IMG/VR virus record: IMGVR_UViG_3300007735_000648
Location: 1 to 34,281 of that record
Direction: 5' to 3' (one strand)
Length of the DNA: 34,281 nucleotides
From: a virus
In this document: piece by piece, positions 1 through 34,281 of the stretch
Layout of the letters: every line of letters begins with the position of its first letter
Numbering within the stretch: position 1 is the first letter of the stretch
Notes under the pieces: generated by a model
The model's input: the letters and a program-made list of their open reading frames with translations, nothing else
Database searches by the model: none
What the model was told of the DNA's origin: nothing
Made by a program: the position numbers and the translations under genes

Positions 1-61
1 CGCAATGAATCTTGATGAATGTACCATCGATTTTTTCTATTTTTACTTCTTCACTGCCCAT
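1..61 (-). CDS. Truncated start of a gene after uvsY, possibly uvsW helicase
   Basis: An ATG at position 61 opens a minus-strand frame that runs off the left edge, so only about 20 codons are visible (MGSEEVKIEKIDGTFIKIHC). The ATG overlaps the last 11 bases of uvsY, the tight coupling seen across this genome. In T4-like phages with the gp23, gp3, uvsY order the next gene is usually uvsW, a recombination and branch-migration helicase, and the visible start is compatible with a UvsW amino terminus. The identity is inferred from gene order only, because no helicase motif falls inside the window. Confidence 0.45.
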   Translation of the reverse strand, partial: MGSEEVKIEKIDGTFIKIHC

Positions 62-485
62 GACTGAATTTGATCCATTCGATGGCTGATCGTATATTCC
101 ATTGCCTATTTCCTACGATCTTTACGACACCATCCAAATAACTCACTAGTTCTTTCTTTTCAGTAATTTGTCTTTCAAGACGAATGACATCATCATCCGC
201 ATCAATGAACCGATCAACATCGGTCTTGAGAATATTTAGGTCGAATGGCTCCCACTTAAAACGGTCTAGTTCCTCTTTAGACAGCTTTCCTGTGTAATAT
301 AGCCACTTGTATTTCCGCATAACGCGAAGGGTTCTTTCATCCTCTGCAAGGGCTTCCTTATGCTTCTTGAGGAATAGAAGATACTTGTTATGGATCTGTG
401 GAGTATTAACCGATTCTATTGCTAGTTCGGTGGAATCAATCTTCAGATCTTCTTGGACTTGTTGTTTTAGTTCATCAAAATTCAT
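51..485 (-). CDS. uvsY: UvsY-like recombination mediator
   Basis: This 144-residue protein resembles T4 UvsY (137 residues), the mediator that loads UvsX recombinase onto gp32-coated single-stranded DNA. It shares the small size, the charged helical make-up, the amino terminus (NFDELKQQVQEDLKIDSTEL, like DLQEELKKDVFIDSTKL in T4), a Lys/Arg-rich stretch followed by WLYYTGK at about residues 61-67, and a helical carboxy terminus. I chose the ATG at 485; a longer reading from a TTG at 518 would run back to the stop of the preceding gene and adds residues unlike the family. No good Shine-Dalgarno precedes it, so it may be translated by coupling to the upstream tube-fold gene. Its position downstream of gp23 and a gp3-like gene matches cyanophage-type T4 relatives. 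Confidence 0.85.
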   Translation of the reverse strand: MNFDELKQQVQEDLKIDSTELAIESVNTPQIHNKYLLFLKKHKEALAEDERTLRVMRKYKWLYYTGKLSKEELDRFKWEPFDLNILKTDVDRFIDADDDVIRLERQITEKKELVSYLDGVVKIVGNRQWNIRSAIEWIKFSHGQ

Positions 486-518
486 AATATAATTATACAC
501 ATTTTTTAATAAAATCAA

Positions 519-1028
519 TTATGGGTCTAAGCTTCCTGGGTCTGGATCAAAGGAATAATAAGTATAAGCAAATGTAACAGAAGCTTTTATAGGAACATTT
601 GATTGAGCTTCTGTAGTAAATCTAATTCCAGATAAAGAAACTGGATATAATTCATGAAAATAAACTTTTTTAAGAGTTTTATAAGTTCCTTTAGTTATAT
701 TTAAAACACCTAGAGTTGTCCAATCTTCAAAGGCTAATTCGTTATTTGTATCATCTGTATCAATGTTTCCAAGATGACGCATCCATTTGTATATCTCAAG
801 CCAATTCATCATTTGTTCATCTACTAAAAACGATAAAGTTAAATTTTCAAATCTGTATGCACCAATTGGTCTTTTGATCGGAATACCCAAAGTTGTTGGT
901 TGATCCTGCGATTCTAGGATTAATGTTGGTAAATTTACTTCTTGACAATAATAAACAACATTTGGTGTTCTTGGCAAATCAAAAGTAAAATAATTTTGAC
1001 CTAGTGTTGATATTTCAGTAAATGACAT
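519..1028 (-). CDS. Tail-tube-fold protein, probable gp3-type tail completion protein
   Basis: This 169-residue virion protein looks like a tail-tube-fold family member. It has an amino-terminal strand (YFTFDLPRTPNVVYY), a QEVNLPTL turn, then RFENLTLSFLVDEQMMNWLE followed by IYKWM at about residues 57-80, and a closing strand pair around ELYPVSLSGI and VTFAYTYYSF. The same plan, with a Pro after an acidic/aromatic stretch and an F-x-Y end, is seen in the 199-residue protein at 26645-27244. In cyanophage-like T4 relatives the slot between gp23 and uvsY is held by gp3, which caps the tail tube and stabilises the sheath. That assignment rests on position and fold type; a minor tube or initiator protein is the alternative. 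It starts just after the gp23 terminator, with no clear ribosome site. Confidence 0.5.
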   Translation of the reverse strand: MSFTEISTLGQNYFTFDLPRTPNVVYYCQEVNLPTLILESQDQPTTLGIPIKRPIGAYRFENLTLSFLVDEQMMNWLEIYKWMRHLGNIDTDDTNNELAFEDWTTLGVLNITKGTYKTLKKVYFHELYPVSLSGIRFTTEAQSNVPIKASVTFAYTYYSFDPDPGSLDP

Positions 1029-1045
1029 AAACTATGTAGAAAAGA

Positions 1046-1073
1046 AAACGGGAGCCATTTCTGGCTCCCGTTT
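1046..1073 (-). terminator. Terminator after the capsid gene
   Basis: A 12-bp perfect stem (AAACGGGAGCCA paired with TGGCTCCCGTTT on the minus strand) closes on a GAAA tetraloop and is followed by TTTTCTTTTC. It lies 22 bases past the gp23 stop and directly before the next gene. On the plus strand the hairpin lacks a U tract of similar quality, so it should act leftward. It probably ends or attenuates the abundant capsid message. Confidence 0.85.
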
Positions 1074-1095
1074 CCGAAGTCTTAGATACTACTTA

Positions 1096-2529
1096 TCAGT
1101 TGGTGTTACCGTGTAGATTGATAACACGGAAGATACGGTAGTACTGGTTTGCACTTTCAGTCATGGTTTCGCCATCTGGAGCACCAGTTGTGGTGTTAAT
1201 GACGAAGGGGTTAGCAACCATGCCGTAACGGGTCTTGAAGCCGATCTTGGGCTGGAAGGTGTTGGGATCGACTGCACGGACCATCTGGAGTGGGACGTAT
1301 GGGCAGTAGAACAATCCAGCGTCGTAGGGGCTTGCACCACGGTAGCCGACGCAAACGAAGTCAACGCCAGACTGAACATAAGGATCGATGTAAACGCGCA
1401 TCTTGCCATTGAGTACGCCAGCAAATGTGTTGCCAGTATCATCAATTTCAAGCTGGTTGTTTAGAGCGGGGCTGATGTTTAGCCATCCACCCATGGCGAG
1501 GGCTGAAGCAACATCCGATGAGCAGATGATGAAGTTGCCCTTACCACGACGAGTTTCCTTAGCGATCTGGTTTGCTTCGCGTTCAATCTGGAACATGAGG
1601 CCACGGAAGCGTTCAGCTGACCAACGACCGTCTGAATCAAGTAGTAGGTCATACACGCCACCAGCTGAACCTGGGCCTGAAGCAGATGCCTTGGCATTCA
1701 AGTCGCTCTGTTGTGCTCCGACCTTAGCAACGTGGTAGATGCCACGAACGACTTCGCGGTTGATTTCAGCAAGAATTTCAGTGCTGAGAATGTTAGCGAG
1801 TTCGGTTTCAGCGTCAAGTCCGTGAACAGCCTTGAGATCCTGAGCAAGTTCAGTGGTGTAGTCTGCCTTTAGAGCGCGAGTCTTAGCCTGAACAGCAACC
1901 TTGTCGATTGTGAAGGCCATTTCTCCGAACTGCTTACCGTTAGAAGCACCTAAACCTTCAGCCTGACCAACTAGCATACCCTTGAAGTCATTGCTATAGA
2001 ATGTGTTCTTGGTAGCACCAGATGTGCCAGAGAAAAGGCTTAGACCGTAAGTGGTGCTATATGATACGCCGTCCATATATCCACCGTAACCAGCAGTACC
2101 ACCTGAACCACCGAATGGTACGAAGGGTTCCTGGAACATAGCTTCTCTTCTTAGAGGAGTTGGAGCTAGTTCAGGATCGTACTTGGGACGCATTGCAAAG
2201 ATGAGTCCGGTTGGAGCAGTCATGGGCTGTACGCCGCAGATGTCGTAGGCCATGAGGTTTGGCATTGCGCGACGAACAAGGCTGATTAGAATTGGATCGT
2301 AACCAGCAATGTTGTTTGATGCACCACCAAAGACGTTGCTGATTGGACCACCTAGGGTGTTGTCTTCAACTAGTCTTTGCTGACGCATTGCTTGCTCTTG
2401 GTTCTCAAGAAGCACAGCAGTTACCTTACTTTTGTAAGTATCTTCAATCTTTGGGAGTGCATCGTGGCTTAAAACTGGCTCCCACTTCTCAGTTAGAATA
2501 TCGTATGGTGTTGTATCGTCAAAATTCAT
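1096..2529 (-). CDS. 23: Major capsid protein gp23
   Basis: This 477-residue protein is the T4-type major head protein forming the hexamers of the icosahedral/prolate head. Diagnostic segments are LTEKWEPVLSHDALPKIED near the amino terminus, then IAGYDPILISLVRRAMPN followed by LMAYDICGVQPMTAPTGLIF at about residues 74-115, which match gp23 of T4 and cyanophages closely. T4 gp23 is shortened by the gp21 protease after an (L/I)-x-E motif; here LVE ending at residue 55 is a good candidate, leaving a mature chain of about 422 residues. A TATAAATA late promoter and an AGGAG ribosome site precede it and a strong terminator follows. Its codon use is richer in G and C than the tail genes, as expected for the most abundant virion protein. 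No gp24 paralogue is seen in the window. Confidence 0.97.
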   Translation of the reverse strand: MNFDDTTPYDILTEKWEPVLSHDALPKIEDTYKSKVTAVLLENQEQAMRQQRLVEDNTLGGPISNVFGGASNNIAGYDPILISLVRRAMPNLMAYDICGVQPMTAPTGLIFAMRPKYDPELAPTPLRREAMFQEPFVPFGGSGGTAGYGGYMDGVSYSTTYGLSLFSGTSGATKNTFYSNDFKGMLVGQAEGLGASNGKQFGEMAFTIDKVAVQAKTRALKADYTTELAQDLKAVHGLDAETELANILSTEILAEINREVVRGIYHVAKVGAQQSDLNAKASASGPGSAGGVYDLLLDSDGRWSAERFRGLMFQIEREANQIAKETRRGKGNFIICSSDVASALAMGGWLNISPALNNQLEIDDTGNTFAGVLNGKMRVYIDPYVQSGVDFVCVGYRGASPYDAGLFYCPYVPLQMVRAVDPNTFQPKIGFKTRYGMVANPFVINTTTGAPDGETMTESANQYYRIFRVINLHGNTN

Positions 2530-2547
2530 GTGTATCTCCTAATATTT

Positions 2548-2555
2548 TATTTATA
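2548..2555 (-). promoter_or_regulatory. Late promoter of gp23 (TATAAATA)
   Basis: An exact TATAAATA box, the core of T4 late promoters, lies between gp22 and gp23. With the T4 spacing (box at -13 to -6) transcription would begin near 2542, giving a leader of about 13 bases that contains AGGAG ahead of the gp23 ATG at 2529. Confidence 0.85.
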
Positions 2556-2559
2556 AAAT

Positions 2560-3516
2560 TTATTTCTTTAAGTGTCTACTAATAGCTTTTCTGTAAAAAT
2601 CCATTGTTCCTTCAGTGATTACTTCAGGTTCTGTTGATGTGTCAAGGATATCCATTTTTTGTGTATATCTTGGCATCTGGGAAACTGGAGCCTGATGGTT
2701 TGACGAATTGTTACCGAAATAACTTTCTCTTAAAACTACAATCTTGCTTCTAAATTGATCTGCATTGTCAAACTCAATGCCTTCAGCTAATGAGGCTAAT
2801 TTTTCAATTTGAGTTTGTGCCATGCCCTGTGTTTCCTGGGCAAAAACAGCAATTGCATTTGATTCCAACAATTTCTTGCGAAGAGTGATGTTTTCATTTA
2901 CTGACTTGTTAATGGTATGGTTTTGTTCTTCGATCTTGGTGTATAGTTCATCAAGAACATCATACTTTTCATTTGGAACATCGATGAAGTTAGTTTCGAA
3001 AAGTTTCTTTAGTCCGAAGATGAAGTTTTCTGCAAGTTCTACTTTGATTCCTCTTTCGACTTGTAGTTTATTTTCGTTGATCCATTCCTCAACAACATAT
3101 GAGAGATAATCATCGATTTTGCCTGTTAGTTCATTAACAGTTTCGGCTAGAGCGTTGTTATACTTAACTTCGCAACTTTCATTAATGTTTGCAGCCAATT
3201 CATTGGCCTTTTCGTTTACTGCGGCAACAAAAATTGTTTTGGCCTTTTCAACAAAGTCTTCTGAAAGATCTGTATTTGCAAATAGGGCTGCTAAATGCTC
3301 TTTTAGATCTTCTTCTGAATCGCTTTCTTCAGTTTCCTGAGCTTGAGCAGGAATTCCTCCCTGGGCAGCTAGTTGAGCAATCTTTGGAAGAATTGAAGCT
3401 AGATTCTGCTGAACAAAGGGTAGGGTGATGTTTGAATCAGCATCAAAACTTCCCTTTCCTTCTATATCCATATCGCCTTTTTGTGTTATATCAAAAACTT
3501 TATTTGGTGTATTCAT
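2560..3516 (-). CDS. 22: Prohead core scaffold protein gp22
   Basis: This 318-residue, strongly acidic, helix-rich protein sits between the prohead protease and the capsid gene, as gp22 does in T4 (269 residues). Scaffold proteins of this family form the prohead core and are later chopped to peptides by gp21; several (L/I)-x-E sites are visible, for example ITE near residue 303. Long stretches (about residues 60-270) have coiled-coil-like heptads rich in Glu, Lys, Leu and Asn. The final segment DFYRKAISRHLKK is basic and amphipathic, like the carboxy end of gp22 that contacts the shell. It has its own late promoter and a GGAG ribosome site. Confidence rests on position, size and composition together. 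Confidence 0.9.
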   Translation of the reverse strand: MNTPNKVFDITQKGDMDIEGKGSFDADSNITLPFVQQNLASILPKIAQLAAQGGIPAQAQETEESDSEEDLKEHLAALFANTDLSEDFVEKAKTIFVAAVNEKANELAANINESCEVKYNNALAETVNELTGKIDDYLSYVVEEWINENKLQVERGIKVELAENFIFGLKKLFETNFIDVPNEKYDVLDELYTKIEEQNHTINKSVNENITLRKKLLESNAIAVFAQETQGMAQTQIEKLASLAEGIEFDNADQFRSKIVVLRESYFGNNSSNHQAPVSQMPRYTQKMDILDTSTEPEVITEGTMDFYRKAISRHLKK

Positions 3517-3530
3517 TTTTTTCTCCGTTA

Positions 3531-3538
3531 TATTTATA
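3531..3538 (-). promoter_or_regulatory. Late promoter of gp22 (TATAAATA)
   Basis: An exact TATAAATA lies in the 29-base gap upstream of gp22, 14 bases from its ATG. The predicted start near 3525 gives a very short leader, with GGAG right at its 5' end. Confidence 0.8.
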
Positions 3539-3545
3539 TTTAAAT

Positions 3546-3884
3546 TTATTCTAAATTCCCATATTGAATTTTATAAGCATTAGTCCCAACACCCATTCTT
3601 CTTAGCTGTGCTCTAGACGTATTTGCTATTGCAGCTGGACCGAATAAATATGGAGCTAATAAAGTAGCAATTCCTGCTTCTTTGTACTTTGATCCTAATC
3701 TACCGATAGGTCCTTGTCCCTTTTCATCGGATCTATAAGCAGCATAATCAGAACCGATGATGGGAAGATTTTTTCCGTATTTAGCAAATAAATCTTTGAA
3801 AAAGTTTTCATTCAAATCATTATTTTTATGCATATTACTATATGCTTCATTTAAAGAAGAAAGTTGTTTTCTATCTAATCTCAT
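3546..3884 (-). CDS. Small protein with a candidate capsid-targeting sequence
   Basis: I do not recognise a family for this 112-residue basic protein. Its ATG overlaps the gp21 stop (ATGA) and it lies between the prohead protease and the scaffold gene. The first 13 residues, MRLDRKQLSSLNE followed by Ala, resemble the capsid-targeting peptides of T4 internal proteins, which are short, amphipathic and end in (L/I)-x-E before a small residue, where gp21 cuts. A second possible site, DLNE, follows at about residue 25. Residues 70-95 (IATLLAPYLFGPAAIAN) are hydrophobic and Ala-rich. A head-internal or core protein, cut during maturation and possibly delivered with DNA, is a reasonable inference; a minor scaffold component is the alternative. 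Confidence 0.6.
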   Translation of the reverse strand: MRLDRKQLSSLNEAYSNMHKNNDLNENFFKDLFAKYGKNLPIIGSDYAAYRSDEKGQGPIGRLGSKYKEAGIATLLAPYLFGPAAIANTSRAQLRRMGVGTNAYKIQYGNLE

Positions 3885-4525
3885 TTTATTTTTCTTAAGA
3901 AATCTGCAAAAAGTTTAATTGATTCTGCTTGTAGTTTTCTAGAGGGAGTTTTCTTTATGGTGTTTCTATATTCAGCAATTTGCTGTTCCTTGAGAAGACC
4001 GTTATCCCAAACCCATTCCTTGCCTTCCATGATTCCGTTGACGAAAGCATTTGGTGCTGAAGGATCTGCAACAATATCGATTGCTGCAAGCATGAAGTCT
4101 TCTTTCACGACATTTATTCCACCGCGTTTTTCTAAAGAACCCATTCCACGGGTTGAGACTCCAAGCTTGACACCTTCGCTCATCAGATTCTTTACAATCT
4201 GACCGCATGGGGTATCAAGAATCTTGGCCTTACCGTAGAAATCGTTGTTATTTTCGTAGAGCCAGGTGACTTTATGAGAAACACGATCAAGATTTACTGA
4301 AGGACCAGTTGGGTGGTTTAGTTCGCCAAGAGCACGATTCTTGTTCACATATTCAGTAACATATCGATTGGCTTCTTTGGCAAGAATTTGCTTTGGATAA
4401 ACTCTGCCATTTTTATTCTTTTGTTCGGCCTGCATGAAAACACCTTCGATGAAATATTGCTTTTCACCGTCTTTGTTTTCAGTTAGGTATGCTACTTCTT
4501 CAACTGTTTCGGTAATTAATTTCAT
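3881..4525 (-). CDS. 21: Prohead core protease gp21
   Basis: This 214-residue protein matches the T4-type prohead maturation protease, a serine protease of the herpesvirus-assemblin/HK97 kind. FIEGVFMQAEQKNKNGRVYP at about residues 25-44 is typical. The likely catalytic residues are His71 in ELNHPTGPSVNLDRVSH, Ser124 in LGVSTRGMG, and an Asp in AIDIVADPSAPNAF (150 or 154). It processes gp22, gp23 and internal proteins and then itself. I chose the ATG at 4525, which overlaps the preceding stop as ATGA and gives MKLITE, the usual family start; an in-frame upstream start at 4543 would add MRRRRR out of the acidic tail of the neighbouring gene and is unlikely. Confidence 0.95.
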   Translation of the reverse strand: MKLITETVEEVAYLTENKDGEKQYFIEGVFMQAEQKNKNGRVYPKQILAKEANRYVTEYVNKNRALGELNHPTGPSVNLDRVSHKVTWLYENNNDFYGKAKILDTPCGQIVKNLMSEGVKLGVSTRGMGSLEKRGGINVVKEDFMLAAIDIVADPSAPNAFVNGIMEGKEWVWDNGLLKEQQIAEYRNTIKKTPSRKLQAESIKLFADFLRKIK

Positions 4526-4824
4526 TCTTCGCCTTCTTCGCAACCTTCATCCTCGTCCTCGTCCTCTTCCATGTCATCGTCTTCATCACCTTCTTCATCA
4601 GTGTTTGTGCCGCCTTCAACGTCTTCTGGTTCATACCATTTGCCATCACCGTCGCTGTCTTGCCAGCGAGGTTCTTTTTCTTCATTGAAGGTTTCTTTAG
4701 CAACGCGAATGTATTCTTCTGCTAATCTCTGTCCTAGCTTTACAGCCAAGTCCTCTGAAATTAACTTTTTAGCGTTTACAGCGTTTTCGTCTAGAATAGA
4801 ATGAATTATTTTTTTAGCTTTCAT
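4522..4824 (-). CDS. Acidic prohead core protein, gp67/gp68-like, with EF-hand-type loop
   Basis: This 100-residue protein lies between portal and protease, where T4 carries the small prohead core genes 67 and 68. The amino-terminal half is helical and mildly basic (MKAKKIIHSILDE up to about residue 45). The carboxy-terminal third (about 68-100) is nearly all Asp and Glu, as in the acidic core protein gp67. Between them is DSDGDGKWYEPE at residues 56-67, which fits a 12-position EF-hand calcium loop with Asp at 1, 3 and 5, Gly at 6 and Glu at 12. Its stop overlaps the gp21 start. A late promoter and an AAGGA ribosome site precede it. The core-protein role is inferred from order and composition. 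Confidence 0.7.
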   Translation of the reverse strand: MKAKKIIHSILDENAVNAKKLISEDLAVKLGQRLAEEYIRVAKETFNEEKEPRWQDSDGDGKWYEPEDVEGGTNTDEEGDEDDDMEEDEDEDEGCEEGEE

Positions 4825-4838
4825 GGTTTTCCTTTTAG

Positions 4839-4846
4839 TATTTATA
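4839..4846 (-). promoter_or_regulatory. Late promoter of the prohead core gene (TATAAATA)
   Basis: An exact TATAAATA is located 14 bases upstream of the ATG at 4824, in the gap after gp20. It would drive the core protein, gp21 and the small protein after it. Confidence 0.8.
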
Positions 4847-4860
4847 TTTTTAATAATTTA

Positions 4861-6393
4861 TTATTCTGGCGGTTGTTCCTGCGCCATCTGCATCTGTCTC
4901 ATTTCTTCTTCTTGCCTCTTTTGGATGTCTATTTGCATTTCACTATCCAAAACGCTTATTTCTTCTTCAGTTTGCTTTAGGATATTTCTTCTAATATAAT
5001 TTGAAGAATAATATCTGCCTATCATCGGCTCCATAGCCAATGCTAAATCCATTCTTGCAGAAAGAATTTCTGCGTCTTTTAGATCATTGAAATAAGAGTC
5101 TCTATTAAAGACAAAATTAATATTTTGGTTTATTTCTTCCCAGTCAGATTCAGTTATAACTCCCTTTAGAATTAGTTGAATTCTTAGAAGTTGCAAGAAC
5201 ATAGAAGAGAACTTATGACGCAAACGTTCAATAAATTTATAGAACTTGACCTCATCTCGCGTAATTTCAGCAGATCTTCCGAGATTAAAGCCATTCTCTC
5301 CTACTAATCTTGAGGGTGGGATATTTAGAGCATAGTATAACTTTTTCTTGAAATATTCAACGTCGGTTAGCTCACCGAGATTCTGTCCCCCGTCCAGGGT
5401 TGAAATTTCTGTTCCTCTACCACCTTCGCGGCGAGGTAACCAGTAGTCTTCAAGCATCGCCATTTGATTTCTATCGTCCTTGACTTCTCCAGTTGTCTGG
5501 TTATAAATCATGCGATTGCGATACTTATTCATAAGCTCACGGACATACTGTTCTGCCTTTTGCTTTGGCAAGTTACCAACATCGATATAGAAAATGCGAC
5601 GTTCTGGGGCGCGAGAGATTCGATATACGACAATGGCATCTTCGATCTGACGTAACATGTTGAGAGGTCTGATGGCCTTGTGAAGGTAACCAACGACTCT
5701 CTTGGTGTTCATATCCACCATTCCGGAATGCACGAAGCAGATAGAATCTGGTGATATCTTCAAACCAGATGTTGGAGTCCCAATTACTGAATTTTTATCA
5801 GTATTCGTATATACGAAAAATTCTTCGACATCTTTAATTAAAGATAAATTATTTCCATCCTGTCGAGTATTTTTTGTTTTTATTTTTCTTACCTTTTTGA
5901 CTTTGGTTGAATCTAAAGGTATTAATTGTTTTATTCCACCAGATGGATCTTCAGAATTTATTGAAATATAATAATATAACTTTGAATCTACATACCATCT
6001 TCTGAAGATTTCATAACCTTTATCTTGGAAATCTAATAATTTTAAGATTTCATCAAATTCGCTGTAAATTTTGCTTTTAATATTATCTGAATAACTTATT
6101 TTGGATAAATCTAATTTTACTGGCTTTCTATCATTTCCCATAACTACAGATTCATTTGTTATTTCATCTATAGCAGTATCGACCTCTGGGAATAATGACA
6201 TTGCTCTGTATTGTGCAATGCTTGCATTTTCGTCCTTCATGGATCCCATGAAATCGACAAAAGTACCATATACCCCAGCTCCTTCTACGGTATATGCTCC
6301 ATCAAACTCCTCTGGCGGAGTAAATGTTTGAAGTGCTGCTTGCTCTTCTTTATTATCTCTACTTAATTTAAATCCAAATAGTTTTAATTCCAT
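4861..6393 (-). CDS. 20: Portal vertex protein gp20
   Basis: This 510-residue protein is the T4-type portal (524 residues in T4), the dodecameric ring through which DNA enters and leaves and onto which the neck docks. Supporting segments are VDTAIDEITNESVV at about 71-84, the VVYRISRAPERRIFYIDVGN stretch near 255-275, then YWLPRREGGRGTEISTLDGG and LNIPPSRL, all hallmarks of gp20. The carboxy end is Gln/Glu/Met-rich. It follows the tube genes and precedes the prohead core genes, as in T4. A GGAGA ribosome site is set about 10 bases before the ATG. Confidence 0.97.
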   Translation of the reverse strand: MELKLFGFKLSRDNKEEQAALQTFTPPEEFDGAYTVEGAGVYGTFVDFMGSMKDENASIAQYRAMSLFPEVDTAIDEITNESVVMGNDRKPVKLDLSKISYSDNIKSKIYSEFDEILKLLDFQDKGYEIFRRWYVDSKLYYYISINSEDPSGGIKQLIPLDSTKVKKVRKIKTKNTRQDGNNLSLIKDVEEFFVYTNTDKNSVIGTPTSGLKISPDSICFVHSGMVDMNTKRVVGYLHKAIRPLNMLRQIEDAIVVYRISRAPERRIFYIDVGNLPKQKAEQYVRELMNKYRNRMIYNQTTGEVKDDRNQMAMLEDYWLPRREGGRGTEISTLDGGQNLGELTDVEYFKKKLYYALNIPPSRLVGENGFNLGRSAEITRDEVKFYKFIERLRHKFSSMFLQLLRIQLILKGVITESDWEEINQNINFVFNRDSYFNDLKDAEILSARMDLALAMEPMIGRYYSSNYIRRNILKQTEEEISVLDSEMQIDIQKRQEEEMRQMQMAQEQPPE

Positions 6394-6411
6394 AATGTAT
6401 AAATCTCCATG

Positions 6412-7026
6412 TTATGTAGTTGAAGTAGTTGAAGTTCCTGAACCGCTTCCGGTTACTGGATCAGTTGCTACACCAGGGGTTCCAATAAGATCTTCATATT
6501 TTACATACCTGAAACAAAATGTAACATCAAATTCTGTATATTGATCTCTAGCCTGCATCTCCATATCGAGTTTGGAAATACTCTGGGGCCAACAATCAAA
6601 TAATGTAGCTTTTTTCAAAACTTTTGTATCGTTTAAATCTAATTGTTCAACTATTATATTAACAACTAATTGTTCAAATGAATCGTAGGATTCATCTGTA
6701 ACATTTGTAGTATGTTTATTAATTAAATTATTCCAGCGATATAAATCGTACCATAAACTTTCAAGAAATGTGGTTGGTTTCTTTAAATCATCTAAAACTG
6801 TTATATTCCATAAATTTGACACTTCTCCATAAATTCTATCTCCAGGATAATAAATCTTTCTACCCTGGTAATCAATTGGATTAGCGGTTATAATTGAAGC
6901 TGGAAGAGATGTAGCAGAGACATGAAAAGAATCAAATTTTACAAAATCATTAGTTCCAGATCTAACTCTATATCTGTTTCTTCTTGTACCACCAGAAAAA
7001 TTTCTTTTAAATTTTGATATGGACAT
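6412..7026 (-). CDS. 19: Tail tube protein gp19, copy A
   Basis: This 204-residue tail tube paralogue is the third of three in a row and lies next to the portal gene. The family core is clear: a KRNFSGGTRRNRYRV start, LPASIITANP then DYQGRKIYYPGDRIYGE at about residues 41-66, WNITVLDD, CWPQSISKLDMEMQARDQYT and a closing VTFCFRYVKYED. T4 gp19 (163 residues) has the matching GLWPTNVGELQLDW and LALDYWE. The final 25 residues are a Gly/Ser/Thr tail, absent from copy B. Copy A shares an 88-base identical stretch with copy B, so one arose by recent duplication or gene conversion. Tube proteins stack as hexameric rings around the tape measure inside the sheath. Which of the three copies is the main tube subunit cannot be told from sequence. 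Confidence 0.93.
   Translation of the reverse strand: MSISKFKRNFSGGTRRNRYRVRSGTNDFVKFDSFHVSATSLPASIITANPIDYQGRKIYYPGDRIYGEVSNLWNITVLDDLKKPTTFLESLWYDLYRWNNLINKHTTNVTDESYDSFEQLVVNIIVEQLDLNDTKVLKKATLFDCWPQSISKLDMEMQARDQYTEFDVTFCFRYVKYEDLIGTPGVATDPVTGSGSGTSTTSTT
6822..6909. repeat. 88-bp direct repeat, copy 1 (in tube gene A)
   Basis: These 88 bases are identical to 7377-7464 and code for the LPASIITANP to DRIYGE core of the tube protein. Further shorter identities occur near 6538-6566 and 7104-7132 (the CMQARDQY region). Perfect identity, including silent sites, points to recent duplication or gene conversion. Confidence 0.95.
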
Positions 7027-7035
7027 TTTAATTAA

Positions 7036-7596
7036 TTATCCTTGGTTTTCGTGGTCAGTATATTCAACATATCTGAAGCAGAATGTAACTTCAAACTGAG
7101 AATATTGATCTCTAGCCTGCATCTCCATATCAACCTTTGAAATACTCTGGGGCCAACAATATCTTAGAGTTGCAGTTTTTAAATCTAGATTATCATTTAA
7201 ATCAAATTGTGTAACTGTTAGTTTAGCAAGATAAAGAGATTCTATATTTCCATCTGAAGTGTTTGTGGTGTGACCATTTATGTTTTTATTCCATGTATGA
7301 AGTTGTTTCCACAATGAAGAACTTCCTGCGCTTCCCTCAATATCGTCCAAGATTGTAATTGTCCAAAGATTAGAAGCTTCTCCATAAATTCTATCTCCAG
7401 GATAATAAATCTTTCTACCCTGGTAATCAATTGGATTAGCGGTTATAATTGAAGCTGGAAGAGAAGCAGCAGCGACATGGTATGGGCTAAAATCTGCCAG
7501 TACTGTAGAACCACTTTCACGAATAGCTGGACTTACTTTAAATCTATTTCGTCTTGTACCACCATCAAAATTTTCTTTAAATTTTGCTATTGACAT
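7036..7596 (-). CDS. 19: Tail tube protein gp19, copy B
   Basis: This 186-residue second tube paralogue is nearly the same as copy A through its central core (LPASIITANP then DYQGRKIYYPGDRIYGE, and CWPQSISKVDMEMQARDQYS). It differs in the amino-terminal strand, the 80-130 loop region (EGSAGSSSLWKQLHTWNK in place of KKPTTFLESLWYDLYRWNN) and the lack of the Ser/Thr-rich tail. It starts with an AAGGAA ribosome site 11 bases before copy C ends, so the three tube genes form one transcription unit. Divergence confined to surface loops suggests the two copies could occupy different rings of one tube or contact different partners; that is an inference. Confidence 0.93.
   Translation of the reverse strand: MSIAKFKENFDGGTRRNRFKVSPAIRESGSTVLADFSPYHVAAASLPASIITANPIDYQGRKIYYPGDRIYGEASNLWTITILDDIEGSAGSSSLWKQLHTWNKNINGHTTNTSDGNIESLYLAKLTVTQFDLNDNLDLKTATLRYCWPQSISKVDMEMQARDQYSQFEVTFCFRYVEYTDHENQG
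7377..7464. repeat. 88-bp direct repeat, copy 2 (in tube gene B)
   Basis: The partner of 6822-6909, 555 bases away in the same orientation. Homologous exchange between the copies would delete or fuse tube genes A and B in frame. Confidence 0.95.
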
Positions 7597-7607
7597 TTAA
7601 ATTCCTT

Positions 7608-8192
7608 TCAAGCAGTTGGATTTGAACTAAATCCGCCTTCGCCAGATTCTGTTTCAATTCCTTGAATTTCAATGTAATTATAAAGCATTCTAACTGTGAA
7701 CGAGTTAAATGCACTAGAATCCATTTGGAAACTCAGTGGACTCACAAAGGTTGGCCAGCATTCTCTTAATCTAATAGCCTTTTCTACTCCACCATCTAGT
7801 CTTAGCTGATAAACATACCAACTATCACTAATAATATCAGAAAAACTATCGCTGTCTGCTGAGTGTTCGTTATCTGCCTGGTTATTAAATAATTCTGTCC
7901 ATGCTTGAAATCTAGCATATAAACCACCACTAATATCATCTAATACAGTGATATCCCATGGTTCATAGATTCTATCTCCAACATATGGAATTTTTCTACC
8001 TCTATATGGAAAGTCAACTACACCTAGAGTTGCATTTGGGAGACTCGTTGAAAGAACATGAAATTTTAACTTTTGAGCGTTAACCAGATCAGTGCCAGAT
8101 GATGTTGGTAACACACCATTTACGACAAATCTATTTTTTCTAAGACCGCCTTTAAACCCCTGAATAAAGTTTGAAATTGAATTTTGACCCAT
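7608..8192 (-). CDS. 19: Tail tube protein gp19, copy C (divergent)
   Basis: This 194-residue tube paralogue is the first after the sheath genes. It keeps the family plan: IQGFKGGLRKNRFVV, LPNATLGVVDFPYRGRKIPY then VGDRIYEPWDITVLDD, RECWPTFVSPLSFQMDSS and VRMLYNYIEIQ. It is clearly older than copies A and B, which are near twins: only short blocks such as RGRKI and GDRIY are shared. A well-placed AGAGAGG ribosome site precedes the ATG. In T4 the single gp19 gene directly follows the sheath gene, so by position copy C is a good candidate for the ancestral tube subunit, but expression data would be needed to say which copy dominates. Confidence 0.92.
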   Translation of the reverse strand: MGQNSISNFIQGFKGGLRKNRFVVNGVLPTSSGTDLVNAQKLKFHVLSTSLPNATLGVVDFPYRGRKIPYVGDRIYEPWDITVLDDISGGLYARFQAWTELFNNQADNEHSADSDSFSDIISDSWYVYQLRLDGGVEKAIRLRECWPTFVSPLSFQMDSSAFNSFTVRMLYNYIEIQGIETESGEGGFSSNPTA

Positions 8193-8204
8193 TTTTACCT
8201 CTCT

Positions 8205-9491
8205 TTATGTAGTAAAATTTAAATTTATAATTGTTTCGCCTTGAATAGGAGTAAGAGATATATCCACTACAAATTGTCTAGCAGATATAACTTCTTCCGT
8301 ATTATTCGATGAATCGCAAACTACATTGTAGTAAGAAACACCATTTCTATTTGCTATATCTTCCATTATGGTATTCATCTTAGTTCTGATGAAATTTCTC
8401 AATTCTGGTTTATTTGGGTCAAAAATATAACGATTTATTATACTTTGTCCATTTCTGGATATAAAAGATATTAAATTTGTAAAAGTTACACTTCTTTTTT
8501 CAGGAACAACATTTGAATATTCTCCAGAAAAATCGCTAGAAAGATAATATTCTCCATTATACTTTAGTATTGTGTTTATGCCTCTTAAGTGAGCTATTCC
8601 GATTTCAGAACCAGCAGATAAACTCAAATCGCTTGGGGTTTTTGGCAAAAAATCTTCAGACGTATATATTTTTGGAAGATTTATAGTTGTAAAATTTTGA
8701 TTTAGTATTTTACCATTTTCCAAATTGGCAGGATTAGCCCAAGCATTAGTAGAATACAATCTTGAAAATATTCCAGATATATCTGATAAAACTGATATTA
8801 AAACATACGGATTATTTGAATATTCTTCGTCATTTGATATATCTTCGTCTGAAAAATATCTTTTTATTCTTTTAACTCCACAAACATTGAAAGTCATCTG
8901 ATTGAAATCTTCATTATTTAATTCACTTCTTAAATAAAAATCAGAAAACTTTAAATTAATATCGCTAAGATTTGTATCAATATAATAGTATTTTTCTGGA
9001 GTTTTAAACGTAGAAGAATCTATACTAGTATTTAATAGTAAAGGTATCTTTATCTTTGAAACTTCAGTTTTTAAAGTCGAAGATATGGTAGTTTTTAACG
9101 GATCATATGTAAGAAATACCAAATTAAATGTATTCAATGCCTGATATAAGTTGTTTTCAGTGCTTGCCTTTATAAGAACCAAATTATAATTGTAGTGCAG
9201 AGCATCTAAAATATAATTAAAATAAAAATCTATTTTTCTTACATCAGCCACATTTGCTGAATATTCAATTTTATTTAAAAATGTTATAAATAAATCTTCA
9301 CTTGTTATTTCAGAATCTATTTGAGTAAAATCTGCATTTTGTATATCTGAAATAAAATCCTGAATGTTAGTATATTTTTTATATGGATCTGTTATTTGTA
9401 AAACATCAAACAATAAAGAATCATAGATGACGAAGCCGACATCTATGTTCTTTTTTTGTTCTATTTCTTTTATAGTGAAGTTAAGTGGCAT
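8205..9491 (-). CDS. 18: Second tail sheath protein, gp18 paralogue B
   Basis: This 428-residue protein is homologous to the sheath protein encoded just upstream. The carboxy-terminal domain matches best: NGVSYYNVVCDSSNNTEEV then ISARQFVVDISLTPI and a final strand INLNFTT, parallel to NGVSTYRITCDESNNTEAV and NARQLVLDLTFKP in paralogue A. That region carries the sheath strands that link neighbouring subunits. The rest is much more diverged and rich in Asn, Ile, Ser and Lys. Both copies are far shorter than T4 gp18 (659 residues) and lack its surface insertions. Its start overlaps the stop of paralogue A (TAATG). Likely roles are a minor or terminal sheath ring, or an alternative sheath; the sequence does not decide. 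Confidence 0.88.
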   Translation of the reverse strand: MPLNFTIKEIEQKKNIDVGFVIYDSLLFDVLQITDPYKKYTNIQDFISDIQNADFTQIDSEITSEDLFITFLNKIEYSANVADVRKIDFYFNYILDALHYNYNLVLIKASTENNLYQALNTFNLVFLTYDPLKTTISSTLKTEVSKIKIPLLLNTSIDSSTFKTPEKYYYIDTNLSDINLKFSDFYLRSELNNEDFNQMTFNVCGVKRIKRYFSDEDISNDEEYSNNPYVLISVLSDISGIFSRLYSTNAWANPANLENGKILNQNFTTINLPKIYTSEDFLPKTPSDLSLSAGSEIGIAHLRGINTILKYNGEYYLSSDFSGEYSNVVPEKRSVTFTNLISFISRNGQSIINRYIFDPNKPELRNFIRTKMNTIMEDIANRNGVSYYNVVCDSSNNTEEVISARQFVVDISLTPIQGETIINLNFTT

Positions 9492-10669
9492 TATGCCTGA
9501 TTAACTGCAAATCTTAGAGTAACAGTTTCAATTGCGTAATATGGCTTGAAAGTCAAATCAAGTACAAGCTGTCTTGCATTTATTACTGCCTCTGTATTAT
9601 TTGACTCGTCGCAAGTTATTCTATAGGTTGAAACTCCATTACCTATTCTAACCCCTTCCATTATGGAAGCAACTGTAGAAACTACTCTAGATCTAGTCTC
9701 AGCATTATTGATCTCAAAGAGAACGCTCTCTAGAATTGGTCTTACAGATCTTCTAATATGAAGAAGAAGTCTTGCTACGTTTAGATACATTCTATCAGCG
9801 TCAGTTGTTTCAGCTGTAGCGTTGCCCATCAAGAAAATACCATCATTGCCATAAACACCGACGAAAGAATTAATTCCGTAAGTATTATTTAAAGTTTCTA
9901 CATCGGTAGAACCAAACTTAGGAGTAATATCTTTAAAGTTGCTAGGTAGAATTTGACCTCTTTGAACTCCAGCAGGAGCAATCCAAGGATTAAATGCCTT
10001 ATCAGTCCTGGCCATTAAACCAGCAGTATCGGATGTCATTAGAATATCGACTGGACCAGTTGAAGTTCCATATAGTCTGTCGATCTTCTTTCTTCCAATT
10101 ACGCTGAAGAAAAGATCGTCATATGCGGTCACGCCAGCAATTCCAGTTATACCAGCATAGTCATAAATTGCCATTGAGTGGCTTGGATAAGTGCCAGTTG
10201 TTCCTGAATGATATTCGAATGAAGAACCAATTACACCAATGCAATCTTTACGAAGTGCAACTACGCGAATTACATCATCAAATTTATCATTTCTCTGACA
10301 GAAAACCGAATCGAGATTTAAATTTGTATTGTTTAGCTGAGTTGCACCAGTAGCAGCGACCAAACTTCCTCCGTATCGGAGATAATTAATCATTGCGTGT
10401 AGTTCTTTATCAAGATCTGTATTTCCGCTAAATCCTGCGGCAGTTCCAGCAAATCCAGAAGACGTTCCTGCCAAAACTGAGGCATCGAATACGCCAAGTA
10501 TAGAATTTACATCATTAAAAATTTTGTATTCTGGCTGTGGGCTATCGTTGGCAACTAGTTTTGAGTATAAGGATGCTCCAGCAAGGAATCCAGATAAGTG
10601 TTCTGATGCCTCTGCTTGAACTCCTAATTGAATGTTTGCTGCTGTTTGAAAAATGTTGATTGTTGGCAT
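9491..10669 (-). CDS. 18: Tail sheath protein gp18, paralogue A (probably main)
   Basis: This 392-residue contractile sheath protein has an amino terminus MPTINIFQTAANIQLGVQAE, a central segment with RLYGTSTGPVDILMTSDTAG and NPWIAPAGVQRGQI, and a carboxy-terminal domain RIGNGVSTYRITCDESNNTE then NARQLVLDLTFKPY and a final strand VTLRFAVNQA. The NPWIAPAG-type motif and the final domain are hallmarks of myovirus sheaths. It lacks the large outer insertions of T4 gp18, so it is a minimal sheath. Its position right after the large terminase, its richer G+C codon use compared with paralogue B, a GAGGAA ribosome site and a late promoter box inside the end of gp17 all suggest high expression, hence the main sheath subunit. 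Confidence 0.95.
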   Translation of the reverse strand: MPTINIFQTAANIQLGVQAEASEHLSGFLAGASLYSKLVANDSPQPEYKIFNDVNSILGVFDASVLAGTSSGFAGTAAGFSGNTDLDKELHAMINYLRYGGSLVAATGATQLNNTNLNLDSVFCQRNDKFDDVIRVVALRKDCIGVIGSSFEYHSGTTGTYPSHSMAIYDYAGITGIAGVTAYDDLFFSVIGRKKIDRLYGTSTGPVDILMTSDTAGLMARTDKAFNPWIAPAGVQRGQILPSNFKDITPKFGSTDVETLNNTYGINSFVGVYGNDGIFLMGNATAETTDADRMYLNVARLLLHIRRSVRPILESVLFEINNAETRSRVVSTVASIMEGVRIGNGVSTYRITCDESNNTEAVINARQLVLDLTFKPYYAIETVTLRFAVNQA

Positions 10670-10675
10670 ATTTGT

Positions 10676-12325
10676 TTATTCCTCAGTAAACCAAAGAGCA
10701 TTATCTTCTTTAAATGTGTTTTCTAAATCAAATTCTTTAGAACCCATAAAAAAGGTTGTATTCTCTTCCTCTTCTTTCTCTGTGGTATTTATAATTTTTT
10801 TTCTTTGCATGTCTATGATCTCTTCGAAGTAACCCTGCCTAGTTAGCCATCCAAAAAGAACCAAACACATAACTAAATCGTCTGTATAGCCATCATCTGC
10901 GCAAAATGTTTGATTTTTAGAGATAAATGTCATCAATTCTTGAACGATGTCATAATCTCTAACAAGTAACTTATCTTGCTCAATTAGAGTTTTTAAAACA
11001 GCACAACCTAATTTTTTGACTGCTGCGCTGGTTCTAACGCCTCTTTGTTTAGTTCCACGCCCGAAGCCTAGTGAAACTTTCTGGCCAGCTCTACCCATCA
11101 TCGTGGTCTGAATGATGTTTTCGTATTCAAATTCTTCATGCATAACATCGGCAATCTGACCACCGATATCATTTACTTCGATTAATAAATGGGCGTTATT
11201 ATATTTTGTTGCTAGAGCATATAACTCAGGAGGGACATCGAATGGGGAAATGGTATTATTTCGATACCTAGCCACAACTCTGTGTGGCTTTTCAGTAGAA
11301 TCAATTACTACCATTGCCGTGTAGTCTCTACCTTGGCCTCTAGCCGTATCCACCATGATGAAATAAGCATGCTCGTCTTTCGGTTCGTCGTAAATGTAAA
11401 GACCCCCAGGATCTCTTGACAAAGGTTTGTCAAACTGCAATAAATTTAATTTACTAGCACTAATAAGAGTATTTGAAGAACCAAGGAACGAACATTCAAA
11501 TTCTTGCTCAAATTGCTGTTCGCTGGTCTGAGCAATCATCTGCTGCTTCCATTCTTCATCCCTCAGAGGCCCCCCAGCGTACTTAGGAACCTGTCTCCAG
11601 GATACCTCTATAGGGACATACTCGTTCTTTCCTTCGTCCCCAGGCTTCCGTGTAGCCCCCTTCCAGAAGCTATAGAACATGTTCAGGCCGTTTGGGGTGG
11701 ATACCATGAAAACCTTGGTGGTCTGACCTGATGTAATCGTGGGATAAACTGAGCTAAAGAATTCTTCAGCTACGTTCTGGGGAACGTGAGCGAACTCGTC
11801 CAAGAAGATTAAGTTAAAAGAACCACCACGAACAGCAGATGATGAGGTGGCAGAGGCCATGACCTTGGAGCCATTCTCCAAGTGAATAGAAGTCTTGTTC
11901 CATTCGATAATACCCTGCTGAAGCCACTTGGGAAGATATTCGTAGGCTAGACGAAGTCGGCCAAGAATTTCTCTGGCTGTATTCATCTTGTTGGCCAGAA
12001 TACCCACGCTCATGCTCTGATTAAATAAAATATAATGTAGAATGAAGGCTACAATCGTGGTGCTCTTACCAGACTGACGAGGCAGTTTGGCAATGATATA
12101 ACGATTGTCATGCATTTTCTTGACCATTTCCTCCTGATAATCGTATAGTTCGAATGGAACTAGACCCTTATCCAGAGACACGACTTTGATATATTTCTTG
12201 ATAAAATAAATTGGATCCTGAGAGCAACGGACATATTCCCGAATCTGTTCTTCGGTATAGTCAATCTTTACTCCAGCTTCTTTTAGATTTGGATTACCTA
12301 AGTAACCTTTAAATTTCCTTGACAT
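10676..12325 (-). CDS. 17: Large terminase subunit gp17
   Basis: This 549-residue packaging motor has both expected domains. ATPase: Walker A LPRQSGKST (about 81-89), Walker B LIFLDEFAH with Asp176 and Glu177, and the coupling motif VSTPNG (209-213). RNase H-like nuclease: Asp326 in MVDTARGQGRDYT, Glu383 in LIEVNDIGGQ and Asp482/483 in DGYTDDLVM form the metal-binding triad. The size is close to T4 gp17 (610 residues). It pumps and cuts concatemeric DNA at the portal together with gp16. Its ATG lies inside the last 17 bases of gp16, implying coupled translation. The region around 11500-12200 is richer in G+C than its surroundings. Confidence 0.98.
   Translation of the reverse strand: MSRKFKGYLGNPNLKEAGVKIDYTEEQIREYVRCSQDPIYFIKKYIKVVSLDKGLVPFELYDYQEEMVKKMHDNRYIIAKLPRQSGKSTTIVAFILHYILFNQSMSVGILANKMNTAREILGRLRLAYEYLPKWLQQGIIEWNKTSIHLENGSKVMASATSSSAVRGGSFNLIFLDEFAHVPQNVAEEFFSSVYPTITSGQTTKVFMVSTPNGLNMFYSFWKGATRKPGDEGKNEYVPIEVSWRQVPKYAGGPLRDEEWKQQMIAQTSEQQFEQEFECSFLGSSNTLISASKLNLLQFDKPLSRDPGGLYIYDEPKDEHAYFIMVDTARGQGRDYTAMVVIDSTEKPHRVVARYRNNTISPFDVPPELYALATKYNNAHLLIEVNDIGGQIADVMHEEFEYENIIQTTMMGRAGQKVSLGFGRGTKQRGVRTSAAVKKLGCAVLKTLIEQDKLLVRDYDIVQELMTFISKNQTFCADDGYTDDLVMCLVLFGWLTRQGYFEEIIDMQRKKIINTTEKEEEENTTFFMGSKEFDLENTFKEDNALWFTEE
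10786..10793 (-). promoter_or_regulatory. Candidate late promoter of the sheath gene, inside gp17
   Basis: An exact TATAAATA box lies within the last codons of gp17, 117 bases before the sheath ATG at 10669. Predicted transcription from near 10780 would give the sheath and tube cassette its own strong late message. Being inside a coding region it could be a chance match, though the position is sensible. Confidence 0.6.
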
Positions 12326-12722
12326 TCTTTACTTCCACATCAATTATATCTAAAGCCTTTTTCTTGCTCCGTTCGGGATTGATTAGATCCTGAAGATCAC
12401 TAGTTGAGCCAATGAAGAATGAATTATTAGTTGTGTTTACTGTTGTCTTATTTGCCTCTGATTTGATCTTTTCCAATTCAAGAAGATCTTTATTTATTTC
12501 AGACATTGTTTTTAACATCTGAGTAACTACTTCGTAAGCTCTAGGTGAATCTCCTTCTGAGGCTACCTTTAAAATTCCATCAAGAGCAACCTTTGACTTT
12601 TCAATTATTTCGTATAAATTTTCTTTTGCGTAATTATAATCATTATCGTCTTTTTTGACAATATCAGCAGAAGAAGTCACATCACTAGACTCTACATTAA
12701 AAAATTTATCTAAATTATTCAT
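12309..12722 (-). CDS. 16: Small terminase subunit gp16
   Basis: This 137-residue, mostly helical protein lies just before gp17, the place of the small terminase in all T4-like phages (164 residues in T4). The central stretch of about residues 30-95 (NLYEIIEKSKVALDGILKVA, then a segment ending EINKDLLELEKIKSEA) forms the long helical hairpin through which such subunits assemble into a ring that recognises viral DNA and stimulates gp17 ATPase. The start is the ATG at 12722, which overlaps the gp15 stop as TAATG; a TTG six bases upstream is unlikely. Its end overlaps gp17 by 17 bases. Sequence similarity is modest, so the call leans on order and size. Confidence 0.88.
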   Translation of the reverse strand: MNNLDKFFNVESSDVTSSADIVKKDDNDYNYAKENLYEIIEKSKVALDGILKVASEGDSPRAYEVVTQMLKTMSEINKDLLELEKIKSEANKTTVNTTNNSFFIGSTSDLQDLINPERSKKKALDIIDVEVKNVKEI

Positions 12723-13774
12723 TAACAAATACCGTTACATTCCAATCTTTTTACAGTAAAATATTTATTTTCTATTGTGGAACCATTTTTAATTATAAGT
12801 AAGAATTTTAAATTTTCTGTTATATTTTGTCCGCAATAATTTAATGTATTGCACATAGCAGAAACCATAGAAGAAACTTGGTTTGCGGTCATTGAAGAAG
12901 TTGTGGATGGTACTGCTAAAGAATAAACTACAGTGCCATCATAAGCTATTTTTAATTCTGTTATTGACTCTGCTAAACCAACAGAAGTCCAAGTGCAAGT
13001 ATTTACAAATGTAGTATTATCTGCTGGAAGACTTAATGCTGATATTCCAAAATTATCATTTATTTTTATACCATAAACTGGATATTGTGTAGTTGGATCT
13101 GAAATACTATCTGGAGATTCCATTATAATTGTATCATCATATTTATCAATCACCTTTGCTTCTTTTATTTCTCCAAAAACAAATGATGATGCTAGAAACG
13201 AGAAAGAAGCAGTTACCATTCTCCTAGAGGCAAATGATCCTTCGTGATCATCTATTAATCTAAATTCTCTATATGAGATTGGTACATTTACATTCTTAAA
13301 AATATCATTAAAGTTAATTCTTATATTGAATTCTGGATTAAAATATGGTAAAACTTGTTCCATTACTTGAAAAATTTCATCCAAACTTCTAGAATAAAAA
13401 TATACATTAAATAAAACTTGTATTGGCGTTTCTGAAAAAGTTTTTTGTGTATCATTTAATGCGCCAGCACCAGTATATGTACTAGTTGTAGTTGTTAAAG
13501 TTTTATTTCTTTTTCTAGTTGGATCATATGAAACAGCAAGAATATCAAAGCTCATATATGGCAAATTTATTTGAGTTTTGACCTTATCACTAATAGAAGA
13601 ATTTGATTCCAATCTTTTCAAAAATTTTTCTTTTGAAGAAAATGTTATTGGAACTTTTACCTTTTCTTCTGCTCCAGTAGTATCATTTTTTCTAGTAACA
13701 TATATTTCATCGAATAATGAACCAAAGGCTATTACTAGCTTTCTAATCGATTGATTATTATATGAACTAAACAT
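12722..13774 (-). CDS. 15: Tail terminator gp15 with a C-terminal extension
   Basis: This 350-residue protein matches T4 gp15 (272 residues), which caps the tail and joins it to the head neck. T4-like features are the start MFSSYNNQSIRKLVIAFGSL, VKVPITFSSKEKFLKRLES, IFQVMEQVLPYFNPEFNIRI at about residues 135-155 (T4 has MFQIVEQILPYFQPHF) and a serine/arginine block near 180. From about residue 225 on, some 125 residues have no counterpart in the T4 protein: a Ser/Thr-rich, beta-looking region (PVYGIKINDNFGISALSLPA, then SSMTANQVSSMVSAM) ending ECNGIC. This extension could be an added decoration domain. It overlaps gp14 and gp16 by one base each. Confidence 0.92.
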   Translation of the reverse strand: MFSSYNNQSIRKLVIAFGSLFDEIYVTRKNDTTGAEEKVKVPITFSSKEKFLKRLESNSSISDKVKTQINLPYMSFDILAVSYDPTRKRNKTLTTTTSTYTGAGALNDTQKTFSETPIQVLFNVYFYSRSLDEIFQVMEQVLPYFNPEFNIRINFNDIFKNVNVPISYREFRLIDDHEGSFASRRMVTASFSFLASSFVFGEIKEAKVIDKYDDTIIMESPDSISDPTTQYPVYGIKINDNFGISALSLPADNTTFVNTCTWTSVGLAESITELKIAYDGTVVYSLAVPSTTSSMTANQVSSMVSAMCNTLNYCGQNITENLKFLLIIKNGSTIENKYFTVKRLECNGIC

Positions 13775-14712
13775 TAGTAATTGCCTTCAGAGAATGGATC
13801 TGTTTCAGTAAAATTAATTATAGGAGTATCTATCTTGCTTCCAGCACCAGTAAATCCTCTCTGGAAGTCTAGTGGATTTATTTCTCCAGCTAGATCTTCT
13901 TTGATTACATTGATTGGCACGGTCTTATCAGTATCACTTACACTCAAGATTCTGAATGTAGATCCAGAAACTTCGCTAATTAGAACTGTTGGGCTATTGA
14001 ATGTTATACCATTTATAGCAGCCATATCAGCACCCATGGTAGTTCCGCCTAGATCAAAATCAAGCATCCTGAAGTATGCTGTAGTTCCAGTAACAGTACC
14101 AGATACTGCATACTTCTCTCCGCGCACTGCCTTGTTGTAAGCTGCTGTAAATCCTGCGAAAGTAGCACCTAGAACAAAATTGTAAACATTTTGCTTAGAC
14201 TCGCTTAAAGTATCCATCTCAGAATTACCAGTTTCAAATTGTTCAGCTGAGTAAACAAATGTTTCGCATATCAGAGTGAAAATGTAATTTTTATCTAGTT
14301 GATAGAATGGAAGTTCATGCTCTACAAAGTTTATTTCAAATATAGTTTTACTTAGTGGAAAATAAATTAGATCTCCTTCGTTTGGACGAATGATATCAGC
14401 ATCCTTTGTAGTTACTTCTTGATTAAATCTTTTTTTGCTTATAATTAGATTTAATTTATCTTTGACCTCAATTCCAAACTTTGTTATTATATCAGTTCCT
14501 TCAAATCCAGAAACAGAAGCAACATATACTTCTATTGGGTATGCCTTTGTAAATTTGTTTAATGGATCTTCTCCGAAAAGCCTATCTAAATTTACAAATT
14601 GTCTTGGAATATACCAGACATTTTTACCCATCATTTTAATGAGTTCAACAATGTTGTCTTCTACAACATTTTGTTCTGTTTCTTTAAATCTAAAATATGG
14701 ATTTAATACCAT
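13774..14712 (-). CDS. 14: Neck protein gp14
   Basis: This 312-residue protein resembles T4-type gp14 (256 residues), which with gp13 forms the collar ring between portal and tail. Supporting blocks are MVLNPYFRF at the start, IELIKMMG-like VELIKMMGKNVWYIPRQF at about residues 22-40, an EGDLIYFPLSKTIFEINFVE strand near 115-135 and LICETFVYSAEQFETGNSEM near 150-170. The last third (after about 185) is Gly/Thr-rich and more variable. It ends with TETDPFSEGNY, a typical gp14 tail. It follows gp13 by two bases and overlaps the gp15 start. Confidence 0.93.
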   Translation of the reverse strand: MVLNPYFRFKETEQNVVEDNIVELIKMMGKNVWYIPRQFVNLDRLFGEDPLNKFTKAYPIEVYVASVSGFEGTDIITKFGIEVKDKLNLIISKKRFNQEVTTKDADIIRPNEGDLIYFPLSKTIFEINFVEHELPFYQLDKNYIFTLICETFVYSAEQFETGNSEMDTLSESKQNVYNFVLGATFAGFTAAYNKAVRGEKYAVSGTVTGTTAYFRMLDFDLGGTTMGADMAAINGITFNSPTVLISEVSGSTFRILSVSDTDKTVPINVIKEDLAGEINPLDFQRGFTGAGSKIDTPIINFTETDPFSEGNY

Positions 14713-14714
14713 TT

Positions 14715-15518
14715 TTATCCAGTCATCATATCAGGGGGTAGTTCGTAAGAAGAAACTATTTGATCTTCTAGTATTGCTATTTCCTGTACTGCTTCGGCAA
14801 AAATTTGGCCTCCGCGCAAGGAAACTCCACCGGGCAAAGAAACTCCGTCATACTTAGATAGATTGGCTCCCCACTGCTTCTTAATTAGAGCAGTAAAATA
14901 TTTTTTAAGCATTCTATCATTGTAGATTTCTGGATAGGTATCTGGATCTAAGTTTACATATCCTTCTATTGCAATATAGGTTCCTGGTGTCAAAATTGAC
15001 CAGTCAGTTTCAATGTATAGTTTATTAGTTACTTTATTAAATCTTATAGTTCTTTCTGGATCAAACATCATTTCTATAAGTCTAATATATCGTTTTGTTA
15101 AATCGTAGTTTGCTATTGGAGCAGAATTTACAAATCCAAGATTTGTATTTATTCCATAAACATCGTTCAATGCAAGCTGATATCGAATATCAAAAAGTTC
15201 ATTTGCGTTCAAAGATCCGAATGGAAAAACTCTAATTATGGATAATAGGTCATATCCATTTGGATTAGAACCAGAAGTACCAACTATCGGACCTAAATTA
15301 TCAGTATTGATAAATTTATTTGTGATATCCGTCTGGGTCAAGGCATAGCTGAAATATGCTCGTTCTACCCCATCAAAATGACGCTCTGCAAAGAATTGCA
15401 AAGCGTCATCAAGACGATCACTAGCCTGTTCGTAGTCTACATTTATTTCAACTACTGGTGCTCCAAGCTGTCTATATGCATATTGAATCAGCGAGTCTCT
15501 TGTGTTTGGTTTTGCCAT
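14715..15518 (-). CDS. 13: Neck protein gp13
   Basis: This 267-residue protein matches gp13 of cyanophage-like T4 relatives (309 residues in T4). Clear blocks are RDSLIQYAYRQLGAPVVEIN, VDYEQASDRLDDALQFFAER with HFDGVERAYF at about residues 27-55, IYNDRMLKKYFTALIKKQWG with NLSKYDG near 195-222, and a VSLPGGVSLRGGQIFAEA end. It joins the portal to gp14 and finishes the head. The ATG has no Shine-Dalgarno; a CATAAATA near-match to a late promoter lies 6 bases upstream, so its message may start almost at the first codon. Confidence 0.93.
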   Translation of the reverse strand: MAKPNTRDSLIQYAYRQLGAPVVEINVDYEQASDRLDDALQFFAERHFDGVERAYFSYALTQTDITNKFINTDNLGPIVGTSGSNPNGYDLLSIIRVFPFGSLNANELFDIRYQLALNDVYGINTNLGFVNSAPIANYDLTKRYIRLIEMMFDPERTIRFNKVTNKLYIETDWSILTPGTYIAIEGYVNLDPDTYPEIYNDRMLKKYFTALIKKQWGANLSKYDGVSLPGGVSLRGGQIFAEAVQEIAILEDQIVSSYELPPDMMTG

Positions 15519-15524
15519 TGCAAA

Positions 15525-15532
15525 TATTTATG
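15525..15532 (-). promoter_or_regulatory. Near-match late promoter before gp13 (CATAAATA)
   Basis: Seven of eight bases match TATAAATA. The predicted start is at or next to the gp13 ATG (15518), so a leaderless message would result. A first-base mismatch makes this weaker than the exact boxes. Confidence 0.4.
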
Positions 15533-15543
15533 CAAAGCAAAAA

Positions 15544-16140
15544 TTAAGTCTCTGGTGTTGGCCTATTATTTCTAAGATCTTCTAATTTTTTTATCTTCAT
15601 TTCTTCCAGTTTTTTCATTATTTCTACCACTTCTGGTGGTGGTTCTGGAAGAGTAACATCTACTTTACTAAGACTCTTAAAGTCTATATTCTCTATATAA
15701 TGCTTCCTCGACTGTGGTTCTTCTGCCTCTTTAGGATCACTAGTCTTGTAATTACTGAATCCAGGCATTCCAATTGGACAGTTAAGGGATGGATAATCTA
15801 ATTTACTGTATTCTTCATCAGAAGAGTTTAGCCAAGTTGATTTCTTATCTCCACATCCACATCCACCACAGTAAAATTTACCATCTGTAGATGATTTTTT
15901 TAGATGAACACACGGCGGAAGCTCACCTCCAGTATCTTGATTACCAAAGCAGCTGAGAACTCTCAATTGCTTTAATGGTTTATCAACCTTTTTATCTTTC
16001 ATTCCCCTAGATGCCATTGCTATGGAATAGCCCTGAATCATACTTAGGGCTTTTACCAACTTTCCCTTCTCTGGCATCGGGGTATCTGAAAATTCTTTCT
16101 TTTGCTTATTACAACCACAACCCTTTTTTTCATCTGACAT
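15544..16140 (-). CDS. Cysteine-rich protein of the neck/wedge cluster, probably metal-binding
   Basis: I cannot assign a known function to this 198-residue protein. Cysteines stand at residues 8, 10, 64, 77, 91, 94, 96 and 121, with the core FYCGGCGCGDKKSTWLN followed by EEYSKLDYPSLNCPIGMPGF and SNY at about 89-131. The C-x2-C-x-C cluster plus CVH upstream and NCP downstream suggests one or two zinc or iron-sulphur sites. The carboxy-terminal 40 residues form a charged helix (EVVEIMKKLEEMKIKKLEDL). A GAGGTG ribosome site is present. Similar CGGCGCG-type proteins occur in other marine T4-like phages as far as I recall, without a known role. Lying between wedge and neck genes, it may be a late structural or assembly factor. 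Confidence 0.8.
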   Translation of the reverse strand: MSDEKKGCGCNKQKKEFSDTPMPEKGKLVKALSMIQGYSIAMASRGMKDKKVDKPLKQLRVLSCFGNQDTGGELPPCVHLKKSSTDGKFYCGGCGCGDKKSTWLNSSDEEYSKLDYPSLNCPIGMPGFSNYKTSDPKEAEEPQSRKHYIENIDFKSLSKVDVTLPEPPPEVVEIMKKLEEMKIKKLEDLRNNRPTPET

Positions 16141-16148
16141 AATTCACC

Positions 16149-16856
16149 TCAAATAGTTAAACCATTAATATATTGTACTCCAAGTGTTGATCCTGTCAAT
16201 GTAAATTTTATTACTTTATTGAATGTGACATCATTGAATCCAGAAGACCCAGTAACTGATAAATTTTCAAAATTTAATTGGAATCTATCAGCACCGCAAA
16301 TGGAAACACTTGGTGATCCACTTGATGTATCATACAGAGAAGAATCCTCTGAGCAATCGATATAATCACTAGAGAATGAAATCCCAGCATAATACTCAAC
16401 GTTTGACGTAGGATTCAAGAATGCAGCTTTATCATCATTTAAGAAGAACCACTCTTTTAATCCAGATGGTAGTGTTAGTAAATACCATCCCTCATTAAAA
16501 TTGATTGTTAATCCAGTGCCAGATGAGAATGTATATTCTACTAGTTTATCGTAAGTTCCTCCAAGAGGATGAGTCTTTGGGAATAGTGGCATCGCGCCCT
16601 CCCATGCTGGCCCACTGCAAGTTTTACCTAATAGCTCATTGAACCACTCACGCATCATAGTCAATGTAAGAGTTTGTTGTATTAAAGCATTTTCCTGAAT
16701 TTCATTCAGTTCAGAAGCTTGCAATTTTGCTCCTGGCTTAAACCCAACAGAAGTATAGTTCTTTTTAGGATCTAAATCTACATTCGATCCCCAGGCTCTG
16801 CTTGAGTATGGGTAATTGGTTAATGGGAATTGATTATCAAATGGGTATGTTGACAT
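16149..16856 (-). CDS. Baseplate-associated protein with PG-LQASELNE-Q motif
   Basis: This 235-residue protein follows gp8, the place of gp9/gp10 in T4. The amino-terminal third has KKNYTSVGFKPGAKL followed by QASELNEIQE at about residues 31-56. This is a version of the F-x-PG-x-x-LQA-x-EL-x-x-Q motif found at the start of many baseplate wedge and fibre-linking proteins of T4-like phages. The rest is beta-rich with Gly/Ser/Thr turns (LTINFNEGWYLLTLPSGLKE, FENLSVTGSSGFNDVTF). It probably sits on the outer wedge and may anchor fibres; the exact T4 equivalent is not clear. The start ATG lies one base after the gp8 stop. Confidence 0.7.
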   Translation of the reverse strand: MSTYPFDNQFPLTNYPYSSRAWGSNVDLDPKKNYTSVGFKPGAKLQASELNEIQENALIQQTLTLTMMREWFNELLGKTCSGPAWEGAMPLFPKTHPLGGTYDKLVEYTFSSGTGLTINFNEGWYLLTLPSGLKEWFFLNDDKAAFLNPTSNVEYYAGISFSSDYIDCSEDSSLYDTSSGSPSVSICGADRFQLNFENLSVTGSSGFNDVTFNKVIKFTLTGSTLGVQYINGLTI

Positions 16857-16857
16857 A

Positions 16858-18681
16858 TTAAATCTTGAATGTTGCTACTATATTATATGTAGATCGTGAA
16901 CTGTTTGCTGTAACATTAGAAGCAAAAATTACAGGGCAGTTATTGAAACTAAACTGAGGATTTGTAACACCGCTGATTGTTACAACACCAGAAGTCTTAT
17001 CCGAATTTTGAATTGGTAATGTTACCCCACCAGTAACAGATGAAAAATCGTAAGATGAAATTTCAGCGTTTGATCCCTCTATAAACGCAATCGTATAAGC
17101 AGATAGTGGATATTCTGCTAAAGTGTTATCATCAACATTATTGAGAGGTATTTCCCTTGATAGCTTATTACTCAGGAAATTTGCATCTGTTTGGACGTTA
17201 TCAAAGACAATAGAATCCTGTGTAAGTGAAGCACCAGATGTGCTAATACCTACACTAGCACTAGTTTTCTTGGTTGGTGCAGAATAACTTCTATTTAATA
17301 CTGAAGAAACCTTTCTACCATCAAAATAATTTATTCCTTGATAGATTGCAGCCGATTTGAGATTGAATACTGCGGTTGTTTTACCAGTTATAGAATAAAT
17401 TTCAGATTTTGAAACTGTTACTTCAACTGCTAATGTATCTGGTCTTAAAAGAGCGTATATGTCTAGATAATCGTCGGCCTGCCCGGTTGGTAAAAGGCCA
17501 AATTCTATACTAGCCAAGCATTTGGAAAAATCTCCATTTGGACTGGTCCCAATAACGCTTGAATCATATAAACGAATTGCTTCAGCGTATGTGCAGTTAT
17601 ATGGACTGTCTTCTCCAACAACTTCAACACCTATAACTTTAAATCCCAAATTTGAACCGACATATTCAGTTTTTAAATATAATTCAAATTTATCCAGTAC
17701 TCCATCAGTTTCTACATAAACTCTTGGTCTTTCAGAACTGACATAATAAGACTCACTTGGATCATCAAACCAAACAGCATTTATTATTTGACCAGATTTA
17801 AAATATTTTTGTATTTCAAAATTTCTTCTAAAAGTATTGGTAGATGAATATTGGGTATAAATTGAATTAAAGATATCATATTTTGTATAAACAGCAACAG
17901 AAGAATTACATGGGGTGCATCCAGCCGTTCCAGAATAATTAAAGAATCCTCCACATATTCCTAATAGTCCTGGCTTGTACTGAGTATGAAGATCTGTTAA
18001 ATTTCCCATCAAACGACAAGTCCATTCGTTGGGAACTGTATGTGCTTGAACTAGATCTCCAGCATTAAGACAAATACCATTTATTTCTCTTTTTTCTTTT
18101 AGATAGTAGCAGCATGTTCCTATACTAGCTCCTGTAGCATTGCCACCAGTAGGACCAGTAATGTCTATTGTAGAACCTTTAAACTCCACTAAAGCTTCTA
18201 TTCCACGAATATGAATCCAGTCTGTAAGTGGTGATCTATCTTCTCCAATTTTGACCCACTTATAGCCATCATTAAAGCTCTTGAATTCTCCGTCTATACC
18301 ATTTGGAATATATCTTGATACACCAGATCCGAAATTACTCTGACGATTAAACGATGGACTCTGAGTGCATAGATAAATTCCATAATTATTTGGATTGTAA
18401 ACGACACTTCTAATTGGATCTATATCCGGGCTATATGGATAATACACAGAACCAGCTGTCCAATTATTTCTTGGATAAACAGCTGACATGGCATCAGGGC
18501 TTATTCTGACACCGAAGAATGATCCGTTACTCGCTACATTAGAAAGACGATTTGAGTATTTGCTATACCCAACATCAGAAACATTGAATCCAAAGTAATA
18601 ATCATCATACTTAAAAGATTCATTAATAAAATCAATTACACTTTTAGACACTAATTTTTCTGATTTGTTTGGGGTAGTCAT
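16858..18681 (-). CDS. 8: Baseplate wedge protein gp8
   Basis: This 607-residue protein shares with T4 gp8 (334 residues) a run of aligned features: DYYFGFN, then DAMSAVYPRNNWTAGSVYYP (T4: DAVIPRRDWGDTRYPDPYTF), VVYNPNNYGIYLCTQSP and DGYKWVKIGEDRSPLTDW at about residues 25-155. After that comes an insertion holding Cys190, 191, 204, 222, 243, 255 and 258 (TCCYYLKEKREINGICL and ACT-like GCTPCNSS). The second half is long and beta-rich. gp8 dimers link wedges at the baseplate rim. The length is nearly double that of T4, mainly from the Cys-rich insertion and the carboxy-terminal half. An AATAAATA near-promoter lies 10 bases upstream. Confidence 0.85.
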   Translation of the reverse strand: MTTPNKSEKLVSKSVIDFINESFKYDDYYFGFNVSDVGYSKYSNRLSNVASNGSFFGVRISPDAMSAVYPRNNWTAGSVYYPYSPDIDPIRSVVYNPNNYGIYLCTQSPSFNRQSNFGSGVSRYIPNGIDGEFKSFNDGYKWVKIGEDRSPLTDWIHIRGIEALVEFKGSTIDITGPTGGNATGASIGTCCYYLKEKREINGICLNAGDLVQAHTVPNEWTCRLMGNLTDLHTQYKPGLLGICGGFFNYSGTAGCTPCNSSVAVYTKYDIFNSIYTQYSSTNTFRRNFEIQKYFKSGQIINAVWFDDPSESYYVSSERPRVYVETDGVLDKFELYLKTEYVGSNLGFKVIGVEVVGEDSPYNCTYAEAIRLYDSSVIGTSPNGDFSKCLASIEFGLLPTGQADDYLDIYALLRPDTLAVEVTVSKSEIYSITGKTTAVFNLKSAAIYQGINYFDGRKVSSVLNRSYSAPTKKTSASVGISTSGASLTQDSIVFDNVQTDANFLSNKLSREIPLNNVDDNTLAEYPLSAYTIAFIEGSNAEISSYDFSSVTGGVTLPIQNSDKTSGVVTISGVTNPQFSFNNCPVIFASNVTANSSRSTYNIVATFKI

Positions 18682-18691
18682 GGTTGTCTAC

Positions 18692-18699
18692 TATTTATT
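18692..18699 (-). promoter_or_regulatory. Near-match late promoter before gp8 (AATAAATA)
   Basis: A seven-of-eight match to the late box. The predicted start is about 5 bases before the gp8 ATG, and no ribosome site is visible. Confidence 0.35.
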
Positions 18700-19460
18700 T
18701 AACTTAAAGTTACCTTTACGGTGCTAGGTGTTGCCTTAGATGCTGTTGTAAGTTGTCCAGAAATTAGCTCCTGTTCTTTAATCAAATTCATATTAAAGCC
18801 GACTGGTTTTAGCATGGAAATAAAATCATCTTGATATTTTTCATTTATCAATGATAGGAGCAAAATAGAAAATTCTTGGTAATTCGCACCATCTGTAATT
18901 GTTTTATCATTTAGAGGAGATGCGTTTAAGACAAATGTTTCATCTATCCCAAGAACAAATCTATAATTATTTTCTGGGAATAATGTTTTCAGAAAATAAT
19001 CATAAGAACTTTTATTTCCTTTATTGCAGATAAATCTACTTTTATTAGAAATCAAAAACTCTCTGAGTTCATCTTTTTTAGTTTCGTAAAAATCTTCAAA
19101 ATCAAAATCAGAAAATAAAGAATAATAGTATTGCTTTATAGATTCTTCATTTGTAAAGAATACATTTTGAAGATATTCATAATTTGGATATAAATCAAGA
19201 CCATTTTTTGAAAAATAAAAGTTATAAAACTCTTGTATAAGTTCAATAATTTTTACATTTGTATTTGTCTTTGATTCCTTTATTATCCATTTTGGAAATT
19301 GATCTTCTATAAAGTATCTAAAATTTAGATCGTTTCTGACTAAATTATTAAAATTATAATCTGATTTTAGCTGAGACAAAACATATTCGGCAGCAGTATT
19401 GAAATCATACTGACTGGGCGTTTTTTCCTCTGCTATGGTTGGATTAAAAAAGATTATCAT
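18699..19460 (-). CDS. Short gp7 / tail-protein-I-like wedge protein
   Basis: This 253-residue protein lies between gp6 and gp8, where T4 has the 1032-residue wedge protein gp7. The middle has the signature of P2-I-like wedge proteins: a helical ELIQEFYNFYFSKNGLDLYP and then SNKSRFICNKGNKSSYDYFL followed by KTLFPENNYRF at about residues 135-168, the usual K-x-G-x-x-S-x-x-x-F-x-x-x-LF motif. It therefore looks like only the conserved core that clamps gp6 in the inner wedge, without the large outer domains of T4 gp7. The sequence is very A+T-rich and rich in Asn, Phe and Tyr. It overlaps gp6 by ATGA, so the two may be translated in a fixed ratio. Confidence 0.65.
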   Translation of the reverse strand: MIIFFNPTIAEEKTPSQYDFNTAAEYVLSQLKSDYNFNNLVRNDLNFRYFIEDQFPKWIIKESKTNTNVKIIELIQEFYNFYFSKNGLDLYPNYEYLQNVFFTNEESIKQYYYSLFSDFDFEDFYETKKDELREFLISNKSRFICNKGNKSSYDYFLKTLFPENNYRFVLGIDETFVLNASPLNDKTITDGANYQEFSILLLSLINEKYQDDFISMLKPVGFNMNLIKEQELISGQLTTASKATPSTVKVTLS

Positions 19461-21175
19461 GTTATTGTTATGGTATTTACTTCATATGCAACAGCCATGT
19501 TATTAATAGGATTTATAGAATCCACACTAGGAGTTATAGTAATATCAAATTCTTCAGTTGTATCTACAGTATCATAGAACATTATAAATCCAGTAGTTGG
19601 GTTGAATATTCCAACTTTCTCGTTAACTGCTGTATTATTGCTAAGATAAGCTCCAATATACTTAAATCCATTTAACTCAGGCACAGTAACAGATGTAGAT
19701 TTAAATTTTACATTGCTAGTAGAAAGATTTGTAGATACTAATTCAGTTTCAAAGCTTGATATTCCATTATAGAAATATACAGTTTTATCAGTATCTAAAT
19801 CCAATGTTTTTGTTAGAGTAATTGTTATATTTGAATCTTTTACAGTTAGTCCAGGATCTGTTTCAGCAGCTAAAACAATCAAATCGGATTTACTCAAAGA
19901 ATTATTGAATTTGTTTATACCATACGCATCTTCAATATTTTTCTCATAATCATTTCTTATTTGAGTTATACTTTTATTTGTTTTTTTAGTATCTCTTGTA
20001 CCAGTTATAGTTATTGATCCAGTAAAGTTTTGACTTTTCTGATATTCAATCGATAAACCATAGATTGCTTTGTTCTGCAATATTGTCTTTATTGCAGAAA
20101 CATTTTGATCATCAACCCCCAAATCAATTATAGAAAAATAAATTTTTCCATAATTATTGTTATAATTCTGACCGTCAAAGACTGATATCTTATTGCCTAT
20201 ATCAGTATAACTTGTTAAATACCCGGACGAAATTATTGCAGCTTCTATATCAGACTTGGTAACTAGAGCATTATAACCATAGTATCTTGGAGCAACATAT
20301 TTTAAATACTCTAAATCTGGATTATCAAATCCACCGCTTGAAATATTAGAAGTTACAGTTATATTAGTTGGCAAAGAACTACTATCGTTTGAGATAAGCT
20401 CTACGATTATTGTGTCGTTTGCCCTTGATCCGGAAGAAACAACGTATGAAAGTAAAACAGTATCAGTTACCTCTACAGACTTACCTATAGAATTAATATT
20501 CTGATCTTGGTAATTTTTACCAAACTTTATGTAGTAATTGTTGCCCTTCTTGACTGTAAAAAATATTTTACTTTCTTCGTCTGTATTTTGTATTGGATTA
20601 TTAGTGTAATTAGTCCAATATACTCCGTTTACAGAAACGCATATAGTTCTTAAATCTACCTTAGAGTCTTTTATTTTATATTCTTGGTTTTCATCAATAG
20701 TTATAGGTAAATTTTTTACCAAACTGTCACCAGCGTAAAATGGTAAAGTAGTGGTTGTATCCAGAGTTACAGTGTCTCCAATATAATAGAAATTATGGTA
20801 TATACCACTATTTCTATTTTTACCCCTAGCGATAGAAAATTTATCTACTTTAGCTATTGTACCACTTGTTTTGTTGAAAGTTACCAATGCCATGGCAGAA
20901 TTAGAATTTTGAGGGGTAAATCCAACTACTTGAAGCAACTTTGAAATAGAGTCATTTCTTTGTGCTGTGGAAATAAAGGATTCCTTATTAACCACATGCA
21001 TATAATGCAACCATATTAGCGTATTATAACTAAATAGATCTACAAGCATCTTTATCGCAGTACCATCAGAATCTAAATCATACTGCTTTCCAATATCTGT
21101 TGATTTTAAATAATCAATTAGATTTTGTTTTAATGCTTCCTTGTCTAAATCTACTAAATTAATTGCATAATTCAT
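19457..21175 (-). CDS. 6: Baseplate wedge protein gp6 (J-like)
   Basis: This 572-residue protein is the T4-type gp6 (660 residues), homologous to P2 gpJ. It forms the inner iris of the baseplate that triggers contraction. The amino-terminal YLKSTDIGKQYDLDSDGTAI with MLVDLFSYNTLIWLHYMHVV at about residues 23-65 and ISTAQRNDSISKLLQVVGFT with PQNSNSA near 68-95 are characteristic. Residues 290-330 (LEYLKYVAPRYYGYNALVTK then SDIEAAI) form the conserved J-family core. It overlaps the short gp7-like gene downstream and follows the gp25-like gene, the same order as T4. A GATAAATA box sits 5 bases before the ATG, and no Shine-Dalgarno is present. Confidence 0.93.
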   Translation of the reverse strand: MNYAINLVDLDKEALKQNLIDYLKSTDIGKQYDLDSDGTAIKMLVDLFSYNTLIWLHYMHVVNKESFISTAQRNDSISKLLQVVGFTPQNSNSAMALVTFNKTSGTIAKVDKFSIARGKNRNSGIYHNFYYIGDTVTLDTTTTLPFYAGDSLVKNLPITIDENQEYKIKDSKVDLRTICVSVNGVYWTNYTNNPIQNTDEESKIFFTVKKGNNYYIKFGKNYQDQNINSIGKSVEVTDTVLLSYVVSSGSRANDTIIVELISNDSSSLPTNITVTSNISSGGFDNPDLEYLKYVAPRYYGYNALVTKSDIEAAIISSGYLTSYTDIGNKISVFDGQNYNNNYGKIYFSIIDLGVDDQNVSAIKTILQNKAIYGLSIEYQKSQNFTGSITITGTRDTKKTNKSITQIRNDYEKNIEDAYGINKFNNSLSKSDLIVLAAETDPGLTVKDSNITITLTKTLDLDTDKTVYFYNGISSFETELVSTNLSTSNVKFKSTSVTVPELNGFKYIGAYLSNNTAVNEKVGIFNPTTGFIMFYDTVDTTEEFDITITPSVDSINPINNMAVAYEVNTITIT

Positions 21176-21179
21176 AAAA

Positions 21180-21554
21180 TTATTTATCTAAAATAAACTT
21201 ATATGTATTTGTTGATTGATTTTTGATGTTTTGATCATAAATACTGTATTTTACTTCGCAGTTTGCGGTTCTGCTAGTGGTATCCAGTTTAAGAGAAACA
21301 TTTTTTATTGATGGTATTGTATTATTAATTATAGAAATTAATCGCTGTAAGCTAGTTCCACGAACAAACTTATTAGTTTCATATTTTAAAGAATTTAAAG
21401 ATTTGGCATCAAAATTATCTGCTAGTCTAAAATCTCCATTTTCTTTATTAAGAATAACTTTTATTTGTTGATTAGTAAAAGCGTTTTTGGAAACAGACAA
21501 AAGTGCTTTATTAGCTGTATAACCAAGGATATGCAAATCTTTTTTGTATTCCAT
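21180..21554 (-). CDS. Divergent gp25-like baseplate wedge protein
   Basis: This 124-residue protein lies immediately before gp6, the exact position and near-exact length of gp25 (132 residues in T4), the gpW/lysozyme-like wedge connector. The carboxy-terminal half fits: LQRLISIINNTIPSIKNVSL then CEVKYSIYDQNI resembles the NIESAVRNYEPRI and VEIRFSVIDN segments of T4 gp25. The usual R-x-G-x-R-x-F-x-P-x-FG motif is missing; a degenerate NKENGDFRLADNFDAKSL occupies the place, and EPR is replaced by IPS. The call therefore depends on context. AATAAATA lies 4 bases before the ATG. Confidence 0.6.
   Translation of the reverse strand: MEYKKDLHILGYTANKALLSVSKNAFTNQQIKVILNKENGDFRLADNFDAKSLNSLKYETNKFVRGTSLQRLISIINNTIPSIKNVSLKLDTTSRTANCEVKYSIYDQNIKNQSTNTYKFILDK
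21181..21188 (-). promoter_or_regulatory. Near-match late promoter before gp6 (GATAAATA)
   Basis: A seven-of-eight match lies at the end of the gp25-like gene. With T4 spacing the transcript would start exactly on the A of the gp6 ATG at 21175. Confidence 0.4.
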
Positions 21555-21558
21555 ATTT

Positions 21559-21566
21559 TATTTATT
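21559..21566 (-). promoter_or_regulatory. Near-match late promoter before the gp25-like gene (AATAAATA)
   Basis: A seven-of-eight match with 4 bases between box and ATG (21554). It lies in an A+T-rich stretch, so chance is possible, but it repeats the spacing seen at other starts in this window. Confidence 0.35.
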
Positions 21567-22371
21567 TTTCTATTGTACCTAGCAAACTAATGTCTGTAGC
21601 ACTTGTACTGTAGAATTGTGCATTTGCATCTACAAATACTCTAGATAAAAGCAATGTGGTTTCAAAATGTCTATCTTTGAATATTCTGTGAGAAGCAGAT
21701 ATAATAAACCAATCGCCATGAAGCTTACCCAACCTCTGAGAAAATCCTGGTTTTTTATCGTCTATTATGAATACTTTTTTGCCCGGTTTTAGATTAAAAT
21801 TTCCTTCTACATTTATCTCTAATCTTATAGAATTTAAAAAAGCCATAAAAGCCTTCCTCATGAGAGGGGTTTCATATGGCGTATTCCAAAAAGTAGAATG
21901 TTTTAAAGCTACAGTTAGGATTTTATGGAAATTTTTTCCTATGTAAGGACAATTACAGCTGAAAGGAGAATTTGGTTCGTGGTAAAAACATCCAAGATAG
22001 CTATCATCTAATTTCTTGCTTAATTCATCACAAAATTTAGTCTGAACAAATGCACAGGTTAATGTGCATCCACCAGGTTCTGGTTCCTCCTCTACTCCAC
22101 CGACAATTTCTCTTGTCTGTTGATCGTAGAAAGCATTGTCGAAATTTGAGGGCCTTAATTTCCAAACCATTTCAGCTGTAAGACCGGGAACTACGGTCCA
22201 TCCGGCAAAGAAGTTATTAAGGCACTCTTCTACATTTCTTGGTTGATACCCATATATTGCCAAAGGATTGGCACAGGCATATTCTTTATTTTCCATATGC
22301 TCTTCTTCGATAATAGTCACATCGATTGGAGTTACGGCAATAGTTTTATTTAAAAATACATTTTTAGACAT
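21562..22371 (-). CDS. Second hub-domain protein, Cys-rich
   Basis: This 269-residue protein follows the gp27-like hub gene. Its carboxy-terminal 80 residues (IRLEINVEGNFNLKPGKKVF, then GKLHGDWFIISASHRIFKDR and FETTLLLSRVF) have the form of the closing domain of hub/late-control-D proteins, where a G-x-x-x-x-x-PG-x-x-I strand is followed by a G-x-Y/W-x-V-x-x-x-x-H strand and a T-x-L-x-L-x-R strand. The central part has a Cys cluster (GGCTLTCAFVQTKFCDEL and GCFYHEPNSPFSCNCPY at about 100-142). Hub function may thus be split over this gene and the larger neighbour. No lysozyme (gp5) motif is seen. The product probably forms part of the central baseplate. Confidence 0.65.
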   Translation of the reverse strand: MSKNVFLNKTIAVTPIDVTIIEEEHMENKEYACANPLAIYGYQPRNVEECLNNFFAGWTVVPGLTAEMVWKLRPSNFDNAFYDQQTREIVGGVEEEPEPGGCTLTCAFVQTKFCDELSKKLDDSYLGCFYHEPNSPFSCNCPYIGKNFHKILTVALKHSTFWNTPYETPLMRKAFMAFLNSIRLEINVEGNFNLKPGKKVFIIDDKKPGFSQRLGKLHGDWFIISASHRIFKDRHFETTLLLSRVFVDANAQFYSTSATDISLLGTIEK

Positions 22372-22374
22372 TGA

Positions 22375-24612
22375 TTATCCAGTTCTGCATTCTTCGCATT
22401 GACCTTCAATAGAATTTGGAACGTCAAAATAATATATCACAGGAGATGCCTTCAAATCTGCTGGAGACATGCTCAATCCCTGAATATCCTTTAGACTAAC
22501 TTGGTACATTTTTACCACTAAACCATTCAATAAATGTATACATGGATCTGATGCCTTTGGCATAAATCCAATAGGAATTATTTTATTTCCTAATGGGAAA
22601 TTCGTGGCTTTCATGTTTACTCCTGGCCCAGAGAATTGTCTCTGCCCAGAACCAGTTACCGTAATTTCATTGTTGGTTAATTCATTAATATTAAAAGCTG
22701 GGAAATATTCAACTGTGTTTATAAATGTAAAACCAGATGTTGCACCAAAAAACCCTCCGGATCTGGCATTATTTGGAATGAATATATCAAAATATGGATG
22801 AGTGAACGGAAAATTTACTCCAGTTGATCCGGTTATTGGGCTTACTGGATATCCACATGTACAACCTGGCTGCTGGTCTTCCCCGATTATAAGGCTAGGG
22901 AAAACCTGTATAGCCGTACCACCAGATACGCCAATATATTCCTTTGGCACAAATTCTATTTCTTTCCAAGCATATTGGAAAGCCTTTGCCTTTTCTGGAG
23001 GATCAAAAATTTCGACAGTTGATGAGTCTAAAGCTGTAGCACCAACTATTAAAGCGTAAAATTCTTCATCTCTATCGTTTATGCAGCATACATTATATTT
23101 AAAAATATTCCATTTTTCTTTCAAGTTTCTTAGATCATAGTATTCTTGCGCTGCTGCTGAAATGCCATTTTTAATATCGATAAACAATTGAGCTATATTT
23201 TTCTTTACAGTTATTGTTCTTGGATTTTGAGGACTTTCTGGCAAATCTGGATTAAAATTTGGATTTTGTTCGATTTTAGAGTCTATTGGATTTAATTCCT
23301 CAATATCAAACATAGACTGCCATTGCGTATAGGATCTTCTTGAGCTAGCATTGCTTTGTAATGTATTTCCTTGTTCAGAATATAAGCTATAAGACGGTTC
23401 ATTAAAATACGAATTAAAATACATGTAATCCAAATAACCCCATTTTTCATCATCATAGAATCTTTTTGGTGTTATAGACGCACCATAAGTTTGACCTACA
23501 ATTGGAAAAACGTCAAAAGCAATATTTTTATATGGATTTAATAAATCTGGTTTTTCTGGAGTGGAAGTCCAAAAGCCAACATCTTGTCCAGGATCTTCAA
23601 ATAAATATTTTCCTGTTTTTGAAATTGGTTTATTTACTGCGTATTCTATATTTCTTATAGTATGACCTTTACTATGATCTAAAAATGTAAAATACGGATT
23701 TTCAAAATCCGGATCTATTCTTTCGTAATAAGAAAGAAACGCTCCACTATTTTCCATTTCCATAAAAGAAATAGTTGGATTAAAATTTAAAGAATCTATT
23801 TTTACAACGTTTGGAAAATTAAACAACGTATATTTTGCATCAATACTACCATGTTTAAAATAACCAACAGTTTCATCTTTTATTAGGCTATCATATGTTC
23901 TAAAATATACTCCACTAAAATCTTTCCAGAAAAAGAACTTTGGTCTTCCATCTACATCGACGGCATTTTCAGTTAAATAATTTATAGTATTCAACAAATT
24001 TGACTGATCCAACTTTCTCCCGGATGGACAAACTGGATTTTTAGGTTTTAACCAGGCATAATTGCTAGTAGGTTCAAGGATATGTTTTTCTCCAGGAAAG
24101 AAAGTATTCACGACATTGAACATCCAATCTGGAATTATGGGACTCTGTTCTTGGTCATTCCCAAATCCACCAGAAGCACCAACAGAAATTAATTTTATTT
24201 CTTCTTCTAAGAAAATTGGTCTTCTATCATTTAAAAAGTAAGAAACGTGAATAAATTTTAGTGCTATTAAATTTGGTTGAGTTCTATCTGCTGTGTCTGT
24301 TACTCTATTTGCCTGATATACGACGTATTGGTTGCTTAGAGAAGTATCATCACCTAGAAGTATATTTGTTCCATCTATACTCATGCTTATATAAATGGAA
24401 TCTTTTCCGCTGGGGTTAAAATCTCCTAAGAAATCTCCGTGATCTCTTATCAATAAAGTTCCAGATGGAATCATATTCTCTATGGATTCTTCGAACATTA
24501 TTTGTTCGAAGAATCCTCTAGAGTTATCTAAATCTACTATTTGTAGTGTAGCACCAGTTCTATAATGCTTGATGTAAATATAATTTATTATAACATTACT
24601 GTAAGCTGCCAT
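22375..24612 (-). CDS. Baseplate hub protein, gp27-like
   Basis: This 745-residue protein has hub features in the amino-terminal half. LQIVDLDNSRGFFEQIMFEE then MIPSGTLLIRDHGDFLGDFN (about residues 23-70) is a typical first hub beta-barrel. A middle segment SNLLNTINYLTENAVDVDGR with PKFFFWKDFSGVYFRTYDSL (about 205-245) matches hub proteins that read F-x-F/W-x-D-x-x-G-x-x-F. The carboxy-terminal half is less familiar, has C-x-C (GCTCGYPVSP) and ends CEECRTG. In T4 gp27 is 391 residues, so this is a long version. It overlaps the upstream gene by 17 bases and has a GGAGAT ribosome site. A 14-bp perfect inverted repeat lies in its 5' coding end. Confidence 0.72.
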   Translation of the reverse strand: MAAYSNVIINYIYIKHYRTGATLQIVDLDNSRGFFEQIMFEESIENMIPSGTLLIRDHGDFLGDFNPSGKDSIYISMSIDGTNILLGDDTSLSNQYVVYQANRVTDTADRTQPNLIALKFIHVSYFLNDRRPIFLEEEIKLISVGASGGFGNDQEQSPIIPDWMFNVVNTFFPGEKHILEPTSNYAWLKPKNPVCPSGRKLDQSNLLNTINYLTENAVDVDGRPKFFFWKDFSGVYFRTYDSLIKDETVGYFKHGSIDAKYTLFNFPNVVKIDSLNFNPTISFMEMENSGAFLSYYERIDPDFENPYFTFLDHSKGHTIRNIEYAVNKPISKTGKYLFEDPGQDVGFWTSTPEKPDLLNPYKNIAFDVFPIVGQTYGASITPKRFYDDEKWGYLDYMYFNSYFNEPSYSLYSEQGNTLQSNASSRRSYTQWQSMFDIEELNPIDSKIEQNPNFNPDLPESPQNPRTITVKKNIAQLFIDIKNGISAAAQEYYDLRNLKEKWNIFKYNVCCINDRDEEFYALIVGATALDSSTVEIFDPPEKAKAFQYAWKEIEFVPKEYIGVSGGTAIQVFPSLIIGEDQQPGCTCGYPVSPITGSTGVNFPFTHPYFDIFIPNNARSGGFFGATSGFTFINTVEYFPAFNINELTNNEITVTGSGQRQFSGPGVNMKATNFPLGNKIIPIGFMPKASDPCIHLLNGLVVKMYQVSLKDIQGLSMSPADLKASPVIYYFDVPNSIEGQCEECRTG
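24484..24516. repeat. Perfect 14-bp inverted repeat in the hub gene
   Basis: The arms GGATTCTTCGAACA and TGTTCGAAGAATCC are separated by 5 bases (TTATT). The element lies about 95 bases inside the hub coding sequence and encodes GFFEQIMFEES. It would form a very stable hairpin in the message. Nothing nearby identifies it as a terminator, since no U tract follows. Confidence 0.9.
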
Positions 24613-25354
24613 TTAAACGATCTCCAATTTCACTCAATTGTTTTTCTAACGGTAGTGTAAATATATCTCTCTTGTTTATATAATTAGAGCTTTCGCTTAT
24701 GGAAATAAAATCTCCAGTTGACTGGCCTCCTGTATAACCAGAAGATGAAAATTGCTTAGAAACTACTCCATTATTATCAATAAATTCTACAGGGCTATTT
24801 CCAAAATCATCAAAATAAACATTAGATAACACCATTCCTGTAGAAAATGGAGAAACTATAGGTTTCCATTCATTTCCTACTTTTCTGATTGTTACATAGT
24901 TTGAGGAATATCCAGAGCATATTCCTCTTTGTAAGATTTTAAGTTTGTTTAATTCTTCGTCAACATCCGAAATATAAGCAAATCTAGTTTCGACATTAAA
25001 TCCAGATGTGGTACTATTTGATTTATTTACAATAATATCCCCAGGCATAAAACAAACGCCGCATAACCCCTGCATCGCAGATTTAAATTTATCCAAAACC
25101 GTGTCCAGTTCATTTGTAGATGGTGGTAACTCTATGAACGGATTTAATATATTTGATGTGTATAAAGGCACATAATAATATTCTGAATATTGAAATTTTA
25201 ACACAGATAGGTTATCCAATAGATAACCATCCGAATGTTTTTCTGAATAAAAATCCGAATCGATGGAAGAAAAATCGTAGTCTAAATTAAAATTAACTAT
25301 TTCTTTTTCTATACCATCAAAAGAATATTTACTTGTTTTTAATTGATTGAACAC
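24596..25354 (-). CDS. Unrecognised baseplate-cluster protein
   Basis: I do not recognise this 252-residue protein. It lies between the gp48/54-like and hub genes, so a central baseplate role is likely. Residues 85-110 contain FKSAMQGLCGVCFMPGDIIV, with a C-x2-C pair; the remainder is a mix of beta-looking, Asn/Ser/Tyr-rich sequence and ends with a charged helix (FTLPLEKQLSEIGDRLNG). The only usable start is GTG at 25354, since a stop codon lies two codons upstream and no ATG occurs in the first 90 codons. An exact TATAAATA sits 4 bases before that GTG, so the transcript from it would lack a leader. It overlaps the hub gene by 17 bases. Confidence 0.75.
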   Translation of the reverse strand: MFNQLKTSKYSFDGIEKEIVNFNLDYDFSSIDSDFYSEKHSDGYLLDNLSVLKFQYSEYYYVPLYTSNILNPFIELPPSTNELDTVLDKFKSAMQGLCGVCFMPGDIIVNKSNSTTSGFNVETRFAYISDVDEELNKLKILQRGICSGYSSNYVTIRKVGNEWKPIVSPFSTGMVLSNVYFDDFGNSPVEFIDNNGVVSKQFSSSGYTGGQSTGDFISISESSNYINKRDIFTLPLEKQLSEIGDRLNGSLQ

Positions 25355-25358
25355 ACTT

Positions 25359-25366
25359 TATTTATA
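25359..25366 (-). promoter_or_regulatory. Late promoter at a GTG start (TATAAATA)
   Basis: An exact box in the 21-base gap between two baseplate genes. With T4 spacing transcription would begin within the first codon at 25354, leaving no leader. Confidence 0.65.
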
Positions 25367-25375
25367 AAGAATATT

Positions 25376-26185
25376 TTAAGGAAGACATGCTGGAATTCCT
25401 GTACCAGCAGAATATTCAGATTTGCTAACCAATCTACCCAAACTATCTACTGCTGCTGTTTCAAATTCTTTAAATACTAAAGTTAGAGAGGTTGCAACTG
25501 GTTGTCCGCTAGAAAAGTGTGTAGCCCTCTGTTCTGCCACTGGCATTTTATTGGCTTCGACTGAAATTAATATGCACACCATCGGACTTCCTAACCAAGC
25601 TCTTGTTAAATCACAATCATCTTCTACAGTATCTCCAGCAGTGGCTATAAAAATATTCCATAGCGGGGGCGGTGTCATTCTTTCTGGTACTGATGCATAA
25701 TATGGATAGGAATTTACATTAAATTTTGTAACTATTTGGGCTATTGCCACTGCATCAGCCTGTGACTTTGGTATCAAATTAAATGTAAAATGATATTCTC
25801 TTCTAGCCTCACTTATTATTGATAACTCTGTTATATTAGAAAAACTTTGCTGTACCGTTGTACTGCTTATATTTTGTATATACATAAGCATTGGATCAAT
25901 AAATGCTCTTCTAATAAGCTCACTTTCTCCTCCGGGTGAGTTTGCTACTCCAGCAGCCGAAAGCATAGGTCCAACTGGATTTGCATTTTCAGAATATCCA
26001 TGCTGTGCAGAAAATACCAATTCTGATGGTAGGGGCAAATATATAGTCCTATCACTTCCAGCAGTACCAGCTACAGCACCCCTAGTTCTATTCTCAGCTA
26101 AAACAGAATACGGTGCATATTGAAATCCCATTCCATAGAACAACTCACCTACATCTGAATCATTTATTGGAAAAGATAATGCCAT
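25376..26185 (-). CDS. Tail tube initiator/cap, gp48/gp54-like
   Basis: This 269-residue protein resembles the T4-type gp48/gp54 pair that starts tube polymerisation on the hub. The key block is ISEARREYHFTFNLIPKSQA followed by VAIAQIVTKFNVNSYPYYAS at about residues 125-165, a R-x-Y-x-F-x-F-x-x-P-x-x-x-x-E/D-A-x-x-I-x-x-x-F-x-x-x-x-YP pattern. The closing part has SPMVCILISVEANKMP and ATSLTLVFKEFETAA, tube-like strands. The amino-terminal 40 residues are Gly/Ala-rich. It is the first gene of the leftward virion operon, facing gp4 across 25 bases. Whether it equals gp48 or gp54 cannot be decided because only one such gene is present here. Confidence 0.78.
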   Translation of the reverse strand: MALSFPINDSDVGELFYGMGFQYAPYSVLAENRTRGAVAGTAGSDRTIYLPLPSELVFSAQHGYSENANPVGPMLSAAGVANSPGGESELIRRAFIDPMLMYIQNISSTTVQQSFSNITELSIISEARREYHFTFNLIPKSQADAVAIAQIVTKFNVNSYPYYASVPERMTPPPLWNIFIATAGDTVEDDCDLTRAWLGSPMVCILISVEANKMPVAEQRATHFSSGQPVATSLTLVFKEFETAAVDSLGRLVSKSEYSAGTGIPACLP

Positions 26186-26210
26186 TTTACGCTCAATTTA
26201 TATATATTTT
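26186..26210. promoter_or_regulatory. 25-bp divergent late-promoter region
   Basis: This whole gap between two head-to-head genes is A+T-rich. On the minus strand TATAAATT (26195-26202) matches seven of eight bases and would start about 4 bases before the ATG at 26185. On the plus strand TATATATA (26199-26206) also matches seven of eight and would start at the GTG at 26211. The two boxes overlap by four bases, so they probably compete. Confidence 0.55.
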
Positions 26211-26648
26211 GTGCCATATAAAACAAAATTTTTGCCTGAACATGTAGAGAAATACATCGGAAACCACGGTAAAATACTTTGTAAATCTCTTTGGGAAAGA
26301 AAGGTTTGTAAATATTTAGACTTAAACGAAAATATAATAAATTGGTGTTATGAATGTATAAAAATTCCATATATTTCACCAATTGATAATAAAAAACATA
26401 TTTACTTTCCAGATTTTGTGGTCAAATCTAAAGAAAAAAACGGCACTGAAAGAACGATGATCCTAGAAGTAAAACCAGAAAAACAAACCAAAGAGCCAAA
26501 AAACGTTAAAAGAAAATCTTATAAAAATGATTTTATAACATTTAAAATTAATGAAGCCAAATGGAAAGCAGCTGAAATGTTTTGCAAAACAAATAATTGG
26601 GAATTTAAACTGTTAACAGAAAAAACATTGTTTGGGACTAATAAATGA
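26211..26648 (+). CDS. 4: Head completion protein gp4
   Basis: This 145-residue protein matches T4 gp4 (150 residues), a late head completion protein with a PD-(D/E)xK-nuclease-like fold. Shared elements are KFLPEHVEKYIGNHGKILCK with SLWERKVCKYLD (T4: KWVPKNISKYRGDPKKITYR then SNWEKFFFEWLD), YFPDF and EVKPEKQT at about residues 64-90 (T4: YFMD and EIKPKKET), and NEAKWKAAEMFCKTNNWEFK at about 107-126 (T4: NTDKWKAAQSLAEKRGIKFR). The DF and E-x-K residues have the spacing of the nuclease motif. The start is GTG at 26211, aligning with the T4 start; no ribosome site is visible. Its stop overlaps the next start as ATGA. Confidence 0.93.
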   Translation: MPYKTKFLPEHVEKYIGNHGKILCKSLWERKVCKYLDLNENIINWCYECIKIPYISPIDNKKHIYFPDFVVKSKEKNGTERTMILEVKPEKQTKEPKNVKRKSYKNDFITFKINEAKWKAAEMFCKTNNWEFKLLTEKTLFGTNK

Positions 26649-27244
26649 GTATTCAACAAATAGTACAAAATATTAAAGATCATGGTGGCATACAGAGAAA
26701 AAGTAAGTTTTCTGTATTCTTTGAAGTAGAGTGTAACACAGACGATGATGGTCTAGAAACAAAAGTAGAAAATAAATTGTCATCAGATGATCTAACTAGC
26801 TTTCTTCCTCCAATTGAAGTTTTATTTGGGGGAAGAAAATTGGAGTTAATGGCTGATAGACTAACCGGACCAGGATCAGGTAGACTAATTCCAATCAATC
26901 CAGATTTTACCAGTCAATATGGATTAATGATGACATTTCCTATTGAGCAAGATTTTAAGCAATTTAAATTCTTTGACAAATGGTTTCGGCATCTCGCTGT
27001 AGATTCCCAAGCAGGAGCACCGACATTTGCAAACTTTTATAATAACTGTGCAAGAAATGGAACCATAACTGTAAATTTTTTAAATTATAATGGAGAATTG
27101 GCATGCAAATTTATATTTGAAGAAGCTTATCCAGTTCAAATAACACAAGTAGAGCTTAATGCTACGCCCAATAGTGGTCCCGCTACATATGACATACTGT
27201 TCAACTACAGAAGATATGTGATGACACCTACTCAAGAACCATAA
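26645..27244 (+). CDS. Tail-tube-fold protein next to gp4
   Basis: This 199-residue protein has the tube-fold layout: a KSKFSVFFEVEC strand, LPPIEVLFGGRKLEL, an IP turn, LMMTFPIEQDFKQFKFFDKW (about residues 98-117), then FEEAYPVQITQVELNAT and a final strand YDILFNYRRYVM. The end part parallels ELYPVSLSGIRFTTEA and VTFAYTYYSF in the protein at 519-1028. It may be a baseplate or tail-end tube-like protein (gp48/gp54/gp3 kin) or another minor tube ring. In T4 the gene after gp4 is gp53, which this does not resemble. The start overlaps the gp4 stop. Confidence 0.6.
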   Translation: MSIQQIVQNIKDHGGIQRKSKFSVFFEVECNTDDDGLETKVENKLSSDDLTSFLPPIEVLFGGRKLELMADRLTGPGSGRLIPINPDFTSQYGLMMTFPIEQDFKQFKFFDKWFRHLAVDSQAGAPTFANFYNNCARNGTITVNFLNYNGELACKFIFEEAYPVQITQVELNATPNSGPATYDILFNYRRYVMTPTQEP

Positions 27245-27259
27245 TCAAGATAAACTTTT

Positions 27260-27958
27260 ATGATAAAATTAAATAGAAATTTTCCAATTTACGAGTGCAA
27301 TATTCCTAGCAAAAATAAATTAATAAAATTTAGACCATTTTTGGTATCAGATGAAAAAAATCTTTTAGTAATAAAAGAGGAAAATAATAAAAAGTTAGTA
27401 TTTGAAAACATATTATCTTTATTGGAAAATTGTTTTTATGATATTAACATAAATGAAATTACATTGCAAGATATGGAGTTTATGTTCTGTGCTCTCCGGG
27501 CAAAGTCTGTTGGTGAATACATTCCAATGTCATTTGAATGCCCAAAAACAAATGAAAAGGTAAAATCTGTCTTAGATATCAGCAAATTAAATGTTATGTC
27601 TGGAATTAGGCAGAAAGAAATGACCTTAGATGCAAATAATAAAATAGTTTTAAAAGAACCAACTATTAAGAAAATCTTACTAATTGATGGCAACTTCGAC
27701 ACAGAACACTTTATAAAAGCATCAATTGATAAAATAATAATTGATGATAATTTTTATGAATTAGCTGATATTTCCCAAGAAGAATTTAACTCTATTTTAA
27801 CGCAACTTACAGTTGGCGAATATGATCAAATAAAAGAATTTGTCAACAATCTTCCAAAGATAACAGCAATTGTAGAATATCAAACAAAAGATGGAGAACA
27901 AAGAAAAACGAAAGTAGAGGGCATTTTAAATTTTTTTACACATGCCTATCGCACATAA
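27260..27958 (+). CDS. Baseplate/tail assembly chaperone, gp26/gp51 family
   Basis: This 232-residue protein belongs to the T4 baseplate protein family that includes gp26 and gp51, needed for hub assembly. The diagnostic part is ITLQDMEFMFCALRAKSVGE followed by YIPMSFECPKTNEKVKSVLD at about residues 73-112: an LR-x-x-S-x-G segment, then I-x-x-x-x-x-C and strands in place of the common C-x-x-C zinc-ribbon remnant. The closing part (LTQLTVGEYDQIKEFVNNLP, then IVEYQTKDGEQRKTKVEG) also fits. A T TTT TTT heptamer at codons 225-226 allows a -1 shift into the frame that runs to 28137, so a longer product of about 292 residues is predicted besides the 232-residue form. Confidence 0.8.
   Translation: MIKLNRNFPIYECNIPSKNKLIKFRPFLVSDEKNLLVIKEENNKKLVFENILSLLENCFYDININEITLQDMEFMFCALRAKSVGEYIPMSFECPKTNEKVKSVLDISKLNVMSGIRQKEMTLDANNKIVLKEPTIKKILLIDGNFDTEHFIKASIDKIIIDDNFYELADISQEEFNSILTQLTVGEYDQIKEFVNNLPKITAIVEYQTKDGEQRKTKVEGILNFFTHAYRT
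27931..27937 (+). promoter_or_regulatory. Candidate -1 ribosomal slippery site T TTT TTT
   Basis: Seven consecutive T, read in frame as AA(T) TTT TTT, six codons before the stop of the gp26/51-like gene. An AGAGGG purine stretch at 27916-27921 lies 9 bases upstream, a spacing at which Shine-Dalgarno-like contacts can stimulate backward slipping. No clear downstream pseudoknot was seen. Confidence 0.65.
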
Positions 27959-28137
27959 ACGTAATTTCTTATTTTAAGATTTTACATTTTCTGAGCGTAG
28001 GCGCAAATATTTCCATAGAGCAGAGCGAAAATATGTTTCCGTGGGAAAGAGAAATTTATATGCTACAGCATAAGACCTGGTTAGAGGACGAGAAACTGAA
28101 GAATGAAAAACGAAAATCCGACAACAAACTACACTAA
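27937..28137 (+). CDS. -1 frame extension of the tail chaperone (GT-type)
   Basis: From the slippery site the -1 frame gives 66 codons ending at TAA 28135-28137; the same frame is open upstream as far as 27826. The product part begins YTCLSHINVISYF and ends with a charged helix, SENMFPWEREIYMLQHKTWL then EDEKLKNEKRKSDNKLH. This helix looks like real protein and sits over the only sizeable gap between genes (27959-28102). The frame runs 35 bases into the next gene, as T does into H in lambda. Two readings are possible: a fusion made by -1 frameshift (226 + 66 residues), or a separate 34-residue peptide from the ATG at 28033. The first fits known tail chaperones better. Confidence 0.6.
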   Translation, partial: YTCLSHINVISYFKILHFLSVGANISIEQSENMFPWEREIYMLQHKTWLEDEKLKNEKRKSDNKLH

Positions 28138-29332
28138 TTACGATTTTTTAAATTCTAATCCAAACAAGGATCAGTTAATATCTTCGTTTTCTCCAGTTTC
28201 CGATGAAGCTATTAGTCCTACGGAACAAGAAAATGAAAATACAGTAGGCGAAAATCCAGTCGAATATCAACCAATAGATGATATTGATACAGTAATACCG
28301 CAAACAGAAACACTAAGAGTAGTAGAATTTGAACAAACATTTACACAAATAGCAAATGAGAATAATATAACTACAGAAAATTCTATAGAGCCGATAGATT
28401 CTATAGAATTTGATAATGAAAATTCTATAGAAAGTTCTTTTGAAATACCAGAAATTCAGTCTGGAACAGAAATAGTTTCTGATACTGAAATTATAGAAAC
28501 TTCTTTGGAAGTAAATGATTTAACTCAGGTTGAAACACCAGCTCTGGACACTTCTAGCAACACGTTTGTTCCAGAAGAAGTTCCTACTCTAGAGACTGAT
28601 AGCAACACCTTTCTACCAGAAGAAGTTCCTACTCTAGAGACTGATAGCAACACGTTTGTTCCTGAAGAAGTTCCTAGTTTAGAGACTGATCAGAATACGT
28701 TTGTTCCTGAAGAAGTTCCTAGTTTAGAGACTGATCAGAATACGTTTGTTCCTGAAGAAGTTCCTAGTTTAGAGACTGATCAGAATACGTTTGTTCCTGA
28801 AGAAGTTCCTAGTTTAGAAACAGACAGTAACACGTTTGTTCCTGAAGAAGTTCCTAGTTTAGAGACTGATCAGAATACGTTTGTTCCTGATGAAGTTCCA
28901 TCGTTTGATGCTTCTTCAAATAATGTTGTAAGTGAAGAAATACCATCGTTGGAGAATATTGATAATACTTATTCTCCCGAAGAAATTCCAAATATTGATG
29001 CATCTGTAAATACATTTGATCCGGAGAAGCCACCAGAAATAAAAATAGAAAATATTTCTTCGCAATCGATAGATGAATTAATTTCGCAAGCAAGAGATGT
29101 GATGGAATCTAAATTAGATCCTTTAGCACAAAGAATTTCTTCAATAGAAGAACTCGTATCTAAATTTCAAACCACCAAAGCTAAAGAAGTAGGATTCAAT
29201 ACAGTCAAACCATTTGCAAATCTGATGGATAATCAAAGAAAAGTTAATATAAAACCTGGTTTTAATTCAGATTTGACAACTACTTTGTCAAAAATAAAAA
29301 ACCCTCCGGTTTGGAGGGTTTTTGGAAACTAA
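28103..29332 (+). CDS. Acidic protein with eleven 15-residue repeats
   Basis: I cannot assign this 409-residue protein to a family. Residues 1-147 are acidic and look disordered (Glu, Asn, Thr, Ile). Residues 148-312 consist of eleven units of 15 residues, consensus LETDQNTFVPEEVPS; the middle ones are almost identical in DNA, the outer ones degenerate. Residues 318-350 form a possible coiled coil (SIDELISQARDVMESKLDPL then AQRISSIEELVSKF). The carboxy end KNPPVWRVFGN is encoded by the terminator stem. It directly follows the GT-type chaperone and overlaps its -1 frame, which is where tape measure genes lie in lambda- and P2-like phages. A tape measure, a virion-injected protein or a fibre/linker are all possible; the Pro-rich repeats are not typical of a helical tape measure. 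Confidence 0.85.
   Translation: MKNENPTTNYTNYDFLNSNPNKDQLISSFSPVSDEAISPTEQENENTVGENPVEYQPIDDIDTVIPQTETLRVVEFEQTFTQIANENNITTENSIEPIDSIEFDNENSIESSFEIPEIQSGTEIVSDTEIIETSLEVNDLTQVETPALDTSSNTFVPEEVPTLETDSNTFLPEEVPTLETDSNTFVPEEVPSLETDQNTFVPEEVPSLETDQNTFVPEEVPSLETDQNTFVPEEVPSLETDSNTFVPEEVPSLETDQNTFVPDEVPSFDASSNNVVSEEIPSLENIDNTYSPEEIPNIDASVNTFDPEKPPEIKIENISSQSIDELISQARDVMESKLDPLAQRISSIEELVSKFQTTKAKEVGFNTVKPFANLMDNQRKVNIKPGFNSDLTTTLSKIKNPPVWRVFGN
28544..29038 (+). repeat. Eleven tandem 45-bp repeats
   Basis: In-frame 45-bp units encode the LETDQNTFVPEEVPS-type repeat. Units 4 to 6 are the same or nearly the same in DNA, while units 9 to 11 have drifted. This suggests expansion by recombination or slippage in the centre of the array, with copy number free to vary by 15 residues at a time. 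Confidence 0.95.
29297..29323. terminator. Bidirectional terminator overlapping the end of the repeat gene
   Basis: An 11-bp stem (AAAAACCCTCC with GGAGGGTTTTT) has a 5-base loop and U-rich tails on both strands: TTTTT on the plus strand and TTTTTTATTTTT on the minus strand. The stem lies inside the last codons of the repeat gene, before its TAA at 29330, and 16 bases beyond the gp32 stop of the facing gene. It should serve both convergent genes. Confidence 0.88.
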
Positions 29333-29338
29333 TCTATA

Positions 29339-30214
29339 TTAGTCTTCCTTGGCTAGTCGCTTGAAGTATTCAAGCGCGTCCTCGTCTTCGTCGGGTTTAG
29401 GAGCCTTACGAGCAGGAACAGCCTCAGCCACTTCGTCCTCGTCTTCCGCTCTCTTTGCGGCAGGGGCAACACTGCGAATATCGCCACCAAGAACATCGTT
29501 CAGCTTCTTCTTGAGTTCGTCGTATGACTTGAACTCACCAGGAGCAACAAAGTCCTGAAGCTTGTACAGAGTCTTCCACAGCTTCTCAAGCTTCTCATCA
29601 TCGCCCTTGTAGAGTTCGGTAGCACCATCAAACTCCGACTTGTCGTAGTTAGTGTACCCAGCGACCTTACGGATTTTCAACTTGAAGTTAGCACCCTTCC
29701 AGAAGTCGAACGGATTGATGGCTTCCTCATCCTTGAACTGAGGCTGCATGGCCTCCTGGATCTTCTGGAAGATCTTCGTACCGTACTTGAAGAGGAACAC
29801 CTTACCTTCGTTCTGGGGATTTGAAGGATCGCTGACAACAAGAATGTTGCTGATGTAGGTTAGCTTGCGCTTACGGTTACGGGCAATGTCCTTGTCCTTT
29901 TCGACACCGCTGTTCCAAAGTTCGCTGTTGGCTTCACAAATCGGACACTTCTGACCAAGCGTGGTTGGGCAGTTGTCGATCAGCCAGCCACCCTTGCCTT
30001 GGAAGCCGTGCGAGTAAACCTTGACCCAAGGAACATCTTCACCTTCGCAGGCTGGTAGGAAGCGAATCACGGCATAGCCGTTACCCGCCTTGTCAACTTC
30101 TGGCCTCCAGAACCGATCATCCTTGTAATCGGCAGTCTTGTTTAGGTCTTCGATCTTCTTGGTAAGATCTTCAATGCTGGACTTCGAACGCTTCTTAAAA
30201 TCGCTAAATGACAT
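29339..30214 (-). CDS. 32: Single-stranded DNA-binding protein gp32
   Basis: This 291-residue protein is a T4-type gp32 (301 residues). Residues 7-13 (KKRSKSS) form the basic LAST-type motif for cooperative self-contact. The zinc site is His69, Cys82, Cys90 and Cys93 in YSHGFQGKGGWLIDNCPTTL then GQKCPICEAN, matching T4 His64, Cys77, Cys87 and Cys90. The OB-fold core includes NILVVSDPSNPQNEGKVFLF and INPFDFWKGANFKLKIRK. The carboxy tail is acidic (from about 255, EDEDEVAEAV and DEDEDALEYF) for contacts with replication and recombination partners. It coats single-stranded DNA and works with UvsY. Codon use is much richer in G+C than in the tail genes. A sigma70-type promoter and a leader hairpin precede it. 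Confidence 0.98.
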   Translation of the reverse strand: MSFSDFKKRSKSSIEDLTKKIEDLNKTADYKDDRFWRPEVDKAGNGYAVIRFLPACEGEDVPWVKVYSHGFQGKGGWLIDNCPTTLGQKCPICEANSELWNSGVEKDKDIARNRKRKLTYISNILVVSDPSNPQNEGKVFLFKYGTKIFQKIQEAMQPQFKDEEAINPFDFWKGANFKLKIRKVAGYTNYDKSEFDGATELYKGDDEKLEKLWKTLYKLQDFVAPGEFKSYDELKKKLNDVLGGDIRSVAPAAKRAEDEDEVAEAVPARKAPKPDEDEDALEYFKRLAKED

Positions 30215-30234
30215 ATAGTCTCCTTAAATTTTTC

Positions 30235-30251
30235 CCAAGGAACTCCCTTGG
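30235..30251 (-). promoter_or_regulatory. Hairpin in the gp32 leader
   Basis: In the message, CCAAGG and CCTTGG pair around GAGTT, ending about 20 bases before the gp32 ATG and just upstream of its AAGGAGA ribosome site. T4 gp32 represses its own translation by binding a structured leader, so this hairpin may serve as the nucleation site. That role is inferred by analogy. Confidence 0.5.
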
Positions 30252-30261
30252 CCGATGGTGT

Positions 30262-30289
30262 AGTATACCAAAGTCTGGTGTTTAGTCAA
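30262..30289 (-). promoter_or_regulatory. Sigma70-type promoter of gp32
   Basis: TTGACT (30284-30289) and TATACT (30262-30267) are separated by 16 bases; each has one mismatch to TTGACA and TATAAT. It overlaps the gp33 stop codon and points at gp32. Host-polymerase transcription fits the need for gp32 early in infection. Confidence 0.75.
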
Positions 30290-30510
30290 AAAGGAAGTTT
30301 GGCCTTTTTGGGCAAAAGATGCAAATCCCTTCCCTCTTCGACTAGTTTTTCTATAATTGGTTTTGTTAAAAGTTTTGATGCACCTTGTGGTTCCATATTA
30401 TAGTCTTCACAAAGCTTTAATATAGCATCCATATAAGTAGAATTATGTTTTGAAACATAATCTATGACTAATTTCGAAAATTGATTTTTAAAACTTGGTT
30501 CTATTAGCAT
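30286..30510 (-). CDS. 33: Late-transcription coactivator gp33, miniature form
   Basis: This 74-residue protein resembles gp33 of cyanophage-like T4 relatives (T4: 112 residues). gp33 tethers the sliding clamp and the gp55 sigma to RNA polymerase for transcription from TATAAATA promoters. The body is LVIDYVSKHNSTYMDAILKL then CEDYNMEPQGASKLLTKPII and ends with LHLLPKKAKLPF, the usual helical middle followed by an LP-x-x-x-x-LP end. It lies before gp32, as in the 33-59-32 group of T4, without gp59 between. Recognising the protein fits with the late boxes found throughout this window. Confidence 0.82.
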   Translation of the reverse strand: MLIEPSFKNQFSKLVIDYVSKHNSTYMDAILKLCEDYNMEPQGASKLLTKPIIEKLVEEGRDLHLLPKKAKLPF

Positions 30511-30549
30511 TTTTTAATACCCTATATATTAGGTTAACTCGGAGAAAAT

Positions 30550-31605
30550 ATGTCCATAAATGACGCAAATTTGCAAATTAATGTAGCTGGCGGTGCAACC
30601 GCGACTATTTCCACAGATTATGTTATTGATTCTTACGGATTTACTTCTCATGTTCAATTATTTAAATTAGTCTGGGGAAACACTTCAGATGCAAATAGGG
30701 TTACAACTACCAACCCATTTCCAACCTATCTTGCAACAACTGGTGTTACCATTAATACTAATGCTAGAATAAGTGGAACAGGAACTGCTGGTTCTGTACC
30801 CATAGTCAATTATAGCACAAGCTCAATAAAAGTAAATGGTTCAGGATTAAATAGCGCGGTCATTACCCAGGATCAAGCTGGAAATACTCTATTAACAGAT
30901 ATTCTTGCTGATACGGCGAACATGGATAGTAAGCTTACCAGTGGCGATTTTACAATTAAAACCATTGGTGTAAGTCCATCGGGAGCAACTAGCGGATCAT
31001 ATGTTCGTCTTTTTGATTCTACGACCAATCTAATCGCAGGAGTAACCAATGGTGGTGGAAGTAATGCCCTAATGGTTCAAGTATTAGGAGCACCGATAAC
31101 TTTAACTGCAAATGTTAATCCATCTGTTGGAATTTACAATAGTGCAACTGGTCCAGTCTATATTCAAGGTTCAACAGGTTCTCCAGTAAGAGTCACTGGG
31201 GTAACTCTTGAATCTCTTCTAACTACAATAAATCAGTCAGGAAATTCTGGAGCTACATTCAATTCAAGAATTCCAGTAATTGAAACTTTACTAACTGCTG
31301 GTACAGCAAAAGTAAAGATTGATTCCTATACACTAACATCTACAGTAAAAACTGGTTATGTTGGTGTAACCCAATCAAATGCACAATTACATTCTGGATT
31401 TACTTGCACATATGGCGTTGATATCAAATCATATCCAACAAATACTCAAATAGTGTTTATCGGAGAAAGCGGATTTACATATGGATATCCTCTAGATGTT
31501 GGGGATAGCATATTCCTGGGAGTCTCAAATACTGACAAGATTTACGCCAAGAGTGGTGGTGCGGCAGGAACTACAGCTCAAGGCATATACTTTATAGCAA
31601 GATAA
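30550..31605 (+). CDS. Unrecognised Gly/Ser/Thr-rich virion-like protein
   Basis: I do not recognise this 351-residue protein. It is rich in Gly, Ser, Thr, Val and Asn with few charged residues and looks all-beta, with many repeats of short strands and Gly turns (TGSPVRVTGVTLESLLTTIN, GYVGVTQSNAQLHSGFTCTY). This composition is common in decoration proteins, tail fibres and spikes. The last 80 residues (DIKSYPTNTQIVFIGESGFT then YPLDVGDSIFLGV, near DKIYAKSGGAAGT) resemble a compact beta-barrel of the kind used as a head or fibre cap. A GGAGA ribosome site lies 8 bases before the ATG, and TATATATT at 30523-30530 is a weak late-box match. Confidence 0.75.
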   Translation: MSINDANLQINVAGGATATISTDYVIDSYGFTSHVQLFKLVWGNTSDANRVTTTNPFPTYLATTGVTINTNARISGTGTAGSVPIVNYSTSSIKVNGSGLNSAVITQDQAGNTLLTDILADTANMDSKLTSGDFTIKTIGVSPSGATSGSYVRLFDSTTNLIAGVTNGGGSNALMVQVLGAPITLTANVNPSVGIYNSATGPVYIQGSTGSPVRVTGVTLESLLTTINQSGNSGATFNSRIPVIETLLTAGTAKVKIDSYTLTSTVKTGYVGVTQSNAQLHSGFTCTYGVDIKSYPTNTQIVFIGESGFTYGYPLDVGDSIFLGVSNTDKIYAKSGGAAGTTAQGIYFIAR

Positions 31606-31606
31606 A

Positions 31607-32881
31607 ATGGCCAAAAAGACCTCACTCACATTAGTAAAGTCCATAAGCTCTTATGGATTTAAAATGGTGAATTCCTATTCTGATTTTGATCTTATAGGAA
31701 AAAGGTTCAATTCATCTCCAATAGTATATTACTATAATTCTTTTGGAAAGGCAATGTTTGATTATTCAAACACAGCCAATACAAATGATCTTGAAATATT
31801 AGATATTTTTTTACAGGGTATAACTAATGGAAATACATTTACTGTTTCTGATGGATACTATGTAAAAGATCAAGATGGAATAACATCAAATGTTTCTGGA
31901 ATTTATCAGTTTGATGGATCTACTGGTGATAATTTTATTTTAACAACTGTAGTTACCGCTGGAAATTTAAATACTGGAGAATACAGATATGAAAGAGATT
32001 ATTTCATAGATCCAATCCAGTTTACTTTAAATACTGGATTTACTGGTGATACGGCTTATATTATTAAATCAGTTACAAATGAAGGTATAATAGAATCTCT
32101 TGGTCTTTACGAGGATGATCTAGTTGAAATTTCATACTCAGGAATAACTGCAAACGTTGATAGACTTAGAGTAGAAAAAGTAGAAAAGACAGATGAGGGA
32201 GAAGAATTAATATTCTTGAAAGATCCTATTATAAACGACGATAGGATAGGTCAATATACTACAATTAATGTTTATGTTCGTGGCGATGCAATCAGCGAAT
32301 ATCTAGAAAAAAATAGAACATTAAACGGTACTGCCAGAACATATTCAAGTTCTGGGGAACTATTAGATTGCTTTGAGCAGCAAAATGAGCTTCAAGCTTA
32401 TCTTAGACAATTCGGTTATGGTAGATCAGAAGTTAGTTCTGTCTGGGGATATGGTGGTAATTGCGACGGATCAAATACGCTAGGAACAATAGAAAATAAT
32501 GTTTCTATCAGGTACGATTATTTAATGGCAGTAAAAGTTGTCAGAAATGGTTTTGAAATAAATGGAGTTTATAGACCAAATTTGACATTACTTGTAAATA
32601 AACTTTATTGTTTTTACCAAGGCGAAATAACAAATTATAATTCAACAAAACCATATCAATTAGTGTTTACAAAAGTTCAAGGTAATGTTAGTCAAAAAAA
32701 TTTACTAACTAGTAATTATATTACAAATGGAATACCTGGTTATAGCAATGGTTATACCATCTTAAACACAGGAAATGCAATTCCATCATTTTTTTATTAC
32801 GAATCTTCTAATCATCCGGGATATGGTGGTAGGATAGATATATCCACTTCTAACTTAACAAGACCAAATAATTTTATTTAA
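31607..32881 (+). CDS. Unrecognised virion-like protein
   Basis: I do not recognise this 424-residue protein. It directly follows the 351-residue gene and is probably co-transcribed. The amino-terminal half looks beta-rich (YYNSFGKAMFDYSNTANTND, TFTVSDGYYVKDQDG), with repeated TG turns. A more helical part near residues 230-265 (GDAISEYLEKNRTL, LDCFEQQNELQAYLRQFGYG) precedes a Tyr/Asn-rich end (YYESSNHPGYGGRIDIS). It may be a structural or receptor-contact protein. Its TAA shares the TTAA at 32878-32881 with the stop of the convergent nucleotidyltransferase-like gene. Confidence 0.72.
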   Translation: MAKKTSLTLVKSISSYGFKMVNSYSDFDLIGKRFNSSPIVYYYNSFGKAMFDYSNTANTNDLEILDIFLQGITNGNTFTVSDGYYVKDQDGITSNVSGIYQFDGSTGDNFILTTVVTAGNLNTGEYRYERDYFIDPIQFTLNTGFTGDTAYIIKSVTNEGIIESLGLYEDDLVEISYSGITANVDRLRVEKVEKTDEGEELIFLKDPIINDDRIGQYTTINVYVRGDAISEYLEKNRTLNGTARTYSSSGELLDCFEQQNELQAYLRQFGYGRSEVSSVWGYGGNCDGSNTLGTIENNVSIRYDYLMAVKVVRNGFEINGVYRPNLTLLVNKLYCFYQGEITNYNSTKPYQLVFTKVQGNVSQKNLLTSNYITNGIPGYSNGYTILNTGNAIPSFFYYESSNHPGYGGRIDISTSNLTRPNNFI

Positions 32882-33588
32882 ATTGACAATCTTTTATCAG
32901 TCATTGTTAAGATAAATTTTCTAATTTTATCGATATATCCACGATTTCTAAGTTCTTTGAACACAAGATTTTCTTGCGTAAATTCTCCGCTTTTTGCAAT
33001 TGCGTGTTTTCTCATCTTCTGAAACTTCTCCAAAAGTTTTTCTGCGGCTTTAGTATCAGTTGTATTTTGAAGAGCATGTTCTATTTCATAGACAGCATCA
33101 TCTATCTTTTTCTTGAGCAAATCATCATGCTCAAAATCAAGCTTTAGATTCTCTGGTTTGACAATCCATTTTCCAGTCTTCAAGGAAAATACTCCCTGGT
33201 TGTCGGGAATTTTTATTTGGCCAAGTTGAGCATAGACCTCAACTTCTGTATTGTAAATTTCGATATCGTGTGTTAATGACCAAATTAATTTCTTATCTTT
33301 AAAATATTCTTCGTCTGAGCAATTTGGGATTTTTTTTGGATTTAGAATAATATGAACATCTAAATCTGAATCGTCTGTATAGTTAAAATTAGCATTTCCC
33401 CCGGTAAGGACTATATCCTCGACTGCGCTAGTCGGTATTTCGGCAAACTTTAGCCATTCTTTAGCAATTTCAAGTAGCTGTTTGCGGACCTCATCCTTGA
33501 GAAAAATATTTACCCAGAACTTCGGATTGAGTTCTGAGTGATACTGGAGAGTTAGATTCTCCCTCAAAAATTTAGTCAAATACTGCAT
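32878..33588 (-). CDS. Nucleotidyltransferase-fold protein
   Basis: This 236-residue protein has the minimal nucleotidyltransferase signature. VLTGGNANFNYTDDSDLDVH at residues 60-79 gives the helix-turn GG and, after about ten residues, the metal-binding D-x-D (Asp75, Asp77). TEVEVYAQ at 114-121 offers the third acidic residue (Glu115 or Glu117). This is the pattern of the polymerase-beta-like superfamily, in the small kanamycin-transferase/MNT-type group. The carboxy half is helical (DLLKKKIDDAVYEIEHAL, EKFQKMRKHAIAKSGEFT). The substrate is unknown: it could modify a tRNA, a protein or a nucleotide, or be part of a toxin- or host-control function. It starts at the overlapping TGATG of the small gene upstream. 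Confidence 0.75.
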   Translation of the reverse strand: MQYLTKFLRENLTLQYHSELNPKFWVNIFLKDEVRKQLLEIAKEWLKFAEIPTSAVEDIVLTGGNANFNYTDDSDLDVHIILNPKKIPNCSDEEYFKDKKLIWSLTHDIEIYNTEVEVYAQLGQIKIPDNQGVFSLKTGKWIVKPENLKLDFEHDDLLKKKIDDAVYEIEHALQNTTDTKAAEKLLEKFQKMRKHAIAKSGEFTQENLVFKELRNRGYIDKIRKFILTMTDKRLSI

Positions 33589-33848
33589 CAGTTGTATAGA
33601 ATAACTGAACCAGCCTGATCTGCGGTTAGTCCATAAATTCTGGTAGGTAGTTCTAAATTACCATTTGCAACAATTTTTACATGACCAGTATTTAAAACTC
33701 CGTCTGCTGATACAAAATCTAAAGTCACTCCCATTGCACTAGAATTGACTCCAGTTAGTGTTACGGCTTTATGGGAGCCTAAAGTTCCTCTGCTTACATT
33801 AGTACCCGCAGTTAATGAAATTATTTTAGCTGAATGAAATGTGTCCAT
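33588..33848 (-). CDS. Small unknown beta-rich protein
   Basis: I do not recognise this 86-residue protein. It is rich in Thr, Val, Gly and Ser, looks all-beta (KAVTLTGVNSSAMGVTLDFV, HVKIVANGNLELPTRIYGLT) and ends DQAGSVILYN. Such small late proteins can be head or tail decorations. An exact TATAAATA lies 5 bases before the ATG, directly behind the terminator of the next gene, so it is expected to be expressed late and from a leaderless message. It is coupled to the nucleotidyltransferase-like gene by TGATG. Confidence 0.75.
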   Translation of the reverse strand: MDTFHSAKIISLTAGTNVSRGTLGSHKAVTLTGVNSSAMGVTLDFVSADGVLNTGHVKIVANGNLELPTRIYGLTADQAGSVILYN

Positions 33849-33853
33849 GTAGC

Positions 33854-33861
33854 TATTTATA
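33854..33861 (-). promoter_or_regulatory. Late promoter with +1 on the start codon (TATAAATA)
   Basis: An exact TATAAATA box placed so that, with T4 spacing, transcription begins on the A of the ATG at 33848. It follows the U tract of the upstream terminator by two bases. Confidence 0.75.
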
Positions 33862-33865
33862 TGAA

Positions 33866-33894
33866 AAAACCCCCCGCTGGAGTCGGGGGGTTTT
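33866..33894 (-). terminator. Strong terminator after the membrane protein gene
   Basis: An 11-bp stem (AAAACCCCCCG with CGGGGGGTTTT) has a 7-base loop, followed on the minus strand by a T run of six (33864-33869 read leftward). It ends the 33916-34224 transcript. On the plus strand only four U follow, so rightward activity would be weaker. Confidence 0.88.
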
Positions 33895-33915
33895 AAAACT
33901 AATTAATTAGTTAAC

Positions 33916-34224
33916 TCAAAGACGAGTTTTTGCCTTGGAGCAAGTATTTGAGCAATTGTCAATACGCTCATGGATGGCATCAGTCTGTTGCCACATACTA
34001 CGACGAACATCATCAAGATTTTCGTTGATGGTGCGGTCAGCATGGCTACGCTCAAGTGAGCAGACTTCCTTTGAGAGCCGACGAATCTCTGCAACAAGCA
34101 AAAGCCCAGTTAGACCAGCAAAAGCCCAAACGAGTGAAACCTTTGCATTATCAAGATGCAAAATTAGAGAAGCAAAAGCGGTAAAAACAGCAAGCCAACG
34201 ATAAGTAAAAACATTATTATGCAT
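33916..34224 (-). CDS. Two-span membrane protein
   Basis: This 102-residue protein has two predicted membrane segments, about residues 9-24 (RWLAVFTAFASLILHL) and 29-46 (VSLVWAFAGLTGLLLVAE). A charged, soluble helix of about 50 residues follows (RRLSKEVCSLERSHADRT, MWQQTDAIHERIDN) and the end has Cys91 and Cys95. AAGGAG lies 7 bases before the ATG. Size and two spans would fit a holin or holin-like protein or an inner-membrane effector, but there is no endolysin nearby and the long soluble tail is not specific. The start overlaps the stop of the truncated gene on the right. Confidence 0.75.
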   Translation of the reverse strand: MHNNVFTYRWLAVFTAFASLILHLDNAKVSLVWAFAGLTGLLLVAEIRRLSKEVCSLERSHADRTINENLDDVRRSMWQQTDAIHERIDNCSNTCSKAKTRL

Positions 34225-34279
34225 TATTATTCTCCTTTTGAATAATTTTAGTTAAAACTGAAACAATTTGGTCAATTTT
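34217..34279 (-). CDS. C-terminal end of a truncated gene
   Basis: A minus-strand frame entering from the right edge encodes KIDQIVSVLTKIIQKENNNA and stops at TAA 34219-34217, overlapping the ATG of the membrane protein gene by 8 bases. The helical look and the tight overlap suggest it is the end of a real gene, but only 20 codons are visible and its identity is unknown. Confidence 0.5.
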   Translation of the reverse strand, partial: KIDQIVSVLTKIIQKENNNA

Positions 34280-34281
34280 TT

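Follow-up and report, generated by a model that had tools for sequence, protein, structure and literature searches.

Evidence for a −1 ribosomal frameshift joining gp26 and gp51 in tail chaperone genes of T4-related phages

Introduction

How is gp51 related to gp26 in phages akin to T4, and could one gene supply both? The question is raised by the viral record IMGVR_UViG_3300007735_000648, the whole 34,281-nucleotide stretch of which was analysed and is referred to here as the window. In it, a gp26-like gene ends shortly after a T TTT TTT heptamer, and gp51-like sequence follows in the −1 frame. Frameshifted tail chaperones are a known principle and are not new; a review describes the G–T shift as broadly conserved in long-tailed phages, "except T4" (Atkins 2016, PMC5009743). 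Furthermore, Vladimirov, Gautam and Davidson (2022; Virology 566:9-15) are reported to have identified the T4-like tail chaperones, and later papers cite their study for slippery poly-T sequences within the TAC-N genes of T4-like phages (PMC12846349) and for the existence of some T4-like phages with separate short and fused long copies (PMC10885494). An earlier note on this DNA had presented a link from the T4 baseplate family to the general tail chaperone scheme as novel, which was overstated, because by the account of these citing papers the link had already been made. Here we ask whether the window encodes such a shift, how widely its signals are conserved, and what this implies for gp51 in T4 itself.

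Results

The gp26-like gene lies directly downstream of a tail-tube-like gene, the usual neighbour of tail chaperone genes. The features of the locus are:

26645-27244, + strand: tail-tube-like gene (phrog_45 tail tube, E = 1.3e-13)
27260-27958, + strand: gp26-like gene in the 0 frame, the putative short chaperone TAC-N (232 aa)
27916-27921, + strand: Shine-Dalgarno (SD)-like AGAGGG, 9 nt before the heptamer (GGAGGG in most relatives)
27931-27937, + strand: slippery heptamer T TTT TTT, the candidate −1 shift site (T TTT TTN at all 118 loci compared, with synonymous bias)
27937-28137, + strand: C-terminal gp51 part of the predicted fusion, 66 codons and a stop read in the −1 frame (phrog_634; tblastn; alignment)
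27944-28002, + strand: predicted stem-loop, 6 nt past the heptamer (outer stem GCCUA.CGC / GCG UAGGC)
27956-27958, + strand: 0-frame TAA stop of gp26
Junction-spanning peptide of the predicted fusion in the window: ...EGILNFFYTCLSH...

The gp26-like reading frame ends GTA GAG GGC ATT TTA AAT TTT TTT ACA CAT GCC TAT CGC ACA TAA, where AAT TTT TTT has the phase required for a −1 shift and the TAA lies six codons on. The earlier note had placed an in-phase heptamer six codons before the stop and AGAGGG 9 bases upstream of it, and had described a 144-base gap after the gene (27959-28102) with a 35-base overlap between the −1 frame and the next gene, at 28103; all of these were confirmed. Together, the gp26-like part and the −1 extension would make a fusion of 292 aa (TAC-NC). 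In the window the next gene along is not the tape measure gene, which is annotated one or two genes downstream in HTVC008M, Cr30 and RHph_I1_18. The gene that does follow gp51 (28103-29332, 409 aa) gave no convincing family match in profile searches, and contains about 7.6 copies of a 45-bp repeat (28559-28939, + strand) encoding a 15-residue unit like NTFVPEEVPSLETDQ. Elsewhere in the window, on the − strand, are three adjoining tail-tube-like genes at 6412-8192, all matching phrog_45 (the gene at 26645-27244 on the + strand being a fourth), and two adjoining tail-sheath-like genes at 8205-10669 (phrog_23), one match being far weaker than the other.

In profile searches the 0-frame protein matched PF12322 T4_baseplate (E = 1.3e-40) and phrog_150 (E = 4.6e-41). 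Searching the 66-residue extension against phage proteins, a check proposed earlier, was productive: it matched phrog_634, "baseplate hub assembly catalyst" (E = 9.7e-14), with the slip site as the point where the match begins, and tblastn hits fell on gp51 genes annotated in cyanophages and in phages of Pelagibacter, Methylophilales and Caulobacter. In an alignment of seven extension sequences, F1, F2, Y14, E33, P37, E39, R40 and Y43 are invariant. By homology, gp26 is encoded in the 0 frame and gp51 by the −1 extension, a reading that replaces the former description of a single "gp26/51-like" gene. The AlphaFold2 model of gp26 (pLDDT 91) resembles predicted baseplate hub proteins of T4-like phages. 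Fold searches with this model against the PDB gave no significant match to any solved structure, so the tail chaperone fold is putative; a G-like chaperone action of gp26 is suggested by the literature and the gene context.

The open −1 frame of about 100 codons that had been reported stood in part. It is indeed open from 27826 to 28134 (about 103 codons), with a stop at 28135-28137. However, the 35 of these codons that precede the slip site were rejected as protein; they are open by chance and not conserved among the 118 loci, where the −1 frame opens a median of eight codons ahead of the site. The protein-coding part is only the 66 codons after the slip.

The 118 loci comprise 80 viral contigs, 31 usable contigs binned as bacterial or archaeal, six phage records and the window. 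The contig loci were collected by a gp26 N-terminal motif, and the six phage records by gp26 and gp51 protein searches. Because the collection motif came from the gp26 N-terminus, the slip site had no influence on the choice of contigs. Querying the viral contigs with the single gp26 sequence of the window gave no matches, but an alignment query did find loci. Two genome contigs (L120 and L121) were left out, as they have no gp51 there and only partial gp26 matches. Loci L089 to L119 carry T4-like gp26–gp51 on contigs binned as many bacteria and archaea (for example Thaumarchaeota and Chloroflexi), and these are probably mis-binned phage contigs.

Comparison of these relatives for the heptamer and the −1 frame, also suggested in the earlier note, found both conserved throughout: in 118/118 loci, gp51 is in the −1 frame and T TTT TTN stands where gp51 homology begins. 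The last base of the heptamer is C in 81 loci, T in 32 and A in five, and the 0-frame stop follows 0 nt (24 loci) or 3 nt (86 loci) past the heptamer in 110/118. Synonymous codon choice is strongly biased towards the heptamer. Among 81 less-redundant loci of the first 87, all 81 have a T-ending codon before the two Phe codons, against 47 predicted by synonymous usage, and all 81 have TTT as the first Phe codon, against 60; the tests count related loci as independent, so that their P values are too strong. Judged on sequence, the arrangement is far beyond chance.

Selection at the codon level extends upstream. The Glu of a conserved Leu-Glu-Gly before the site is GAG in 59/69 loci, versus 28.6% elsewhere, a bias this strong being found at no other Glu position; the choice of GAG creates GGAGGG about 9 nt before the heptamer. 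Within the region, pairing with the anti-SD sequence is strongest about 10-19 nt before the heptamer. The −1 shift of dnaX is stimulated by an SD-like element placed about as far upstream, and the element here may act likewise. Downstream, the first ~60 nt after the heptamer are more stable than synonymous −1-frame variants (mean z −1.3 to −1.5, 83 loci), an excess confined to those ~60 nt, since RNA windows elsewhere in the loci give a mean z of about −0.1 to −0.2. In the window, the hairpin at 27944-28002 has an MFE of −20.5 and a z of −2.6, and was equalled in stability by 2/200 shuffles and 4/500 synonymous variants. Hairpin sequences vary among lineages, for example S-PM2 and S-SSM7, and a clear downstream hairpin is absent in about half of the loci.

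The arrangement also occurs in wider relatives. T TTT TTC with a −1 gp51 was found in Menderavirus (Moby), Ionavirus (phiW-14) and Vibrio phage D481, as well as in two genera of Straboviridae, Ceceduovirus (Asswx_1) and Schizotequatrovirus (phi-Grn1, V07). Variant heptamers are present in RHph_I1_18 (T TTT TTA) and in RHph_N34 of the Pootjesviridae (T TTT TTG). The standard heptamer is absent at the gp26–gp51 junction of the Ackermannviridae LIMEstone1, Sa157lw, SeSz-1 and P01, in which the −1 gp51 follows a conserved GAR ATT TTC ATT TAA. This motif accompanies all four −1 gp51 regions:

L131, 1780-1960: −1 gp51 region
L132, 1780-1950: −1 gp51 region
L133, 1780-1960: −1 gp51 region
L128, 2285-2444: −1 gp51 region

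Records of Kuttervirus and Taipeivirus leave gp51 unannotated, and there is no ATG there.

In T4, the 249-aa gp51 contains a whole gp26-like domain and a gp51 domain in one frame. Its alignment spans the junction (blastp E = 2e-9; positions 23-280 of the fusion HMM), and the 208-aa T4 gp26 ends at the junction of the same HMM. On these alignments, T4 gp51 is the fusion encoded in a single frame, and T4 gp26 is just the short form. The two T4 genes are divergent, and the heptamer is in neither.

Discussion

The programmed −1 frameshift suggested in the earlier note is supported by the conserved heptamer and frame, by codon-level selection, by the putative flanking stimulators and by the in-frame fusion in T4. 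We consider it very likely, with a probability of about 0.93, that −1 ribosomal frameshifting makes both TAC-N (232 aa) and TAC-NC (292 aa) from one gene. Most ribosomes would complete gp26 and release TAC-N, the equivalent of lambda gpG. We infer that a minority would pause at T TTT TTT; the pause would be held by pairing of 16S rRNA with the upstream AGAGGG and by the block of the downstream hairpin. Two Phe tRNAs would then slip back by one base and reading would continue through gp51, giving the 292-aa fusion TAC-NC, the counterpart of gpGT. If the proteins act as in lambda, the tape measure would be coated by TAC-N and tube subunits would be brought in by the gp51 part, with neither protein remaining in the virion.

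Could gp51 instead be a gene in its own right that overlaps gp26, with either a start codon of its own or translation through termination-reinitiation where gp26 stops? Records do annotate gp51 from an ATG that overlaps or lies just past the gp26 stop, and in 28/118 loci the first possible start is at extension position 6, from which a separate gp51 could begin. In the window, however, the −1 frame has no ATG, GTG or TTG before extension position 35, which is past most of the conserved N-terminal part. Many relatives likewise have no start ahead of most of this part; 44/118 loci have no possible start before position 15, whereas the other loci do have possible starts. The SD-like element cannot serve the annotated gp51 ATGs, because it is too far from them (about 20-25 nt), and a separate gene leaves the conserved heptamer and its codon bias unexplained. 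T4 gp51, moreover, has the gp26 part in frame. We therefore regard independent translation of gp51 as very unlikely.

A T run is found at every locus, which would suit slippage by the transcribing polymerase, with mixed mRNAs in place of ribosomal frameshifting. The run is only six T followed by C in 81/118 loci, which is short for polymerase slippage, and the phase, the SD-like spacing and the downstream structure all suit a ribosomal signal, making the transcriptional explanation highly improbable. Next to no weight can be given to a chance open frame or to a long gene broken in two by a sequencing indel. Both are conceivable in A+T-rich DNA from a metagenomic contig, but the same arrangement recurs in all 118 loci, which come from cultured phages as well as independent assemblies, and the gp51 homology is significant.

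With a ribosomal −1 shift at this site, annotations would need correcting in hundreds of genomes of cyanophages and marine phages, in which gp51 is called a separate gene, missing or begun at an arbitrary ATG, and the relation of T4 gp51 to gp26 would be explained. T4 is the named exception to the conserved tail chaperone frameshift (PMC5009743), an exception that most of the wider relatives sampled do not share. It is possible, at somewhat less than even odds, that a −1 shift with the three-part signal is ancestral for the tail chaperones of T4-related phages and still used in Schizotequatrovirus and Ceceduovirus, that T4 and its closest kin replaced the shift by gene duplication, and that the Ackermannviridae use a non-canonical shift to an often unannotated gp51. 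A literature search, in which subscription journals were poorly covered, found no description of the three-part signal in cyanophage-type loci. This signal, its retention in two non-T4 genera of Straboviridae and the non-canonical Ackermannviridae variant are probably the less known parts of the present work.

Among known systems, the gp26/gp51 chaperones of T4-like phages are of the same family and, by the account of papers citing their description (Vladimirov et al., 2022), likewise have two forms that share the gp26 part, the long one having gp51. T4 differs in having two separate genes without the heptamer, where the window has one gene with a −1 shift site. The lambda gpG/gpGT heptamer, G GGA AAG, differs from the T TTT TTT of the window, and we know of no SD-like stimulator described for that system. 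In P2, E and E+E′ use T TTT TTG, a heptamer of the same type as that of the window and the very one seen in RHph_N34, the likeness noted here being one of signal. E. coli dnaX has the same layout as here, namely an SD-like element, which sits about 10 nt upstream, a slippery heptamer and a downstream hairpin. However, dnaX is an unrelated gene, and the shift shortens its product, whereas it would lengthen the product here. Finally, the tail chaperone genes of Vandenendeviridae and Andersonviridae (GTTTTT, PMC12846349) have, as here, a conserved −1 shift at a poly-T site; these are different phage families from that of the window, and the likeness noted here is one of shift signal.
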